A stretch of DNA of 64,000 nucleotides from Nitrospiraceae bacterium (lineage in GTDB: Bacteria > Nitrospirota > Nitrospiria > Nitrospirales > UBA2166): the NCBI GenBank assembly GCA_002726235.1, contig PBSN01000002.1, positions 32,994 to 96,993 of the forward strand, in the 5' to 3' direction. Shown here piece after piece: positions 1 through 64,000 of the stretch (position 1 is its first letter; each line of letters begins with the position of its first letter). Below the pieces are notes generated by a model, which saw only the letters and a list, made by a program, of their open reading frames with translations, was not told the DNA's origin and searched no databases. A program made the translations under genes and the position numbers.

Positions 1-482
1 CCCGTCACCAGCAACGCATGGTTGAGCGTAGCAACACGCGAAACGGACATCGTCTGTCCGTTACACGATGCCCCTTTCCCTTTTTCCGCAACAAACAACT
101 CCTTGCGCATCGGATCAAAGACCACCCCCATGACGATAACCCCATCAATCTCCAAGCCAATGGAAACGCAGAACGCGGGAAATGCATGCGTGTAATTGGT
201 CGTCCCATCAAGTGGATCGATCACCCACTTGTAGCGCGACACTGGACCCGACGATAGTCCCCCTTCCTCGGCGAGAATTTGGTGGTCAGGAAAAGCCGAA
301 GAAATTCGCTCAACAATCGCCCGCTCCGCTGCACGATCGGCATCGGTAACCAAATCCATCACCCCCTTAAACTCGATGGTAATCCCCTTCTCCATCCGAT
401 CCAGAAGAATGTCTCCTGCCTCTCGTGCAGCCTCAATTGCAACGGTCTTCCATGCCTCAGAGTTTTCCATCAGTGTCACCAT
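1..482 (-). CDS. suhB: Inositol monophosphatase family protein SuhB, C-terminus cut by window edge
   Basis: The reading frame runs off the left edge, so only about the first 160 residues are present. Reverse translation gives the IMPase signatures in order: a metal-site DLVTDAD near residue 40, an AEEGG element equivalent to the family GEE/SEE motif, and WVIDPLDGTTNY carrying the metal-binding DPxDGT. The family hydrolyses inositol-1-phosphate and related sugar phosphates with Mg2+. The start is ambiguous: ATG at 482 (MVTLMENSEAW) or ATG at 470 (MENSEAW). A GAAG sequence lies directly before the first and about 12 nt before the second. The family call is firm; the exact substrate is not known. 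Confidence 0.9.
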   Translation of the reverse strand, partial: MVTLMENSEAWKTVAIEAAREAGDILLDRMEKGITIEFKGVMDLVTDADRAAERAIVERISSAFPDHQILAEEGGLSSGPVSRYKWVIDPLDGTTNYTHAFPAFCVSIGLEIDGVIVMGVVFDPMRKELFVAEKGKGASCNGQTMSVSRVATLNHALLVT

Positions 483-517
483 CTTCAAAAATGCGGAGAA
501 AATGAATGGGTTCCCAG

Positions 518-799
518 CTATTCGAACATTGCACTCAAGGGAATATCGAGACCAGGGAGCAGGGAGATCGAAGGGCGTCCTCCAGCATCTAGCCACCCAC
601 AACCTGGATCGTCCGAGAAATTAGCATGTTTGTCTTGGTAAATCTTTCCATCATCCATCTGAACATAAACCGCTGGCGATGAAAAGGTGCAAGGTGAAGG
701 GTCGTTTGTCCTTGGAGCCAAATTTAAAATGTGTCTCCAGAAGTTTTCTTCATGCTTCGTTTCATCGCTTAGTAGAGCCAGACAGACAAGGCATGTCAA
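518..799 (-). CDS. Possible small hypothetical protein upstream of suhB
   Basis: A 93-codon frame ends 35 nt before the suhB start on the same strand. The N-terminus is Cys/Leu-rich and the C-terminus has a GCGWLDAGGRPSI segment followed by LLPGLDIPL. I do not recognise a family. No convincing ribosome binding site is visible. It is reported only because it sits in an otherwise empty stretch and is co-oriented with suhB; it could equally be a chance ORF. Confidence 0.2.
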   Translation of the reverse strand: MTCLVCLALLSDETKHEENFWRHILNLAPRTNDPSPCTFSSPAVYVQMDDGKIYQDKHANFSDDPGCGWLDAGGRPSISLLPGLDIPLSAMFE

Positions 800-905
800 G
801 AGATCTGCAAGATTTAAACCCTAGCAACATTCGACGTTCTCTCGCGACCTGAGGCCTCGCCAGAGAACCAAGCCATACAAATACGTCACTTCAATGTCAA
901 TTTTC

Positions 906-935
906 TTGACAACCCGAAAACTGCACGCCTATGCT
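906..935 (+). promoter_or_regulatory. Candidate sigma70-type promoter for dsrE-tusA
   Basis: A perfect TTGACA at 906-911 is followed after 18 nt by TATGCT (930-935), which matches TATAAT at four of six positions. It lies about 80 nt upstream of the dsrE-like start and points towards it. The rest of 800-1017 shows nothing else recognisable. Confidence 0.4.
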
Positions 936-1017
936 CTTCTGTTGAGACCACAACCAAAACAGTGTCCATCTCACATAATCTCGTCGAGCCGGTGAGAATC
1001 ACCCAAGAAAGGATTCC

Positions 1018-1557
1018 TTGACACCAATGCCATCCCCGGAGGTTGTACCAGAAACAGTACTCAGCAACCTTCAAGAGACCAAACCAGAGAGCGTCACAAT
1101 TGTCTGCTTGAGCGGAGACATGGATAAGGCCATGGCGGCATTCATCATCGCCACAGGCGCTGCCTCAATGGGCATGAGAGTCACGATGTTCTTCACGTTT
1201 TGGGGCCTTAACATGTTACGTCGCAAAGGAAGCACATCAAATGTCAAAGACTGGTTGAGACACCTGTTTGGTTTACTCAACCGCGGCGGCGCTGACACTC
1301 TTCCATTATCGAAATTTCATTTTCTTGGTGCAGGCACAGCCATGATGAAAAAGGTCATGAAGCAAAATAAAATGCCAGGGATACCAGAACTGATGGATAT
1401 CGCTCAAGACTTAGGTGTGCGATTTATCGCCTGTACCACGACGATGGGTCTGTTAGGCATAACCAAAGACACCTTGATCGAGAGCGTCGATCAGTACGCG
1501 GGCGTGGCAACCTACTTAGCAGAGGCCAAAAATGGAAGCGTCAATCTTTTTATCTAA
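1018..1557 (+). CDS. DsrE/DsrF-like sulfur-carrier family protein (DsrE2 type)
   Basis: A 179-residue protein with the DsrE-like fold pattern. The N-terminal strand VTIVCLSGDMDKAMAAFI is followed by a conserved hydrophobic helix (TFWGLNMLRR), and the C-terminal part has FIACTTTMGLLGI, whose Cys is the candidate persulfide-carrying residue of DsrE2 proteins. These small membrane-associated or cytoplasmic proteins pass sulfane sulfur between carriers. A tusA-like gene follows 24 nt downstream, the classic partner arrangement. Two starts are possible: TTG 1018, which has AAGAAAGGA at close spacing, or ATG 1027, where that site is rather distant. TTG 1018 is chosen on spacing. Family confident; physiological sulfur donor unknown. 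Confidence 0.85.
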   Translation: MTPMPSPEVVPETVLSNLQETKPESVTIVCLSGDMDKAMAAFIIATGAASMGMRVTMFFTFWGLNMLRRKGSTSNVKDWLRHLFGLLNRGGADTLPLSKFHFLGAGTAMMKKVMKQNKMPGIPELMDIAQDLGVRFIACTTTMGLLGITKDTLIESVDQYAGVATYLAEAKNGSVNLFI

Positions 1558-1581
1558 TATGTAATATGAGAGGGCAACTAC

Positions 1582-1839
1582 GTGAGCGTACCTTTTCAAG
1601 CAGATGAGCAACTCGACACATTAGGCATGTTTTGTCCAATGCCAATTATCATGACATCAAAGAAATTTAAACAACTCGAAATCGGCAAGGTCCTGGAAGT
1701 CCTGTCGGATGATGAAGGCATCAAGCAAGACATGCCCGCATGGTGTAAGACTACCGGCCAAGAGTTCATCGGCCTCGAAGAAAAAGAAGATGGCCTCAGG
1801 ATGATTTTCAAAACCTTTGTGAGAAAAATAAAGGCATAG
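1582..1839 (+). CDS. tusA: TusA-family sulfurtransferase
   Basis: An 85-residue protein of normal TusA length with the diagnostic GMFCPMPI motif near residue 15 (CPxP, persulfide Cys) and a second Cys in MPAWCKTTGQ. TusA proteins carry sulfane sulfur for tRNA thiolation, cofactor synthesis or dissimilatory sulfur metabolism. GTG start with GAGAGGG about 8 nt upstream. It follows the DsrE-like gene in the same operon, which favours a sulfur-trafficking role over a purely tRNA-modifying one. A separate rhodanese lies at 7577-8410. Confidence 0.88.
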   Translation: MSVPFQADEQLDTLGMFCPMPIIMTSKKFKQLEIGKVLEVLSDDEGIKQDMPAWCKTTGQEFIGLEEKEDGLRMIFKTFVRKIKA

Positions 1840-1950
1840 GAATAATGAGTCAAAAAAATAAACGCTACTTATCTCTGATCCAACCAATCGTTTTTTCTTC
1901 TAGCCCCCTCCTCAGAGTCCAGACCCCCGAACACCGAGTCCGCTCCCCGC

Positions 1951-2502
1951 TCATTCCCCCCGCAGCCTAAACAACGAAAGCGGTTCAATATTGAACAACA
2001 GTGAGGTAAAATTCGTCGGAAAGGTCAGAAGACGCGCATTGTATGCCCGAACTGCTTGGTTATAGTCAAAACGCTCTTTGTTGATTCGCGTCGCGAGAAC
2101 ATTGAGACTCTCGATCAGGCCCCCAAGCGTAGGATGTGCATTAAGCCGTTCGATGTTATACAGGAATACGGACAAACTCACTCTCGGCAATTCAGTTTCG
2201 TTATATGCTTCAATTTGCATTCCACGATCTTGGGCACCTTCCATGATCACTTGCGCATATGCAAGCTCACCAATGATAGCAGTTTCGTATGGGGCTTCCT
2301 TCTTGATGATCGCACGGATATCCAAGATCCCCTCCGTTCGATATCGAAAGAGCTGTTCAATACTAGCCCATCGCTTTGCTTGTTGCTCATGTAGGCGGTT
2401 TAACTCACACGATCCGTCGTACATCCAAATGGCCAACCCTCCGAGCATCGATACAACAACGGCTACACTCGTCCAGACTATTGTACTGATCTGCTTTTCC
2501 AT
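1951..2502 (-). CDS. LemA family membrane-anchored protein
   Basis: A 183-residue protein with one N-terminal transmembrane helix (TSVAVVVSMLGGLAIWM) followed by a LemA helical domain. The domain is recognised by NRLHEQQAKRWASIEQLFRYR and by the C-terminal NKERFDYNQAVRAYNARLLTFPTN segment, with the usual RFDYN-VRAYN signature. ATG 2502 is chosen because AAGGAG lies 8 nt upstream; a longer frame to 2544 lacks support. LemA proteins are membrane-attached with a mostly external helical domain and no agreed biochemical function. It stands directly downstream of the flavoprotein gene on the same strand. Confidence 0.85.
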   Translation of the reverse strand: MEKQISTIVWTSVAVVVSMLGGLAIWMYDGSCELNRLHEQQAKRWASIEQLFRYRTEGILDIRAIIKKEAPYETAIIGELAYAQVIMEGAQDRGMQIEAYNETELPRVSLSVFLYNIERLNAHPTLGGLIESLNVLATRINKERFDYNQAVRAYNARLLTFPTNFTSLLFNIEPLSLFRLRGE

Positions 2503-2522
2503 ATTCGGAACTCCTTGATTCC

Positions 2523-3779
2523 CTATCCTGTCTTCGCCCACCAATCCGGGAGTAACCCAACCGCAACGAGTCGGTCCGTCAGGCTAAAAGGTGCTTGTCG
2601 CCGTAATCCAGCCGTAGCGGTCAACGCTTGATACCTCAACCTGACATTATCGTCAAGCGTTCGCAAAACCCGGTCCACAGCGAATTGGACCACTGGATTC
2701 CTTGAATTCCAAAAAAACGTTTGTTCATCACCCAACCGTTGGAGCATCTCCACATGAGGACGCCGCTCGCGTTCGAACGCTGCCAGCGACGAGCCTGAAC
2801 AGTCACCTTTGGCAAGACAGTCCTGAACGACCCGTGAACACACTACAGCATCGTGCATCGCCTGCATTCTCCCTTGCGATATATGCGGATTCATTGCATG
2901 TGCGGCATCACCGATAATCATCGCCCCATCTGTAACCCATGTTGCAGCACGAACCCGAAAACACGGTCGAAAGATGGTCTGGTCAAGGTGAGTGAGTTGC
3001 TTAAGAGGCTGGATGAGACTCGGATCGATCTCCTCCATCGCGTCTTTGATGCGCTGAAAACCCACTGCGTCTAATGATGCTCTAGTCATATTCGGAAGCA
3101 GGTAAAAAAAATAGAGTTGGTCGTTGGGTACGGGGAGGAGTCCAAGGATCTCCCCTTTCCCAATATAGTAACGAGATCGATGTTCAAAACCTTGAGGGCG
3201 ATCCAACACTCCGAGCAGATATCCCTCTGGGTATTGATGTACCTGGGAAGAAATGTCTAACGCCATTCGAACGGCGGAACCAATTCCATCTGCACCAACA
3301 ACCAATTGGGCTCTAATTTCGTGACTCTGTCCCTCATGTTCCGCCATCACCCCCGTAACAATTTTCCCATGCCGCATGAGTCCCTTGAATACAGCCCCAT
3401 ACAAAACAGTCAATGTGGTTTCATCGGCAGTGGCATCCAAGACGTGTTGATGAAGCGAGCTGGAAAACGCGGTTAACGCAACATTGTATGGTGATGGCAA
3501 ATCACCGTAATCAAACGCACACAAGCGCCCTTTACCAATGCGGAAAAAATCGAATTGGCGGGTTTGATACACGGCATCTTCAGGTAACCCATTGAGAATT
3601 CCGAGGTCATCAAGAATCTTTTGACCGTTGGGCTGAAGAATCTCACTCCGAATATCATTCGGAAGCTGTGAACCACGCTCAAGTATAAGCACATCGATCC
3701 CCTGCCGAGCCAGCAAGAGTCCCAAGATTGCCCCTCCACTCCCGGCTCCGACGATAAGAACATCATATTTTGTTTTCAT
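2523..3779 (-). CDS. FAD-dependent monooxygenase / oxidoreductase (UbiH-PHBH fold)
   Basis: A 418-residue flavoprotein of the class A monooxygenase type. An N-terminal Rossmann dinucleotide motif VGAGSGG (residues about 10-16) is followed by LILERG, a mid-protein VVGADGIGSAVR (the family DG motif), and IIGDAAHAMNPHISQG near residue 285 (GD motif binding the FAD ribityl chain). Such enzymes hydroxylate aromatic or quinone-like rings with NAD(P)H, but related reductases exist, so the substrate is open. Starts at 3788 and 3779 are possible. A TATAAT at 3789-3794 on the minus strand would place transcription start just before ATG 3779, suggesting a near-leaderless message. Confidence 0.82.
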   Translation of the reverse strand: MKTKYDVLIVGAGSGGAILGLLLARQGIDVLILERGSQLPNDIRSEILQPNGQKILDDLGILNGLPEDAVYQTRQFDFFRIGKGRLCAFDYGDLPSPYNVALTAFSSSLHQHVLDATADETTLTVLYGAVFKGLMRHGKIVTGVMAEHEGQSHEIRAQLVVGADGIGSAVRMALDISSQVHQYPEGYLLGVLDRPQGFEHRSRYYIGKGEILGLLPVPNDQLYFFYLLPNMTRASLDAVGFQRIKDAMEEIDPSLIQPLKQLTHLDQTIFRPCFRVRAATWVTDGAMIIGDAAHAMNPHISQGRMQAMHDAVVCSRVVQDCLAKGDCSGSSLAAFERERRPHVEMLQRLGDEQTFFWNSRNPVVQFAVDRVLRTLDDNVRLRYQALTATAGLRRQAPFSLTDRLVAVGLLPDWWAKTG

Positions 3780-3982
3780 AGCACGCATATTATATCAGCG
3801 TCTCAACACGGCGTCGGAGCGATTAAAATTATTTTATCCCACAAATAAGATCACCAGAGATGTATGATTGACTCTATGCACAGAAATGTTGTAACAACGC
3901 TAGCTGGTAGTACTGTTTGACATGTTTCAATACTAACTTTTCTTAGCGTGCAGTCCTCATACTTTAGGAAGTTGAACAAGCC

Positions 3983-5659
3983 ATGAGTGATCCGGTTTGG
4001 CTCTCTCAATACGAATCTGGCGTTCCTAGAAACATCGAATATCCGGACTGGACGATTGTGCGGTTTCTGCTCGAATCGGCCTCACAATTTCCTCATCACA
4101 CCGCGATATCATTTTATGGAAGACCAATAACGTATCGCGAACTCGACAATGTATCAAACCAGTTTGCGCAGGCATTGATAGGACTCGGGGTAAAAAAAGA
4201 AGATCGCGTCGCGATTATGCTGCCAAACATCCCTCAAACGGTCATTGCATACTTTGGCATCCTGAAAGCTGGTGCACGAATCGTCCATGTAAATCCGTTG
4301 TATGTGGAACGGGAATTGGAACATCAGATCAGCGATTCCAAGAGTACAATCATCATTGCGCTCGACCTGTTTTACGAGAAAATTCGGAACGTGAAATCCA
4401 AGACCTCCCTGCAATCCATTATTGTGACCGGCATCCGTGACTACTTGCCGACGATACTTCGCTTTCTTTACCCGATTAAAGCGAAGAAAAACAAGCAATG
4501 GGTCGAAATCAAGAAAGTTCCGCCAGTCTACGATTTCTGGCAGTTGCTCAAAGAGGCAACGTCGGAGCACCCAAATATCAAGAACAAGCCAGAGGACCTC
4601 GCCCTTCTGCAATATACCGGCGGAACAACCGGTGTCTCCAAAGGGGTCATGCTCAGCCATACAAATGTCGTGGCCAATACACTTCAATGCCAATACTGGA
4701 TGACAGATCTTCAACCAGGCCAGGAAGTATTTATAGGGGTCCTCCCATATTTTCACGTCTATGGGATGAGTACCTCCCAGAACTTGGCGATTTCGCTAGG
4801 AGGGACGCAAGTGCTTCTCCCTCGATTCCAGGCGGATGAAGTTTTGAAGGCAATCGAAAAACACCGCGCCACGGTGTTCTGTGGCATTCAGGCAATGTTC
4901 ATCGCCATCAATAACCATCCACGCGCGTCGAGTTTTGATCTCTCGTCACTCAAAGTATGTATGAGTGGAGCCGGCCCGCTTCATGCGGAAGTCCAGAAAC
5001 GCTTTGAAGACCTGACAGGAGCTAAGTTGATTGAAGGCTATGGGCTGACGGAAAGCGCGCCTGTCACCCATTGCAACCCGTGCCGAGGCACTCGCAAGCA
5101 AGGCTCCATTGGAGTGCCATTTCCAGACACCAGTGCGCGCATCGTCGATATTGAAACCGGAAATGAAACGGTTTCACCCGGCAACATCGGTGAGCTAATC
5201 ATCTCCGGGCCACAAGTGATGGCCGGGTACTGGAATCAGCCGGAGGAAACCAAAAACACGATTCGGGATGGATGGCTCTATACAGGTGATTCCGCGAAAA
5301 TGGATGAAGATGGGTTTTTCTATATCGTCGACCGCAAAAAGGACATGATTAAATCCGGCGGGGAAAATGTGTACCCGCGGGAATTAGAAGAAGTACTGTT
5401 CCGCCATCCCAAGATCAAGGATGTCGTCGTGGTAGGACTCCCGCACAGTTTGCGTGACGAAGCCATTAAAGCGTACGTTGTCCTTAAGGATGGTGAACAC
5501 GCAACGGATGCTGAGATTTTGAATTTCTGTCGGGAAAATCTCGCAAAATTCAAAGTCCCGCGCTGGGTAGAGTTTCGCGCCGCATTGCCGAAGAATCTGG
5601 TGGGAAAAGTCTTGCGACGGACCTTGCGCGAAGAAGAGTTGGCGAAAAAGAAACAGTGA
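3983..5659 (+). CDS. fadD: Long-chain fatty-acid--CoA ligase
   Basis: A 558-residue adenylate-forming enzyme of normal length. In order it has the P-loop-like YTGGTTGVSKG (about residue 211), GYGLTESAP (about 351), YTGDSA (about 432), the hinge DRKKDMIKSGGENVYP (about 449) and the C-terminal catalytic lysine region LVGKVLRR (about 541). These activate a carboxylic acid with ATP and transfer it to CoA. FadD-type chain length is inferred from overall resemblance; other acyl substrates remain possible. AGGAAG lies 11 nt before the ATG. The gene overlaps the next by 4 nt (GTGA), so both are likely translated together. Confidence 0.9.
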   Translation: MSDPVWLSQYESGVPRNIEYPDWTIVRFLLESASQFPHHTAISFYGRPITYRELDNVSNQFAQALIGLGVKKEDRVAIMLPNIPQTVIAYFGILKAGARIVHVNPLYVERELEHQISDSKSTIIIALDLFYEKIRNVKSKTSLQSIIVTGIRDYLPTILRFLYPIKAKKNKQWVEIKKVPPVYDFWQLLKEATSEHPNIKNKPEDLALLQYTGGTTGVSKGVMLSHTNVVANTLQCQYWMTDLQPGQEVFIGVLPYFHVYGMSTSQNLAISLGGTQVLLPRFQADEVLKAIEKHRATVFCGIQAMFIAINNHPRASSFDLSSLKVCMSGAGPLHAEVQKRFEDLTGAKLIEGYGLTESAPVTHCNPCRGTRKQGSIGVPFPDTSARIVDIETGNETVSPGNIGELIISGPQVMAGYWNQPEETKNTIRDGWLYTGDSAKMDEDGFFYIVDRKKDMIKSGGENVYPRELEEVLFRHPKIKDVVVVGLPHSLRDEAIKAYVVLKDGEHATDAEILNFCRENLAKFKVPRWVEFRAALPKNLVGKVLRRTLREEELAKKKQ

Positions 5660-7545
5660 CAAAAACCATTCGCCCCTACGGTCTCTGGTCCAGCCCAATC
5701 ACTCCGGAATACCTGTCGCATGGAAAGCGCCTCATGGAGGTTGGGTGGGACTCTGATGGACACATCCTCGTCTGGCTTGAAGAACGATCTGACCGCGGAG
5801 TCCTTGTCTGTGTCAACGATGATGGACAGGCACCTCGAGACCTCACCAATACCCTCTCTGTACGAGCGAAAGTCGGGTATGGCGGTGGAGAATTTACCGT
5901 TGGACATGGGCATGTCTATTTTGCGGAACAATCGGGATGTCTCTATCGACAGTCGGTAACATCTGGTACCGCAAAACCCTTACTTGCGTCTTTTGGCCAC
6001 GCAACTTCACCATGCCTATCTCATGATGGAGCATGGTTGCTCTACATCCATTCCTATGAAGGCACTGATGTCATTGCAATCGTTGATTCTGAAGGAACAC
6101 AATGGCCACAAAAGCTAGCAAGCGGTGCCGACTTCTATATGCAGCCTTGCTGGCACCCCACGGGAAGATGGCTGACGTGGATCGAATGGGACCATCCTCA
6201 AATGCCCTGGGATGGAACGCGATTGATGCTGGCACAAGTTGTTACTGAGAATGATCACTTCCCACGTCTTCTGAAGCCCTCTATCATTGCCGGTGATACC
6301 AACACCGGAATCTTTCAGCCAACGTTTTCACCTGATGGAATGTCAATCGCCTACATTTCAGACCAGAACGGATGGAGCAATCTGTGGATCTATGATGTTA
6401 ATCAAAAGACGCACCGATGCCTGATCGATGAACCGGCTGACTTGGGAGTCCCCGCGTGGACTCAAGGACGACGGACGTTTGGCTTTCGCCATGATGGACA
6501 ATACATCTATTTTCTGCGGAACGAGCGCGGTCGGTGGAAACCTGGCACGGTTGAGATCGCAAGTGGGAAGACTTTCAACCTCACAGCGTTATCTGACTAT
6601 GAGTCCTTTGGACAACTCGCTGTATCACCAACCAACCCAACGATTGCCTTTATCGGATCAGCAGGGACGATTCCACCACGCGTTCTCACATACACATCCG
6701 ATGCTGAAATCCAAATCCATACGCGAGCCACAGATGAGACACTTGCCACAGAGCGCCTTTCACGACCTGAGCCAATCGAGTGGGCGACCCCTTCCGGTGG
6801 AACAATTCACGGAATTTATTATCCGCCGACCAATCAAGACTTTGATGGACACGATCGCCCACCAGCAATCATCCAAATTCATGGCGGCCCGACAGGACAA
6901 CGCGACACCAGCTTTAGCCTCGCAAACCAATTTTTTTCAACGCGCGGATACGCGGTGCTCGAAGTGAATTATCGCGGAAGCACGGGATACGGAAAAGCAT
7001 ACCGCCAAGCCCTGAATAGGCAGTGGGGCATCTACGATGTTGAAGATGCGATAAGCGGGGCACAACACCTGATTGACTACGGTTTAGCGCATCCAAAACG
7101 ACTGGTTATCATGGGTGGGAGCGCTGGGGGCTATACTGTTTTACGCGCCTTAACCACTCGGCCAAGATTTTTCAAAGCAGGAATTTGTCTCTACGGCATC
7201 TCCAATCTGTTCACCCTTGATGCCGAAACCCACAAGTTCGAATCCCATTATCTCGAATCTCTCATCGGCCCATTACCCGAAGCAAGCGCAATCTACCAGG
7301 AACGATCACCGCTCTTTTCAGTAGGGAATATTCGCGACTCCCTTGCAATCTTTCAAGGGGAAGAAGACAGGGTAGTTCCGAAGGATCAGGCTGAGTTAGT
7401 AGTAAGCGCGCTCAAACAGCACGGAGTTTCCTATGAATACCACCTTTACGAGGGAGAGGGGCACGGATGGAGAAAAGCCGAAACGGTGACGAAATTTTAT
7501 ACTGCTGTTGAAGCGTTTCTCAGACAGCACGTCGTGTTTTCATAA
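5656..7545 (+). CDS. S9 family peptidase (acylaminoacyl/dipeptidyl peptidase type)
   Basis: A 629-residue serine peptidase without an obvious signal peptide. The N-terminal two-thirds is a beta-propeller of TolB/WD-like blades (recurring SPDG-type turns such as FSPDGMSIAYIS). The C-terminal alpha/beta-hydrolase domain has HGGPTGQ (oxyanion hole), nucleophile GGSAGGY (Ser about 488), acid in GEEDRVVP (Asp about 571) and His in EGHGW (about 602). The propeller restricts access to short peptides. Its GTG start overlaps the fadD stop, so it is expressed with the acyl-CoA ligase; a metabolic link between the two is not evident. Confidence 0.9.
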   Translation: MTKTIRPYGLWSSPITPEYLSHGKRLMEVGWDSDGHILVWLEERSDRGVLVCVNDDGQAPRDLTNTLSVRAKVGYGGGEFTVGHGHVYFAEQSGCLYRQSVTSGTAKPLLASFGHATSPCLSHDGAWLLYIHSYEGTDVIAIVDSEGTQWPQKLASGADFYMQPCWHPTGRWLTWIEWDHPQMPWDGTRLMLAQVVTENDHFPRLLKPSIIAGDTNTGIFQPTFSPDGMSIAYISDQNGWSNLWIYDVNQKTHRCLIDEPADLGVPAWTQGRRTFGFRHDGQYIYFLRNERGRWKPGTVEIASGKTFNLTALSDYESFGQLAVSPTNPTIAFIGSAGTIPPRVLTYTSDAEIQIHTRATDETLATERLSRPEPIEWATPSGGTIHGIYYPPTNQDFDGHDRPPAIIQIHGGPTGQRDTSFSLANQFFSTRGYAVLEVNYRGSTGYGKAYRQALNRQWGIYDVEDAISGAQHLIDYGLAHPKRLVIMGGSAGGYTVLRALTTRPRFFKAGICLYGISNLFTLDAETHKFESHYLESLIGPLPEASAIYQERSPLFSVGNIRDSLAIFQGEEDRVVPKDQAELVVSALKQHGVSYEYHLYEGEGHGWRKAETVTKFYTAVEAFLRQHVVFS

Positions 7546-7576
7546 TCACTCCGAACTCCCGAGCATGCCACCCACA

Positions 7577-8410
7577 CTATGTTTCAATTGGCAGTGAGAA
7601 ATCACGACTCCATTCCCACCATGAGCCAGTGTAGTTCCGCACTTTCGAGTATCCAGCGAATTGAAACACCGTTAATAACCAGGCTGATCGAACACCTCCC
7701 GTACAATAGCAGATAATTTCCTGATCTTCAGTCAGTGTGTTTTCTCGAAAGACCCGCTGTAGTTCTTCGCGCGATTTGATCGAGGCATCTTCATTAAAAA
7801 ACTGATCCCACGGAATATTGATGGCCAATGGCACATGTCCACCACGTGGAATCCCCGGTCCCACCGCACCGTTATATTCTTTCGAACTACGCGCATCGAT
7901 CACCACATGGGATTTGAGACATGTGCCCTCTGCACGCGAACCGACCAATGTTTTCATTTCATCCTTCAAAACGATAAGCTCCGGACGTACGCTAGCTTTA
8001 AATGCTGACGAATCCGGATTCGCAAATCCTATTTCAGTTTTCCGGCCCTCACGTTTCCACTTCACCCACCCGCCATCCAACACCTGTACATTCTGATGCC
8101 CTAGATAGGAAAGCATCCAATAGATCCTTCCGTCAGAGCCCCACGAATCAAAGGGATCGGTATAGACAACTACGCGATTCTCATTTCCAATTCCAAGCGC
8201 ACTTAGCTTTTCCTCCAAACAACTTGTCTGTGGATCGAGTAGGCCCTTAATATCAGAATCGGGATCGCTGAAATCACGCCACTCGGTTTGTACCGCGCCA
8301 AAAATGTGTCCGGCGACAAATTCGAGTTTCGGCCGCACATCGACAACAACCAATCCAGGCAATCCAAGGTCCTTCTCAAGATCCTCAGTGGTCACAAACA
8401 GTGATGCCAT
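7577..8410 (-). CDS. Sulfurtransferase, two-domain rhodanese (SseA type)
   Basis: A 277-residue tandem rhodanese. The N-terminal domain (VVVDVRPKLEFVAGHI) lacks a catalytic Cys at the expected loop, as normal for this class. The C-terminal domain has CYCTGGVRSAW, where Cys236 begins the C-x4-R active loop. Such enzymes move sulfane sulfur from thiosulfate or mercaptopyruvate to an acceptor. ATG 8410 is chosen because GGAGGG lies 6 nt upstream; the longer frame runs into the cytochrome gene. Last gene of a three-gene operon with the cytochrome and the HDAC-like gene, 19 nt after the cytochrome stop. Confidence 0.88.
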   Translation of the reverse strand: MASLFVTTEDLEKDLGLPGLVVVDVRPKLEFVAGHIFGAVQTEWRDFSDPDSDIKGLLDPQTSCLEEKLSALGIGNENRVVVYTDPFDSWGSDGRIYWMLSYLGHQNVQVLDGGWVKWKREGRKTEIGFANPDSSAFKASVRPELIVLKDEMKTLVGSRAEGTCLKSHVVIDARSSKEYNGAVGPGIPRGGHVPLAINIPWDQFFNEDASIKSREELQRVFRENTLTEDQEIICYCTGGVRSAWLLTVFQFAGYSKVRNYTGSWWEWSRDFSLPIET

Positions 8411-8429
8411 TTCATTCCCTCCAAAAACA

Positions 8430-9728
8430 CTAACCTTGCTCATTGTCCTCATGGCAACCAAGTCGATACGCTGCCACGAGTTCCGCGTGGTTCACATTAT
8501 ATGTACCCTCTACCGTCTCGGGGAATGGCCCGCTGAGTGGAATCTCTCGCTCAAAAACCGGGAAGTTGTACGGATCGTTCCCGGTTAGACCATATTTGTC
8601 GCGCAACATTTGGTTCTGCGCATCGGTCTGAATGTGGTAGGTGACCACCGTGCGAAGCGTGATGGGTCCTTCCGCACCACCCAGTTGAGGCATTCGATAT
8701 CGAAAGCGATAGTTGCGACTTTGGAGCGGCTTCAGCCGATTATCCCACACCTCCCAGATAACCGGCTGCCACAGAATCCAACGTCCCATGGTATGGGATT
8801 GAGCCTCTAACACGTTGCCCGCTTGATCAACAATTTCAAAATCGAAGGTAAAGTGCCGGTCAGGATCACCAGTTGGCAGTTTGTGCCCAGCCCCGGAGTT
8901 GGTAATTTCCATTAAAAACTCAACTTCCTGTCCGGAAGGCAACTCGGGAGGATCAGCGGTAAGTTTTATCGTAATGGCACGTTTGACCTGCTCAGGGTCA
9001 TGTCCCCCTCTCCAGAGATGTTTTCGTCCTTTTCGCATTGGGCCGCCAGTCGCGACCGGTCGTTCGACCGCAGGCATATGGCACGTCTGGCAAATGTATC
9101 CTTGATTGAAGTAATGCTCCCCTTCAAACTCCGGATATGTTCCGCATGGCCCAGCACGGTAAAACTGAAATGGCCCTGACGGCACCTGATGACATCGATA
9201 GCACAAATCCATCGACCGGTAGATGGGATCGTACATCGTCGGATGTGGCGCATCAGAGTCTTCATAAGGACCAAGAATGACGCCATCTCGAACATGGCAG
9301 GCAGCACAGGTGATACCTTCGTGCTGAAACTCTGGATCGTAATTTGGATTGGGCATCTTCACCGCTTTCTCGACGCGATCCCTTGGAATATCGATGATAA
9401 GTTCTGGCTGTTGATTTTCAAGCGGAGTATGACAATTCAAACAAATCCAAATATTGTTATCCCGCTTCCAATACGCTTGGAAGAAAGGATCATCAAATGC
9501 TTGGGCATGAATAGAGGTCTTCCACTCTTCATAAATCGCTTGGTGACATTTCCCACACGACTCAGCCTTGAGACTATCAATCCCTTCAGGAACTTGCTGA
9601 AAAGGTATCGCCTGCGCAAAATCATCGCGGAGGCCAAAGATCACCACCGGACGAAGTTCGGTGTAAAAAATATACACACCACCCCCAAGAAGACCGACAA
9701 TCCCAAGTGTCAACAATCCACGTTTCAA
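8430..9728 (-). CDS. Membrane-anchored pentaheme cytochrome c
   Basis: A 432-residue protein with an N-terminal signal anchor (LLTLGIVGLLGGGVYIF) and five CxxCH heme sites: CGKCH 58-62, CLNCH 96-100, CAACH 141-145, CYRCH 176-180 and CQTCH 213-217. All lie in the first half. The second half is heme-free and probably beta-sandwich (GHKLPTGDPDRHFTFDFEIVD), resembling the extra domain of several multiheme nitrogen- or sulfur-cycle cytochromes. The start is TTG 9728, two bases after the HDAC stop; the frame further upstream only overlaps that gene. It would face the periplasm and carry electrons. The redox partner is unknown, though the downstream rhodanese hints at sulfur chemistry. Confidence 0.88.
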   Translation of the reverse strand: MKRGLLTLGIVGLLGGGVYIFYTELRPVVIFGLRDDFAQAIPFQQVPEGIDSLKAESCGKCHQAIYEEWKTSIHAQAFDDPFFQAYWKRDNNIWICLNCHTPLENQQPELIIDIPRDRVEKAVKMPNPNYDPEFQHEGITCAACHVRDGVILGPYEDSDAPHPTMYDPIYRSMDLCYRCHQVPSGPFQFYRAGPCGTYPEFEGEHYFNQGYICQTCHMPAVERPVATGGPMRKGRKHLWRGGHDPEQVKRAITIKLTADPPELPSGQEVEFLMEITNSGAGHKLPTGDPDRHFTFDFEIVDQAGNVLEAQSHTMGRWILWQPVIWEVWDNRLKPLQSRNYRFRYRMPQLGGAEGPITLRTVVTYHIQTDAQNQMLRDKYGLTGNDPYNFPVFEREIPLSGPFPETVEGTYNVNHAELVAAYRLGCHEDNEQG

Positions 9729-9730
9729 AA

Positions 9731-10681
9731 CTATGTTTCCATCAAAACCTGGATATGCCGATAAATGGATTTCGCAATCGATTCGAGGTGATAGCCTCCC
9801 TCGAGGCAAGAGATTATTCGCCCACCTGCATACTCCTCGGCAATCCCTTTCACAATACGCGAAAGTTGCGCATACCCTTCTTCCGTCAGTCTCATATTCG
9901 CAAGCGAATCATTTCGGTGAGCATCAAACCCGGCCGAGATGAGAACCGCATCCGGCTCAAATTCTTTTGCCGCCGGAATCAGTCTACTATTGAATGCCTC
10001 GATATATTCTTTGTCCCCGCTTCCCGCCCTCATTGGAACGTTAATCGTCGAACCTAAGCCCGCTCCAAGGCCCTGTTCTGACTCCCCTCCAGTCCCTGGG
10101 TAGAAAGGATACTGATGGGCACTAAAAAACAAGACAGAGGGATCTTTGTAAAACGCCTCTTGAGTTCCGTTGCCATGGTGAACATCCCAATCGACAATGA
10201 GAATCTTCCTGAGACCGTAGCGTTTCTGAAAATAGCGAGCGCCAATCGCCACATTATTAAAGAAACAAAAGCCCATCGCACGTGTCGGTTCGGCATGATG
10301 CCCGGGAGGACGAATGGCACAAAATACTGAGCGCACCGTACCATTCATTACGGCATCGATCCCTGCAAGAACCCCACTAACGGCCAGAAACGCCACTTGG
10401 AGGGAATCTTGTGACATCGGAGTGTCCCCGTCGACATATGCGAGATCATCTCCGACTTGGGTCCCCACAGCACGCAATGACGCCACATGTTGCGGAGAAT
10501 GCACACTCGTAATCCAGAATTCGTCCGCAGGCTCCGGCTCAATCAGTGTTAGTTTTTCCGTCAGTCGCTCTTCCTCAAGCAGTGACATAATCGAAGTAAG
10601 CCGCTCCGGCCGCTCTGGATGCATGTGACCTGTTTTATGCTTCAAAAAATCAGGATGATAGACAAGTCCGACATTCGCCAT
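9731..10681 (-). CDS. Histone deacetylase family protein (acetoin-utilisation/APAH type)
   Basis: A 316-residue zinc deacetylase fold. It has HPERPERL near residue 21, the tandem histidines in RPPGHHAEP, zinc ligands in DWDVHHGNGTQ, the third ligand in SAGFDAHRND, and LEGGYH carrying the catalytic Tyr. All expected active-site residues are present, so it is probably active on an acetylated small molecule or protein lysine. ATG start; divergent from the hypothetical gene at 10702. First gene of the operon with the cytochrome and rhodanese, an unusual combination. Confidence 0.9.
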   Translation of the reverse strand: MANVGLVYHPDFLKHKTGHMHPERPERLTSIMSLLEEERLTEKLTLIEPEPADEFWITSVHSPQHVASLRAVGTQVGDDLAYVDGDTPMSQDSLQVAFLAVSGVLAGIDAVMNGTVRSVFCAIRPPGHHAEPTRAMGFCFFNNVAIGARYFQKRYGLRKILIVDWDVHHGNGTQEAFYKDPSVLFFSAHQYPFYPGTGGESEQGLGAGLGSTINVPMRAGSGDKEYIEAFNSRLIPAAKEFEPDAVLISAGFDAHRNDSLANMRLTEEGYAQLSRIVKGIAEEYAGGRIISCLEGGYHLESIAKSIYRHIQVLMET

Positions 10682-10701
10682 ACAATCATGCTCCTCGATT
10701 C

Positions 10702-11169
10702 ATGCTCCGTAGTATTCTATACGATCGTGAAAGTGAATTGCTCAGACAGGTTTGGGAAGTTGGTGAGAGGCAAGCAAACCTACTCGTCTTCGCCGCAATC
10801 ATGCAACTCGAAGCATTGGGAGTTGCTCAGGATGAGAGACTGGAGAAGTTTGTTATCTTGAAGACCGAGAAAGCAGACGAGTACCTGAGTTTTGAATTTA
10901 GCGAAATCACATCCAACGCTCGTCTGTTCGACCAACAGCACACCTTCCCAGTACAAATCGATGAAACCACGTTTATCACCAGGCTTTTTGGCGGGATACC
11001 CGGAGGTAGCACCACAGCGAAATGGCGTTCCGCAAACCGCAAAGAAACCCTGGCAGAAAAATTGTGTCTGCCCTTTTCCATAACCCTGCCCAACCCATTC
11101 TCCGACGAAACTTTCCGCCCGGGTTTTACTTTCGTTCCAAGAAAGCCGCGTAGCATACCGTTGGCTTAG
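10702..11169 (+). CDS. Hypothetical protein, 155 residues
   Basis: Not recognised. The N-terminal half looks helical and amphipathic (LYDRESELLRQVWEVGERQ, then LLVFAAIMQLEALG); the C-terminal half is Ser/Thr/Pro-rich with FGGIPGGSTTAKW. The opposite strand also has a 109-codon frame here (10827-11156) with a less protein-like composition. No good ribosome binding site. The frame may be real because it is the only long ORF in the gap and is divergent from the HDAC gene, but it could be a non-coding or decayed stretch. The following 11170-11433 contains nothing I can identify. Confidence 0.3.
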   Translation: MLRSILYDRESELLRQVWEVGERQANLLVFAAIMQLEALGVAQDERLEKFVILKTEKADEYLSFEFSEITSNARLFDQQHTFPVQIDETTFITRLFGGIPGGSTTAKWRSANRKETLAEKLCLPFSITLPNPFSDETFRPGFTFVPRKPRSIPLA

Positions 11170-11433
11170 TTCTACCCACCCGCGCTATTTACGGGCATTG
11201 GGTACAACAGTACCATCATCTCTCCCGCAACTCGCGAAGCAAGAATTTTATTATTGGATTCGACAATTTCTTTCTGCGAAAAACTTTTATGGCAACTCCT
11301 AGTCAAAGTGCAAATCTAACACTGGGACAATCCCACCCTCTCAGTTCGTTCCCTAAATCGTAGCCGTGAATTACAGAACTCTATAACTCTATTTGGCAAA
11401 ACACAACGCCCGCATCCCAATCACATCGACCTT

Positions 11434-12435
11434 CTATCTATCCCGCCATTTGTCGCTATCACCCCACTCTGACTCGGTAGGTTGTTCAAGTTCGCCGTAG
11501 TCAAACATCAAGTTATCCTGGTCCTCTTCTTCTGCCTGTTGTCGCCGACGGATTTTGAGTCGTCGAACGTGCATTCCAAACGCAACGAATGCCAGAGTTG
11601 AAATTCCAATCCAGATCATGAAGTCGCTGGTCACAAATGGCACCCAACGCAGCCATACAGATTGCCGGTCTATAAATGCCTCAGCTGCTTGATGGGGCAA
11701 TAGCGACACGACCTGTCGAAAGGCAATGGGAAAAGGTACATCTTGCGCAACGAGCGCCAAGATTCGCCTTGGTGTATCTTGACCATACTCCTGAATGATG
11801 TCCCGGACAAACCCTGCTGACAATGCGTACCCTCGGCGAGCGGTAGGAGCATTGCCACGAAAAAACATATTTACCCGCTCGAGTGAAAATTCGTCGCGCT
11901 CGCCTACAGCCCATAGCAACCTAGCGCGATCTTCGATATCCCAAGTACGGGCCGCAATGGTGGCAATGCCTTCATCAAACCATCGCGGAATCTCTCGCCC
12001 TCGAGCAGCACGATGATTCAAAATGTGCGCGACCTCGTGAACGAGAAGATCTTCGATTGCCCGGGCGGGATAGGAATGTACGCGCTCCGCAAGCAGCACG
12101 ATGGTACTCGCTTCTCCATTGGCAAATCCCGATACCCATGGTGGGAGTTGTGCCCCAAGCTGAGAGGTTTCGGGGACCACATAGACGAGAATAGCCGGCC
12201 CGGGATAATCCAAACCAGCTAGTTTCATGGCATAGCTGTAATGCGGCCACCCCATGTTATTTAATCGCTTGACAATGGGTTGCAACGATTCCGGCGCTTC
12301 AAAAATCAGGTGAGGAGGATTCGCAGCCTGCATGGAATTTGGTTGGAACACAAGGCAGAAAATAACCAGAAATTGCAGAAATTGACGCTCCCAAATTCTG
12401 GTGATAAGGTGTTTCCGATGGCAAAAATCCCGCAA
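11434..12435 (-). CDS. Peptidase MA-family (gluzincin) membrane-anchored protease
   Basis: An exported metalloprotease: hydrophobic signal sequence (FLQFLVIFCLVF), zinc-site LLVHEVAHILNH (HExxH) followed about 16 residues later by PRWFDEGIATIAA, whose Glu is the likely third ligand, and a C-terminal transmembrane helix (MIWIGISTLAFVAFGM) with a charged acidic tail. This is the peptidase MA-like architecture. The start is uncertain. TTG 12435 keeps the whole signal peptide but overlaps the first bases of the divergent aldo/keto reductase gene; ATG 12333 would avoid overlap but lose the signal. The longer frame to 12606 lies wholly antisense to that gene and is rejected. Confidence 0.75.
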   Translation of the reverse strand: MRDFCHRKHLITRIWERQFLQFLVIFCLVFQPNSMQAANPPHLIFEAPESLQPIVKRLNNMGWPHYSYAMKLAGLDYPGPAILVYVVPETSQLGAQLPPWVSGFANGEASTIVLLAERVHSYPARAIEDLLVHEVAHILNHRAARGREIPRWFDEGIATIAARTWDIEDRARLLWAVGERDEFSLERVNMFFRGNAPTARRGYALSAGFVRDIIQEYGQDTPRRILALVAQDVPFPIAFRQVVSLLPHQAAEAFIDRQSVWLRWVPFVTSDFMIWIGISTLAFVAFGMHVRRLKIRRRQQAEEEDQDNLMFDYGELEQPTESEWGDSDKWRDR

Positions 12436-13296
12436 CGCATTCTTGGAAAAACTGGCGTCAACGTGCCAATTTTGGGATTTGGAACGGCCCCCATTGGAAA
12501 CCTCCGTAATGCCAAAGATGCGGCTGCCATTTTTCACGAAGCCATTAACCTCGGAGTGACCTATATCGATACGGCTCATGATTTTGCTGGGTATGGACAT
12601 GCTCAAAAGTATCTCGGCCCTGTGCTGAAAGAACGGCGAAACGAAGTCTTTCTTGTGACCAAATGCTTTGAGCCAAATGGAGAAAAAGCACTACACCTCT
12701 TGGAACGCAATCTCAAAGAACTTCAAACAGACCATACTGACCTAATGTTTGTCCATAGTTTAGGGCATGACAAGATGGATCCATTACAGGTCTTTAGCCG
12801 ACGCGGGGTATACCCCACGTTAATGCAAGCCAAAACGCAAGGACTGGCGCGGTTCGTCGGCGTCTCGGGCCACAACCGTCCACACCGCTTTGTGAAGGCG
12901 ATTCAGCAATATGAATTTGATGTCCTGATGAATGCAACCAACTTCGTCGACCGGCATACCTATAACTTTGAAGAGCAGGTTTTCCCCCTTGCTACGCAAA
13001 AACAAATCGGATTGGTTGCAATGAAGGTGTTTGGGGGACAAGAGAAATCGCTCTTTGCCGGATTAAGTAATCGCAACATACCAACGCAATACCTCGATAT
13101 CGCGTTTCGATATGCACTAAGCCTTCCACAGGTTGCCTGTTCGATTATCGGCATGTCAACACGCGACGAATTGCTCCAAAACGTCGCGCGAGCGCGAAAC
13201 TTTACTCCGGTCACCCCGCGAGAGCTAGCCATGCTTACCCCCATAGGAAAAACACTGGCGAACAAGTGGGGAACTCACTTCGGCACACTTGTGTAA
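12418..13296 (+). CDS. Aldo/keto reductase
   Basis: A 292-residue NADPH-dependent oxidoreductase of the TIM-barrel AKR family. N-terminal RILGKTGVNVPILGFGTAPIGN is typical, and the catalytic tetrad is visible as Asp51 (YIDTAHDF), Tyr59 (GYGHAQ), Lys82 (VTKCF) and His113 (FVHSLG). ATG 12418 is selected: AAGG is 8 nt upstream and the protein begins at the expected fold boundary; the longer frame from 12280 is antisense to the peptidase gene. First gene of a close-packed run to 15483. Substrate unknown. Confidence 0.88.
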   Translation: MAKIPQRILGKTGVNVPILGFGTAPIGNLRNAKDAAAIFHEAINLGVTYIDTAHDFAGYGHAQKYLGPVLKERRNEVFLVTKCFEPNGEKALHLLERNLKELQTDHTDLMFVHSLGHDKMDPLQVFSRRGVYPTLMQAKTQGLARFVGVSGHNRPHRFVKAIQQYEFDVLMNATNFVDRHTYNFEEQVFPLATQKQIGLVAMKVFGGQEKSLFAGLSNRNIPTQYLDIAFRYALSLPQVACSIIGMSTRDELLQNVARARNFTPVTPRELAMLTPIGKTLANKWGTHFGTLV

Positions 13297-13339
13297 AATG
13301 ACACCGTCATTAATTTGTGTACTGGAGTCCCATAGGCGT

Positions 13340-13915
13340 ATGGGAATTCTACGTTCCAGCGTGGTCTTTTGTTTGCTGTGGGGGGCACCAGCTGGTGCGT
13401 TTGCAACAACCTCCTCCGTCATCGATGCAGGCGTGTCTTGGCAATCGATAACCATTTCACCAGAACAGATGGTGCACGCGAAAACTCGTGGCAATGCACT
13501 GCTCGCACGATCTGACCTCGCACTCCTGTTTGAAGCGGAGAAAACCATCCACCTTGCAACCCTCCTTGAACCAGCATTGCTCATTTCTCACCACGAATCG
13601 GCGGTCAACTTTCCACATCACCATCTCCCAACATCGACTGTTCTCCGCTTAAAACCCCAGAAGGCTGTGGATCAGATATTTCAGGCGTTACAAGAAGAGT
13701 TGTGTCAGCATGATCCCGCCATATTAGATCTGTCGTTAGATGATACCATCACCAGCTGGCTGCCGGTTGCGATTGCGGCTGTCCCAGCGGCAGTGACAAC
13801 CTCATCATCCATCCAGTTTGCACAGGATTTAGCCGCCACAATTGTCGTGTTATTCTTCAAAATAGGCCAACCCGATGCGTGTTACGTTGACTCGCCCTAC
13901 GAGGGAACATTCTAG
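13340..13915 (+). CDS. Exported hypothetical protein
   Basis: About 191 residues with a clear signal peptide (RSSVVFCLLWGAPAGAFA) when started at ATG 13340; ATG 13298 and TTG 13289 are in-frame alternatives nearer the preceding gene. The mature protein has a polar N-terminal half (QMVHAKTRGNALLARSDLALL), a His-rich patch (NFPHHHLP) and an Ala/Val-rich segment near the C-terminus. No family recognised. Tightly followed by the next exported protein (stop and start are adjacent), so the two probably act together in the envelope. Confidence 0.6.
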   Translation: MGILRSSVVFCLLWGAPAGAFATTSSVIDAGVSWQSITISPEQMVHAKTRGNALLARSDLALLFEAEKTIHLATLLEPALLISHHESAVNFPHHHLPTSTVLRLKPQKAVDQIFQALQEELCQHDPAILDLSLDDTITSWLPVAIAAVPAAVTTSSSIQFAQDLAATIVVLFFKIGQPDACYVDSPYEGTF

Positions 13916-14443
13916 ATGCCCGCTCAATTCCAAAACATCCTTTGTGCCAGCGCTGTGCTTGTCTGCTTGTGCATGAATTCGATCCGCCCTGCAATTGCTG
14001 AGGAGGGAGGTGACAATGGCGCACTCGCACGAAGCCCGGATCATTCGACCATTGTCACAGCACTCCTATATCCCGTAAACCGCATTCTCGATATTTTCGA
14101 CATCTTCCGCATAAATGTCGGCTTTGGGCCGGGATATGGCATCAATGTACGGGCGACCAAAGTGCTTCAGGTTGGGATTGAGAGCTACTCGACCGTACGC
14201 GTTGGGCTCGGCAAAGAATCCGGAATCTGGAATCCCCGATATGGAATTGTATATACGGAGTCAGAACCGTTCACCGCTGGAGCCAGCATGGCCTATATGG
14301 GTGGACGACAACGTGGGGCGATGGAAGTCGGAACAACGGTGCACCTTGGTTTTGTGGGAGCGGAGGCTGCTATTGACTTAGCTGAAATCGCGGACTTTTT
14401 TTTGGGATTCGTCATCATTGACTTCAAAAAAGATGACCATTAG
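13916..14443 (+). CDS. Exported protein, probable small outer-membrane or periplasmic barrel
   Basis: 175 residues with a signal peptide ending near RPAIAEE. The mature part has glycine-rich alternating strands (INVGFGPGYGINVRATKVLQVGIESYSTVRVGLGK) and further repeats of that style, suggesting a beta-rich or barrel protein. The ending is FVIIDFKKDDH. GAGGGAA lies 8 nt before the ATG. No named family is assigned. Its place between another exported protein and a TPR lipoprotein suggests an envelope assembly or homeostasis function, which is inference. Confidence 0.65.
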   Translation: MPAQFQNILCASAVLVCLCMNSIRPAIAEEGGDNGALARSPDHSTIVTALLYPVNRILDIFDIFRINVGFGPGYGINVRATKVLQVGIESYSTVRVGLGKESGIWNPRYGIVYTESEPFTAGASMAYMGGRQRGAMEVGTTVHLGFVGAEAAIDLAEIADFFLGFVIIDFKKDDH

Positions 14444-14462
14444 CGTGTTATTGTATTAACCC

Positions 14463-15164
14463 ATGAAATATTTCGCGTATAGAAGCCAATGCGGCATGAG
14501 GCAATTGATCATCACGACATGTTTCCTCCCCCTGATTGTTCTTATCTCAATCGGCTGTACCGACGATAGAGATTGGATCACGTTGCAGCAAGAAGCCGCG
14601 AAGCTTGTCGAAGAAGGGGATTTTGCGGGAGCCGAAGACCTCGCTCAGAAATCCCTCACGCACGCAGAGAACACCATTGGACCGGATCATGCAGATGTTG
14701 CACACGTCCATAATACACTGGCAATGGTAGCCTATGGCAATCAAGACTATGCACAAACAGAAGCCCATCATCGCCACGCCCTAGCCATTCAGGAACAAGC
14801 GCTTGGCAAAAACGACTTCGAAATCGGACGAACGCTCGCCTCTCTTGGTGACTTTTTCCTAAGTCAAAACAAGCTCACTGAAGCCGCAGAAACGCACGAA
14901 CGCGCACACGAAATCCTCGTCGCCAATCTTGGTGATCAACACCCTGATATCGGTCGTAGTATCAATAATCTTGCCAGAATCTATACCGCACAGAATCGGC
15001 TAAGGGAAGCGGCCAGTCACCATGCGCAAGCGTTGGCCATCCTCGAAGCTACACTCGGTCCTGATGACCCAGAGGTAAAAATGGTCATTGATAACCTCAC
15101 AATACTCTATTCCGACATTGCCCCATCAGAAACGGCGGACACATCACGGCCGATAGATCCATAG
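14463..15164 (+). CDS. TPR-repeat lipoprotein
   Basis: A 233-residue protein with a lipoprotein signal (LPLIVLISIGC, lipobox ISIG-C). It then has about four kinesin-light-chain-type tetratricopeptide repeats, each with a GxxHPDxxxxxxNLAxxYxxQ-like pattern: IGPDHADVAHVHNTLAMVAY, FEIGRTLASLGDFFL, GDQHPDIGRSINNLARIY and GPDDPEVKMVIDNLTILY. TPRs bind partner proteins, here presumably at the periplasmic face of a membrane. A start at internal ATG 14496 would give a more usual signal length. Fourth gene of the aldo/keto reductase run. Confidence 0.78.
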   Translation: MKYFAYRSQCGMRQLIITTCFLPLIVLISIGCTDDRDWITLQQEAAKLVEEGDFAGAEDLAQKSLTHAENTIGPDHADVAHVHNTLAMVAYGNQDYAQTEAHHRHALAIQEQALGKNDFEIGRTLASLGDFFLSQNKLTEAAETHERAHEILVANLGDQHPDIGRSINNLARIYTAQNRLREAASHHAQALAILEATLGPDDPEVKMVIDNLTILYSDIAPSETADTSRPIDP

Positions 15165-15171
15165 TAGCCCT

Positions 15172-15483
15172 ATGCGATTCACTCACCACATATTTATTTG
15201 CACCAACCAGCGGCTGAAGGGCGACCCTCGAGGGTGTTGTGCCAATAACGATTCCGAGCATTTTCGGTCTTTTTTTAAACAGGAAGTTGCACGGCTTGGT
15301 CTAAAGGGAAAGGTGCGGGCAAACAAAGCCGGATGCCTAGACCACTGCATGTATGGACCAGCAGTGGTTGTCTATCCTGAGGGAGTATGGTACTGGATTG
15401 GATCAGAAAAAGACGTGACGGAGATTATGGAGCGCCATATCGTCAAGGGGGAGATCGTTGAGCGGCTACTTATCCCCGACTAA
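15172..15483 (+). CDS. Thioredoxin-like [2Fe-2S] ferredoxin
   Basis: A 103-residue protein of the thioredoxin-fold ferredoxin family. It begins HIFICTNQR, has GCC around residue 22, and NKAGCLDHCMYGPAVVVYPEG with the C-x3-C pair. The four conserved cysteines (about 10, 22, 55, 59) fit a [2Fe-2S] cluster. The C-terminal WYWIGSEKDVTEIMERHI is typical. It transfers electrons in the cytoplasm. Last gene of the run beginning at 12418; no terminator is obvious after it. Confidence 0.85.
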   Translation: MRFTHHIFICTNQRLKGDPRGCCANNDSEHFRSFFKQEVARLGLKGKVRANKAGCLDHCMYGPAVVVYPEGVWYWIGSEKDVTEIMERHIVKGEIVERLLIPD

Positions 15484-15612
15484 AGCACCATTTCTTCCTA
15501 AGAATCTAGTGAAAAGCCCCTGCCCGTGTCGTGGCTCTCTTGCTCACGCTCCCCACATACGGCCAGAGCCGCCGAACCATCGCGCCGAAAAGTAATACTG
15601 AGAACCATCATG

Positions 15613-16560
15613 TCATAGTTTATCTCTGTGGCGATTGAGGAATGCGAGAATCCTCGCTGAAAAGTCTTGTGGCTTTTCCTGGGAAAGAAAATGCCCAGCA
15701 TCGGAATATCGTTCGATCTCAGACTGCGGCAATATCAGTTTAAATAAGTTGACATTCTCCGGAGGAATAATGGGATCTTGCTCTCCCCAGGCGAGAAGGA
15801 CAGGCCCATCAAATGCCTGCAGGCTCCTTCGAAACATATTTTGGTGATCGAATTGAAACCCTCGCAGTACCTTCTGTAATATTTTTCTGGATTGAATGGT
15901 TTTGACATTCATCCATACCCGGTCATCAAACTCGCCCTTACTCTTTTCACCGTCCGCAAACAACGCTCTGCCTAGCATACTGACCATTGGCCGATTGGTG
16001 GCATAGACACCCATCCATCCCGTCGGCGACCACTTCAGAAACTTGAGCAAAAACGGCATATGAAACGCCTCATTGGTATACCATGTATTGGCGATCACTA
16101 AACCGCTAACTTTCTCAGGGTGCGCCGCAAGCAGTTCAAAACTGATCGGCCCAGCAATATCAGTCACAGCAAATACTGCATGATCGACATTAATGGCTTT
16201 CAAAAAATGATTGAGCCACTCCCCATACGCCGACCAGGAATAGTCCGCATCTCGTGGTCGATCCGAGTAGCCGAACCCGTATAAATCTGGAACAATCACC
16301 CGATAGTTTGCAGCCAAAACGGGGATAAACTTGCGCCATTCCCACGAGGACAGGGGCAACCCATGCAGTAGCACGACCACCGGACCGTTCCCGCGATCAA
16401 TGTAGAAAGTTTTCTTACCGTCAACAGTGACAAAATCCCCTTCAACATATCGAGGATCCTCTGGCCCCCAGAGAATGTCATGCCCAGCACACCCAATGCT
16501 CGAAAGGAGGGTGAAGACAACGAGAACGCGGAAAATGCCAATGCCCATTGGCTTTCTCAT
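15613..16560 (-). CDS. Alpha/beta-hydrolase lipoprotein with Asp nucleophile (haloalkane-dehalogenase-like)
   Basis: 315 residues with lipoprotein signal LLSSIGC (Cys24). The fold is clear: VVLLHGLPLSSWEW (oxyanion hole), VPDLYGFGYSDRP, then at the nucleophile elbow AVTDIAGPIS with Asp134 where esterases have Ser, LVIANTW (Asn/Trp near a halide-site position), acid AWGEQDP (Asp262) and base DAGHFLSQE (His290). An Asp nucleophile points to haloalkane dehalogenases or epoxide hydrolases rather than lipases. The ATG overlaps the stop of the upstream gene by one base (TGATG). The extracytoplasmic location is unusual for a dehalogenase. Confidence 0.75.
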   Translation of the reverse strand: MRKPMGIGIFRVLVVFTLLSSIGCAGHDILWGPEDPRYVEGDFVTVDGKKTFYIDRGNGPVVVLLHGLPLSSWEWRKFIPVLAANYRVIVPDLYGFGYSDRPRDADYSWSAYGEWLNHFLKAINVDHAVFAVTDIAGPISFELLAAHPEKVSGLVIANTWYTNEAFHMPFLLKFLKWSPTGWMGVYATNRPMVSMLGRALFADGEKSKGEFDDRVWMNVKTIQSRKILQKVLRGFQFDHQNMFRRSLQAFDGPVLLAWGEQDPIIPPENVNLFKLILPQSEIERYSDAGHFLSQEKPQDFSARILAFLNRHRDKL

Positions 16561-17441
16561 CACTTGAATTTCAGCACCTTCAGGGTCGCAATGTCTTTCC
16601 ACGCTGACACCATTGTCGCCCCTTCAGGAATATCTTCTTCATCGTCCTCATCCAACACCATCACTGCTTGGAGTTCTTGGTCTACATACTCCTCAATAGC
16701 ATCGACATTGCTACTAATTCCAGCCTTGATGTTTGTCCAGCCCTCCTCTCTCCACCCTTCAACCTTCGATACCAAGGCACGCGTACCAGGTCGCAGCATA
16801 AACACCGGACCGGACGGAAAAGCATGCTCGGCAAGCCATTCATGTACATCAGGTGATTGGGAGGCACTGCCAACAAAAAGGTACAGCAATGCGGCTCGTT
16901 TCGACACGTCAGTGAGGGCATCGGATGCCCCAGGCATAGGATTGGGAAGGCTACCATGAGTCTGTCCAAACGCTGAAAGATCGAACGGACCGAATTTCGG
17001 TTTTTCAACATGCATCATGGTAGCCGCAAGTTCAACCAATACGATGGGACGTGTCCGATCCGCACTCCCAATCATCGCTGTATAAGACTGAGCCTTCACA
17101 CGCTTTCCATGAGCGAGCCTCACTGTAAACTCCAGTACGCCTTTCTTTTTCGGAACAAACTCCTTCCTCGCCCAACCATCGCCCCCTGTCATTGCCTGAC
17201 CGATAGACCTCCCATCGACGAGAAACTCCACGGGTTCACCACCAAGACCGGTTTGCATAAAAAATCGTGTTTTGACCAGTCTTGCGGAAAGCAAGACCGG
17301 CTGCTTTGGTTGCGCCAGAACATCGGAGGCGATGAGTTCAGCCGACTCCCGCGACACTAGAGTTACGTCAGGGACATCTGAGAATCCCCACAGCGCGATG
17401 AGGAAAGGAAACAGAAAAAAACCGAACGCCCTAAATAACAT
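16560..17441 (-). CDS. Exported protein with degenerate APP1/LNS2-like HAD domain
   Basis: About 293 residues from ATG 17441, which gives a signal sequence FRAFGFFLFPFLIALWGF; a frame to 17513 adds an unlikely leader. An N-terminal Ig-like part (EPVEFLVDGRSIGQAMTGGDG) is followed by a C-terminal segment resembling the APP1 phosphatidate phosphatase domain: LLYLFVGSASQSPDVHEWL, then EHAFPSGPVFMLRPG, matching the FPxGPxxLR signature. The expected catalytic DxDxT is replaced by VLVELAATMM, so activity is doubtful. Translationally coupled to the dehalogenase-like lipoprotein. The relationship is my reading of motifs and is moderate. Confidence 0.6.
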   Translation of the reverse strand: MLFRAFGFFLFPFLIALWGFSDVPDVTLVSRESAELIASDVLAQPKQPVLLSARLVKTRFFMQTGLGGEPVEFLVDGRSIGQAMTGGDGWARKEFVPKKKGVLEFTVRLAHGKRVKAQSYTAMIGSADRTRPIVLVELAATMMHVEKPKFGPFDLSAFGQTHGSLPNPMPGASDALTDVSKRAALLYLFVGSASQSPDVHEWLAEHAFPSGPVFMLRPGTRALVSKVEGWREEGWTNIKAGISSNVDAIEEYVDQELQAVMVLDEDDEEDIPEGATMVSAWKDIATLKVLKFK

Positions 17442-17536
17442 TCGATGATCTTGAACTTTCCAGAAGAGGCTGGTACAGTTTCCGGCGTTTCGTTGAGGCG
17501 ATTCCAAAGACATTCCGACTACAATTCATCACACAG

Positions 17537-17611
<75 letters not shown>

Positions 17612-17781
17612 TCATACACTAAAAGATGCAACACCACGCTACCACACAGGTATCATCGCTTATCTCAAACGTTTTCATGAACCCGCCTTCCTGCCAATCA
17701 TTCTCATCATTAGTCACATTCAGCTGGGCTATCAGATAGCGTCGTGATGGCGGTTGTGGCATACTGGACTGCAAGCGTTTG

Positions 17782-19647
17782 ATGACAACCAAGGACCCTT
17801 GGCAATTAGACTTGGGAGCTCGCCCCCTCGGCGCTTCCGAGGTTTTCTTCCGCGTTTGGGCTCCGTTTGCCCAAACAGTGTCCGTTCGGGCTTCCGAACG
17901 GCAGGGTGATGACTTTCCCCTTGAGAAACAGGATTTCGGATATTTTCAGGGCACGATTGCTCTGTCGGGTCCAGGTACACGGTATCAGTACATATTGGAT
18001 GGGGAAAAAGCTCGCCCGGATCCTGCCTCCCGCTCACAGCCCAACGGTGTTCACAACCCATCAGAAGTCGTGGCAATTACTGGATTCCCTTGGACAGATC
18101 AGAACTGGAAGGGCCTGCCACTCGAAAGACTTATCCTGTACGAACTCCACACAGGTACGTTTACACAGGAAGGAACGTTTGAAGCGATCATTCCGTTCCT
18201 CGATTACCTCGCAAATGAAGTGGGTGTCACAGCAATTGAATTGATGCCCATCGCGCAATTTCCAGGAACACGTAACTGGGGATACGACGGGGTCTATCCA
18301 TTTGCTCCCCACAACAGCTTTGGAGGGGGACAAGGGCTCAAGCAGCTCGTGGATGCGTGCCATGCACGCAATCTCGCAGTCATCCTCGATGTTGTCTACA
18401 ATCATCTCGGACCTGAGGGAAACTATCTCGGCGACTTCGGACCCTACTTCACGGACCGCTACCACACACCCTGGGGACAGGCCATCAATTATGACGGAGC
18501 AGATAGCGATCCGGTCCGTCATTATTTTATCAGCAACGCTCGCTACTGGATCACTGAGTACCATATCGATGCTCTCAGACTCGATGCGATTCACGGCATC
18601 TTCGATTGCAGGGCGATCCACATCCTCGAAGAATTGACATCGGCCGTCCATCAGCTTGGAGAACAACTCGGTCGAAGTGTGCTCGTGATCGCAGAAAGCG
18701 ATAGCAATGACGCGAAAGTCATACGGCACACACGCGACGCTGGATATGGTATCGACGCTCAGTGGAGCGATGATTTTCACCATGCACTGCATGCCCTGCT
18801 TACTCATGAAACGGTTGGTTATTACGAAGACTTTGGCCATCTCGATGACCTTTCAACAGCATTCACCGATGGATTTGTCTATCAGGGTCAGGCTTCTGCG
18901 TTTCGCAAGCGGCGCCACGGAAGTCCAACCAAGGGCTGCGACTCATCACAATTCATCATTTGTTGCCAAAACCATGACCAGATCGGAAACCGGCCTAGAG
19001 GTAATCGGTTGAGCACCCTTGTTTCAAATGCGGCATTGAAGGTTGCAGCAGCTTCTGTACTCCTCTCCCCAAATACTCCTCTCATTTTTATGGGGGAGGA
19101 ATATGGAGAAACGGCGCCATTTTTTTATTTCGTCGATCACGCTGACCCACATCTCCAAGCTACAATCCGCGATGGGCGTCAGGCTGAATACAAAAACTTT
19201 GGATGGTTGGAGACTGGGCCCGATCCAAATACTATTGACGTATTTGAACGTTCGAGAGTTCATCCCGGAGTTCAGACTAATTCCAAACAACAGGCCATAC
19301 TACGATGGTATCGCCGGCTGATCAGTCTTAGAAATCAAGTCCCTGCCCTAGGAACTTCAAAAGGAGGAATGCTTAGCCTATGGACCTTTCCTGAGCGAGT
19401 GCTTATCATGCATCGCTGGGCCTCCGATGGACCTCAGGCAATTGTGGTTTTGGGATTCAACCCTGCCCCAACGGAAATCAACATATGTGCTCCAAAAGGA
19501 ACATGGACACGGGCACTTGATGCCTCATCGGAAAAAAACGGAGTGACGGGTCAAGCGAACATGCCAAAAGAACTTACCATTGATGCCAAGGGTCAATCCA
19601 TCCCTATCCCAAGCTTCACCGCGACGGTATATCTAACATCGTGTTGA
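17782..19647 (+). CDS. treZ: Malto-oligosyltrehalose trehalohydrolase
   Basis: 621 residues, GH13 family. It releases trehalose from maltooligosyl-trehalose made by TreY. The N-terminal CBM48-like domain (LGARPLGASEVFFRVWAPFAQTV) is followed by the catalytic barrel: VVYNHLGPEGNY, DALRLDAIHGI (nucleophile Asp about 266), VIAESD (acid Glu about 306) and CQNHDQIGNRPRG (about 398). The ATG follows an in-frame TTG directly. No treY, treX or treS lies in the window, so it stands alone here. Its stop is inside a TGTTGAAAAA sequence resembling the end of the dispersed repeat seen at 23780 and 43475. Confidence 0.92.
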   Translation: MTTKDPWQLDLGARPLGASEVFFRVWAPFAQTVSVRASERQGDDFPLEKQDFGYFQGTIALSGPGTRYQYILDGEKARPDPASRSQPNGVHNPSEVVAITGFPWTDQNWKGLPLERLILYELHTGTFTQEGTFEAIIPFLDYLANEVGVTAIELMPIAQFPGTRNWGYDGVYPFAPHNSFGGGQGLKQLVDACHARNLAVILDVVYNHLGPEGNYLGDFGPYFTDRYHTPWGQAINYDGADSDPVRHYFISNARYWITEYHIDALRLDAIHGIFDCRAIHILEELTSAVHQLGEQLGRSVLVIAESDSNDAKVIRHTRDAGYGIDAQWSDDFHHALHALLTHETVGYYEDFGHLDDLSTAFTDGFVYQGQASAFRKRRHGSPTKGCDSSQFIICCQNHDQIGNRPRGNRLSTLVSNAALKVAAASVLLSPNTPLIFMGEEYGETAPFFYFVDHADPHLQATIRDGRQAEYKNFGWLETGPDPNTIDVFERSRVHPGVQTNSKQQAILRWYRRLISLRNQVPALGTSKGGMLSLWTFPERVLIMHRWASDGPQAIVVLGFNPAPTEINICAPKGTWTRALDASSEKNGVTGQANMPKELTIDAKGQSIPIPSFTATVYLTSC

Positions 19648-19744
19648 AAAATAATTCCCGAGCCATCAAGGGCCTGGCAATGCGAAAGTCCATGCTGACA
19701 CCACACTCGTCCGCAGAATGACCTCCAATTCGCGTTAATAAGTC

Positions 19745-21979
19745 GTGAGCTTACACACCACATCTCCACGAAAACACCTGAGGAAGAGCGTTGACCAATT
19801 CGCCGCTGTCATCATTCGGATGGGGGGAATCGGGATCATTCTCAGCATCCTTGGAATTTTTGTATTTCTTGTAGCACAAGTCATTCCACTATTCCTTTCC
19901 CCAACCGGCTCTTTGGCTCGGAAAATTGATACTGGCGCCACACCAACTAGCTTTCCACAAGCAACACTTGTTGGCATCGATGCCCGCCAATCACTCTCCT
20001 ATGTTCTCACGCCAAATACCATTTCATTTCGCCAGCTGCCATCAGGAAATGTTTATCCGGTCACACTTCCAATAGCGCTTGAAGAGGCAAACATCACCGC
20101 AGTCACACACATGACAGGAGCCACGCAGTGGTTGGCGCTCGGAACCGATGATGGGCACATTATCCCAATGCGTATTCGATTTCGCTCGGTTTTCGATACC
20201 GCCGGAACACAAGAGACAATTCCACAAATGTCGGTCGAACCAGCATTCGCAATCGATCCAACTCACGCACCAATCATCCGATTGGCTTATCAACATGACG
20301 ATGACGGCATCTCTGCCATTGCCCTCAACAACCAAGGGCACCTTTGGTATGGAACATTTCGAACGCTCGACCATGGCTATGAATCCGTACAGCCTCCCGT
20401 CGACCTTTCGCCCCACATCACCGGGACGATCACATCACTTGTCATGGATGGGTCTGGGGAGATATTTGCTGCGGGCACATCCAACGGTGAACTCTACTAC
20501 TGGAAAACACAATACGATGCCCCTCCAGTGCTAATCGGAGCGTATCGTGTTGCTCCAGCAGGAGTCGCAATCACCGCCATCGCGTACTTGATTGGAGACC
20601 GCTCTCTGATTATCGGAACGGCGAAGGGATCCGTGTCAGCATGGGCCGAATTGTCCGGCCGGCAAGACCCTGCCCACTCACGACTCCACGCTATTCACCA
20701 CCTCGCTCCACACTCAACACCCGTCACCGTCATTGCCCCTTCGCAACGGAATAAGGGTTTCATCACAAGCGATACCACTGGCAATTTACATATCCACCAT
20801 GCCACATCGGAACAGACACTTTTGCGTATTCCAGGAAATGGCACTGCAATCACAGCACTCATGTTCGCACCAAAAGCCAACGGAGCTGTGGCTCTCGCGG
20901 CCGACGGCAACCTCATGGCATACGATATCAAAAACCCCCACCCCGAGATCACACTTGGAACGCTCTTTGGAAAGGTCTGGTATGAAGGCTATGACGAGCC
21001 AGAGTTCGTATGGCAATCCTCAGGAGCAACTGACGATGTTGAACCGAAGTTCAGCCTGACCCCCATCACCATTGGCACGCTCAAGGGAACGTTTTATGCC
21101 TTGCTCCTCGCAGTGCCTATAGCCTTACTCAGCGCGATCTACACCTCGATGTTCATGCATCCATCACTACGCGCCACACTCAAGCCAAGCATTGAAACCA
21201 TGGCAGCATTACCCACTGTTGTACTAGGGTTTCTCGCTGGTCTTTGGCTTGCGCCGCTCATTGAGGACATGTTTCCAGCCTTAGTGGGAATGTTGATCGT
21301 CATCCCATGCAGCGTTCTCACTGTGAGCCTGCTCTGGCAACTAGTACCAAGTCCAACACGAAAACGCATGCCCCAGGGAATGGAAGCACTCATCCTCATT
21401 CCGATTATCGGAGGAGCTGCCACTCTGTGCTATCTCAACACACCATTCTTTGAGCAAGGGCTTTTCGGCGGAGACTACAAAGGGTGGCTTGATACATCGC
21501 TAGGCCTGTCGTATGACCAACGCAATGCCATTATCATTGGATTCGCGATGGGATTCGCCATTATCCCAATAATCTACAGCATCTCAGAAGAGGCGCTCTC
21601 AAATGTGCCAAAACGCCTGATCGCGGCATCACTTGGCCTCGGAGCCACCCCATGGCAAACCTTGACCAGACTTGTACTTGTAGCTGCAGCCCCTGGGATT
21701 TTCGCGGCCATTATGATGGGGTTCGGACGGGCCGTCGGTGAAACAATGATCGTCCTCATGGCCACGGGGAACACGCCTATCATGGACATGAACCCATTCA
21801 ACGGTTTTCGAACACTTGCGGCAAACATTGCGGTAGAAATTCCGGAGGCACCGCAGGGAGGCACCTTATACCGCACATTGTTCATAGCGGCACTCCTTCT
21901 CTTTATAATGACATTCGTGACGAATACAATCGCCGAAATGATTCGACAGCGGTTGCGTAAACAGTACAGCCAATTCTGA
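19745..21979 (+). CDS. pstC: Phosphate ABC transporter permease PstC with large insert domain
   Basis: 744 residues, more than twice the usual PstC. TM1 (IGIILSILGIFVFLVAQVIPLF) is followed by about 380 residues of beta-propeller-like sequence (ALGTDDGHI, FAAGTSNGELYYW, IIGTAKGSVSAW). The permease core begins near residue 435 (ITIGTLKGTFYALLLAVPIALLSAIYTSMF) and includes the EAA-type loop LIAASLGLGATPWQTLTRLVL and GRAVGETMIVLMATGN. Long PstC forms of this kind are known in other Gram-negatives. GTG start. It imports phosphate with PstA and PstB; no pstS is adjacent. Confidence 0.9.
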   Translation: MSLHTTSPRKHLRKSVDQFAAVIIRMGGIGIILSILGIFVFLVAQVIPLFLSPTGSLARKIDTGATPTSFPQATLVGIDARQSLSYVLTPNTISFRQLPSGNVYPVTLPIALEEANITAVTHMTGATQWLALGTDDGHIIPMRIRFRSVFDTAGTQETIPQMSVEPAFAIDPTHAPIIRLAYQHDDDGISAIALNNQGHLWYGTFRTLDHGYESVQPPVDLSPHITGTITSLVMDGSGEIFAAGTSNGELYYWKTQYDAPPVLIGAYRVAPAGVAITAIAYLIGDRSLIIGTAKGSVSAWAELSGRQDPAHSRLHAIHHLAPHSTPVTVIAPSQRNKGFITSDTTGNLHIHHATSEQTLLRIPGNGTAITALMFAPKANGAVALAADGNLMAYDIKNPHPEITLGTLFGKVWYEGYDEPEFVWQSSGATDDVEPKFSLTPITIGTLKGTFYALLLAVPIALLSAIYTSMFMHPSLRATLKPSIETMAALPTVVLGFLAGLWLAPLIEDMFPALVGMLIVIPCSVLTVSLLWQLVPSPTRKRMPQGMEALILIPIIGGAATLCYLNTPFFEQGLFGGDYKGWLDTSLGLSYDQRNAIIIGFAMGFAIIPIIYSISEEALSNVPKRLIAASLGLGATPWQTLTRLVLVAAAPGIFAAIMMGFGRAVGETMIVLMATGNTPIMDMNPFNGFRTLAANIAVEIPEAPQGGTLYRTLFIAALLLFIMTFVTNTIAEMIRQRLRKQYSQF

Positions 21980-22127
21980 GAATCCCTTTGCAAAACACTA
22001 TCCTGAACACCTCAACAGTTCACAATGTTCATATGCGTCGTACGCATTCCGCTTGTTTGTCAATAACTGTCTTGCCAGAATGCGCAATTATGTATTTTTC
22101 AAGTGGCTCCGAAGGCGTATAGATATA

Positions 22128-23783
22128 ATGAAAGCATGGTTCAGAAAAGTCATTGCCTCAGGTGACCTGTTTATTTGGGGTAGTGGCGCAGGGCTTGCCA
22201 TTGCTCTGCTCATGGTCATCGGGCTTGTAGCGCTAATCGGCATAAATGGATTGGGATTCTTTTGGACTTCAGACGTATTGGAGCTTACGCTTGATGATGG
22301 AACGCGCGTCATCGGCGAACTCACAGGATCCGAACAAATCCCCAACTCTGTTACCCCAGAACACCCACAGGGTCAGACGAGAATTCAGATTAAAGTGGGC
22401 AACCGCGATCTTTACGGACAAGACTTTCGATGGATTGATGAAGCTCGAATTATCACACGGACAACGCCTCCCGATGTCGTGCTACTGGAACGACAAGAGT
22501 GGGGGAATATGTACGCGCGCATTCAAGCAATCCACGCGCAGGGCTCCCCCATCGCCGCAGGAGGAGATGCCGGATGGAATGCCCTCCTACCGCTCATCGA
22601 CAATGCCACCATGCTACGCACTCAAATTCGCCATATTGAGAAGAGTGAAATTGGAAGTCTCAGTGACGCAATCGAGCGAGCTCGATTGAAGATACGAAAG
22701 CTTGAACTGGCGCTGCCGCAAGAGCAGAAACTTCAGAACGCCAACCCAGAACGCTACACGCAACTGCACGCCACCATCAACAATGCAGAGGCGCAATATC
22801 ATAAGCATATCGCTTCACTGGAAAAATTATATGTCGATTTGGACACCCATACCGCCATTCTCATCGACAGCAACGGTCTCGAGACATCCCTGCCCATTGG
22901 CAAAATCATTCGCGCGCTGCGTCCGAATTCAATGAGTTTCCATGAGAAAACTTGGATCTATATCGTCAACGTATGGGAGGTCTTGACCGGCGAACCACGG
23001 GAAGCCAATACCGAAGGAGGGCTTTTCCCCGCAATTATGGGGACGGTGATGATGGTCCTAGTCACGAGTATCATCGTGGTCCCATTTGGAGTGATTACCG
23101 CGTTGTACCTTGGCGAATACGCCCGGCAAGGCGTCATCGTGAAAATCGTCAGAATCGCAATCAATAACCTTGCCGGCATCCCATCAATCGTACTCGGGAT
23201 CTTTGGACTTGGATTTTTTATCTATGTCGTTGGCGGAACAATTGACACATTCTTCTTTGCTGAAACCCTTCCCAATCCAACCTTTGGGACTGGAGGTCTG
23301 TTGTGGGCATCCTTTACACTCGCACTCCTAACCGTGCCAGTGGCTATTGTTTCAACCGAAGAAGGCTTATCTGCGGTTCCACGTGATTACCGGGAGGCCT
23401 CGGTAGGGCTCGGAGCCACAAAATTTGAAACCATCTGGCACGTTGTGCTCCCAGTCGCGATGCCGGGGATTTTGACAGGATTCATCCTTGCCATTGCCAG
23501 GGCAACCGGCGAAGTCGCACCACTGATGCTGACCGGAGTCGTCAAATTAGCTCCGGAGCTTCCCTTGGATACGACTTTTCCATTTGTGCACCTTGATCGG
23601 AAATTTATGCACCTTGGTTTTCACATCTATGATGTTGGGTTTCAATCTCCAAACGTTGAAGCCGCCATGCCAATGATTTACGTCACAACCTTAGTCCTCC
23701 TTATCATAGTCGTCACGCTGAACCTTCTCGCCATTGCACTCCGCCAGCGTCTTCGAAAGAAGTATGCCGGTTCTACGGTCTAG
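22128..23783 (+). CDS. pstA: Phosphate ABC transporter permease PstA with coiled-coil extension
   Basis: About 551 residues from ATG 22128 (MKAWFRKVI), preferred to in-frame starts at 22053/22080 because of AAGGCG upstream and the fit to the PstA N-terminus. TM1 (GAGLAIALLMVIGLVALIGI) is followed by about 230 extra residues including a charged helical stretch (IEKSEIGSLSDAIERARLKI) likely to be a coiled coil. The core has IMGTVMMVLVTSIIVVPFGVITALYLGEYA, ASVGLGATKFETIWHVVLPVAMPGI and ARATGEVAPLMLTG. The TAG stop is formed by the CTAG end of the repeat at 23780. Confidence 0.88.
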   Translation: MKAWFRKVIASGDLFIWGSGAGLAIALLMVIGLVALIGINGLGFFWTSDVLELTLDDGTRVIGELTGSEQIPNSVTPEHPQGQTRIQIKVGNRDLYGQDFRWIDEARIITRTTPPDVVLLERQEWGNMYARIQAIHAQGSPIAAGGDAGWNALLPLIDNATMLRTQIRHIEKSEIGSLSDAIERARLKIRKLELALPQEQKLQNANPERYTQLHATINNAEAQYHKHIASLEKLYVDLDTHTAILIDSNGLETSLPIGKIIRALRPNSMSFHEKTWIYIVNVWEVLTGEPREANTEGGLFPAIMGTVMMVLVTSIIVVPFGVITALYLGEYARQGVIVKIVRIAINNLAGIPSIVLGIFGLGFFIYVVGGTIDTFFFAETLPNPTFGTGGLLWASFTLALLTVPVAIVSTEEGLSAVPRDYREASVGLGATKFETIWHVVLPVAMPGILTGFILAIARATGEVAPLMLTGVVKLAPELPLDTTFPFVHLDRKFMHLGFHIYDVGFQSPNVEAAMPMIYVTTLVLLIIVVTLNLLAIALRQRLRKKYAGSTV

Positions 23784-23965
23784 CAAGGTGTTGGAAAAAC
23801 TCAAAAATCATCAGAAACCGATTATTCTATACGCCAGACTTAAAACACCAGTGGAGAGATAGGATGTTCAAAAAAGTCCATTCAGCAATTCCGCAAGCCA
23901 CCAGCACATGAGCACGATAACGGACCAAGGACGTCACTGGAAGCCTTTTTCAACATACCTACTAG
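23780..23965. repeat. MITE-like dispersed repeat, copy A
   Basis: A 186-bp non-coding segment bounded by CTAG at each end (23780-23783 and 23962-23965). The left end CTAGCAAGGTGTTGGAAAAA is an imperfect inverted copy of the right end CCTTTTTCAACATACCTACTAG. An inner motif AGGATGTTCAAAAAAGTCC (23861-23879) repeats the theme. It shares end sequence and several internal blocks (AACACCA, then about 18 of 24 identical positions before the right end) with the segment at 43475-43666. It begins exactly at the pstA stop. Confidence 0.6.
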
Positions 23966-23976
23966 GTACGTAATCC

Positions 23977-24840
23977 ATGGCATCTGAAGACACACCACGT
24001 CGCGGACACACTCACGCACACATGTTAAATATTGTGGAATCCCCCCCCGAACAAACCAGCACCCCAGTGAAACGACCCAGCAATGCAGAACCGAAAGTGC
24101 TCATACAAGATGTGAATTTCTTTTACGGGAACGTCCAAGCGTTGTGGGCTATCAACTTAGCTATTCCAACACGACAAATCACCGCCTTGATCGGTCCTTC
24201 AGGATGCGGGAAGTCTACCCTCCTTCGCTGCCTAAACCGCTTAAATGACTTGATTGAAGAAGCGCGTCTGGAGGGAGCGATCCTTCTCGACAACCTGAAT
24301 ATTCACGATCCTCAACTCGACATCACAGATCTGCGAAAACGCGTCGGGATGGTATTTCAACGGTCAAATCCATTCCCAAAATCAATCTATGAGAACGTGG
24401 TCTATGGACCCCGGCTTCAAGGAATTAAAAATCGCGCCGAGCTGGACGTTATCGCGGAAAAGAGTTTAACCGAGGCTGGCTTGTGGGATGAAGTGAATGA
24501 TCGCTTGGCGAAAAGCGCATTGGGACTATCCGGCGGGCAGCAACAACGCTTGTGCATTGCCAGAGCTCTGGCAGTCGAACCGGACGTCTTGCTGATGGAC
24601 GAACCCTGTTCTTCCCTTGACCCTATCGCGACAGGAAAAATTGAAGAGTTGCTCTTTTCGCTCAAAAACACACTCACGATTATTATTGTGACTCACAACA
24701 TGCAACAAGCCGCCCGAATCTCAGACCATACCGGATTCCTACTGATGGGCGAACTAGTCGAATTTGGAGAAACGAAAACGATCTTCACCGTCCCAACTGA
24801 TCCCCGAACAGAAGACTATATCACCGGTCGATTTGGGTAG
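23977..24840 (+). CDS. pstB: Phosphate ABC transporter ATP-binding protein
   Basis: 287 residues, normal PstB plus an N-terminal polar tail of about 35. Walker [11 protein letters not shown]-loop [18 protein letters not shown] (the PstB-specific NPFP), signature [15 protein letters not shown], Walker [14 protein letters not shown] and switch [13 protein letters not shown] are all intact. It powers phosphate import through PstC/PstA. The start ATG 23977 lies only 12 nt after the repeat element, so the repeat separates it from pstA and may affect its expression. No phoU follows. Confidence 0.95.
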
Positions 24841-24844
24841 ACCG

Positions 24845-25600
24845 TTATTTTACTTGTCCTTCAGCCTCACCGGTAAGAGGAACAAAGCGCACACTGCTGA
24901 TTTGTGAGATCCTGAACTCTCCCCTGATCTTCTCTCCCAACGTGAGATTTTGCGACCGGTTTGTATCCCCAACGGGCATAATCAAACGGCCACCCTCCTT
25001 GAGCTGTTCAATGAGCGGAACAGGAATGTGGTCTGCCGCTGCAGTGACGATAATTTTGTCAAAGGGAGCGAATTCATCCCAACCTTTGTAGCCATCACCA
25101 TATTTAACCAAAACCGTTGTATGCCCAAGACTTGCTAATGACGAACGCGACAAATTCGCCAACTCCTCAATAATCTCAATGGAGTAGACTTGATCCGTGA
25201 GTTCAGCCAGAACAGCCGCTTGGTATCCCGACCCAGTGCCCACCTCCAACACTTTTTCCCCATGTTCAACACCGAGATGCTGCATCATTAGCGCAACAAC
25301 GTAAGGCTGTGAAATAGTCTGACCATAGCCAATAGGTAATGGCTGGTCTGAATACGCCGCATCCCAATATTGCTGTGGGACAAAGCGATGGCGTGGGACA
25401 ACAGCCATAGCACGAAGCGTGGGAACATCGGTGATGTCACGAGTGACAAGATCCCGTTCGACCATTTGAATTCGCAATTCATGGAACAAATCGTGATCGG
25501 GTTTAGGGGTCGTACAGAAAGCTAGCATCCCAGCAACTCCCAAAAGAAGCACAGCGAAGAACATCCTGCCAAGGCGAAGATACTCCCACAAATCAAGCAC
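24845..25600 (-). CDS. pcm: Protein-L-isoaspartate O-methyltransferase with export signal
   Basis: 251 residues. PIMT signatures are present: MVERDLVTRDITD, RHRFVPQQYWDAAYSDQPLPIGYGQTIS, VLEVGTGSGYQAAVLA (SAM motif I), GDGYKGWDEFAPFDKIIVTAA and LKEGGRLIMPVGD. It methylates isoaspartyl residues for protein repair. Unusually, the N-terminus has a hydrophobic signal (FFAVLLLGVAGMLAFC) with a possible lipobox, implying a periplasmic lipoprotein. GTG 25600 start with GGGGG upstream. Convergent with pstB, only a few bases apart. Confidence 0.9.
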   Translation of the reverse strand: MLDLWEYLRLGRMFFAVLLLGVAGMLAFCTTPKPDHDLFHELRIQMVERDLVTRDITDVPTLRAMAVVPRHRFVPQQYWDAAYSDQPLPIGYGQTISQPYVVALMMQHLGVEHGEKVLEVGTGSGYQAAVLAELTDQVYSIEIIEELANLSRSSLASLGHTTVLVKYGDGYKGWDEFAPFDKIIVTAAADHIPVPLIEQLKEGGRLIMPVGDTNRSQNLTLGEKIRGEFRISQISSVRFVPLTGEAEGQVK

Positions 25601-25970
25601 CTACAGGCCCCCTATGCGAACCACTGACAGCAATGAAAAATAGCTCCCCATGTTGGACGAGTTTCGGAACTATTGCTTTTCGCCAACATCCGCCGGAGGC
25701 TGTCCTACTGCTTACTCAGGACATCTTTAATTTTAGAGCAATATAATGCGCAATGGTAGTGAGTAGAGCGTGCCGCTTTGATTGAGTGAATTTCGCACCC
25801 GATTCAACAGCGTCTGACCGGTAGCCTCACCGTGTTTTTTGGTGAGGACTTCCCAAGCATCGGATTGGGTTTCCTATATTGCAACTCTGTGCATATATGC
25901 AGATTCATGCTGTTTCCTGATAAGCAAATTCTCGAACGTCGATCTTGCCAAATGGGTTGAATCGAGGAAA
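25601..25970. other. Intergenic stretch with one hairpin, no gene seen
   Basis: Between pcm and tRNA-Asn no credible gene was found. A perfect 7-bp hairpin (CCTCACC at 25825-25831, loop GTGTTTTTT, GGTGAGG at 25841-25847) is the only structure noticed. It lacks a T-tract after the stem in either direction, so it is not a standard terminator. An ORF across the tRNA here is an artefact of tRNA sequence. Confidence 0.5.
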
Positions 25971-26046
25971 TGGCTCCCCGGGCAGGGCTCGAACCTGCGA
26001 CAAGTCGGTTAACAGCCGACTGCTCTACCAACTGAGCTACCGGGGA
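25971..26046 (-). tRNA. tRNA-Asn (anticodon GTT)
   Basis: Minus strand cloverleaf: acceptor TCCCCGG pairs with CCGGGGA, D arm GCTCAGTTGGTAGAGC, anticodon stem GTCGG/CCGAC with loop CTGTTAA giving GTT, T arm CAGGTTCGAGCCCTG, discriminator G, and encoded CCA at 25971-25973. Confidence 0.96.
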
Positions 26047-26153
26047 ACACTATGTAATGTGCGAGATTTGAGGTTCGGAGTATACTCGAAACGTAATCGT
26101 GGGTCCACGACAGTGGCATGAAACTACGAAAAATCTAAGTGAGTACTGTGTCG

Positions 26154-26378
26154 CTAATCCATCATAGGCGTTTCATCAAACCCAGCATAGTGTTTGGCCC
26201 AGGAAAGGTAGATTGCACCACTATCTCTCATGGCAGCTTTCATTTTGATGGCACGATCCAAATTCTCACCACCAACCTCGGAAGCGTGCAGTTCTTGCAC
26301 ATAGCGATCAAAGGCTCCATTCAAACGTTCCATGGCCAACTCAACTTCAGCTACTGCAACTCTTACATCTTCAGTCAT
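26154..26378 (-). CDS. Small protein at the end of the 2-oxoacid oxidoreductase operon
   Basis: 74 residues, predicted almost entirely helical (VRVAVAEVELAMERLNGAFDR, ending HYAGFDETPMMD). No cofactor motifs. It starts 29 nt after the ferredoxin subunit stop on the same strand with AGAGG just upstream, which supports it being a real last gene of the operon. It may be a small accessory or structural subunit; I do not recognise a named family. Confidence 0.65.
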   Translation of the reverse strand: MTEDVRVAVAEVELAMERLNGAFDRYVQELHASEVGGENLDRAIKMKAAMRDSGAIYLSWAKHYAGFDETPMMD

Positions 26379-26407
26379 CGCCTCTTACTCGTTTTTTGAG
26401 ATCACAT

Positions 26408-26683
26408 TTACTGATAGGCTTGCCCCAACTCAGCAGCTTCCCCAACCGTGTCAAGAATCTTCCCGTCACCTCCAACGGCGAGCATCTCGATGGCATTATG
26501 CTTGGCCGCATCGCACACAACCACACACAACTCGCACCCCTTACACCGATGAATAATAACCTCAGCGACCATCTTCTCACTATTGAGCATGACACAATCG
26601 GGCTCCGGACAATACATGATACACAGCCGACATCCCTTTTTCGCGATACACTTATCATCTGTCACAACGGCAACGTTATACAT
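26408..26683 (-). CDS. 2-oxoacid:ferredoxin oxidoreductase, 4Fe-4S ferredoxin-like (delta) subunit
   Basis: 91 residues with two cluster motifs: C-x5-C-x2-C-x3-CP (CIAKKGCRLCIMYCP) and C-x2-C-x2-C-x3-C (CKGCELCVVVC). The first has a longer than usual gap after its first Cys. It relays electrons from the thiamine-pyrophosphate site to external ferredoxin. Lies between the gamma subunit and the small terminal gene, in an order like other multi-subunit enzymes of reverse-TCA organisms. Confidence 0.85.
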   Translation of the reverse strand: MYNVAVVTDDKCIAKKGCRLCIMYCPEPDCVMLNSEKMVAEVIIHRCKGCELCVVVCDAAKHNAIEMLAVGGDGKILDTVGEAAELGQAYQ

Positions 26684-26725
26684 ACGTTATCTCTTTTCTC
26701 TCTTCAACTCATCCCCAGCTACTGC

Positions 26726-27421
26726 TTAGGCGGCAGCAACCATTAGCTCATATTTATTGTCATTGGCCCATGCTCCAGCACGCTCATAGGCATGGGTCAC
26801 CGTTGCAAGATTTTTAGCCAAAAGTTGTTCCTTCTTGGCAAATTTTTTCTTGATGGCTTCATCAAGGGTCGCAGTGCCCCCTGACGCCACATATTTCTTC
26901 CCAAACCGATCTTGAAGCGCCAAATCAAGGGATTGCAATGACACACAACCAGTAATTCCCGCCACCGACCCAATCAACGCCATATTAGTTGCCAACTCCG
27001 TCCCAGCAATATCTATAGCGATTTTGGTAGCAGAAACGTAAAACGTGGATACATTCAACTTGACAAGGCTTGCTTTGTCTTCTTTGGATAACAACGGCAC
27101 ATCGGAATTGATAATCAGCAACCCGCCATTTTTGACCCCGGAATAGAACGGAGCAGTGTAACTCTTTTGCATGGTGATCACTTGCGGATGAAACACGATA
27201 ATAGCGTCAGGATAGACCAGCTCGCCTCGGTCATAAATCCGATCAATACCAATTCGCGTGTAGGCTTCCGCAGGGGCCATCCGTTTTTCCGCTCCGAAAA
27301 ACGGATTTGAAATTGACCACTTGTTCTCTTTTGAAGCCGCCATCGCAAGCACATGAGCCGAGGTGACTACTCCTTGGCCACCTAGACCAGACATCCTGAT
27401 ATTCAACCGCCGTTTAATCAT
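26726..27421 (-). CDS. 2-oxoacid:ferredoxin oxidoreductase, gamma subunit
   Basis: 231 residues. Starts with the family hallmark GLGGQGVVTSAHVLAMAA, followed by FFGAEKRMAPAEAYTRI and DAIIVFHPQVI. This subunit closes the CoA-binding part of the enzyme. The C-terminal 60 residues form a helical, lysine-rich extension (DEAIKKKFAKKEQLLAKNL). Starts 31 nt after the beta subunit stop in the same operon. Confidence 0.9.
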   Translation of the reverse strand: MIKRRLNIRMSGLGGQGVVTSAHVLAMAASKENKWSISNPFFGAEKRMAPAEAYTRIGIDRIYDRGELVYPDAIIVFHPQVITMQKSYTAPFYSGVKNGGLLIINSDVPLLSKEDKASLVKLNVSTFYVSATKIAIDIAGTELATNMALIGSVAGITGCVSLQSLDLALQDRFGKKYVASGGTATLDEAIKKKFAKKEQLLAKNLATVTHAYERAGAWANDNKYELMVAAA

Positions 27422-27452
27422 GCCACAATCTCCCTTTGGTTTTCTCCAGTCT

Positions 27453-28361
27453 CTACGCAGATGATTGCGCGAGCGCAGCCTTAGCTACCGCCTTCCTTTC
27501 TTTTTCTTTGGTCGCAATTTCAGTGATCAACTCTTTGGCTTCGGGAGACACATACTCCTTGTACGCAAATCGCAAGCCGGGTTTTTCAGAATCCCGCATC
27601 TCCTGCAGACCTTCCATACTTTGCTTGCCAATTTCAAGAATGCATGGTGTATACACCTGAAGATAGGTTGGGCCGATCTCTCTGGCAACGTACACAGCAT
27701 TTTTCACAACTTTTTCCACCAACGATGGTTTGCTAACCGTACAGCTCACAACATAGTGGCATCCAGACTCCCGAGCGATCTCTGGCAAACGCACTTTCTC
27801 AAACTGCTTCCCAACGGGAGCCATTTTCGCCACAAATCCCTTTTGCATCAATCCGCTCTCCTGACCACCGGTGTTGGCATAGAGTTCGTTGTCAAAGCAA
27901 ATGGTGGTAAATTTTTCCTGTCGAAACCATGACTGCAGAGTATAATCCAAGCCAATATCCACCGTCGCACCATCACCAGCCAACACCACGACATCTTTCA
28001 CCTGGTCAGGAAAACGGGATGCAAGAGATCGCTTCAGCCCACTAGCAATCGCATTTTGATTGCCAAACAGAGAGTGAATATTGTGGACAGCGACATGCGG
28101 AAATACCAAGCTGGTACATCCTGTCGACCCAACCATGACGGTGTCTTCTGGATTTGGAAGGGACGAAAGAATATAGCGAAACGCCATGGACTCTGGACAT
28201 CCTGCACACAACGAATGTTCTTCAATCAGTTCCTTGCTAGCACCAACATCCTTCCATCCACGATCTACTTTTCCCCACGTAGCGTCGTCGACTAGATCAC
28301 GGTATTCAGGGGGCATAATATTGCGAAATTCGGGAGCTATCTTGATGCGTTCTTTAGACAT
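27453..28361 (-). CDS. 2-oxoacid:ferredoxin oxidoreductase, beta subunit (TPP-binding)
   Basis: 302 residues. It has cluster-ligand region HSLCAGCPESMAFRY (CxxC), VGSTGCTSLVF, and the thiamine-pyrophosphate/Mg motif GDGATVDIGLDYTL continuing to FDNELYANTGGQESG. A final C-terminal helix is Ala/Glu/Lys-rich. Its start overlaps the alpha-subunit stop by 8 nt. Together they carboxylate acetyl-CoA or succinyl-CoA with reduced ferredoxin. I cannot decide between the pyruvate- and 2-oxoglutarate-forming types from motifs alone. Confidence 0.92.
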   Translation of the reverse strand: MSKERIKIAPEFRNIMPPEYRDLVDDATWGKVDRGWKDVGASKELIEEHSLCAGCPESMAFRYILSSLPNPEDTVMVGSTGCTSLVFPHVAVHNIHSLFGNQNAIASGLKRSLASRFPDQVKDVVVLAGDGATVDIGLDYTLQSWFRQEKFTTICFDNELYANTGGQESGLMQKGFVAKMAPVGKQFEKVRLPEIARESGCHYVVSCTVSKPSLVEKVVKNAVYVAREIGPTYLQVYTPCILEIGKQSMEGLQEMRDSEKPGLRFAYKEYVSPEAKELITEIATKEKERKAVAKAALAQSSA

Positions 28362-29556
28362 GAGATAACTCCTCCTTATCTGCTTTGAGGGTTCTCAGAA
28401 TGCGCTCCATAACGACTTCTGGAGGCATGGTCATGCCTCCGCCGACGTGAGGGCCAGCAACAACCCGTTGATTGTCCTCAACAACCGCCTTCACCTCTCG
28501 TGCCAACCAACCCGCAACATTAAACTCTGGAACAAAAATTCTCTTGGCATTGCGTGTAGCCGCCTTAATTTCTTCTGTTGGAAACGGACGCAAAGTCTTA
28601 ATTTTTACCAATCCAACATCAAAGCCTTCATCCTTCATAAGGGTAATAGTCTCTCGCCCCTGTGAAACTGCAGTACCCGATGACACGATTAAGACTTCAG
28701 CATCCCCATTCTCAATTTCAATCAAGCCGTCAAGCAACACCTCTGTGTGTTTTCGAGACCGCTCAATTGCCGCTCGAACCTCTTGCTGCCATGACGCGTG
28801 AGTCGCATAGCTGATGTAATTGTTTTTCATCACGAATGGATCTCTCATCATTCGAACCGGAGGGCATTCCATGTCCATACAGGGAACCGGTGACCGATAG
28901 GGATCATAGCGTGGAAGACACATATCATCCGGCGTCATCATCACAACATCTTTAGTATGGGTTACAAAGAATCCATCACACGCTACCGCGATGGGTAGAT
29001 GAACATCAGGCTGCTCCGCGACTACAAATCCTTTCATGATGAAGTCGAAAAGATCTTGCGCCGTTTCGGCGTGCCAAATCAAACATCCAGTCTCAAGCAT
29101 GTAGTACAGTTCAAGAGTATCAGGCTGGATACTCAGTGGCGAATTAATCCCCCGACAAGTGATACACACCTGAATGGGCAACCGCGACCCTGCCCACATT
29201 GGGAAATTTTCCATAGCACGAAGCGTTCCTGGCCCAGCCGTGGTTGTAAAACAACGGGATCCCCCAAACGAGCCTCCTGCACATATTGACATCACGTCAA
29301 ACTCACTGGCTCCTCGGGAATAAATGTCGACATACCCCTCCGCAAACAACTCGCCAATGAGAGATGCCGCTTCACTCTGCGGAGTGATTGGATAGGCCAC
29401 CGACATCTCACAACTGGAACGTTTGATGGCTTCCTTAATAATTTCACTCCCTGTTAAGAAGGAAGCGTCCCTCGGAGCTTCGAAAAAAATCTCATTTGGA
29501 TCGGTATACACCTGTCCCTTTTTATTCTTGGTCCCTATCAGCGCTGTGGTTGTCAT
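28354..29556 (-). CDS. 2-oxoacid:ferredoxin oxidoreductase, alpha subunit
   Basis: 400 residues: YPITPQSEAASLIGELFAEG (family YPITP), GASEFDVMSICAGGSFGGSRCFTTTAGPGTLRAMENFPMW, and in the last third IVSSGTAVSQGRETITLMKDEG-type domain II sequence ending with VAGPHVGGGMTMPPE. All expected core segments are intact. Preceded by the CODH-beta-like subunit gene and overlapping the beta gene. Confidence 0.92.
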   Translation of the reverse strand: MTTTALIGTKNKKGQVYTDPNEIFFEAPRDASFLTGSEIIKEAIKRSSCEMSVAYPITPQSEAASLIGELFAEGYVDIYSRGASEFDVMSICAGGSFGGSRCFTTTAGPGTLRAMENFPMWAGSRLPIQVCITCRGINSPLSIQPDTLELYYMLETGCLIWHAETAQDLFDFIMKGFVVAEQPDVHLPIAVACDGFFVTHTKDVVMMTPDDMCLPRYDPYRSPVPCMDMECPPVRMMRDPFVMKNNYISYATHASWQQEVRAAIERSRKHTEVLLDGLIEIENGDAEVLIVSSGTAVSQGRETITLMKDEGFDVGLVKIKTLRPFPTEEIKAATRNAKRIFVPEFNVAGWLAREVKAVVEDNQRVVAGPHVGGGMTMPPEVVMERILRTLKADKEELSHV

Positions 29557-29601
29557 AATTATATTCCTCCTTCACACAACGAGGTATCGCCTCCCACGCC
29601 G

Positions 29602-30198
29602 CTATACCGTTCCCTTTAGTTTTTTTATCCAGCCGGCAAAATTCATGATTTTTTCCGGTGTAGCATCTCGAAACGTGAGGTTCGCATCCTCATGGCCCGC
29701 CTGCGCACACATCGCAATGGTAAAACAGTCCGTTCCACCACGAATAATCTTAAGCGCCAAATTGGCTTGATGGCAATGGACGCCAACGAACATACACGCG
29801 TCAATCTTATTATGCCAAATGGTAAGATTGGGGTGATTTGGATTGATTTCGACTTCTGGATTGATTTTCGGATACTTGGGGCGATAATCCGCCATGGGAA
29901 TGAGCATTGGTTTCGCTCTTTTTGAAACAGATTCTCGAATGGCATCATACAGGTATTGTATAGCCGTTGCTTTTTTAGCTGCTTTTTCGTTCCAACTCCA
30001 CAACACCAAGGGTCCCGGAAAAATGGTCGGGACATTAGCAGACAAAAAAACCCTCGCAGCTCGCTCCATTGCCTCTTCTTCTGGCACAATTCTCCCCTCA
30101 ATATGCCCTTGATCAGGATCAGGCAACCTAATACCCATTGATGCCGCGGAAGGCGGAAGAAATTCCTCCGGGCCAGGTAAAACACGATACGGCTTCAT
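29602..30198 (-). CDS. CO dehydrogenase beta-like subunit of the 2-oxoacid oxidoreductase complex
   Basis: 198 residues without cofactor-binding Cys clusters. It resembles the CO dehydrogenase beta / acetyl-CoA synthase epsilon family: LSANVPTIFPGPLVLWSW, then NLTIWHNKIDACMFVGVHCHQANLALKIIRGGTDCFTIAMCAQAG, then DATPEKIMNFAGWIKKLKG. A fifth subunit of about this size is known in the five-subunit pyruvate and 2-oxoglutarate synthases of Hydrogenobacter and Nitrospira. First gene of the operon; the alpha gene starts 45 nt later. Family call from recall, moderate. Confidence 0.75.
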   Translation of the reverse strand: MKPYRVLPGPEEFLPPSAASMGIRLPDPDQGHIEGRIVPEEEAMERAARVFLSANVPTIFPGPLVLWSWNEKAAKKATAIQYLYDAIRESVSKRAKPMLIPMADYRPKYPKINPEVEINPNHPNLTIWHNKIDACMFVGVHCHQANLALKIIRGGTDCFTIAMCAQAGHEDANLTFRDATPEKIMNFAGWIKKLKGTV

Positions 30199-30731
30199 AA
30201 GCTAAAATTTACCTCCATTTTCTTTTCCTCAACGCTTCAGCATTTCTCAGCGACAGATAATTGGAGAAATGCAACATAGCTAAAAGAGGAAATAAATGTC
30301 AACTTTCTGATTGGCAACCACTCCAACCTTAAGAATGAGAACCAACATCACTCGCGTTAGAGACCAAATGTCTCTTGTCCGACCCACCAAGCATCCGGCC
30401 TTGTCGAAAGCGCTAGACCAAGCATGACTAGCAATGCTAGTAGCGACTAAACTATATGGAGCGAGGCTCCCTGCTGTCAATGGCTCAGATGCCCAAATTC
30501 ACAGGCTGTTAGAACCTCATTCTTTCTCCACAAACACCCTGCAGAACTTGTCTTCTGGGCATGAATATCGTACACTCCCTCGCTCAAAGGGCGAGTGCCC
30601 TTTTTTTTTGGTGGGGTGCGCCCATAACTTGAGGTGGGGGGGGGCTAGGTTTATTCAAATACCGTAGAACCTGTACAAGTATTCACAGCTTAAATTTGCA
30701 AGGATATTTTTAGCCGTCTAAAGGACTCTCG
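30199..30731. other. Long intergenic region between divergent operons
   Basis: This 533-bp gap must hold promoters for both the oxidoreductase operon (leftward) and nusA (rightward). No believable protein gene: the 78-codon frame at 30434-30667 crosses the terminator and a run of G bases (about 30640) and is rejected. No rimP-like sequence precedes nusA. The rightward strand contains an intrinsic terminator at 30586-30609, implying a short transcript ends here. I could not identify an RNA family in 30300-30590. Confidence 0.5.
30586..30609 (+). terminator. Intrinsic terminator upstream of nusA
   Basis: AAAGGGC (30586-30592), loop GAGT, GCCCTTT, running into nine T residues (30601-30609): a compact GC stem with a T-tract, reading rightward. 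It is 122 nt before the nusA ATG, with no gene to its left on this strand, so it either ends a small RNA or works as an attenuator in the nusA leader. Confidence 0.75.
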
Positions 30732-31952
30732 ATGGGTAAAGAACTTATTACTGTTATTGAGCAGATCGGAAGGGAAAAAGGAATCGACAGCGTTCAGATT
30801 ATCTCTGCTGTCGAATCTGCACTAGTGAGCGCTGCCAAAAAGCGGTATGGATTAGCGGAAAACATTCAGGTCACAATCAATCAGACGACAGGAAGCATTG
30901 AAATCGTCTCTCTCAAAACCATCGTAGACAGAGTTGTGAATCCGCGGTCTGAAATCCTTCTTGATGAAGCGCAGAAAGTCGACAGCGAAGCCGAAATTGG
31001 CGATGAAATCGGATCGCTAATTGAAGTCGAAGACTTTGGACGTATCGCAGCACAAACCGCCAAACAGATCATTTTCCAAAAAGTCCGCGAGGCCGGATGG
31101 GAGGTAATCCAGCGTGATTATTCGGCTCGGATGGGAAGCCTCGTCAACGGAATCATTCTGGGACAGGACCGAAGAAACTACGTCGTTGATATTGGGAAAA
31201 CTGAAGCGATACTGCCGGTATCGGAGCAAATCCCACGCGAGACATATCGACGCGGAGATCGCATCAAGGCCTATTTGTATCAAGTCAAGCGAACTCCAAA
31301 AGATGTCCAAGTCATTCTATCACGAGCCCATACGAATTTCGTCGCTAAACTGTTTGAGTTGGAAGTCCCAGAAGTTGCGGAAAAAATTGTCGAGATCAGG
31401 GGACTGGTAAGGGAACCCGGTGATCGAACCAAAATCGCTGTGATATCCCGCGATCGCGCGGTAGATCCAGTGGGTGCCTGTGTAGGGGTGAAAGGCTCCC
31501 GCGTTCAAGCCATTGTACGCGAACTCAGAGGGGAAAAAATTGACATCATCACTTGGACCTCTGATCCTCGGATCTTTATTGCTGAAGCCCTAAATCCAAC
31601 ATCAATTGAAAAGGTTGGGATCGACGAGGAAAAGAAATCTGCATTAGTTGTCGTCTCCGACCAACAACTATCACTTGCAATTGGTAAAAACGGGCAAAAC
31701 GTCCGATTGGCTGCCAAGCTGACAGGATGGAAAATCGATATCATTGGCTTGAGCGAATATGAAAAAGAGAAGGTCGAGAGAGAGCAAGTAATCGGTAGCG
31801 CAGTCGTTGCAGAGGAAACAACCTCAAACACTGACTCACCTGAAGGATCCTCTGCCATCACAATGACTCCCAATGCTGATGATACCGCTACGGAGGCACA
31901 CGACATCACACCTCCGGCTATCCCCAGTAATGATCAAACTCAGGAAACATAA
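30732..31952 (+). CDS. nusA: Transcription termination/antitermination factor NusA
   Basis: 406 residues. N-terminal RNAP-binding domain (IEQIGREKGIDSVQIISAVESALVSAAKKRYG), S1 domain (GSLVNGIILGQDRRNYVVDIGKTEAILPVSEQ), KH1 (VDPVGACVGVKGSRVQAIVRELRGEKIDII) and KH2 (VVSDQQLSLAIGKNGQNVRLAAKLTGWKIDI). The C-terminal 45 residues are Thr/Ser/Glu-rich and probably disordered; the proteobacterial acidic repeats are absent. AAAGGA lies 6 nt upstream of ATG. Heads the operon nusA-infB-ylxP-rbfA-truB-rpsO-pnp. Confidence 0.97.
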   Translation: MGKELITVIEQIGREKGIDSVQIISAVESALVSAAKKRYGLAENIQVTINQTTGSIEIVSLKTIVDRVVNPRSEILLDEAQKVDSEAEIGDEIGSLIEVEDFGRIAAQTAKQIIFQKVREAGWEVIQRDYSARMGSLVNGIILGQDRRNYVVDIGKTEAILPVSEQIPRETYRRGDRIKAYLYQVKRTPKDVQVILSRAHTNFVAKLFELEVPEVAEKIVEIRGLVREPGDRTKIAVISRDRAVDPVGACVGVKGSRVQAIVRELRGEKIDIITWTSDPRIFIAEALNPTSIEKVGIDEEKKSALVVVSDQQLSLAIGKNGQNVRLAAKLTGWKIDIIGLSEYEKEKVEREQVIGSAVVAEETTSNTDSPEGSSAITMTPNADDTATEAHDITPPAIPSNDQTQET

Positions 31953-31994
31953 CGTAAGTGTCATCGCACACGAATAGCTGATACCAAATTTCCA

Positions 31995-34511
31995 ATGCGC
32001 GTATTTGAACTTGCGAAACAGATTGGCACTTCGAGCAAGGAGGTCCTGTTGCAATTAGATAAAATGGGGCATCCCGGCCTTACCCACATGAGTTCTATTG
32101 ATGAGGCCATCACCAAACAAATTTTGAAAAAGAAATTACCCACAACTCCTGCCCTGTCACCGACACGGCGACAAAAGTCTCAACCTGCGCCGGAAGTAAA
32201 GACAGGACAAGAAAAAAAACGCATCCTCCTCAAGCGCCGGAAGCTTGAAACTAAATCAACGACGACTACACAGCTTCCAGTTTCAGCATCTGAGCTAATC
32301 ACACCTTCACCGCAAGATACCCGGCCGTCCATTGGGACGGTGTCCGACCACTCGAAACCATCACCAGTTATAAGTGAACAAATGATATCGGGTTCCGAGC
32401 ACGCCTCAGAAACACCACTCGCTCAACCCCTTACACCTGAAGATGTCGCGCCACCTAAAACCCAAGACCATCTCCCCACTTCTTTGACCACGCCATCCCC
32501 ATCCATCTCAGCAGAACACACCTCTGACACACTCCACGCCAATGAAAACCCCATACCACCCCCCCCACAGCCTACAATAGTCACTCCGGCAGAAAAAGCA
32601 CCGAAACCTCCAAAACCCGTTGCAAAACGTACAGGTGATGTTCGTGAAGATGCCACTCGATGGAAAGATCTTCGCACTCTTCCATCGCTCCGTCGCGAAG
32701 AGCGTTCTCGACCTGCCTCATCCACACATCCAACAGATGGCACTAGGCCCAGAAAAAAAATCATCAAACTCTCCGATGGTCTCAGTGTCAAAAGTTTTGC
32801 CGAAGCCATCGGACAGAAGCCTACTGACGTCATTCGAAAACTCATGGCATCCGGAGTCATGTTGACGTTGAATCAACCGATTGATTCCGACGCCGCGGTT
32901 CTTGTCGCTGATTTATTCGGACTCAAGGTTGAAGTCACGACAGAACAACCTCCAGAGGAACTGCTCCAAGATCCTGAAGATGCTCCGGAAAGCCTGCTTC
33001 CGCGCCCACCAGTTGTCACCATCATGGGGCACGTTGACCATGGCAAAACTTCCCTGCTTGATGTCATACGAAAAACCAAAGTGATTGACAGCGAAGCTGG
33101 AGGAATCACCCAACATATCGGTGCCTACACGACAAAACTTGGAGATAAACCGATCTGCTTCCTGGACACCCCAGGGCACGAAGCATTCACAGCGATACGC
33201 GCCCGCGGATCTAAGATCGCTGATCTGGTTCTCCTTGTCGTCGCCGCCGATGATGGGGTGATGTCTCAGACACTTGAGGCAATCAATCATGCGAAAGCTG
33301 CCGATATTCCAATCATTGCCGTCATCAATAAAATGGATCAGCCGGATGCCAACCCAGAACGCGTCAGAAGCGTCCTCGCAGAACATGGTCTAATTCCTGA
33401 AAGCTGGGGAGGACAAACAATCTACGCGGAGGTGTCGGCGAAGCAGGGAACAGGAATTGAGAACCTATTGGAACTCATTCTTTTACAAGCTGAGATCCTA
33501 GATCTTAAGGCAAACCCCGCGCGCTTAGCGAAAGGCGTTGTAATCGATGCGCGGCTTGATCGAGGACGCGGTCCAATCGCAACCCTCCTCGTTCAGATGG
33601 GCACATTGAAAGTCGGAGATGCGTTTCTCGTCGGTGCCCACAGTGGACGAGTGCGCGCTCTTCTCAATGATGAAGGTCGCAAGATTACCGAGGCAACCTC
33701 CTCCATGCCGGTAGAAGTTATTGGCATTCCAATGGTGCCTCAGTCAGGGGACATTTTTCTCGCGGTCAAAGACGAGAAAGTTGCACGCGAGATTGCGAAG
33801 CGGCGACAAGAAGCACTCCGCACTCAAGAACTCAATCGCTCGAAACGACTCACCCTTGACGACATCTATACGAATATTCAGGACGGAAACATCAAAGACT
33901 TGAACCTCGTCATTAAAGCTGATGTACAGGGAACCACAGAGGCTCTTGCAGAAGCCCTGGGAAAAATTGACACCCCCACCGTCAAGCTCAACATCATCCA
34001 CAGCGGCATCGGTGGGATTACCGAGTCAGACGTCCTGTTAGCCTCTGCGTCACGCGCTATCATAATCGGCTTCAATATACGACCGGAACCCAAAGCGGCA
34101 AGAGTCGCCGAACGCGAAAGCATTGATATCAGGCTATATAACATTATCTACAATGCCATTAACGATGTGAAAGCTGCGATGGAAGGTTTGCTCGCACCCA
34201 TTGTCAAAGAGCGTATCATGGGTCGAGCCGAAGTTCGACAGACTTTTTCAGTACCCAAAGCCGGAACAGTGGCCGGGTCATATGTTGTTGAAGGGCTCAT
34301 TTCTCGTGCTTCAGAGGGCATTCGCGTCATCCGAGACAACGTCGTTGTCTATCAGGGCACCATCGGATCGTTGAGACGATTCAAAGATGACGTCCGCGAA
34401 GCCAGCATGGGGTACGAATGCGGGATTGGAGTACAGAATTTCAACGATATCAAGGTCGGTGACGTCCTAGAAACCTTCCAGATGGAGGAGGATACAACGA
34501 GGCGGGCCTAA
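31995..34511 (+). CDS. infB: Translation initiation factor IF-2
   Basis: 838 residues. IF2-N subdomain at the start ([21 protein letters not shown]), a long Pro/Thr/Ser-rich disordered linker (about residues 50-250), a second IF2-N type module ([19 protein letters not shown]), then the GTPase: G1 GHVDHGKT, G2 around [11 protein letters not shown]3 DTPGHE, G4 NKMD, and the C-terminal fMet-tRNA-binding domain. It delivers initiator tRNA to the 30S subunit. Starts 42 nt after nusA with no strong ribosome binding site; the start is fixed by the IF2-N domain. Confidence 0.97.
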
Positions 34512-34552
34512 CGGGTCATTTCTATCTACTACGCTGTAGCCCTCCATCTCAT

Positions 34553-34834
34553 ATGGTCGTTGCCGTTTACACGATTGTTATCATCATTTCTGAGAGCCAT
34601 TCGCTCAAAGACAAACGCCGAGTTCTTATGCAACTACGTGACAAAATTACCAGAAAGTTCAACGTGTCAATGGCAGAAATTGACCACCACAATTTGTGGC
34701 AAAAGACGACGTTGGGCATCGCATGCCTTGCCAATGAACAACGCCACGTGAATCAGGTATTGGACCAAGTAATGAACGCCATCTATCGACTGCCCTTTCT
34801 CGAAGTTGTTGATTGTCGCAAAGAATTTACTTAG
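34553..34834 (+). CDS. ylxP: DUF503 (YlxP-like) protein
   Basis: 93 residues with the DUF503 pattern: VAVYTIVIIISESHSLKDKRRVLMQLRDKI at the N-terminus (SHSLKxKR) and FNVSMAEIDHHNLWQKTTLGIACLANE in the middle (VAExDxxxLWQ). This family is commonly found between infB and rbfA and is linked to ribosome maturation; molecular role uncertain. Confidence 0.88.
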   Translation: MVVAVYTIVIIISESHSLKDKRRVLMQLRDKITRKFNVSMAEIDHHNLWQKTTLGIACLANEQRHVNQVLDQVMNAIYRLPFLEVVDCRKEFT

Positions 34835-34970
34835 CGTGGCACGAACAACTATAGTCCTATGATTTTTCCTCGACCTGAGCCAACAGAAACACGCCTGGGG
34901 TTGCTGTGAGTAGTCAAATGCGAGAGCAACAACACCTTGGTTTAGACTATGGCCACCTTGAATCCTGCCT

Positions 34971-35399
34971 GTGACGAGTAGAGTAAAACCCGTGCCAGAA
35001 CATCAGCGAGTGTCTCGCGTTGGTGAAACGATGAAGGAGGAGATCGCTGATATCCTCAGGAAAAAGGTTAAAGATCCACGCATCGGATTTGCCACCATTA
35101 CCAGCATTGCAGTGACGCGAGATTTTCGTCATGCGTGGGTCCAAATTACCGTTCTTGAAGGAGAAACTGCCGAGAAGGAAACCCTCCTAGGGCTAGCCCG
35201 GGCTTCTGGATTTATTCGTTCTGAACTTGGACGCCGTCTCCGATTACGACGCATACCAGATCTTACCTTTCAATGCGATAGCCAGATTAAAAAAACCCAG
35301 CAAGTGCTCGCACTTCTCGACACTTTGGACACTCCCAAAGAGGCAATCGACTCTTTAACTCTCCACGAACCCCGAGACGAGAACGCACCATCATCGTAA
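34971..35399 (+). CDS. rbfA: Ribosome-binding factor A
   Basis: 142 residues. RbfA KH-type fold: RVSRVGETMKEEIADILRKKVKDPRIGFATITSIAVTRDFRHAWVQITV, then LRLRRIPDLTFQCDSQ. It acts in late 16S rRNA and 30S subunit maturation. GTG 34971 is used; GTG 34992 (MPEHQRVSR) is possible and has no worse upstream context. A gap of 136 nt separates it from ylxP, with no other gene in it. The C-terminal 30 residues are an acidic extension. Confidence 0.93.
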   Translation: MTSRVKPVPEHQRVSRVGETMKEEIADILRKKVKDPRIGFATITSIAVTRDFRHAWVQITVLEGETAEKETLLGLARASGFIRSELGRRLRLRRIPDLTFQCDSQIKKTQQVLALLDTLDTPKEAIDSLTLHEPRDENAPSS

Positions 35400-35443
35400 A
35401 AACAATTGCGCCACCATCTCCACTCACACACCAACGGATTGAA

Positions 35444-36373
35444 ATGAACGGCATCCTGAATATCGACAAACCACATGGCTGGACATCCCATGACGTCGTC
35501 GCCAAACTTCGGAGTCTTCTCAAAATCAGGAGGATCGGCCACACGGGGACTTTAGACCCCGCGGCTACGGGAGTGTTACTAATTTGCATCGGGAAAGCCA
35601 CACGAGTTGCAGAGTATCTTGTTGCACGTGAGAAAGAGTATCGTGCGGTGCTTCGCCTTGGAGAAACGACAGACACCCAAGATGGAACCGGCCAAGTCAT
35701 TGAGCAACACGATGTCGGCAACATTACAAAGCCACAACTTCAGGCAGTGATGCGTCAGTTTACTGGAGATATTTTTCAAATGCCGCCGATGTATTCCGCA
35801 GTGAAGATCAATGGCGTACCACTGTATAAGTTAGCTCGGGCTGGTCAGACGATTCCACGGCCTACACGCCCCGTCCATATCAGCCATATTGGTATCGACG
35901 CCATTCGCGGTACAGACGTGATGCTCAATGTGACATGCTCAAAAGGCACCTATGTTCGGACACTCTGCCACGACATCGGAGCGGCACTAGCTATTGGCGG
36001 ACATATGCGTCACCTTACCCGCCTCAGAGTTGGCTCATTTCAGCGTAACCAGTCACTCACCATCAACACCATTGAACAACTTCATCGAGAACGAAGACTT
36101 GAGTCATCACTCCATCACACAGACGACGCACTGCATGACTTCCCAGCAGTGGATGTAATTGAGCCAACTGTCACACGGGTACGACATGGAGGAGGGATTC
36201 GAGCCGAAGAAGTCACGGCAATCCTGGGATCAGGGAGATCAGGGATGCTCGTGCGAATCCGCGAACTTCGCAGAGGATTACTTGCCATAGGACGCCTCTC
36301 CTACCCAATCGTGGAACTCGGACGACATGGAGATACTCGAATGGCCGTGACGATTGAAAAAGTCCTTGTATAG
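35444..36373 (+). CDS. truB: tRNA pseudouridine(55) synthase TruB
   Basis: 309 residues. GILNIDKPHGWTSHDVVAKLR at the start, catalytic Asp in GHTGTLDPAATGVLLICIGKATR, then the family QMPPMYSAVKINGVPLYKLAR and CSKGTYVRTLCHDIG. The C-terminal PUA domain is present but modest. It isomerises U55 in the T loop of tRNA. Next in line after rbfA, 44 nt downstream. Confidence 0.96.
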   Translation: MNGILNIDKPHGWTSHDVVAKLRSLLKIRRIGHTGTLDPAATGVLLICIGKATRVAEYLVAREKEYRAVLRLGETTDTQDGTGQVIEQHDVGNITKPQLQAVMRQFTGDIFQMPPMYSAVKINGVPLYKLARAGQTIPRPTRPVHISHIGIDAIRGTDVMLNVTCSKGTYVRTLCHDIGAALAIGGHMRHLTRLRVGSFQRNQSLTINTIEQLHRERRLESSLHHTDDALHDFPAVDVIEPTVTRVRHGGGIRAEEVTAILGSGRSGMLVRIRELRRGLLAIGRLSYPIVELGRHGDTRMAVTIEKVLV

Positions 36374-36421
36374 TGAGTCAAGCAGAACCGTTCTCGTTTT
36401 CAAATCACCTGTGGAGGGAAT

Positions 36422-36691
36422 ATGACCATCAAAAACCAAGCAAAGAAACAACTGATTCATGACTATCGCCAACACGCAACTGACACGGGGTCTTCAGAAG
36501 TTCAGATTGCGGTTATCACCAACAGAATCTCATACTTGACCGAACATTTCCGACACCATCCAAAAGACCATCATTCACGTCGTGGTCTCCTATTCATGGT
36601 GAGCAGGCGACGAAAACTATTGGACTACCTTCGCAGAGGACAAGAAGACAAATATCAAGATATTATCCGGAAACTCGGAATCCGGAAATAG
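36422..36691 (+). CDS. rpsO: Ribosomal protein S15
   Basis: 89 residues, exact family length. KQLIHDYRQHATDTGSSEVQIAVITNRISYLTEHFRHHPKDHHSRRGL and LLDYLRRGQEDKY match bacterial S15, which binds 16S rRNA as a primary protein. GGAGGGAA sits just before ATG. Directly precedes pnp, the common arrangement. Confidence 0.97.
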   Translation: MTIKNQAKKQLIHDYRQHATDTGSSEVQIAVITNRISYLTEHFRHHPKDHHSRRGLLFMVSRRRKLLDYLRRGQEDKYQDIIRKLGIRK

Positions 36692-36740
36692 GCAGCACAC
36701 AACGCGGGAAGACGACGGAAATGGGGAGGGGAAGAGGGAT

Positions 36741-38849
36741 ATGAGCATGAGACAGAAAGTTGAACTCGAAGTAGCTGGCCGGCCACTCATACTCGAATCT
36801 GGCTGGATCGCGAAGCAAGCACATGGGTCAGTATGGGCACGATATGGAAATACCGTCGTTCTCGCCGTCGCAACAGCGGCAAAAGCTCCGAAACCAGGGC
36901 TCGACTTTTTTCCTCTGACAGTGGAATACCAAGAGAAATCATACGCTGCTGGAAAGTTCCCTGGCGGGTTTTTTAAGCGTGAAGGACGACCTTCGGAAAA
37001 AGCAACATTGACTAGCCGACTCATCGATCGCCCGCTTCGCCCGCTTTTCCCAAAGTCGTTTTCCTGTGAAACTCAAATAGTGACAACGGTGCTCTCGGTT
37101 GATGAGACCGGCACCTCGGATGTCCTCGCAATGACTGCAGCATCAGCAGCGGTAGCAATCTCGGACATTCCCTGTGCTGGACCCATCGCTGGAATCCGAA
37201 TCGGGCGGGTAAATGACGCCTTCGTCGTTAACCCTGACATTGCAACCCTGGAAGAGAGCACTCTAAACCTCATCGTTGCTGGAACCGCGGACGCAGTAAT
37301 GATGGTCGAAGCTGGAAGCAACGGCTTGCCAGAAGAAACCATGATTGAGGCAATCTCTCTAGCCCACAACGAAATCAAGAAAATCGTACGTGCAATTGTT
37401 GAACTTCAGTCACTGCTAGGACGTCCAAAGCGTATCGTCGTTGCAGAAGCGATCGATCCAACGCTACAAGACAGCATTGAAAACGCTGCCACTGCGCCCC
37501 TGAGAAAAGCACTCACAACGACCAACAAGGCCGATCGAGAGCTTGAATTACATACCTTGACACAGGAGATCATCGAACAATTTGGCAATTCCGACCCGGA
37601 ACGCCAAAGACAGATTAAGAACATTCTCCACGATATGGAATCCCAGGAAGTCAGGCTCAAAGTCCTAGACCAAGGTATTCGCATTGACGGCCGTGGATTA
37701 ACTGATATTCGACCGATTACGTGCGAAACAAGCGTCCTTCCGCGAACGCATGGCTCTGCGATTTTCACCAGAGGGGAAACCCAAGCCCTTGCGGTAATTA
37801 CTCTTGGAACAAAGCTGGATCAACAGAAAATTGACGCCCTCGAGGGCGAAGGATATCGAACGTTTCTTCTACACTATAATTTCCCCCCGTATAGTGTCGG
37901 CGAGGTCAAACCTCTCCGTTCGCCCGGTCGACGCGAAATCGGACACGGCGCCTTGGCCGAGCGTGCACTCGTTCCAATCCTCCCATCACAGACCCAATTC
38001 CCATACACGATCCGTCTTGTTTCAGAAATTTTGGAGTCCAACGGATCGTCCTCCATGGCAACCGTCTGTGCTGGATCGATGGCCATGATGGACACTGGCG
38101 TTCCCCTTGAAGAGCATGTAGCAGGAATCGCCATGGGCCTGATTAAGGAAGGACAACGCGTTGCGATTCTTTCGGACATTGTTGGCGCGGAAGACCACCT
38201 CGGAGACATGGACTTCAAAGTGTGCGGAACGGCATCAGCCATCACCGCCCTGCAGATGGATATCAAGGTCGGAGGCGTCTCTACAGATGAGATGCGGAAA
38301 GCGTTAGAACAAGCCAAAACTGGACGCCTCACTATACTTGAAAAGATGCGCAAAGCGATTCCACAGCCGAACGCAGACCTCTCAACCTATGCCCCTCGCA
38401 TCTTTACTCTTAAAATTAACCCAGAGAAGATCAGTAGTGTCATCGGGCCAGGGGGCAAAATCATTCGGAACATCGTGGCAGAAACAAACGTCAAAATCGA
38501 TGTGGACAATTCAGGTCTTGTCACCATTGCATCGACCGACGAGGCATCAGCAGAAAAAGCACTTTCGATGGTCACCGCACTCACCGAAGAGGTTGAGATT
38601 GGAAAACTCTATTTTGGAAAAGTGAAGAAAATTATGGAATTTGGGGCATTTGTTGAGATTCTGCCGAACGTCGATGGACTCGTTCACATCTCACAACTCG
38701 CGCCTCACCGCGTCAACACTGTTTCTGACGAAGTCTCGGAAGGTGACCAATTCATGGTGAAGGTGCTAGATATCGACAAACAAGGCAAAATCAGGCTAAG
38801 CCGCAAAGAAGCGATGAATCCCAACGACGACAAACCGGTCAATGAATAG
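36741..38849 (+). CDS. pnp: Polyribonucleotide nucleotidyltransferase (PNPase)
   Basis: 702 residues. Two RNase PH domains (first: LESGWIAKQAHGSVWARYG, KREGRPSEKATLTSRLIDRPLRPLFP; second: RGETQALAVITLGTKLDQQKI, NGSSSMATVCAGSMAMMDTGVP, KVCGTASAITALQMDIKVGG), a KH domain (VIGPGGKIIRNIVAETNVKIDVD) and an S1 domain (GKVKKIMEFGAFVEILPNVDGLVHIS). It degrades RNA phosphorolytically. Slightly short of the usual C-terminal tail. Last of the nusA-led run. Confidence 0.97.
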   Translation: MSMRQKVELEVAGRPLILESGWIAKQAHGSVWARYGNTVVLAVATAAKAPKPGLDFFPLTVEYQEKSYAAGKFPGGFFKREGRPSEKATLTSRLIDRPLRPLFPKSFSCETQIVTTVLSVDETGTSDVLAMTAASAAVAISDIPCAGPIAGIRIGRVNDAFVVNPDIATLEESTLNLIVAGTADAVMMVEAGSNGLPEETMIEAISLAHNEIKKIVRAIVELQSLLGRPKRIVVAEAIDPTLQDSIENAATAPLRKALTTTNKADRELELHTLTQEIIEQFGNSDPERQRQIKNILHDMESQEVRLKVLDQGIRIDGRGLTDIRPITCETSVLPRTHGSAIFTRGETQALAVITLGTKLDQQKIDALEGEGYRTFLLHYNFPPYSVGEVKPLRSPGRREIGHGALAERALVPILPSQTQFPYTIRLVSEILESNGSSSMATVCAGSMAMMDTGVPLEEHVAGIAMGLIKEGQRVAILSDIVGAEDHLGDMDFKVCGTASAITALQMDIKVGGVSTDEMRKALEQAKTGRLTILEKMRKAIPQPNADLSTYAPRIFTLKINPEKISSVIGPGGKIIRNIVAETNVKIDVDNSGLVTIASTDEASAEKALSMVTALTEEVEIGKLYFGKVKKIMEFGAFVEILPNVDGLVHISQLAPHRVNTVSDEVSEGDQFMVKVLDIDKQGKIRLSRKEAMNPNDDKPVNE

Positions 38850-38972
38850 GGTTTCTCTCGCTCCTCATCACCTCGGCAAAGGCTGAGTCACGGTTTATCA
38901 GGATTTCTGAATTCCGGCATGTACAGGAATGGCGGACTAGTACATGGATAACCTTTACATGCGAATATCGCC

Positions 38973-40256
38973 ATGATGCAACGTACAGGACAACAACAGG
39001 ACGCTCAATACCATCGTGTGACGCTAGACAATGGTGTTCGCGTTGTGAGCGAATACATTCCGTCACTGCGGTCCGTTTCGCTCGGCATCTGGATAGACGT
39101 CGGCTCCCGAGATGAACTGCGGGGTGAAGAAGGCATCTCACACTTCATTGAGCACATGTTTTTCAAAGGAACTGCTCGGCGATCAGCAGACACGATCTCT
39201 CGCGAGATCGACCAAATGGGAGGTGAACTCAATGCATTCACCTCTCGAGAAACAACAGCCTTTTACCTCAACGTCCTTGATAACGACCTCATCAAAGCAA
39301 TTTTGCTTCTCATCGATCTCTTTCAACATTCAACCTTCGCGGCACGCGAACTCGAGAAGGAGAAACAGGTCATTCTCGAAGAAATGCGCATGATCCAAGA
39401 TGATCCGGAAGACTACGTGCATGATCTTCATGCCTCCAATGTCTTAAAACGCCATCCGCTTGGGCGCCCAATCATTGGAAGCGAGAATGCGATTAAGCAA
39501 CTTCAAAGATCAGACCTCCTCAACTATCGGATGCGTCATTATCATCCCGAAAAAATCGTCATTTCTGTTGCAGGCAAATTTGACCAACGTATCCTCATCA
39601 ATACATTATCCAAAACCTTCGGACGACTTCAAGCTAGCGCCTCTCCTTCAAATGGCCGATCTCGGCCAACGATCACCCCCGGAGTAGTCGTTCGTAAAAA
39701 ACGCCTAGCACAAACCCATCTCTGTTTAGGGGTCAAGGGACTCCCACGCGATCATCAAAACCGATATGCCCTTGGCCTCCTGAATTCAATGTTAGGCGGT
39801 AGCGTCAGTTCCCGTCTATTTCGTGAAATTCGAGAGAAACGCGGCCTTGTATACTCAATCTATTCGTGCCTCTCCACCTTTGAAGATGTCGGCATGCTCA
39901 CAATATATGCTGCTACTCAATCCACAGAAGTCCCACGCGTTCTCAAGCTGATAATGAAGGAACTTCAAAAGTTTCATGCCGGCATTCTTGAGACCAATGA
40001 GCTACGGCGCGCAAAATGTCACATTAAGAGCACCATCATACTTGGCCTTGAAAGCACCAGTAGCCGCATGACCAAGCTAGCCAAGGATGAGATGTACTCC
40101 AGACGCTATATACCATTACAAGAGATCATGGCTGCAATTGATCGTGTCAAAGCTTCTGAAATTAAACGCTTAAGCCACGAACTTATCGACAAACAATTCC
40201 AGACAGTGACCGCCCTTGGACCACTTTCACGTCACACCCTCCAAGAAATTTTATAA
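38973..40256 (+). CDS. M16 family zinc peptidase (mitochondrial-processing-peptidase-like)
   Basis: 427 residues. Inverted zinc motif HFIEHMFFKGT (HxxEH) near residue 54, with the downstream Glu in the EEMRMIQDDPEDYVHD segment, and the C-terminal gating region SSRLFREIREKRGLVYSIYS. Typically next to pnp, as here. Cytoplasmic, no signal seen. Tandem ATGs at 38973/38976; weak ribosome binding site. Confidence 0.92.
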   Translation: MMQRTGQQQDAQYHRVTLDNGVRVVSEYIPSLRSVSLGIWIDVGSRDELRGEEGISHFIEHMFFKGTARRSADTISREIDQMGGELNAFTSRETTAFYLNVLDNDLIKAILLLIDLFQHSTFAARELEKEKQVILEEMRMIQDDPEDYVHDLHASNVLKRHPLGRPIIGSENAIKQLQRSDLLNYRMRHYHPEKIVISVAGKFDQRILINTLSKTFGRLQASASPSNGRSRPTITPGVVVRKKRLAQTHLCLGVKGLPRDHQNRYALGLLNSMLGGSVSSRLFREIREKRGLVYSIYSCLSTFEDVGMLTIYAATQSTEVPRVLKLIMKELQKFHAGILETNELRRAKCHIKSTIILGLESTSSRMTKLAKDEMYSRRYIPLQEIMAAIDRVKASEIKRLSHELIDKQFQTVTALGPLSRHTLQEIL

Positions 40257-40342
40257 CACCCCTCAGGAATTCAGCCGACGACAGTTGAACCTCCAAGCGC
40301 AATATACTGACTGTGATAACGTGCAATAACGTTTTTTTTCTA

Positions 40343-40371
40343 TTGACAACTTCAAGATGGCCAGCTATTCT
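40343..40371 (+). promoter_or_regulatory. Sigma70-type promoter for the HU gene
   Basis: TTGACA (40343-40348), exact 17-nt spacer, then TATTCT (40366-40371). It is about 64 nt upstream of the HU ATG and follows an intergenic T-run. Strong match to consensus in spacing and -35 box. Confidence 0.65.
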
Positions 40372-40434
40372 TCCATCCAGTCGACCATGGCAAACAATTA
40401 ATATTCACCGTCGCTAGGGGGGGGAGAGCGTGTC

Positions 40435-40725
40435 ATGTCAAAACCGATGACAAAGTCTGCAATCGTCGAGCATCTTGCTAACAAATCAGGGTTCACAAAA
40501 AAGGCCACCTCTGAGATTCTTGATGAGATAGCAAAGCTTTCCTATCGAGAAGCTAAGAATACATTTACCCTTCCTGGAATCGGCAAACTTGTCCTAGTGA
40601 ACCGAAAAGCACGAAAGGGACGCAATCCTCAAACCGGTGAAATGATAAAAATCCCAGCCAAGCGCGTCGTAAAGTTCAGAGTTGCAAAGGTGTGCAAAGA
40701 TTCAGTCGCCGGTAAAAAGAAATAA
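40435..40725 (+). CDS. HU-family DNA-binding protein
   Basis: 96 residues. Matches HU/IHF: KSAIVEHLANKSGFTKKATSEILDEIAKL, then FTLPGIGKLVLVNRKARKGRNPQTGEMIKIPAKRVVKFR, with the DNA-intercalating arm RNPQTGE. The arm region is intact; the C-terminal tail is Lys-rich. A GGGGGGGAGAG run lies upstream of ATG. Nucleoid-associated, bends DNA. Confidence 0.93.
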   Translation: MSKPMTKSAIVEHLANKSGFTKKATSEILDEIAKLSYREAKNTFTLPGIGKLVLVNRKARKGRNPQTGEMIKIPAKRVVKFRVAKVCKDSVAGKKK

Positions 40726-40815
40726 CCGACACGCAAATCCCGTCATCCAAACATTAGCATTCCGTGACTTTCCGAAGCAGGCATCGCGTCGATATTTTGG
40801 TGCTGGGTTCGTCTG

Positions 40816-43485
40816 ATGTCAGACCAGTCATCCATCACCATCAAGGGCGCGCGTGCACATAATCTTAAAAATATAAACGTTGCGCTCCCTCGTGATCAGC
40901 TGGTAGTGATCACGGGGCCAAGCGGTTCAGGAAAGTCTTCTCTCGCCTTCGACACCGTCTATGCTGAAGGACAGCGGCGCTACGTCGAATCGCTCTCAGC
41001 CTACGCAAGACAATTCCTTGAGCGAATGGACAAACCAGAGGTCGATAGCATTGAAGGGTTGTCTCCTGCAATTTCCATCGAACAGAAAACAGCATCGCGC
41101 AACCCACGATCTACCGTTGGCACGGTCACAGAAATTTACGATTACCTTCGTCTTCTCTTCGCCCATATTGGGCAACCATTCTGTTTCCGATGTAGTCAGA
41201 AAATTACCGCGCAAACCATACAACAAATGGTTGATTCGGTCATGGCCTTGCCACAAAACTCACAATGTCTAGTTCTTGCCCCAATTGTGAGAAGACGGAA
41301 GGGAGAATATCGGAAAGAACTTATCGAAATGCGCCGACAAGGATTTGTTCGCGCCAGAATCGACGGTGTCCTGCACGATCTCGGCAATGACATTGTACTT
41401 GATAAAAAGAAGATGCACACCATCGAAGTGGTGGTTGATCGGCTCGTTCTAAAATCAGATCACGGCGATCGCCTCCGCCATCGCCTAAGCGATTCTATGG
41501 AGATCGCAAAAAACCTCACCGGCGACCTAGTCGGAATCTGTCTCGACAATACCACTGATTTGCTCTTTAGTGAAACACTCGCATGCGTCAAGTGCCAAGT
41601 AAGCTACCCTGAACTAAGCTCACGTTTATTCTCATTTAACAGCCCCTATGGAGCCTGTTCTGCCTGTGATGGCCTCGGGCTTACTCCGACGAGTGCGATC
41701 ACGGCTGAGTTACCCGATGACCTTGGTGCAGCTTATGGCCGTCGATATGACGAGTTCCTTCAATGTCAAACATGCAGTGGAAGTCGATTAAAGCTCGAAA
41801 GTCTCTCGGTACGCATTGGGGGCTACAACATTGCTGAGATATGTCACCTCTCCGTACGTGATGCGGAAAGTTTCTTCGCACAACTCGATCTCAAAGAACG
41901 AGAAGCTGTCATTGCCAGAAGTATATTGAAGGAGATTCGTGACCGCCTGGGATTCCTCATAAACGTTGGCCTTGACTATCTCACGCTTGATCGAGCAGCT
42001 GCCACACTTTCCGGTGGAGAAAGTCAGCGAATTCGCCTGGCAACCCAAATCGGATCACGCTTGGTTGGAGTACTATACATCCTAGACGAACCAAGTATAG
42101 GGCTTCATCATCGAGACAATCGCCGACTTCTTGCAACGCTCAGGGAACTCCAGGAATTGGGCAATACCGTCGTCGTCGTGGAACATGACGCAGATACAAT
42201 CCGAACTGCTGACTACGTGCTGGACATGGGGCCAGGGGCTGGGGTGCACGGTGGCACTATCGTTGCCAGCGGAACACCACACGAGATAATGGATAATGCC
42301 TCGTCGCTTACAGGACGTTACCTGTGTGGAGACAATGCTATCTCTCTTCCCGTCCGGAAGAGACAAGCGACTCGGTTTTTAACTGTAGAAGGTGCCTTCA
42401 CCCATAACCTTAAAGATGTCACCACACACATCCCACTCGGGTTGTTCACATGTGTCACTGGAGTATCTGGATCAGGAAAGAGTTCGCTGATTTTCGATGT
42501 TCTCTATCGCTCTCTCATTCAAACGTTGTACAGAAGAGACGGAAAGCGAAAAGTCGTAAAATCATCAAGGAAACTCCAGCGTCTTGCTGGTTGTCGTGCT
42601 CTCAGCGGCATAGAACACATCGATAAGGTGATCAATATTACTCAAGATCCGATCGGGCGAACGCCACGATCCAACCCGGCGACATATACTGGACTATTTA
42701 CCTACATCCGAGAATTTTTCGCACAGCTTCCAGATTCGCGAATGCGCGGCTACCGTGCAGGACGGTATAGCTTTAACGTCAAAGGCGGCCGTTGTGAAGC
42801 ATGCCGGGGCGGCGGCCTGATCACAATTGAGATGCACTTTCTCCCAGATATTTTTGTGAAATGTGAAGTCTGCGACGGTCACCGCTACAACCGAGAGACG
42901 CTAGATGTTCGGCATCAAGGACGCAATATCGCCGACGTGCTTAATCTGACGGTCGAGGAGGCCATCGAGTCCTTTCAGCATCTCCCGCTTATCCGTCGAA
43001 AGCTCGAGACGTTACGCGATGTCGGACTTGGATATATAAGGCTTGGACAATCAGCAACCACATTATCTGGGGGGGAGGCTCAACGCGTCAAGCTGTCAAG
43101 GGAACTATCAAAACGGCCGACCGGGCGCACCATCTATATTCTCGACGAACCGACGACGGGCCTACATTTTGTTGATATTCAGAAGTTGCTTGACGTACTT
43201 GATAGGCTTGTTTCTGCCGGAAACAGTGTGGTCGTGATTGAACACAACCTCGACATTATCAGACATGCTGACCACATTATCGACCTAGGACCGGAGGGGG
43301 GAGATCGAGGAGGAGAAGTCATCGCCACGGGACGACTGGAAGAGATACTGGAGATTAAACACTCTCACACCGGTCACGCGCTGTTGCAATCCGGCATCAG
43401 TATACACCCGCACCACTCCACCACGGAGCCGGCGCGAAAGCAACGTTCTACGTCATGCCTCCAAGACAGCTTAACAAGCTATTGA
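40816..43485 (+). CDS. uvrA: Excinuclease ABC subunit UvrA, shortened
   Basis: 889 residues against about 940 usual. Two ABC modules: Walker [10 protein letters not shown] near 36, signature [14 protein letters not shown], first zinc module CVKC...CSAC (about 257-285), second GVSGSGKSS, zinc module CEAC...CEVC and [15 protein letters not shown]. Between the first zinc module ([10 protein letters not shown]) and CQTCSGSRL only about 35 residues occur, where family members carry roughly 50 more. The deletion is clean and the frame is open, so it is probably a natural short form. It recognises bulky DNA lesions. Weak ribosome binding site; the ATG is fixed by the domain start. Confidence 0.93.
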
Positions 43486-43666
43486 AATACTCGATACGTA
43501 TCAAAATTACACCTGCATGACAAGCCACTTGGCTAATAGAACACCATCGGCATCATGTTAAAACAACAAGACCGCAGGCCTGTTGATACCAGAATCGTAC
43601 ATGGGCGTACGTGAGAGTAGCAACGGGCCGAGAACTCCACTGATACCTTTTTCAACATTCTGCTAG
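43475..43666. repeat. MITE-like dispersed repeat, copy B
   Basis: About 190 bp filling the gap between the convergent uvrA and ComEA-like genes. The right end GATACCTTTTTCAACATTCT plus CTAG (43663-43666) matches copy A's right end. The left end AGCTATTGAAATACTC (from about 43475) is a decayed inverted copy. Internal blocks shared with copy A include AACACCA, CATGTTAAAAC/GATGTTCAAAA and AACGG(G/A)CC. The uvrA TGA lies in the left end, and the ComEA-like TAG lies in the right CTAG. The left boundary is less certain than the right. Confidence 0.55.
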
Positions 43667-43962
43667 CTTTCCTCATCTACGGTGACATGCTCCCTAAACT
43701 TTTCTAACGTCTCTTTTCCGATACCTTTAACATTCAGTAGATCATCCACAGCGTTAAATAACCGCTCGTTTTCTCTATATTCTACAATTCGCTCAGCGTG
43801 TACCTTTCCGATCCCCGTAATCGGCTTCAACTCCTCCACTGTAGCAGTGTTGATATTGACATTGTGGTCTGCATAAACAGCAGCTATGCTCATGACCATC
43901 ACAATGCTCATGATCCCAATAAACGGGATGCTGTCCACAAACAATATCCTTCGCTTCCTCAT
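43663..43962 (-). CDS. ComEA-like helix-hairpin-helix protein
   Basis: 99 residues from ATG 43962, chosen because AGGA lies 5 nt upstream. An N-terminal transmembrane or signal segment (FIGIMSIVMVMSIAAVYA) is followed by two HhH motifs: NINTATVEELKPITGIGKVHAERIVEYR and NAVDDLLNVKGIGKETLEKF. Such exported HhH proteins bind DNA non-specifically and take part in DNA uptake in competent species; no other competence genes are in view. The stop codon lies in the end of repeat copy B. Confidence 0.87.
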   Translation of the reverse strand: MRKRRILFVDSIPFIGIMSIVMVMSIAAVYADHNVNINTATVEELKPITGIGKVHAERIVEYRENERLFNAVDDLLNVKGIGKETLEKFREHVTVDEES

Positions 43963-44035
43963 AAGTCCTATCCTCTCTAATGAGTTAGATGAGCGAAATA
44001 CCAGCACTTCATCTAAGTCAACAGACCAGACCTCC

Positions 44036-45925
44036 TCATACCTCTGGCCTCTTCACCAATGGGACAGGAGGAGAAAGCGGCTGATCCGCCGGGCGATACG
44101 TTGGAACGACTTTTTTGAGAGCATCAATCACTCCCCGAGCGTCCCCAAGTTCCGCGCGCTTTTCTAACTCTTCCACAGTCTTGGCCAAAAACGCCGATTC
44201 TGGGACATAATTGGGACGAATTCTGAACACTCGCTCAACCGACGAAGGCTCAAGCGTCTCGTTCGTATCAATCAATTCTTCCTGCAATTTCTCACCGGGG
44301 CGCCTCCCCACAAAGGTGATTAAAATTTCCTCTTCGGGGACAAACCCCGACAAGAGAATCATATTCCGTGCTAAGTCGACAACTTTAATCGATTCACCCA
44401 TTTCAAGCACAAAGAGTTCACCTCCCTTAGCTGATGCTGCAGCGTACAACACCAACTGCACCGCTTCAGGAATCAACATAAAATATCGCCGCATTTCCGG
44501 ATGCGTAACCGTCACCGGTCCCCCCGCCTTAATCTGCTCAAGAAAACGCGGGATAACGCTGCCGGCACTTCCCAACACATTTCCAAACCGTACTCCAGTG
44601 AACGCACGCCCGTTGCTGGAGTGCACCCCCTGCACTAATAATTCTGCTACCCTCTTTGTGGCCCCCATCACACTAGACGGACTCACCGCTTTATCTGTTG
44701 AAATAAGGATAAAATGTCGCACATTGTGGCGTTGGGACACCTGAGCCATCACTTGAGTTCCAACAATATTATTCTTGACAGCCTCGCAGGGATTCAGTTC
44801 CATGAGCGGAACATGTTTATGAGCCGCAGCATGGAAGACCACCTCAGGTTGATGCTCAGAAAAAACGGCATCAACACGCTTTTCGTCAGTCACATCACCG
44901 ATCACTGCATGCACAGGCCACGCCTTGTTCGCTGCGGCCAACTCACTCGCCACCGTATACAACCCATACTCATAGCGTTCGTACAAAATTAATGCCGATG
45001 GGTGAAACGAAATAATTTGCCGGCATAACTCAGTGCCAATAGAACCACCAGCACCAGTCACCATAATTCGTTTGCCTTGAATCAGGCGTTTAACCGGTTC
45101 AGGATCGAGCCCTACTGGCGCACGCTCCAGTAAATCACTGATAGAAAGGCTCCGCACCTGGCTCATATTGACATCACTTCTAGACAGATCGCGCACATTT
45201 GGCAGTGTCTTAATTGGAATCTTGGATGGTGCCAATGTCTGGACAACCTCACGAATTGGTCCGGGCTTCACCGAAGGGATCGCAATGAGAACGGCGTTAG
45301 GGCGGGTGGCTTCCACTACCTCAGCAAGGGCACCACGCGTCCCCAATACCTTGACCCCATGAATATGCCCACCAACCTTCGCAGGATCATCGTCGAGAAA
45401 CCCAACCGGCTCGAACTCGTACGACGGATTGTTTTGCATATCACGAACAATCCGCTCACCAGCACCTCCCGCACCATAAATCAATATCCGCTTCCCTGGC
45501 TTCACACGACCAATATCACGGTATACTCGGCGTGCCATCCTACTTCCGCCAAGCAAGACAATCAGCACGAGCGCATCGATAAGGACAATCGGCTTGGGGT
45601 ACGTATCCTCGCCCAGCCCCCAGTAGATCACCATGTAGAAGATGATTGTGCTGGTGACAACGGCTCCAATAATATTGCGAAGATCATAGATGCCAGCGTA
45701 TCTCCACAGCCCTTCGTACAGCCTAAATGGAATAAATGTCAGCCCTCGAATCACCACCAGCCATGGCACCATATCGACGAACCGTCCCAACATCTCATCT
45801 GGAATGACTGGCCCAAACTGCAACCAGAAGGCAATAAAGTTCGCCAAAACAATCAAACCCACATGCAAAAGAACAACAAATGGGCGGCGATATTCTAAGA
45901 GAAATTGCTTCACAACAAGACCCAA
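44036..45925 (-). CDS. Membrane nucleotide-sugar 4,6-dehydratase (WbpM/FlaA1/CapD family)
   Basis: 629 residues. Four N-terminal transmembrane helices (residues about 15-115), a first Rossmann domain (RILIYGAGGAGERIVRDM) and a second SDR domain starting MVTGAGGSIGTELCRQI (about residue 290). The catalytic region FILISTDKAVSPSSVMGATKRVAEL has Met in place of the usual SDR Tyr, as in the WbpM/PglF branch. These convert UDP-GlcNAc to a 4-keto-6-deoxy sugar. Last gene of the polysaccharide locus, downstream of the WecA-type gene. Confidence 0.9.
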   Translation of the reverse strand: MGLVVKQFLLEYRRPFVVLLHVGLIVLANFIAFWLQFGPVIPDEMLGRFVDMVPWLVVIRGLTFIPFRLYEGLWRYAGIYDLRNIIGAVVTSTIIFYMVIYWGLGEDTYPKPIVLIDALVLIVLLGGSRMARRVYRDIGRVKPGKRILIYGAGGAGERIVRDMQNNPSYEFEPVGFLDDDPAKVGGHIHGVKVLGTRGALAEVVEATRPNAVLIAIPSVKPGPIREVVQTLAPSKIPIKTLPNVRDLSRSDVNMSQVRSLSISDLLERAPVGLDPEPVKRLIQGKRIMVTGAGGSIGTELCRQIISFHPSALILYERYEYGLYTVASELAAANKAWPVHAVIGDVTDEKRVDAVFSEHQPEVVFHAAAHKHVPLMELNPCEAVKNNIVGTQVMAQVSQRHNVRHFILISTDKAVSPSSVMGATKRVAELLVQGVHSSNGRAFTGVRFGNVLGSAGSVIPRFLEQIKAGGPVTVTHPEMRRYFMLIPEAVQLVLYAAASAKGGELFVLEMGESIKVVDLARNMILLSGFVPEEEILITFVGRRPGEKLQEELIDTNETLEPSSVERVFRIRPNYVPESAFLAKTVEELEKRAELGDARGVIDALKKVVPTYRPADQPLSPPVPLVKRPEV

Positions 45926-46010
45926 GTTACACGAAATCCGTGCATTTTACCGCGTCACATTCACTCCAGCCGTCATATGAAGGCCAATCATACCGCACCG
46001 GTCATTGATT

Positions 46011-47093
46011 TTATACGTCTTGGGAGTTTTTTTTCTCCACCATTCGTACCCCCACCATCAAAACTCCATAGAGTACAGCCCAGCCACCTAGCAAGATAAG
46101 CCGTGCACCATCGCCCAAAAACGTATACAGAATTGCGCCACACCCACAGACACACATCAAAACATACTCCATCCACACTGTCCTTTTGCGTCCCCACCCA
46201 GAGAGAACCAACCGTTGGTAATAATGCTCTCGATGCGGCAACCATATTTTCTTCCCTTGAAACAAGCGACGTAAAAGCGTAGCGGTCGCGTCCATGATAA
46301 ACGGAGAGAAAATCAAGATCGGGACCCACACATCGAACACCCCAGCACTAATCCCTACGACGGAAAGTGCCCCAGCGAGAAATCCAAGTGAGATACTCCC
46401 AACATCGCCCATAAAAACTTTGGCTGGAGGCATGTTATACACGAGAAACCCTCCAGCTGCAGCTACAATGAACAACGCAAGAGCCCCAAGAGCTTCATGA
46501 CCACCAATCCAAGCACTACCACTGAGAAACGCAAATCCTAAAACCGTCATCCCCCCAGCAAATCCGTCCATCCCATCCATAAAATTATACAAATTCACAA
46601 TCCACATAAGGAACAAAGCAGTCAGAAATGCAGAAGCATCTCCTAGTACCCACGTTCCAAGGAGTGGGATTGCAATGGTGTCGATTTTGACACCCACACC
46701 AAAGACCACGCTGCATGCCACCACCGCATGGACTCCGAACCGAATACCAGGTGACACACCCACCCGGTCATCTGCAAACGACACCACAGCAATACACAAA
46801 GTTAAGAGAAGAATCCACTGGATCTGCTGAATCTGAAAGGAGTCGAAATGCGACCAGATGGCTCCATGCAACCATCCCGAGACACGGCCAGCATAGACCA
46901 ACAGAAGCCCGGCAAAGAGACTCCCCAATATCGCAATACCTCCGATTCGCGGCGTAGGATGGCTATGTAAGGAGCGTTCGTTGGGATAATCAAGCAGGTA
47001 AAAAAGGCGAGAACTAGGCGAGGAGAGACAGCGGGTCAGCCAGTACGATGATAGGAGGACAAACGCAGCAACAACAAGATTCTCAAGGTTCAC
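46011..47093 (-). CDS. WecA/MraY-type undecaprenyl-phosphate sugar-1-phosphate transferase
   Basis: 360 residues, about ten transmembrane helices. Family motifs: LVYAGR-type loop, FADDRVGVSPGIRFG (DD for Mg), NLYNFMDGMDGFAGGM (NxxNFMDGxDG), VFMGDVGSISLGFLAG, and PHREHYYQRLV with the HxxH-like region. It puts the first sugar phosphate on the lipid carrier. GTG start overlaps the stop of the fused transferase/epimerase gene (GTGA). It would start the glycan whose other genes lie upstream. Confidence 0.9.
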   Translation of the reverse strand: MNLENLVVAAFVLLSSYWLTRCLSSPSSRLFYLLDYPNERSLHSHPTPRIGGIAILGSLFAGLLLVYAGRVSGWLHGAIWSHFDSFQIQQIQWILLLTLCIAVVSFADDRVGVSPGIRFGVHAVVACSVVFGVGVKIDTIAIPLLGTWVLGDASAFLTALFLMWIVNLYNFMDGMDGFAGGMTVLGFAFLSGSAWIGGHEALGALALFIVAAAGGFLVYNMPPAKVFMGDVGSISLGFLAGALSVVGISAGVFDVWVPILIFSPFIMDATATLLRRLFQGKKIWLPHREHYYQRLVLSGWGRKRTVWMEYVLMCVCGCGAILYTFLGDGARLILLGGWAVLYGVLMVGVRMVEKKNSQDV

Positions 47094-49306
47094 ACCCTCA
47101 CCTTCCGATACCAGGAGATGAGATCGGGTAACGCATCAGAAAATGATACCAACGGATTGTAGCCCAACTCCGACGAGATACGATCCGAACTATACCAGGC
47201 CGACCCAATTAATTTATCGATCGCCAAAGAATCGAATATGCAACGCTTCCTCTGCACATACCCGACTAGGTCACCGACCAACCCCAGTATCTTGAGCGTC
47301 CCTATCGGTATATGCCACACAGGCACCTGTTTCCCAAGACCAATGCAGATCCATTCATATAACTCACGAGTCGAATATGGCACACCATCTGTCACGATAT
47401 AACGTTGGCCATCTGCCCGTGCCGTGGTCGCCGCTAAAATAGCTGCTTCCACCACGTTAGATACATGGACCATACTACGGAGATTCTTTACATCAGGAAA
47501 AGGAGGAAAGAGTCCACGGTCAATTGCGTCTATCATGCGAAGCAGATTGCCGGCATTTCCAGCGCCGTAAACCAAAGGAAGACGTAAACAGACCGTATGC
47601 AATCCAGCGCGCCTCCCATAATCAATGACTAATTCCTCCGCGTCGAGCTTTGACTTTCCATATCGCGTTACTGGCTGGCCTGTGGAAGATTCACTGAAAC
47701 ACTCTGACGTGTCTTCACCCATGGTCTTAACGCTACTAAAGAACACGAACCGTTTGATTCCACATTGCACTGCGGACTCGATAACATTCCGCGTACCATC
47801 CACATTGACCTTATGGTAGGTATTGTCTAGGTCTTCCATGTCAAACATCTCATGGCCTTTCCCTGCCAAATGAAACACCGTGTCACTGCCTAACATGGCT
47901 TTGTTTATGCTGTTGAAATCTTGAAGTTTTCCGACAGCAACCTCCACATCCTGTGGCCATGTCCGTTGAGATGAGTTATCACGAACAAGCACTCGTACGC
48001 TACATCCCATCTGAAGAAGAGCTTCAACAAGATTTCCTCCGATAAACCCTCCTGCACCAGTGACAAGAGCTCTTAACCTTAATTTTCCACGATGATATTG
48101 TATGGACCTCTGTCGATTCTTATACAACAAACTCCCTGCCATTCCATCTCGAGAAGATATTTCCAGGCTTCTTCCTGTCGCCTCCTCATACAGCATGATC
48201 GTTTGCTGAATGATCATTTCCAAACTGAATTCATTCTCTGCGATAATTCGTCCACGCTCGCCCATCCGCTGCCGTAACGAGGAGTCTCTGATCAGCTGCA
48301 AAAGTGCTTCCGCTAACGCCTCAGCATTCCGAGGAGGCACTAAAAACCCGTTGTCACCGTGACGCACGATTTCCCGACAACCCGGCGCGTCGGAAGTGAC
48401 AATCGGCCGCCCAGCCGCTGCGGCTTCAATCAGAGATTTCGGCAACCCTTCGCGATAAGAAGGCAAACACACAATGTGACTTTCACCTAACAATTTTGGC
48501 ATGTTTTGTACCCAGCCAAGATGCTCAATAATCCCTTCTTCATCCCACTGAAAAATCTGATCTCCCGACACCGATGAAGGATTGTCTTTGTCTGGCTCCC
48601 CGGCAAATACAAAGCGCGCCGCAACCCCCTGCTGGCGAAGCAATCGGGCGGCTATGGCAAACTCCCCCACGCCCTTGTCCCATAACAACCGCGCAGGCAA
48701 AACAACCACCGGAACTCCGCTTGGCTCTGGCTGTGGAAAAAAGCTCTGCAAGTTGACACCTGAGCCAGCAATGCGACGGATACGCGCTTCTGGCACGCCT
48801 AATTGAACCAGCAACTGCGCGTCGTCGTGGTTTTGTACCAAAGCCACTCCAGACCGCAACAGATAGGTAAGCCCCCAACCCACAATGGGCTTGAGCCAGC
48901 GAGCTGCCCCGGCACCTGAAGTGAACAGCCAACCCATACCAGTCAACGCATTGACCACATGCGGAACGCGAGCCACGCGCACGGCAATACTGCCGTACAA
49001 CACAGGTTTCATCGCGACATGATGCACAATATTCGGCCGTTCACGCATGTACAGAAAGATCAACCGCAACAGCGTCCAAAGCTCCTGCAATGGATTGATG
49101 CCACCTCGCGAAAGTTCAAACGGGATAAGCCTCAATCCAGCATCACGGATAACATCCCCATATTCACGAACGCGAGTTGCAACACTGACGTCATATCCTT
49201 TGTTCTTGGCAGCAACAGCAAGTGGGAGACGGTGTGAGACGAAATACCAGTCTTCCGTCACAACAAACAACAACTTCTTCCTCTGGCGAACAGTTTTCCT
49301 CTCCAT
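47090..49306 (-). CDS. Fused GT4 glycosyltransferase and NAD-dependent epimerase/dehydratase
   Basis: 738 residues in one open frame. Residues 1-385 are a GT-B family 4 transferase: FVVTEDWYFVSHRLPLAVAA at the start, LPARLLWDKGVGEF, CLPSYREGLPKSLIEAAAAGRPIV and EFSLEMIIQQTIMLYEEA. After a short linker, residues about 405-738 are an SDR: LVTGAGGFIGGNL, VFHLAGKGHEM, FFSSVKTMG, YGKSKLDAEELVIDYG (YxxxK). WbpT/WbnK-like transferases and such epimerases are usually separate neighbouring genes, so this is a real fusion unless a sequencing error removed a stop. Starts 24 nt after asparagine synthase. Confidence 0.88.
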   Translation of the reverse strand: MERKTVRQRKKLLFVVTEDWYFVSHRLPLAVAAKNKGYDVSVATRVREYGDVIRDAGLRLIPFELSRGGINPLQELWTLLRLIFLYMRERPNIVHHVAMKPVLYGSIAVRVARVPHVVNALTGMGWLFTSGAGAARWLKPIVGWGLTYLLRSGVALVQNHDDAQLLVQLGVPEARIRRIAGSGVNLQSFFPQPEPSGVPVVVLPARLLWDKGVGEFAIAARLLRQQGVAARFVFAGEPDKDNPSSVSGDQIFQWDEEGIIEHLGWVQNMPKLLGESHIVCLPSYREGLPKSLIEAAAAGRPIVTSDAPGCREIVRHGDNGFLVPPRNAEALAEALLQLIRDSSLRQRMGERGRIIAENEFSLEMIIQQTIMLYEEATGRSLEISSRDGMAGSLLYKNRQRSIQYHRGKLRLRALVTGAGGFIGGNLVEALLQMGCSVRVLVRDNSSQRTWPQDVEVAVGKLQDFNSINKAMLGSDTVFHLAGKGHEMFDMEDLDNTYHKVNVDGTRNVIESAVQCGIKRFVFFSSVKTMGEDTSECFSESSTGQPVTRYGKSKLDAEELVIDYGRRAGLHTVCLRLPLVYGAGNAGNLLRMIDAIDRGLFPPFPDVKNLRSMVHVSNVVEAAILAATTARADGQRYIVTDGVPYSTRELYEWICIGLGKQVPVWHIPIGTLKILGLVGDLVGYVQRKRCIFDSLAIDKLIGSAWYSSDRISSELGYNPLVSFSDALPDLISWYRKVRV

Positions 49307-49330
49307 GCAATCAGTACTCTCTTGTTTTGA

Positions 49331-51262
49331 TTAGCCTTGCTCCATCAACCACGCCTGAAACATTAGCACATTCCACAAATGATACTGCCAATTACGATGA
49401 CCACTGAGATGCTCAGCCCATTTCTTTCTGATAGGTACTGGATTGAAAAAACCTTTCTTTTGCAGGGCCGAATCATCCAACAAGTCTTCCGCCCATTCAC
49501 GCAACGGCCCGCGTAGCCAAGTGCCAATAGGAACACTAAATCCCATTTTGGGCCGTTCAGTCAGTTCATTAGGTACATACTTGTTAAGGAGTTGCCGCAA
49601 GATCCACTTCCCTTTGCCATTACGAATCTTCATATGCAAGGGAAGACTCCAAGCAAATTCTACCACCCTATGATCCAAGAATGGCACTCGCGTCTCCAGT
49701 GACGCTCCCATTGACGCACGATCAACTTTGCAGAGAATATCACCAGGCAAATATGTCACCGCGTCGAGCGCCATCATCCGATGCTCTGGAGCGTCAAAAT
49801 AAAGCAATTCTTCACAAATATGCGATAGAGCCTTACCATCATACTCGCCCACAACCGGCCCTATGGAATCTGACCAGATTGACACTAGGTGCTGATAAAT
49901 TTCTTCACCCGATACCGCCGACAGCACCGATGCCAACTTGTAAGCTTTATCGCCCACCAGGTGCATTTTCGGCGCACCAGGATAGACGGTCTGCAGAGCA
50001 ACATATAACCGATCCCACTGACTCGGGCTCAAAACGGCAATCCCAACCTTCAGCATTTGACGCAGTGGTACTGGAACATTGAGAATCTTCCGCGTCCATG
50101 TATAGCGGTTGTATCCCCCAAAAAGCTCATCCCCCCCATCACCGGACAGGCTAACCGTTACACTGCGCCGCGCCATCTGGCTGACAAGAAAGGTCGGGAT
50201 CTGGGACGAGTCCGCAAAAGGTTCGTCGTAGAGCACTGGGAGGCGAGGAATGACCGCACGTGCCTCTTCCGGGCTTACATAAAGTTCTGTATGATCGGTT
50301 CCAAGATGCCTAGCCACAGCACTGGCGTGGACGGCCTCATTATACTGATAATCGCTAAACCCAATCGTGAAGGTCTGAATTGGGCGGCTTGCCTGTGCCT
50401 GCATCAGCGCAACAATCATAGACGAATCAATTCCACCAGACAAAACCACCCCAAGCGGCACATCAGCGATCTGTTGGAGTGACACCGCGTCAGACAGCCT
50501 AGCTTCAAGACATTCAATCGCCTCAGAATCAGAACCTAAGAATGGCCTCTGCAAACCCTTCGATGCCACATCCAGCAACGACCAATACAAAGATGGCTTG
50601 CATTCGCTATGCTCACCAGCCGTCACTGTGAGTAGCGCACTTGGAAGTAGCTTATGGATATCATGATAGATCGATAACGGTTCCGGAATATAGCTGTACC
50701 GCATTAACGCCGCCAAAGCGTTGCGATCAATTTCTGCTTTAAAAGCCGGGTGTGCTTTGAGCGCTTTCAACTCAGAGCCAAACAGGAAAATCCCATCCTG
50801 CCACCCATAATAGAGCGGCTTCTCTCCCAGACGATCACGCCCAAGAGTAAGAGTGCGTGCGTCCTTGTCCCACACTCCAAAAGCAAACATACCGACAGAT
50901 TTCTGAACCGTGCCTTCAATCCCCCAGACATCAAATCCCATTAGTAAGGTTTCGGTGTCAGAATGACCGCGCCAATTTGGCACATGACCACCCTGTTCAA
51001 GTTCCACGCGAAGCGCTAGGTGGTTATATATTTCTCCATTAAATGCAATCACATACCGGCCACTTGACGATACCATCGGCTGGTACCCCGCATGTGAAAG
51101 GTCAAGGATAGAAAGACGAGAATGGGCAAATCCCATTCCAGAACTTTGGCAATACCAAACGCCATGATCATCGGGACCACGATGATGAAGCGTAGCAGCC
51201 ATTCGATGCAACGTATTTTCGTTGCATTTACCAACACCAAGAAATCCTGCAAATCCACACAT
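49331..51262 (-). CDS. asnB: Asparagine synthase (glutamine-hydrolysing)
   Basis: 643 residues. Catalytic Cys2 (MCGFAGFLG), glutaminase features (HHRGPDDHGVW, FNGEIYN, LRVELEQGG), and the synthetase PP-loop VLSGGIDSSMIVAL (SGGxDSS). Enzymes of this group within polysaccharide loci often amidate a sugar uronic acid rather than make free Asn; this is suggested by location only. Between Wzy-like and fused transferase genes. Confidence 0.93.
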   Translation of the reverse strand: MCGFAGFLGVGKCNENTLHRMAATLHHRGPDDHGVWYCQSSGMGFAHSRLSILDLSHAGYQPMVSSSGRYVIAFNGEIYNHLALRVELEQGGHVPNWRGHSDTETLLMGFDVWGIEGTVQKSVGMFAFGVWDKDARTLTLGRDRLGEKPLYYGWQDGIFLFGSELKALKAHPAFKAEIDRNALAALMRYSYIPEPLSIYHDIHKLLPSALLTVTAGEHSECKPSLYWSLLDVASKGLQRPFLGSDSEAIECLEARLSDAVSLQQIADVPLGVVLSGGIDSSMIVALMQAQASRPIQTFTIGFSDYQYNEAVHASAVARHLGTDHTELYVSPEEARAVIPRLPVLYDEPFADSSQIPTFLVSQMARRSVTVSLSGDGGDELFGGYNRYTWTRKILNVPVPLRQMLKVGIAVLSPSQWDRLYVALQTVYPGAPKMHLVGDKAYKLASVLSAVSGEEIYQHLVSIWSDSIGPVVGEYDGKALSHICEELLYFDAPEHRMMALDAVTYLPGDILCKVDRASMGASLETRVPFLDHRVVEFAWSLPLHMKIRNGKGKWILRQLLNKYVPNELTERPKMGFSVPIGTWLRGPLREWAEDLLDDSALQKKGFFNPVPIRKKWAEHLSGHRNWQYHLWNVLMFQAWLMEQG

Positions 51263-51342
51263 CTTTTATTTTTTATATCTCACTGCACATCAGAACGGGA
51301 AACCATGCCATTCCATGAGTGAGCTGCGGTGCAGACAAAAGT

Positions 51343-52620
51343 CTACGATCTCTCCATGGTGCTCAGAGGTGGTCGTGTCTGCTGCGGAATGAACATGAGG
51401 AGGAAGGCACGCATACGTCGCACAAGCTCTGGGAACCCCAGAATAACAATAATCCAATAGCCAACCACGTGATGTCGCAAAGCCGAACCGTAATTCACCG
51501 TGCCGACAGCCCACATCACGGACATGGCCATATACAGAAGCAACAACATCCCCATTATTTGCCGCATGGGACCCTGTGCTCTTCGGATCGCCAACAAAGT
51601 ACATAGGAGTAGCGAAATCCGCCAATATCCTTCACACGCTGCATATAAATCTAAAACGTTTTTCACCCTCCACGGAAACGGCTCTAACATGTAATGAATA
51701 AAAATCACTCCAATTGATCCACCGAAACCATGCACAGTTCCAGACTCCAAGTCCGCTTCGACATTTGTTCTGGCATCGGTGTCCATTCGATTATCCCTGT
51801 TTCCCATCGCTTCATTGACAAGCTCCCCTTGGAGAAGCACCGTGACATACCCTAAATTAGTCCCTCCCGCCATGCCCGCACCAACAGCCCCAATAAGCAT
51901 GATGCCTGCAATAATTGCTCGCGGTCTTGTCGAAAAAGCCCTAACCCAACTGCGATGACCGATAGGCCAAAACAAAACAATAGGCAATGCAAATAAAACC
52001 ACAACAGCTAATCCTGCATGTAGCATGCCCAACAAGGCACCCGCGCAAGTGGAATAAAAAATGTATCTCCACTTCCGATGAATGTGGTAACGCAACCCGA
52101 AATAGATTAGCGCCATAAAAAACAGGATTTCCCATGCCTCCCGCATGGTATTTGACGTATGTATAAGCAGAGTAGGAAGTAATCCCCACGCAAGAAATGT
52201 ACTTAGTCGATATTCAGTTCCCAATGTCTCCATCAATTTGATAAATAATATGCAGGAAAGCATAAACGCAACAATAGAAACTTCCGCTCCTAGAAATCGA
52301 GATTCGCCGAAAACTGTATACACAAGCCCAAGAAAATGATCGTATCCTTCTGATCCTGTCTTGAGTTCAAGATCTCTTACTCCGCGTGCGATTTTCAGTG
52401 CCCTTCCATGAAATCGCTCTGCATCTCCCCCAGCATCAGGAAGCGTCGTGATGAATGTGTTCGTTATCGCAACAAAATGATGCGCCCCGACCACAAGAAA
52501 AAAACCGAGAGCTAAATGCGTCCCCCGCAGAAAACGCACAGACCAAAGCAAAGGGAGAAAACTATAGAACAAGAATATCCATCCAAATCCATGGACAGGC
52601 TGCATCATGGCAGAAATCAT
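51343..52620 (-). CDS. Wzy-like polysaccharide polymerase / multipass membrane protein
   Basis: 425 residues with about ten or eleven transmembrane helices, including IFLFYSFLPLLWSVRF at the start, and a large hydrophilic loop (residues about 270-310) with AMGNRDNRMDTDARTNVEADLESG. No Wzy signature can be proven from motifs, as the family is highly divergent, but topology and position between GT2 and asnB are as expected for an O-antigen polymerase or EpsG-like protein. Alternative starts at 52608/52605. Confidence 0.6.
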   Translation of the reverse strand: MISAMMQPVHGFGWIFLFYSFLPLLWSVRFLRGTHLALGFFLVVGAHHFVAITNTFITTLPDAGGDAERFHGRALKIARGVRDLELKTGSEGYDHFLGLVYTVFGESRFLGAEVSIVAFMLSCILFIKLMETLGTEYRLSTFLAWGLLPTLLIHTSNTMREAWEILFFMALIYFGLRYHIHRKWRYIFYSTCAGALLGMLHAGLAVVVLFALPIVLFWPIGHRSWVRAFSTRPRAIIAGIMLIGAVGAGMAGGTNLGYVTVLLQGELVNEAMGNRDNRMDTDARTNVEADLESGTVHGFGGSIGVIFIHYMLEPFPWRVKNVLDLYAACEGYWRISLLLCTLLAIRRAQGPMRQIMGMLLLLYMAMSVMWAVGTVNYGSALRHHVVGYWIIVILGFPELVRRMRAFLLMFIPQQTRPPLSTMERS

Positions 52621-52648
52621 GGCAAAATCTCAGTGAGAAATGACGTAT

Positions 52649-53662
52649 TCAAACCGACGACCGGGATACTCTGCTGTAATACAGTCGCTTATACCCTCCC
52701 CCGACAACCTCGGCCAATACTGAACCAAAAACCATACAAAGCACAGCGCCAAAAAAGTATCTATTCAACACAAGATTCTCGATAATCATCCGTCTGAATT
52801 TTATAACAAAACTAATCCGTTGCCGCATCCCAACAAGCTGCATGAGAGAGCTAAAAAACCATTTCATGCAGACGACTTTCCTAAACCTGCTGTCATCTAT
52901 GTCTCGACAACCTGACAGGCGCATGACTAGGGCGGGAGGAGCCATTTCGGAAGCATTAACGATTTTTCGCCGAGAAAGACTCTCACGCACTTCAGAAACA
53001 TACAAGAGCGAATCCACAATGGTGTATACGTTTAAGGCAACTCTCTGCGTGCTACTTCGCAACACACGGTCCCAGAAATCGACGTCCTCATAGGCACGTG
53101 TTGTATCATCATACCTAACGTCTGCGATCACCTGTTTGCGGCAAATCACGTTACCCCCTCCTGGCACTACATCTCCTTTGACAAACGCCTGGGAAGGATG
53201 TGCTATTTCATACACGCCCTTTTCCTTTTCTTTCGCAAGTGCGCCAACTCTTTTTGCATGCGGCCACACGACACCGCTGTCCTCATAATGCAACCCCACA
53301 AATAACACATCCACGTTCCATTTCTTTATCACCTCGTCCGCACGCTGAAGATAGGAGAGATCGTATCGATCATCGGCATCTAGACACGAGACATACTCTC
53401 CTTGAACCTCATCAAGCCCACGATTACGGGCTCCTCCTGGTCCTTGATTAGTTTCCATCCTGATAAGGCGAATCGTGATATCCCGGCAAAGGTGTCGATT
53501 ATTATGAAGCGTCGCTGTCACTTCCAATAGGCTATTGTCCGTACTGCAATCATCCACAATGATGATTTCATATGGTTTTTTTGTCTGCAACAGAAGAGAT
53601 TCAATGGCTCGCTTAACGTATCTCGCTTTGTTGTACAGAGGAATAATGACTGAATGTTTCAT
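52649..53662 (-). CDS. Family 2 glycosyltransferase
   Basis: 337 residues. GT-A fold start SVIIPLYNKARYVKRAIESLLLQ, then IIIVDDCSTDNS, then ARNRGLDEVQGEYVSCLDADDRYD with the DxD nucleotide-binding motif. A C-terminal hydrophobic segment (NRYFFGAVLCMVFGSVLAEVVGG) suggests membrane association. ATG 53662 is used; GTG 53668 is six bases upstream. 130 nt after the next upstream GT2. Confidence 0.88.
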   Translation of the reverse strand: MKHSVIIPLYNKARYVKRAIESLLLQTKKPYEIIIVDDCSTDNSLLEVTATLHNNRHLCRDITIRLIRMETNQGPGGARNRGLDEVQGEYVSCLDADDRYDLSYLQRADEVIKKWNVDVLFVGLHYEDSGVVWPHAKRVGALAKEKEKGVYEIAHPSQAFVKGDVVPGGGNVICRKQVIADVRYDDTTRAYEDVDFWDRVLRSSTQRVALNVYTIVDSLLYVSEVRESLSRRKIVNASEMAPPALVMRLSGCRDIDDSRFRKVVCMKWFFSSLMQLVGMRQRISFVIKFRRMIIENLVLNRYFFGAVLCMVFGSVLAEVVGGGYKRLYYSRVSRSSV

Positions 53663-53792
53663 TCTCACGCACCAAAGGTGCTACCAGGAAGGAACCTAAA
53701 CCTTCGACCGCCAGCTCCTCAAGGTGTTACTGGGGGAAAGCATGCAAGGCAGACAGATGAACGCAAAGCGATATGATTAATGGCAGACCGTG

Positions 53793-54908
53793 TCACTCGG
53801 TCAATACATTGGTGGTGGAATGGACTCGCCTCGTACTTCTCGTCATGGATATTAGACGAATGAGGTCGAATGCCTTGTTCCTGATAAAACGGTCTCGGGC
53901 AAATAAAAATACACTGGAAACCATCCCGGGAGAACACATCAAGTACAAGCCCTTGGCTACGATCACAGTACGCGTAAAAAAAGGAATTCCAGCACGAAGC
54001 AGTCCAATTCGAATGAGCATTCGAATATACATGACTGAATGGAGCTTTGTTCGAATGCGAAACGCGTGTGCAACCGCGTAAAGCACACGTAGAGCATCAA
54101 GCAGCTGATGGCGCGACAAGTCCTTGTCACTGCGCGATGCCCCTTCAAAATGTTGCAGTAACCAATACATGTCTTCCCCAACTTTCGGACTCATATCAAT
54201 GCCGCACCTAGCCTTAACATTGTTCCTTGTTACTGCTGATGATTCAGTAACAAGGACACCTTCCATATCTCCTTTTGTCCAGCACTTTCGGCCCTCATGC
54301 GCTCTGATAGACACAAGTGTCTCAGAAAGATTTGTAACGAGATATCCACTATTGATGAGCTTCGACCACAACGCATGATCTTGTCTTCGGGAGAAATTCT
54401 CGTCGTAACCGCCGACCTCCCGCACAACGTCACGCCTCATCACAACTGCAGAATGAGCCACTGGAGTAGTAAAAAGACTCGTCCACACCACATCATGAGG
54501 CATTACAGGAAACAGTTGGGTATACAAGTATTGACCTTCAGAGTCGATCAGTCGCACATGGCTTCCAATAACAGCAACCTCCGGATGAACTTCGAGAAAC
54601 CTGACCTGCATCTCAAGGCGCTGTTGAAGCGCGAGATCATCCGCGTCAATGCGAGCAATGTACTCGCCACGACTTTGGTGAAGTCCGATGTTAAGAGCCT
54701 TCGTTTGCCCAAGGTTCATCATATTCCGTACAAGCCGTATACGTGAATCATGAAACGATTCTACAATCTCCAGCGAAGTATCAGTGCTGGCATTATCGAC
54801 GATAACGAACTCGAAATCCTCGAACGTTTGGTTCAGAATACTACCGATCGCCTGAGCTAAAAACTCCTCCCCATTGTATACAGTCATAAGGACGCTTACG
54901 GCAGGCAT
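53793..54908 (-). CDS. Family 2 glycosyltransferase
   Basis: 371 residues. PAVSVLMTVYNGEEFLAQAIGSILNQTF, FVIVDNASTDTSLEIVESF, then GLHQSRGEYIARIDADDLALQQRLE (DxD), and HSAVVMRRDVVREVGGYDENFSRRQDHALW. Start codon at 54908 overlaps the stop of the RmlD-like gene by one base (TGATG). Adds a sugar to the lipid-linked glycan; donor and linkage unknown. Confidence 0.9.
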   Translation of the reverse strand: MPAVSVLMTVYNGEEFLAQAIGSILNQTFEDFEFVIVDNASTDTSLEIVESFHDSRIRLVRNMMNLGQTKALNIGLHQSRGEYIARIDADDLALQQRLEMQVRFLEVHPEVAVIGSHVRLIDSEGQYLYTQLFPVMPHDVVWTSLFTTPVAHSAVVMRRDVVREVGGYDENFSRRQDHALWSKLINSGYLVTNLSETLVSIRAHEGRKCWTKGDMEGVLVTESSAVTRNNVKARCGIDMSPKVGEDMYWLLQHFEGASRSDKDLSRHQLLDALRVLYAVAHAFRIRTKLHSVMYIRMLIRIGLLRAGIPFFTRTVIVAKGLYLMCSPGMVSSVFLFARDRFIRNKAFDLIRLISMTRSTRRVHSTTNVLTE

Positions 54909-55774
54909 CAGACGCACACATCCTTCTTGAGAGAGGCAACGTATCGCTCAATCGCCTCTTGCCAAGACCCCAGCACACCGATATTAGAAAACTGCAGTTT
55001 TAGATTGGTAAGCATTTCGGAATCGGGCGTCGAAGCGGGGCGAGGGAATGCGGAGGAATCGACTTTTTCGACGTGAGTCTTCAGGCCAACAGAGTGAAGA
55101 ATATAGGTTGTATACTCGTAACGGGAACACCCTTCCGCATTGGAGATATGGTATGTCCCATATAAATCAGTAGAGAGCAAGGCAAGAATTTTTTCGGATA
55201 GGTCACTGGTCAATGTAGGACTGCCGTATTTGTCACCCGCACTGTTGATCACCGTGTTTTGCTTCGCTTCCTTGATGCGTTGAAATACAAAATTTCGTCG
55301 ATGGCTGGGCGTTCCACCAAATAGCCAGCCACACCGAACCACAAAAACTCGCTGGCAATGTTGTTGCGCCTCTAACTCCCCTAGATACTTTGACCGCGCG
55401 TATTTGGTCTTGAGAACGACTGGATCATACTCAGAATAAAATGTGAGGTCGTCCCCAAAGAGCCCGCAGGAACTCATATAGACGAGTGTAGCACTGATAC
55501 GCTCACAGGCTTGTGCAAGCACAGTTGCGGCCCACGTATGGACTCGATATCCATCACTCGGATTGATTTCGCAGGCATCAACATCTATACCTGAAGCGTT
55601 AACGACGTAATTGGGCTTAAATCCTTTGATCGCCGCCCAAACAGACGACGGATCGGCAATGTCCATCTCCCCATGCGTAACGGACAGCACATCATATCCA
55701 TGTTCCACCGCAATACGCCCGAAGTCCCACGCCAACATTCCACCACCACCCGCAATCAGTATCTTGTTCTTCAC
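54908..55774 (-). CDS. dTDP-4-dehydrorhamnose-reductase-like SDR (RmlD family)
   Basis: 288 residues from GTG 55774, which overlaps the upstream gene stop (GTGA). NKILIAGGGGMLAWDF (Rossmann, GGxGMLA as in RmlD), VVNASGIDVDACEINP (family AYTxVDxAE region), YMSSCGLFGD and YARSKYLGE with the catalytic YxxxK. It would reduce a 4-keto-6-deoxy sugar. Together with rfbF, rfbG and the 3,5-epimerase-like protein it suggests a CDP-linked 6-deoxyhexose instead of a dTDP one. Confidence 0.82.
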   Translation of the reverse strand: MKNKILIAGGGGMLAWDFGRIAVEHGYDVLSVTHGEMDIADPSSVWAAIKGFKPNYVVNASGIDVDACEINPSDGYRVHTWAATVLAQACERISATLVYMSSCGLFGDDLTFYSEYDPVVLKTKYARSKYLGELEAQQHCQRVFVVRCGWLFGGTPSHRRNFVFQRIKEAKQNTVINSAGDKYGSPTLTSDLSEKILALLSTDLYGTYHISNAEGCSRYEYTTYILHSVGLKTHVEKVDSSAFPRPASTPDSEMLTNLKLQFSNIGVLGSWQEAIERYVASLKKDVCV

Positions 55775-56220
55775 TGATGCTTCAACTCCCAATCATATGG
55801 GATCGCGGGATCAAAAGGATCACGACGTACGATCTCGTTCGCGTCATAAGGAAGTGTTGAACAATTTGCAACTACTGCAGGAGTCACACCTATCCCTTTG
55901 AAACCATTCCATACACCCGGTGGAATTCTTACTAACACGTAGTTGGATTCGCCAACAAACAATTCGTTCAACTCCGCCTTCGTAGACGACATCGATCGAT
56001 CATCGTACAACACGAGTTTGATCGTGCCAGAAACAACAGCATAATTCAGTGTCATCTCTTTATGAAGGTGCCACCCTTTGATGACTCCCGGATACACCGT
56101 GGAGAAATAGATCTCGCCAAAGCGTTCGAAATGAGAGTCATCACACCGCAGCATGTGCATCACCTTGCCTCGTTCGTCTGGAAACTGCGTGAGCGGATGG
56201 ATCAACACCCCGTCAATCAT
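55771..56220 (-). CDS. 3,5-epimerase-like cupin (RmlC family)
   Basis: 149 residues from ATG 56220 (ATGA overlap with rfbG); the frame to 56253 is antisense padding. RmlC-like: LTQFPDERGKVMHMLRCDDSHFERFGEIYFSTVYPGVIKGWHLHKEMT, with catalytic HLH and VRIPPGVWNGFKGIG. It is shorter than standard RmlC (about 180), like the single-domain relatives in CDP-sugar clusters. Probably inverts C3 and/or C5 of a CDP-4-keto-6-deoxy sugar. Confidence 0.82.
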   Translation of the reverse strand: MIDGVLIHPLTQFPDERGKVMHMLRCDDSHFERFGEIYFSTVYPGVIKGWHLHKEMTLNYAVVSGTIKLVLYDDRSMSSTKAELNELFVGESNYVLVRIPPGVWNGFKGIGVTPAVVANCSTLPYDANEIVRRDPFDPAIPYDWELKHQ

Positions 56221-57206
56221 GACACATCCTCTGCGTAGTACTGCCGATACCACTCAATCGTCTCCCGGAGCCCCGCTTCAAGTGTAAAATCAGGCTGCCA
56301 TTCTAGAATACGCTTGGCTTTTGCTGCCGAGAGATGCTGTGAGTGTATTTCTCCTTTCACATCATTCCGTATGTCCACTTCAATGTGTGTACACTGCATA
56401 AGTTTCTGAATCATGGCGACGAGCTCTCTCATATTTAGTGGCGATTCATTGCTGAAATTAAAAGCCTCCCCATTCACCTGCTCATTTCCAAGACATTCTG
56501 CCATTCTCATATACGCACAAACCGCGTCCTTCACAAAGATCAGATCACGCACATAGGTTCCATCACTGCGAATGATGGGAGGTTCGCCACGAAGCAATGC
56601 GCAAATTGTCCCGGGAACGATTCGGCTCCAATTGAGATCTCCTCCTCCATATACATTTCCACATCGCGCAATCGCGACAGGCAGCTGATAGGTATGATGA
56701 TACGCCTGCGCAAGATAATCGGCGCAACTCTTTGAAACTTCGTAGGGATGCCTCCCATTAAGAGGCAGAGCTTCCGTGTATGGGAGCGCAACCTGCTCAC
56801 CGTAAGCTTTGTCGCTAGAAGCAATGATCACCTGCCTTACACGATCACCATGGAGACGGCAGACTTCCAAAAGATTGTATGTCCCCCGGATATTGGCCTC
56901 AAATGTCTGTAATGGCGATCGATGCGCGGCCCCCACGATGGTCTGGGCTCCAAGGTGAAATACCGTTTCAATCTCATGTTCATTGATCGCTCGCTCAAGC
57001 GTCAAATACTCTTCGAGTGCCCCATTGAGCACCGATACTTGCTGAATGTCGTGGCTGCGGTAGAGTTCAGATTGCGGGTCCGCATCACGCACCAGTACAA
57101 ACACCAAGGCATTGAGACGCAGTAAGTGTTTGACTAACCAGGAACCAACCATTCCGGTTCCACCTGTGACAAACACTCTCCGACCTTTCCAGAATTCGAG
57201 GTTCAT
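56217..57206 (-). CDS. rfbG: CDP-glucose 4,6-dehydratase (RfbG-like)
   Basis: 329 residues. SDR fold RVFVTGGTGMVGSWLVKHLL, FHLGAQTIVGAAHRSPLQTFEANIRGTYNLLE, then SSDKAYG and YEVSKSCADYLAQAY (YxxxK; RfbG branch). ARCGNVYGGGDLNWSRIVPG is typical. Converts CDP-glucose to CDP-4-keto-6-deoxyglucose. 16 nt downstream of rfbF, with which it forms the CDP-sugar module. Confidence 0.88.
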   Translation of the reverse strand: MNLEFWKGRRVFVTGGTGMVGSWLVKHLLRLNALVFVLVRDADPQSELYRSHDIQQVSVLNGALEEYLTLERAINEHEIETVFHLGAQTIVGAAHRSPLQTFEANIRGTYNLLEVCRLHGDRVRQVIIASSDKAYGEQVALPYTEALPLNGRHPYEVSKSCADYLAQAYHHTYQLPVAIARCGNVYGGGDLNWSRIVPGTICALLRGEPPIIRSDGTYVRDLIFVKDAVCAYMRMAECLGNEQVNGEAFNFSNESPLNMRELVAMIQKLMQCTHIEVDIRNDVKGEIHSQHLSAAKAKRILEWQPDFTLEAGLRETIEWYRQYYAEDVS

Positions 57207-57222
57207 CTACTAATACCAGTGA

Positions 57223-57993
57223 TCATTCCCAATTCTTCCAGACCGCCTGCCCTTGTTGCCAGAGCGTCTCAAGCAAGCGAACATCTCGAAGCGTGTCCAT
57301 GCACTGCCAAAAACCTTCGTGCCGATATGCAATCAACTGCCCGTCATCGGCCAGCCGTTCAAGCGGTTCACGCTCAAAAATCGTATCATCCTTCTCGATG
57401 TATTGGACCACGCCGGGTTCGAACACAAAGAATCCTCCATTGATCCAGCCGTCGCCCATTTGGGGTTTCTCCTCAAATCGCACGACGCGATCTCCATCCA
57501 AACTGATGCCTCCAAAGCGGGCTGGTGGACGCACCGCGGTCACCGTCGCAAGGCGTCCATGGCTTCGGTGAAATTCCAGCAAGTGTTGAATATTGACGTT
57601 CGATACCCCGTCTCCATACGTCATCATGAACGCTTCGTGTCCAACATACTGAGCAGATTGCTTTACCCGGCCACCAGTCTTGGTGTGCAAGCCGGTATCC
57701 ATCAAGTGCACCGTCCAATCCTCACATTCGTTATTGGATACACTTATGTCACCGGATTTTAATCGAATCGTCATATCCCCGACTTGATGCCGGTAATTCA
57801 CAAAATATTCCTTAATGATCTCTCCCTTGTAGCCTAACGCAATGACAAAGTCTTTGAATCCATGAGTCGCATATCCTTTCATGATATGCCACAGAATAGG
57901 CTTTCGCCCTATTTCAACCATGGGTTTCGGTCGCACGTCAGTTTCTTCCTGCAGACGAGTCCCGAACCCTCCGCACAAAATTACGACTTTCAC
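57223..57993 (-). CDS. rfbF: Glucose-1-phosphate cytidylyltransferase
   Basis: 256 residues, normal length. KVVILCGGFGTRLQEETDVRPKPMVEIGRKPILWHIMK, VTAVRPPARFG, EEKPQMGDGWINGGFFVFEPGV and HEGFWQCMDTLRDVRLLE match RfbF. It makes CDP-glucose from glucose-1-phosphate and CTP. GTG start (57993) with GGCGGA upstream. First gene of the CDP-deoxysugar set. Confidence 0.93.
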   Translation of the reverse strand: MKVVILCGGFGTRLQEETDVRPKPMVEIGRKPILWHIMKGYATHGFKDFVIALGYKGEIIKEYFVNYRHQVGDMTIRLKSGDISVSNNECEDWTVHLMDTGLHTKTGGRVKQSAQYVGHEAFMMTYGDGVSNVNIQHLLEFHRSHGRLATVTAVRPPARFGGISLDGDRVVRFEEKPQMGDGWINGGFFVFEPGVVQYIEKDDTIFEREPLERLADDGQLIAYRHEGFWQCMDTLRDVRLLETLWQQGQAVWKNWE

Positions 57994-58042
57994 GATCCGC
58001 CCATTCTATTTTTTATCTTCTGATACATAGCTATATAACAAG

Positions 58043-58981
58043 CTACACGGACTCATGACTGAAAAAGTTCACAACATTCGTTGCGCAACTCAACTCCATT
58101 GCCGCCCGAGACGCACGAGTCAGCGTGGCAATATGCGGAGTACATAATACTTGGGGAAGCGTGGCTAGGGCCCCAGTGTACGGTTCTTCGGAAAATACAT
58201 CGACTGCCGCACCGGCAAGATGGCCGGACTGCAAGGCATCATACAAAGCTTGCTCATCTATAAGATGGCCGCGAGACGTATTGATCAATCGGCTGCACCG
58301 TTTCATCACAGCAATTTCTTTGCGCCCAATAAGTGGAGTTTGATTCTGCGGTGAACACGATGCATGCAATGAAACCAGATCCGACTCGACAAGCAATTCA
58401 CGAAGAGATCGCATTTCCACTCCACGCGGCAACGTTGAAACATCCACACATGGATCAGTCACTATAACACGGGGTAGAAATGGACGAAGATATTGTTCCA
58501 CTGCTCGACCGATCCGCCCAAACCCAACAAGTCCAATAGTCAGTTCGGAGAGGAGATACCCATAATGCTTTCGCCACATGCTACTACGAAAGTCCGTGGT
58601 GTGGATGGGGAAATTTCGAGCCAAAGCGAATATCATTGCCAAGGTCAACTGGGCAACCGGTTCTACAACCTCGTCCGGAGTTGTCAAGACTGCAATATTC
58701 ATCCGCTGCGCTACAGCAAGATCAATGGCATCAGTCCCAATCCCACACCGACTAATGCATCGTAAACGCGACAATGAGGTAAGAAGTTCTGCGTCGTACG
58801 GTTCGACGGCAGCAAGAACAGCATCAGCATCAGACAACACATCAAACATTTCTTCACGCCGCATTCGCCTCCCCCGGAGATTTTCATGCACCTCAAAGCC
58901 CGCATTAACGAGAGCTTTTCGAGGGCGATCATCATCCTGGCAGAATTGCGATAATGCGATATAGACCTTTTTAGAACTCAT
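58043..58981 (-). CDS. D-2-hydroxyacid dehydrogenase (phosphoglycerate-dehydrogenase-like)
   Basis: 312 residues. CISRCGIGTDAIDLAVAQRMNIAV, catalytic Arg area, the NAD motif LVGFGRIGRAVEQYL (GxGxxG), RLINTSRGHLIDEQALYDALQSGHLAGAAVDVFSEEP and PHIATLT with the catalytic His. Such SerA-like genes occur in polysaccharide loci, where their substrate is unclear. An incomplete decayed copy of its N-terminal part lies at 60364-60581. Confidence 0.9.
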   Translation of the reverse strand: MSSKKVYIALSQFCQDDDRPRKALVNAGFEVHENLRGRRMRREEMFDVLSDADAVLAAVEPYDAELLTSLSRLRCISRCGIGTDAIDLAVAQRMNIAVLTTPDEVVEPVAQLTLAMIFALARNFPIHTTDFRSSMWRKHYGYLLSELTIGLVGFGRIGRAVEQYLRPFLPRVIVTDPCVDVSTLPRGVEMRSLRELLVESDLVSLHASCSPQNQTPLIGRKEIAVMKRCSRLINTSRGHLIDEQALYDALQSGHLAGAAVDVFSEEPYTGALATLPQVLCTPHIATLTRASRAAMELSCATNVVNFFSHESV

Positions 58982-59060
58982 TTTTCAATCGACCGTCTGG
59001 CCTCTGCCGTACACACGAAAAACCTCCAACGCCAATACCCCATTCAAAGGGAAACAACCC
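58982..59060 (-). repeat. Relic of a neighbouring gene's 3' end ahead of the dehydrogenase gene
   Basis: On the minus strand this gap reads CCCTTTGAATGGGG, then TTTTTCGTGTGTACGGCAG, then GGCCAGACGGTCGATTG. It aligns, with small gaps, to the end of the gene at 60609 and the following spacer (CCCTTTAATCGGG, CTTTCGTGCGTGAGGCGG, AGCCAAACGACCAGTG). It is therefore the other part of the duplication that created the pseudogene at 60364. The rest of the gap (59061-59139) shows nothing. Confidence 0.55.
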
Positions 59061-59139
59061 CACTGCGATGTCCTATCGAGTAACGTTGTCATATTTCATT
59101 ATCGTTCTTATCTACCATAGATCGTTATATATCGTCTCC

Positions 59140-60273
59140 TTAATCGCCCTTTTTGATAATCCTGCGCAATACTTTGACGACGGTCTTCGCAACACGATAG
59201 GACATCCGTTCAAGAACCAATACAAACACCACATAATAGACGAATCTTGCAATCTCGATCGCAACTCGCTTCACCTGACTCACAACTGCCTGCCATACGA
59301 CTCTCCTATGCCCATGTTTAATTTCGCGATATAGCGCCGCAACATTTATCATCTTTCCATCTAATCCTGAACTGCCTGTGCATCCCGTTGGTCTAGCAAT
59401 CACGCTTATGTTCATTGCATCGGTTTGCCAAATGAAAGTTGGAAGAAGGTCAGACTTCCTCAACTCTGGAAGATAGGGGTGACCATGCACCTGCACATCA
59501 ATTGGCTCAAATCCATTCTTACGCAAGACGAAACACAGACTATCAACTGAATAGGTGAAGAAATGTGTAGGGTCACTGAGTGGCGAGGCAAAAACGTTGG
59601 GAACTTCGAGGTACAGGTAGCCATCAGTCCGAAGAATATCCTTTCTAATGTGCTGGAGAAACCTGTTTGGATCGCGGAGATGCTCAAATGCATGAACTAA
59701 TATGCAAAAGCGAATCTGCTCATCAAATTGGTCCTCATATATGTTGTGCGCAACCTTTGCATCTGTAATGCCCAGAGCATCGCGGGCAAATCGGATACCT
59801 TGCTCATTATAGTCATAGGCAATCGTTTGGCATCCCCATGTCCTAGACGCAGCGTGCAGAAACATTCCTTGGTAAGCGCCTAAGTCGATGATTGTATCCT
59901 TGTCGGTTGGAACAATGTTCGGAAATTGCCTTGCGTTGCGCCGTATCATCTCGAAAAAAGTGTGGAAGCGCTGAAAGCTGATACCACTCCACGGAATTTG
60001 AATCGGTAGATCAATGATCTTGTCCGGCATGGAAAGCGCGTACGGGCTAACCCGGTACGCACCGTTGTAATGTCGCACGAGTACTTCGTCGCTAATTTCA
60101 GGATATTGAAAGACGACACCACAACCTGCGCAAATATGATTTTCATATGCATGAAGGGTTGGATTGATCGATTCGGTAGATACCAGCAATGAGCCAAAAG
60201 AGATCTTGCGAGATTCTGCCGACCCGCAGATTCTACAGCGACAACCGTCTGTAGATTTTGCAACTCCGAGCAT
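59140..60273 (-). CDS. Zinc-finger SAM-dependent methyltransferase
   Basis: 377 residues. An N-terminal zinc-binding module (CRCRICGS, then HICAGCGVVFQYP) precedes a class I methyltransferase: DTIIDLGAYQGMFLHAA (motif I, GAYxG), FCILVHAFEHLRDPNRFLQHIRKDI, LYLEVPNVFASPLSDPTHFFTYS. This arrangement is common in sugar C-methyltransferases and related carbohydrate-locus enzymes. A C-terminal hydrophobic stretch (IARFVYYVVFVLVLER) may tether it to the membrane. AAGGAG 7 nt before ATG 60273. It splits the two duplicated segments. Confidence 0.85.
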   Translation of the reverse strand: MLGVAKSTDGCRCRICGSAESRKISFGSLLVSTESINPTLHAYENHICAGCGVVFQYPEISDEVLVRHYNGAYRVSPYALSMPDKIIDLPIQIPWSGISFQRFHTFFEMIRRNARQFPNIVPTDKDTIIDLGAYQGMFLHAASRTWGCQTIAYDYNEQGIRFARDALGITDAKVAHNIYEDQFDEQIRFCILVHAFEHLRDPNRFLQHIRKDILRTDGYLYLEVPNVFASPLSDPTHFFTYSVDSLCFVLRKNGFEPIDVQVHGHPYLPELRKSDLLPTFIWQTDAMNISVIARPTGCTGSSGLDGKMINVAALYREIKHGHRRVVWQAVVSQVKRVAIEIARFVYYVVFVLVLERMSYRVAKTVVKVLRRIIKKGD

Positions 60274-60363
60274 TTTTGTTCTCCTTATCTCGCCTGGCCA
60301 GTTTTACGCTGCACCATTCACTCTATGTCATAAACGAAGCAAGAGGCGCATGGGCTCGGCACT

Positions 60364-60581
60364 AATCTCGTCCGGAGTCGTCAAGACTGCAATATTCATC
60401 CGCTACGCTACAGCAAGAACAGCATCAGCATCAGACAACACACCAAACATCTCTTCACGCCGTATTCGCCGCCCAGCGGTTTTTCATGCACATCGAAACC
60501 CGCATGGACAAGAACTTTTCGAGGTTGATCGTCGCCCTGGCAGAATTGCGATAATGCGATATAGACCTTCTGTGAATTCAT
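60364..60581 (-). pseudogene. Decayed partial copy of the 2-hydroxyacid dehydrogenase gene
   Basis: Reading from ATG 60581 the first residues follow the dehydrogenase at 58043 closely (KVYIALSQFCQ, then an RKVLVHAGFDVHE equivalent of RKALVNAGFEVHE). One base is missing near the GGCGGCGAATACGG segment, so the frame shifts and meets a stop after about 60 residues. A 96-bp internal deletion lies between two CAGCAAG copies (58714 and 58810 in the intact gene). Similarity ends near 60364, where the intact gene continues. Not functional. Confidence 0.88.
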
Positions 60582-60608
60582 CCCCGCACTGGTCGTTTGG
60601 CTTCCGCC

Positions 60609-62459
60609 TCACGCACGAAAGATCTCCGTCACCAAATCCCGATTAAAGGGGGCAAAGATTTGATCGGTTACTGCCTTGACATGTTCAACCGGTGGAGGAT
60701 TTCTCTGGCTCCTTACCAACCCTAATACCGTCTTACGAAAAGTTCCGTCGGTACAACTTGGAATAAGATCTCCATAGACCTCGGATTGGTCGAGGTTCAA
60801 CAGTAACTCCGGCCGATATCTCAGAGCCATACGACCCCATGCCACAGCCTCAGGCCCCACAGTGCTCCCGACAAATATCACAAGACCACAGTGTCGCAGA
60901 GCGTCCTCGAAAGAAACCGGCGCCTCCACGGCAGGAAACCCAAGGCAATTGATATCAAGCGGACGGCGTGGGTGAGCCTTGACGTGGAAGCGAATGTTTT
61001 CCTGTCGCCCCCCCTGAGGAAATGCCGACGCAATTGCAGCCAGCAAATGACGGGTCGTATATATATCAAGTGGAAGCCCCACAAGAATCTCAGTGAGAGG
61101 TGCAGAATTCAACCGCGTCGCGTGACCGTTGGAACTCTGATCGGCCAAATGTGCATGTCGAATGCTTCCACACATCATCAGCCGCTCATGCGGGATGCCT
61201 CCATCTTCAAAAACCTTTTGCGCGTATGGCCCTGAGGTAAATAACACATCAGGAAGCGGCATGTGTGAACTTTCTCCTTCCCCTAAAAAAAATGACAAAG
61301 AGTACACTGAGAGGGGCACATGCTGAATGCCGGCAGTCCGAATCCCCAGCTCCCTTGCACACTGCACAAGGAGCTTTTCCCAGGGTTGGTTTTCGTAGGG
61401 AAATACGACCCAGCGCCATGAGCCACTCCGCAACATTGCAGTCAGGCACTGATAGAAAATCTTGTAGCGACACACAGCGGACCTTCCGCTTTCTAACCAC
61501 CACTCTCGCTCTATTAACCTCCTGATGTCCAAGTCAGCTACATGACTCAGAATTGTTTTTTTGGACCACAGCAATGAAAACAACGCCGATATGAGTGATG
61601 ACAGAGTACTGTAGAGAATCAATGGACGAAAGTAGTCGACCCGTTCCCCAAGTTGCCGCTCAAGCCCCCAACATTGAGGATCTGAAAATCGGATTACATC
61701 GTATCCGATGTTTTGGAGCAAACGATCCAGATCAGGCAGAACAGGGTCGTTCCACCCACCACTCTCGCAAATATTCGGTAAGGCGGGATAACTATACAGT
61801 GCAACGGTCGGCGTCTTCGGCGGAGAGAAGCCTCTCCCCGAACAAAATTTCTGCTGTATCCCATACCAGACCATTCGCAACAACCACCAAACACGGCGCG
61901 CCACCCCTAAGATTGCGGCTTCTGCTTTGTGCTTCAAAAGTCCCTCGCCTCGGAGGAACTCAATATCCGGTTGTGCGTGACAATTTCCCTTTAACTGCTC
62001 GAACAACCAAGGGTCCTCGACGATCAGAACGAGGCTAAGGTGACGCGAAACGGCTTCTTGAATTACGTCGATGCCTACCCTGAGATAGCAGACTAGCAGA
62101 AACAAATCGCTTGCTCCCCACGATTTCCATGCGATCGCACTCGACCGCCACGCGATTGCATCCCGTTGCCCCTCACCGGCCATCGCAACGAAATCAAGAA
62201 ACGGCTGGCGAAGAGTACTCGCAACCCGATGCAGTCGATCTTCAAGCGGCCACAGCTTCTCCAAACCGAGCACTTCCCCGACTCGCTGCCTCTGATGAAC
62301 GTCCTTCCCAAGATAGAGCCAATGATCACCCTTGCCGCATCGAAGACCAGACAGCTTTACGTTGCCACCAATATACTGCCCCCCCCCGGTCAAAGAAGAT
62401 TGCTTTACCCGACCACCAATCACAGAGGTAACCACAATTCGTGGCCGCTCACGCCTCAT
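60609..62459 (-). CDS. Probable GT-B-like carbohydrate-locus protein, family not identified
   Basis: 616 residues from ATG 62459, which overlaps the upstream HAD gene by 11 nt; a longer frame to 62558 is antisense to it. N-terminal part Ser/Gly-rich (VTSVIGGRVKQSSLTGGGQYIGG); C-terminal half suggests a GT-B or Kdo/capsule transferase-like domain: WVVFPYENQPWEKLLVQCARELGI, GIQHVPLSVYSL, HVKAHPRRPLD and LVIFVGSTVGPEAVAWG. No definite family. Its stop region was duplicated (see 58982). Likely acts on the polysaccharide made by the locus. Confidence 0.65.
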   Translation of the reverse strand: MRRERPRIVVTSVIGGRVKQSSLTGGGQYIGGNVKLSGLRCGKGDHWLYLGKDVHQRQRVGEVLGLEKLWPLEDRLHRVASTLRQPFLDFVAMAGEGQRDAIAWRSSAIAWKSWGASDLFLLVCYLRVGIDVIQEAVSRHLSLVLIVEDPWLFEQLKGNCHAQPDIEFLRGEGLLKHKAEAAILGVARRVWWLLRMVWYGIQQKFCSGRGFSPPKTPTVALYSYPALPNICESGGWNDPVLPDLDRLLQNIGYDVIRFSDPQCWGLERQLGERVDYFRPLILYSTLSSLISALFSLLWSKKTILSHVADLDIRRLIEREWWLESGRSAVCRYKIFYQCLTAMLRSGSWRWVVFPYENQPWEKLLVQCARELGIRTAGIQHVPLSVYSLSFFLGEGESSHMPLPDVLFTSGPYAQKVFEDGGIPHERLMMCGSIRHAHLADQSSNGHATRLNSAPLTEILVGLPLDIYTTRHLLAAIASAFPQGGRQENIRFHVKAHPRRPLDINCLGFPAVEAPVSFEDALRHCGLVIFVGSTVGPEAVAWGRMALRYRPELLLNLDQSEVYGDLIPSCTDGTFRKTVLGLVRSQRNPPPVEHVKAVTDQIFAPFNRDLVTEIFRA

Positions 62460-63129
62460 GTGGGCTCCTTTGAAGCTCAAGTAACTCTCTGAAATTGCGC
62501 ACACAGACAATATCGCGAGGAATGCCTTCCCTCCAGTTCTTCCACTCGGTATATCCATAGATCATGATGAACTCAATGTTGCTCGCCATCGCAACCTCAT
62601 AGTCATACCGACTATCGCCACAAAACACGAAATCTGAGTCAGAGCCCGAAACCTCCTCTTGCGCAAAGAGAGAAGCAAGAATCTGAGACTTGCTTGAGGG
62701 AGAGCCAAAAACTCCATCGAAATATCGGTCGAGGTTTCGATCCTTCAACACTCTCCTGAGTTCCTCCTGATCGGACCCTGAGACGACGAACCTCAGTGTG
62801 TCTCCACATTCATTCAGAATTTCGAGGAAATCACGAATGCCGACCGTTTCTTCGCACTGACGGAGTCCTAAGCTGACCAATTTTCCATATTCGAGGAGCG
62901 CCTGCTTTAATTGCTCTTTATAATCGAGACTCTCACAAATCTCTCGAAAGAAAAAATCAAATTTTTGATATCGTGAAATTCCACCATGCTCGACGTGGTA
63001 TTGAACTAAGGCCTCAGCAGCTTCTGTACTATAGGTTTGACCGATCTGGCGAAAAGCTTCCGTCTTGACAGTATTTGAGTCAAGAATCACACCATCACAA
63101 TCAAAGAACCATACCTTATATGCCTTCAT
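62449..63129 (-). CDS. HAD-family phosphatase
   Basis: 226 residues: VWFFDCDGVILDSN (DxD), VSGSDQEE (motif II Ser), then FCGDSRYDYEVAMASN with the acidic motif. Longer than KdsC and with a cap region, more like the beta-phosphoglucomutase-type HADs. Start overlaps the kdsB stop (ATGA). Position suggests a role in sugar-phosphate supply; Kdo-8-phosphate phosphatase is possible but unproven. Confidence 0.82.
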   Translation of the reverse strand: MKAYKVWFFDCDGVILDSNTVKTEAFRQIGQTYSTEAAEALVQYHVEHGGISRYQKFDFFFREICESLDYKEQLKQALLEYGKLVSLGLRQCEETVGIRDFLEILNECGDTLRFVVSGSDQEELRRVLKDRNLDRYFDGVFGSPSSKSQILASLFAQEEVSGSDSDFVFCGDSRYDYEVAMASNIEFIMIYGYTEWKNWREGIPRDIVCVRNFRELLELQRSPHEA

Positions 63130-63884
63130 AGCCTACGTTCTAGCAACTGCTCAACCCGTGAAACATCTTCTGGAACATCGACCGCAGCAGACGCCTCGCT
63201 AACCTCTACCATCCGAACTGGAATTCCCAAATCCAAGAAACGAAGAATTTCGATATCCTCTGGTTCTTCAAGTGTTGACTTCCTTCCGTACTCCGCGAAT
63301 GTCTGCAATTGGCCTCGGGTAAACCCGTAGATGCATACCTGCCGACGATAGACTTCTACGCTATCGGTCGATTTCACATGTGGAATAGGCGCACGCGACA
63401 TGTACACAAGATCATTACGTCCATTGACAACAACCTTAGGAACATTTGGACTCTCAATGTCCTTCCGATCATGGATTGAACACATCGCGTTTACAACGTG
63501 ATCAGGATGGGTTCGTCTTGCCCTCACCACAGCAAGAATGTCCTTGGCCTTCACCAACGGCTCATCGCCTTGAACGTTAATGATGGTCACCGCATCCAAG
63601 CACCTCGCGGCCTCCCACACTCGATCCGTCCCCGTTAAGCAATCCGACGGTGTCATGGCGACGGCAATTCCAGCGTCTATACAGACACCGCGAATCCGTT
63701 CATCATCCGTTGCGACAATAATCTTACCCGCAGGAAACACCTCTTCAACCTGCCGAAAGACCCTTATGATTAGCGGAACCCCGAGGATAGGAACAAGAGG
63801 CTTGCCCGGAAATCTTGAAGACCCGAATCGCGCAGGGATGATGGCAACGACACCATCCAGTTCTGATGAACGTTGGTTCGTCAC
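63126..63884 (-). CDS. kdsB: 3-deoxy-manno-octulosonate cytidylyltransferase-like (CMP-Kdo synthetase)
   Basis: 252 residues. IIPARFGSSRFPGKPL, IIVATDDERIRGVC, LTGTDRVWEAARC, INVQGDEPLVKAKDI and TLEEPEDIEILRFLDLGIPVRMVEV are the KdsB segments. It activates Kdo or a related 2-keto sugar acid with CTP. GTG start directly follows the TAG of the next upstream gene. The relation to a capsule-specific KdsB copy is not excluded. Confidence 0.85.
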   Translation of the reverse strand: MTNQRSSELDGVVAIIPARFGSSRFPGKPLVPILGVPLIIRVFRQVEEVFPAGKIIVATDDERIRGVCIDAGIAVAMTPSDCLTGTDRVWEAARCLDAVTIINVQGDEPLVKAKDILAVVRARRTHPDHVVNAMCSIHDRKDIESPNVPKVVVNGRNDLVYMSRAPIPHVKSTDSVEVYRRQVCIYGFTRGQLQTFAEYGRKSTLEEPEDIEILRFLDLGIPVRMVEVSEASAAVDVPEDVSRVEQLLERRL

Positions 63885-64000
63885 CTACAAACGCTCAAAC
63901 CTTGGAAGTCGTCCACGGAAAACAGGAATAACCTCAGACAAGCTCACCACTTGTGCCACAACTACAAAGTTCTTTTCTCGGTTTGATTTATCGGTTGTAC
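63885..64000 (-). CDS. C-terminus of an upstream gene, cut by window edge
   Basis: The minus-strand frame is open from the right edge to TAG at 63885-63887 and ends FVVVAQVVSLSEVIPVF then RGRLPRFERL, about 37 visible residues. It abuts the kdsB start without a gap, which supports it as a real operon member. Function cannot be called from so short a piece. Confidence 0.55.
   Translation of the reverse strand, partial: TTDKSNREKNFVVVAQVVSLSEVIPVFRGRLPRFERL

Follow-up and report, generated by a model that had tools for sequence, protein, structure and literature searches.

Elements A and B, two short non-coding segments lying at gene ends in the 64,000-nucleotide stretch of DNA analysed here (the window), are very probably old, inactive copies of a Nitrospirales MITE, a non-autonomous element belonging to the IS5 family. 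The transposase that moved them would have been of the IS5 type, judging from the ends of the elements, their target and their relatives. This kind of mobile element is ordinary and its identification is solid, but an IS5 origin leaves the source of one half of the element, a hairpin, unaccounted for, and this counts against the explanation. The features discussed below, in window coordinates, are as follows.

22053–23783, plus strand: pstA (TIGR00974 above cut-off); its TAG stop (23781–23783) lies inside the CTAG target of A
23780–23965, minus strand: element A, a full copy, counted with the duplicated CTAG on each side; its L end falls on the pstA stop (23780) and its R end points toward pstB (23965)
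23860–23965, minus strand: R half of A, a remnant of a conserved hairpin of about 128 nt (covariance match, model positions 1–127)
40816–43485, plus strand: uvrA (NF001503 and TIGR00630 above cut-off); its TAA stop lies in the TTAA end of B
43482–43666, minus strand: element B, lying where uvrA and the comEA-like gene converge
43551–43666, minus strand: R half of B, a decayed hairpin remnant (covariance match)
43663–44007, minus strand: ComEA-like helix-hairpin-helix gene, 114 aa (TIGR00426 above cut-off); its TAG stop lies in the CTAG of B

The repeat family and its copies in the window

Element A (186 bp) has the sequence CTAG-CAAGGTGTTGGAAAAACTC...GCCTTTTTCAACATACCTA-CTAG, and B reads TTAA-CAAGCTATTGAAATACTC...CCTTTTTCAACATTCTG-CTAG; the positions and sequences given for both in a preliminary description of this DNA were correct on re-reading. 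NCBIfam profiles support the gene calls for PstA, PstB, UvrA, the ComEA-like protein and TreZ. In the pstA frame (22053–23783), the PstA model spans residues 306–568 of 576, leaving about 300 N-terminal residues uncovered and the start codon uncertain. The pstA terminus reads GTC-TAG, in which TAG is part of the CTAG of element A, while B holds the uvrA stop within its L end (TTAA) and the comEA-like stop within its R end (CTAG). The earlier claim that CTAG ends supply the TAG stops of pstA and the ComEA-like gene can therefore be seen directly in the sequence; the uvrA stop, described as a TGA in the end of B, is in fact a TAA (43483–43485) in the TTAA end. A third, half copy had been suspected at the treZ stop (19632–19660). 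This candidate was rejected, as it has no partner end, gave no match to the covariance model, and can be aligned gap-free with sequence of the congener G003 that contains no element.

Direct alignment of A with B gave 30 identical columns out of 38 (79%) at one end only, with an E value of about 0.01 against the window, and the pair taken alone would be weak evidence for a shared family. A covariance model of the R half, trained solely on genomes other than that of the window, matched A with 51.7 bits (E = 2e-10) and B with 42.8 bits (E = 3e-8). The same model found 42 matches at 41 places in the window's own genome (1.87 Mb) at E ≤ 0.01, and when mismatches were allowed, paired ends 100–260 bp apart were present at many places in that genome. 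The end pattern CTAGCAGRRTGYTGAAAAA, with at most one mismatch, occurred in 30 of 39 Nitrospirales genomes, and the reversed pattern gave zero matches in the same 39 genomes. The family is far beyond chance. The matching inverted ends and shared inner blocks of the preliminary description thus mark a real element, since a model built elsewhere recovers A, B and about 40 copies, and the possibility that no further copies exist, or that the blocks are no better than chance, is contradicted by those copies and by the spread of the ends among the genomes searched.

The copies are short (100–260 bp) and non-coding, and both sides bear inexact terminal inverted repeats like CAGGMTGYKGAAAAA, although in the window's genome some ends have degenerate forms (TTAA, CTGA). 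Similar ends were also found on short elements in Acidobacteria, Alphaproteobacteria, Deltaproteobacteria and others. In the literature searched, no paper was found that joins Nitrospira with such elements, a search on IS5 and YTAR returned nothing relevant, and the family is apparently undescribed for the Nitrospira group.

Insertion sites and IS5-family partners

Two congeners, G001 and G003, were used for the comparison of insertion sites and target duplication that the preliminary description had proposed. G003 carries all seven of the seven insertions compared, with B represented by a shorter homologous element at the same place, whereas G001 has a clean empty site for three of them, the others being unreadable or not located. 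The pstA 3' end of G001 shows a single GTCTAG; in the window the element sits there between two CTAGs, and G003 holds a diverged form of that insertion. At C4:16427-16630, G001 is empty with one TTAG and the window's genome reads CTAG...TTAG; at C8:476209-476412, G001 is empty with one CTAA and the window's genome reads CTAA...CTAG; both sites are filled in G003. The presence of one YTAR in the empty state and two in the filled state at these three sites indicates that the target is YTAR, (C/T)TA(A/G), duplicated over 4 bp; the observed targets were CTAG, TTAG and CTAA. YTAR is the usual target of the IS5 family. A vertically conserved terminator or RNA gene that was never mobile would account for the sites held in common with G003, but it is excluded by the clean empty sites in G001 and fits poorly with near-identical copies at different loci of Ca. 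Nitrospira defluvii, so that we give this reading next to no credence.

When public genomes were scanned for the L end, matches appeared in many phyla. In genomes of Schlesneria, Ignavibacteria and Chloroflexi (L247, L268, L272), such ends enclose elements of 1.36–1.39 kb with one transposase gene each, and the three transposases match NF033581 (IS5 family) above cut-off as well as the Pfam families DUF772 and DDE_Tnp_1. Similar elements are present in Nitrospira genomes, where, at five of the loci that encode such a transposase (L308, L309, L310, L311 and L315), CTAG-type ends lie 1.29–1.39 kb apart around the gene. The intact IS of Ca. N. defluvii (L308) has TTAG on either side; that of G037 (L309) has CTAG on either side, and its protein scores 271 bits against NF033581, above cut-off. 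The short elements thus share their ends with autonomous elements that encode a transposase of the IS5 family, and they share the YTAR target with its 4-bp duplication. Of the two ends of the short element, the L end is similar to the IS ends, whereas the R end diverges from them after about 15 bp, and no match of hairpin length to the model was found inside L308–L311 or L315. Two other stretches, one of 1.46 kb between two ends in G031 (L169) and one in L282, were rejected as full elements because they contain host genes and not a transposase.

Based on these comparisons, the small element targeting CTAG that had been proposed from the sequence can be described more closely. A small mobile unit, bounded by inexact terminal inverted repeats, inserted at YTAR and duplicated the four target bases, and an IS5-family transposase would have mobilised it in trans. 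It resembles IS5-derived MITEs (NF033581) in its terminal inverted repeats, 4-bp target duplication, lack of coding capacity and ends common with the full IS, and differs from them by a conserved hairpin of about 128 nt that is absent from the IS and by the presence of about 40 copies in a genus that now lacks the transposase. Indeed, no such IS5-type transposase gene was found in the window's genus, which, together with the insertions inherited in common with G003, identifies A and B as inactive relics. The low mobility attributed to the element therefore holds for the window's genus, but not for Ca. N. defluvii, where near-identical copies at different loci indicate recent movement.

An alternative assignment of the family to REP/REPIN elements, mobilised by RAYT (Y1) transposases, is highly improbable. 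The two are alike as palindromic, extragenic units adjoining a conserved tetranucleotide, but the present family has terminal inverted repeats, an observed 4-bp target duplication and DDE (IS5) partners; furthermore, a Y1 transposase was not found in the window's genus, and RAYT loci elsewhere in Nitrospirales are not bordered by these ends.

A subfamily with the ends CTAGCAGGCTGTTGATAAA and CTAGCAGKTTRTTGNNAAA occurs in G031 (L170, 1151–1358; L174, 2071–2278). Ends of a similar kind, GTTGACAAA, border the IS5-type transposases at L311 and L315, as would be expected if each MITE subfamily were paired with a transposase of its own.

Position at gene ends

The shared position at gene ends, to which the preliminary description had drawn attention, is real. 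In a first count, we scored an end in G031 when its TAG or TAA closed a frame of at least 80 codons: 48 of 66 R-type or unclassified ends and 3 of 13 L ends did so, compared with 20 of 152 other CTAG readings, and in the window's own genome 11 of 27 R ends lay at stops compared with 47 of 814 YTAR readings, but these first counts exaggerate the effect, since the other CTAGs are mostly located within genes, where insertions would be lost. The upstream frames matched Pfam families in 8 of the 10 tested. A later null was drawn from an ORF map and consisted of non-coding CTAGs outside elements in relatives. Stops made up 14 of these 49 CTAGs (29%), and 20 of 55 full-length elements had an end at a stop (36%; p = 0.41). 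Special targeting of 3' ends was rejected, since the excess for full-length elements vanishes against this null.

The two ends were also compared with each other. Among full-length copies, the R end was at a stop 16 times and the L end 4 times (p = 0.012), and a moderate excess was left for R ends in G031, of which 36 of 71 were at stops compared with 14 of 49 non-coding CTAGs (p = 0.023). With a looser gene definition, the orientation counts were 22 for R and 12 for L (p = 0.12). All p values given here are uncorrected, although several thresholds were tried. A strong orientation preference was rejected because the outcome varies with gene calling; a preference for the hairpin to adjoin the stop codon is suggested, but not proven.

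We conclude that the gene-end position results mainly from a target that contains TAG or TAA and from purifying selection against insertions inside genes. Because YTAR contains these triplets, an insertion at a stop codon would be one of the few that do no harm where genes are densely packed, and the 4-bp duplication would restore the stop codon, placing the element at a gene end without special targeting. Three clean empty sites, a known target and IS partners show the gene-end repeats of this lineage to be transposon relics, with no special targeting required to explain where they lie. The nearest described parallel is QMITE2 of Coxiella burnetii, a MITE of 150–190 bp found mainly in 3' untranslated regions, with a stable RNA fold, direct repeats of 7–11 nt of variable sequence, and a GTAG REP (PMC5896051). 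The present family differs in its fixed YTAR target, which itself supplies the stop codon.

The hairpin half and its possible function

Full-length copies are asymmetric. They comprise the R end, CTAG-CAGGATGCTGAAAAAGTCCGCCAGC..., a unit of about 128 nt that forms a single long hairpin and ends in ...GGACGGCCTTTTTGAGCATCCTG, a spacer of about 55 nt, and the IS-like L end. In five hairpins of relatives the fold z ranged from −4.5 to −7.5, and 9 of the 21 consensus pairs showed pair-keeping changes on both sides, mostly in the outer arms. Identity over 45 full-length copies was 83% for the inner hairpin and 40% for the spacer, and in Nitrospira copies TTTTT directly follows the GC-rich stem. In N. 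defluvii, one hairpin type is common to two spacer types, and the same spacer sequence is found in two copies that lie at different loci, which is evidence of recent movement there. No Rfam 15 family matched any of five loci above its gathering score, and a known structured RNA was rejected on this basis; the hairpins thus form a multicopy Nitrospirales family for which Rfam contains no entry. Solo hairpins were considered as a separate mobile form and rejected, since at two sites the far flanks hold L-end-like remnants, so that they look like full copies with decayed L halves.

The copies in the window are in a different state. The fold remains in A, with a z of only −1.8, and in B the z is −0.4, neither being clearly better than shuffles. 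No site was detected at A by a scan for short-loop terminators, which gave two weak ones at B. When the window's genome was compared with G003 at three sites, identities in the hairpin and in the rest of the element were 74 and 58%, 53 and 61%, and 62 and 57%; by this comparison the hairpin does not appear to be consistently better kept than the rest of the element in this lineage. We conclude that the hairpin has largely decayed in the window's copies. The preliminary description had suggested an element kept as a 3'-end RNA structure or terminator, and the conserved, covarying hairpin of relatives followed by TTTTT, with its possible bias toward stops, agrees with that suggestion, but A and B themselves do not.

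Two accounts of the hairpin half can be weighed. The first, which we consider possible though somewhat less than an even chance, is that the half is needed for transposition, for example as folded DNA or as a protein-binding site, and has no role for host genes. The combination of one hairpin type with different spacers within N. defluvii, the joint variation of the hairpin arms with the type of end, and the decay of the hairpin in a genus that lost the transposase are all in agreement with such a role. However, the IS5-family elements of Nitrospira (L308–L311, L315) have no hairpin, and short elements that share the ends but lack the hairpin are found in other phyla.

The second account, which is slightly more doubtful, adds to the MITE origin an exaptation of the R hairpin as a 3'-end module, a bidirectional terminator or a stabiliser of mRNA 3' ends, that was spread by transposition and selected beside stops. 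The strong folds in Nitrospira relatives, the compensated pairs, the better conservation of the inner hairpin than of the spacer, the T5 immediately 3' of the GC-rich stem, and the R-end counts (16 to 4 in full-length copies; 36/71 against 14/49 in G031) argue for it. Against it, the orientation bias weakens under the looser gene definition; the terminal arms show the strongest covariation, for which gene conversion or a match to the transposase is another possible cause; and the window's copies lack most of the fold, in a lineage where the hairpin is not consistently better kept than the remainder. Under this account, the R half, which is often read right after the stop, would be kept in Nitrospira proper for a role as RNA, for example to end transcription in both directions or to protect 3' ends, and this function would be largely gone in the window's lineage; we are less sure of both these steps than of the insertion mechanism. 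A terminator function of MITEs has been called conceivable in a review that cites the SPRITE elements of Streptococcus pneumoniae, repeated elements that resemble rho-independent terminators (PMC10969869). The present family is also repeated, but it has a long hairpin inside an IS5-type MITE, and its terminator function is putative. The furthest extension is that in Nitrospira an IS5-driven mini-transposon provides hairpins for 3' ends throughout the genome, placing the conserved, covarying structure of about 128 nt on stop codons, where one orientation would be favoured and the structure kept as a terminator or mRNA-end protector for dozens of genes per genome, and this we regard as unlikely, if conceivable. 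A terminator role of the transposon-borne hairpin is now directly testable.

Outside the genus Nitrospira, only two of the loci scanned gave a clear hairpin score, L262 from a Nitrospirae MAG (147.6 bits) and L263 from a Methylomirabilota MAG (70.4 bits); the other matches to the hairpin model there, at about 27–47 bits, were mostly two-strand matches to the terminal arms. Loci of other phyla (L183, L190, L211, L227, L229, L230, L236, L264, L179 and L292) showed paired CTAG-type ends 100–210 bp apart without the hairpin, their hosts being Acidobacteria, Alphaproteobacteria including Chelatococcus asaccharovorans, and others. In rare copies of G031 (L341, C3:353870; L354, C7:361387), it is the other hairpin arm (GCTCAAAAA) that adjoins CTAG, so that the hairpin is reversed. 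Finally, the two outer stem segments of the relatives' hairpin place one G against another (A1 columns 14 and 130), a mismatch that is almost invariant despite its covarying neighbours.
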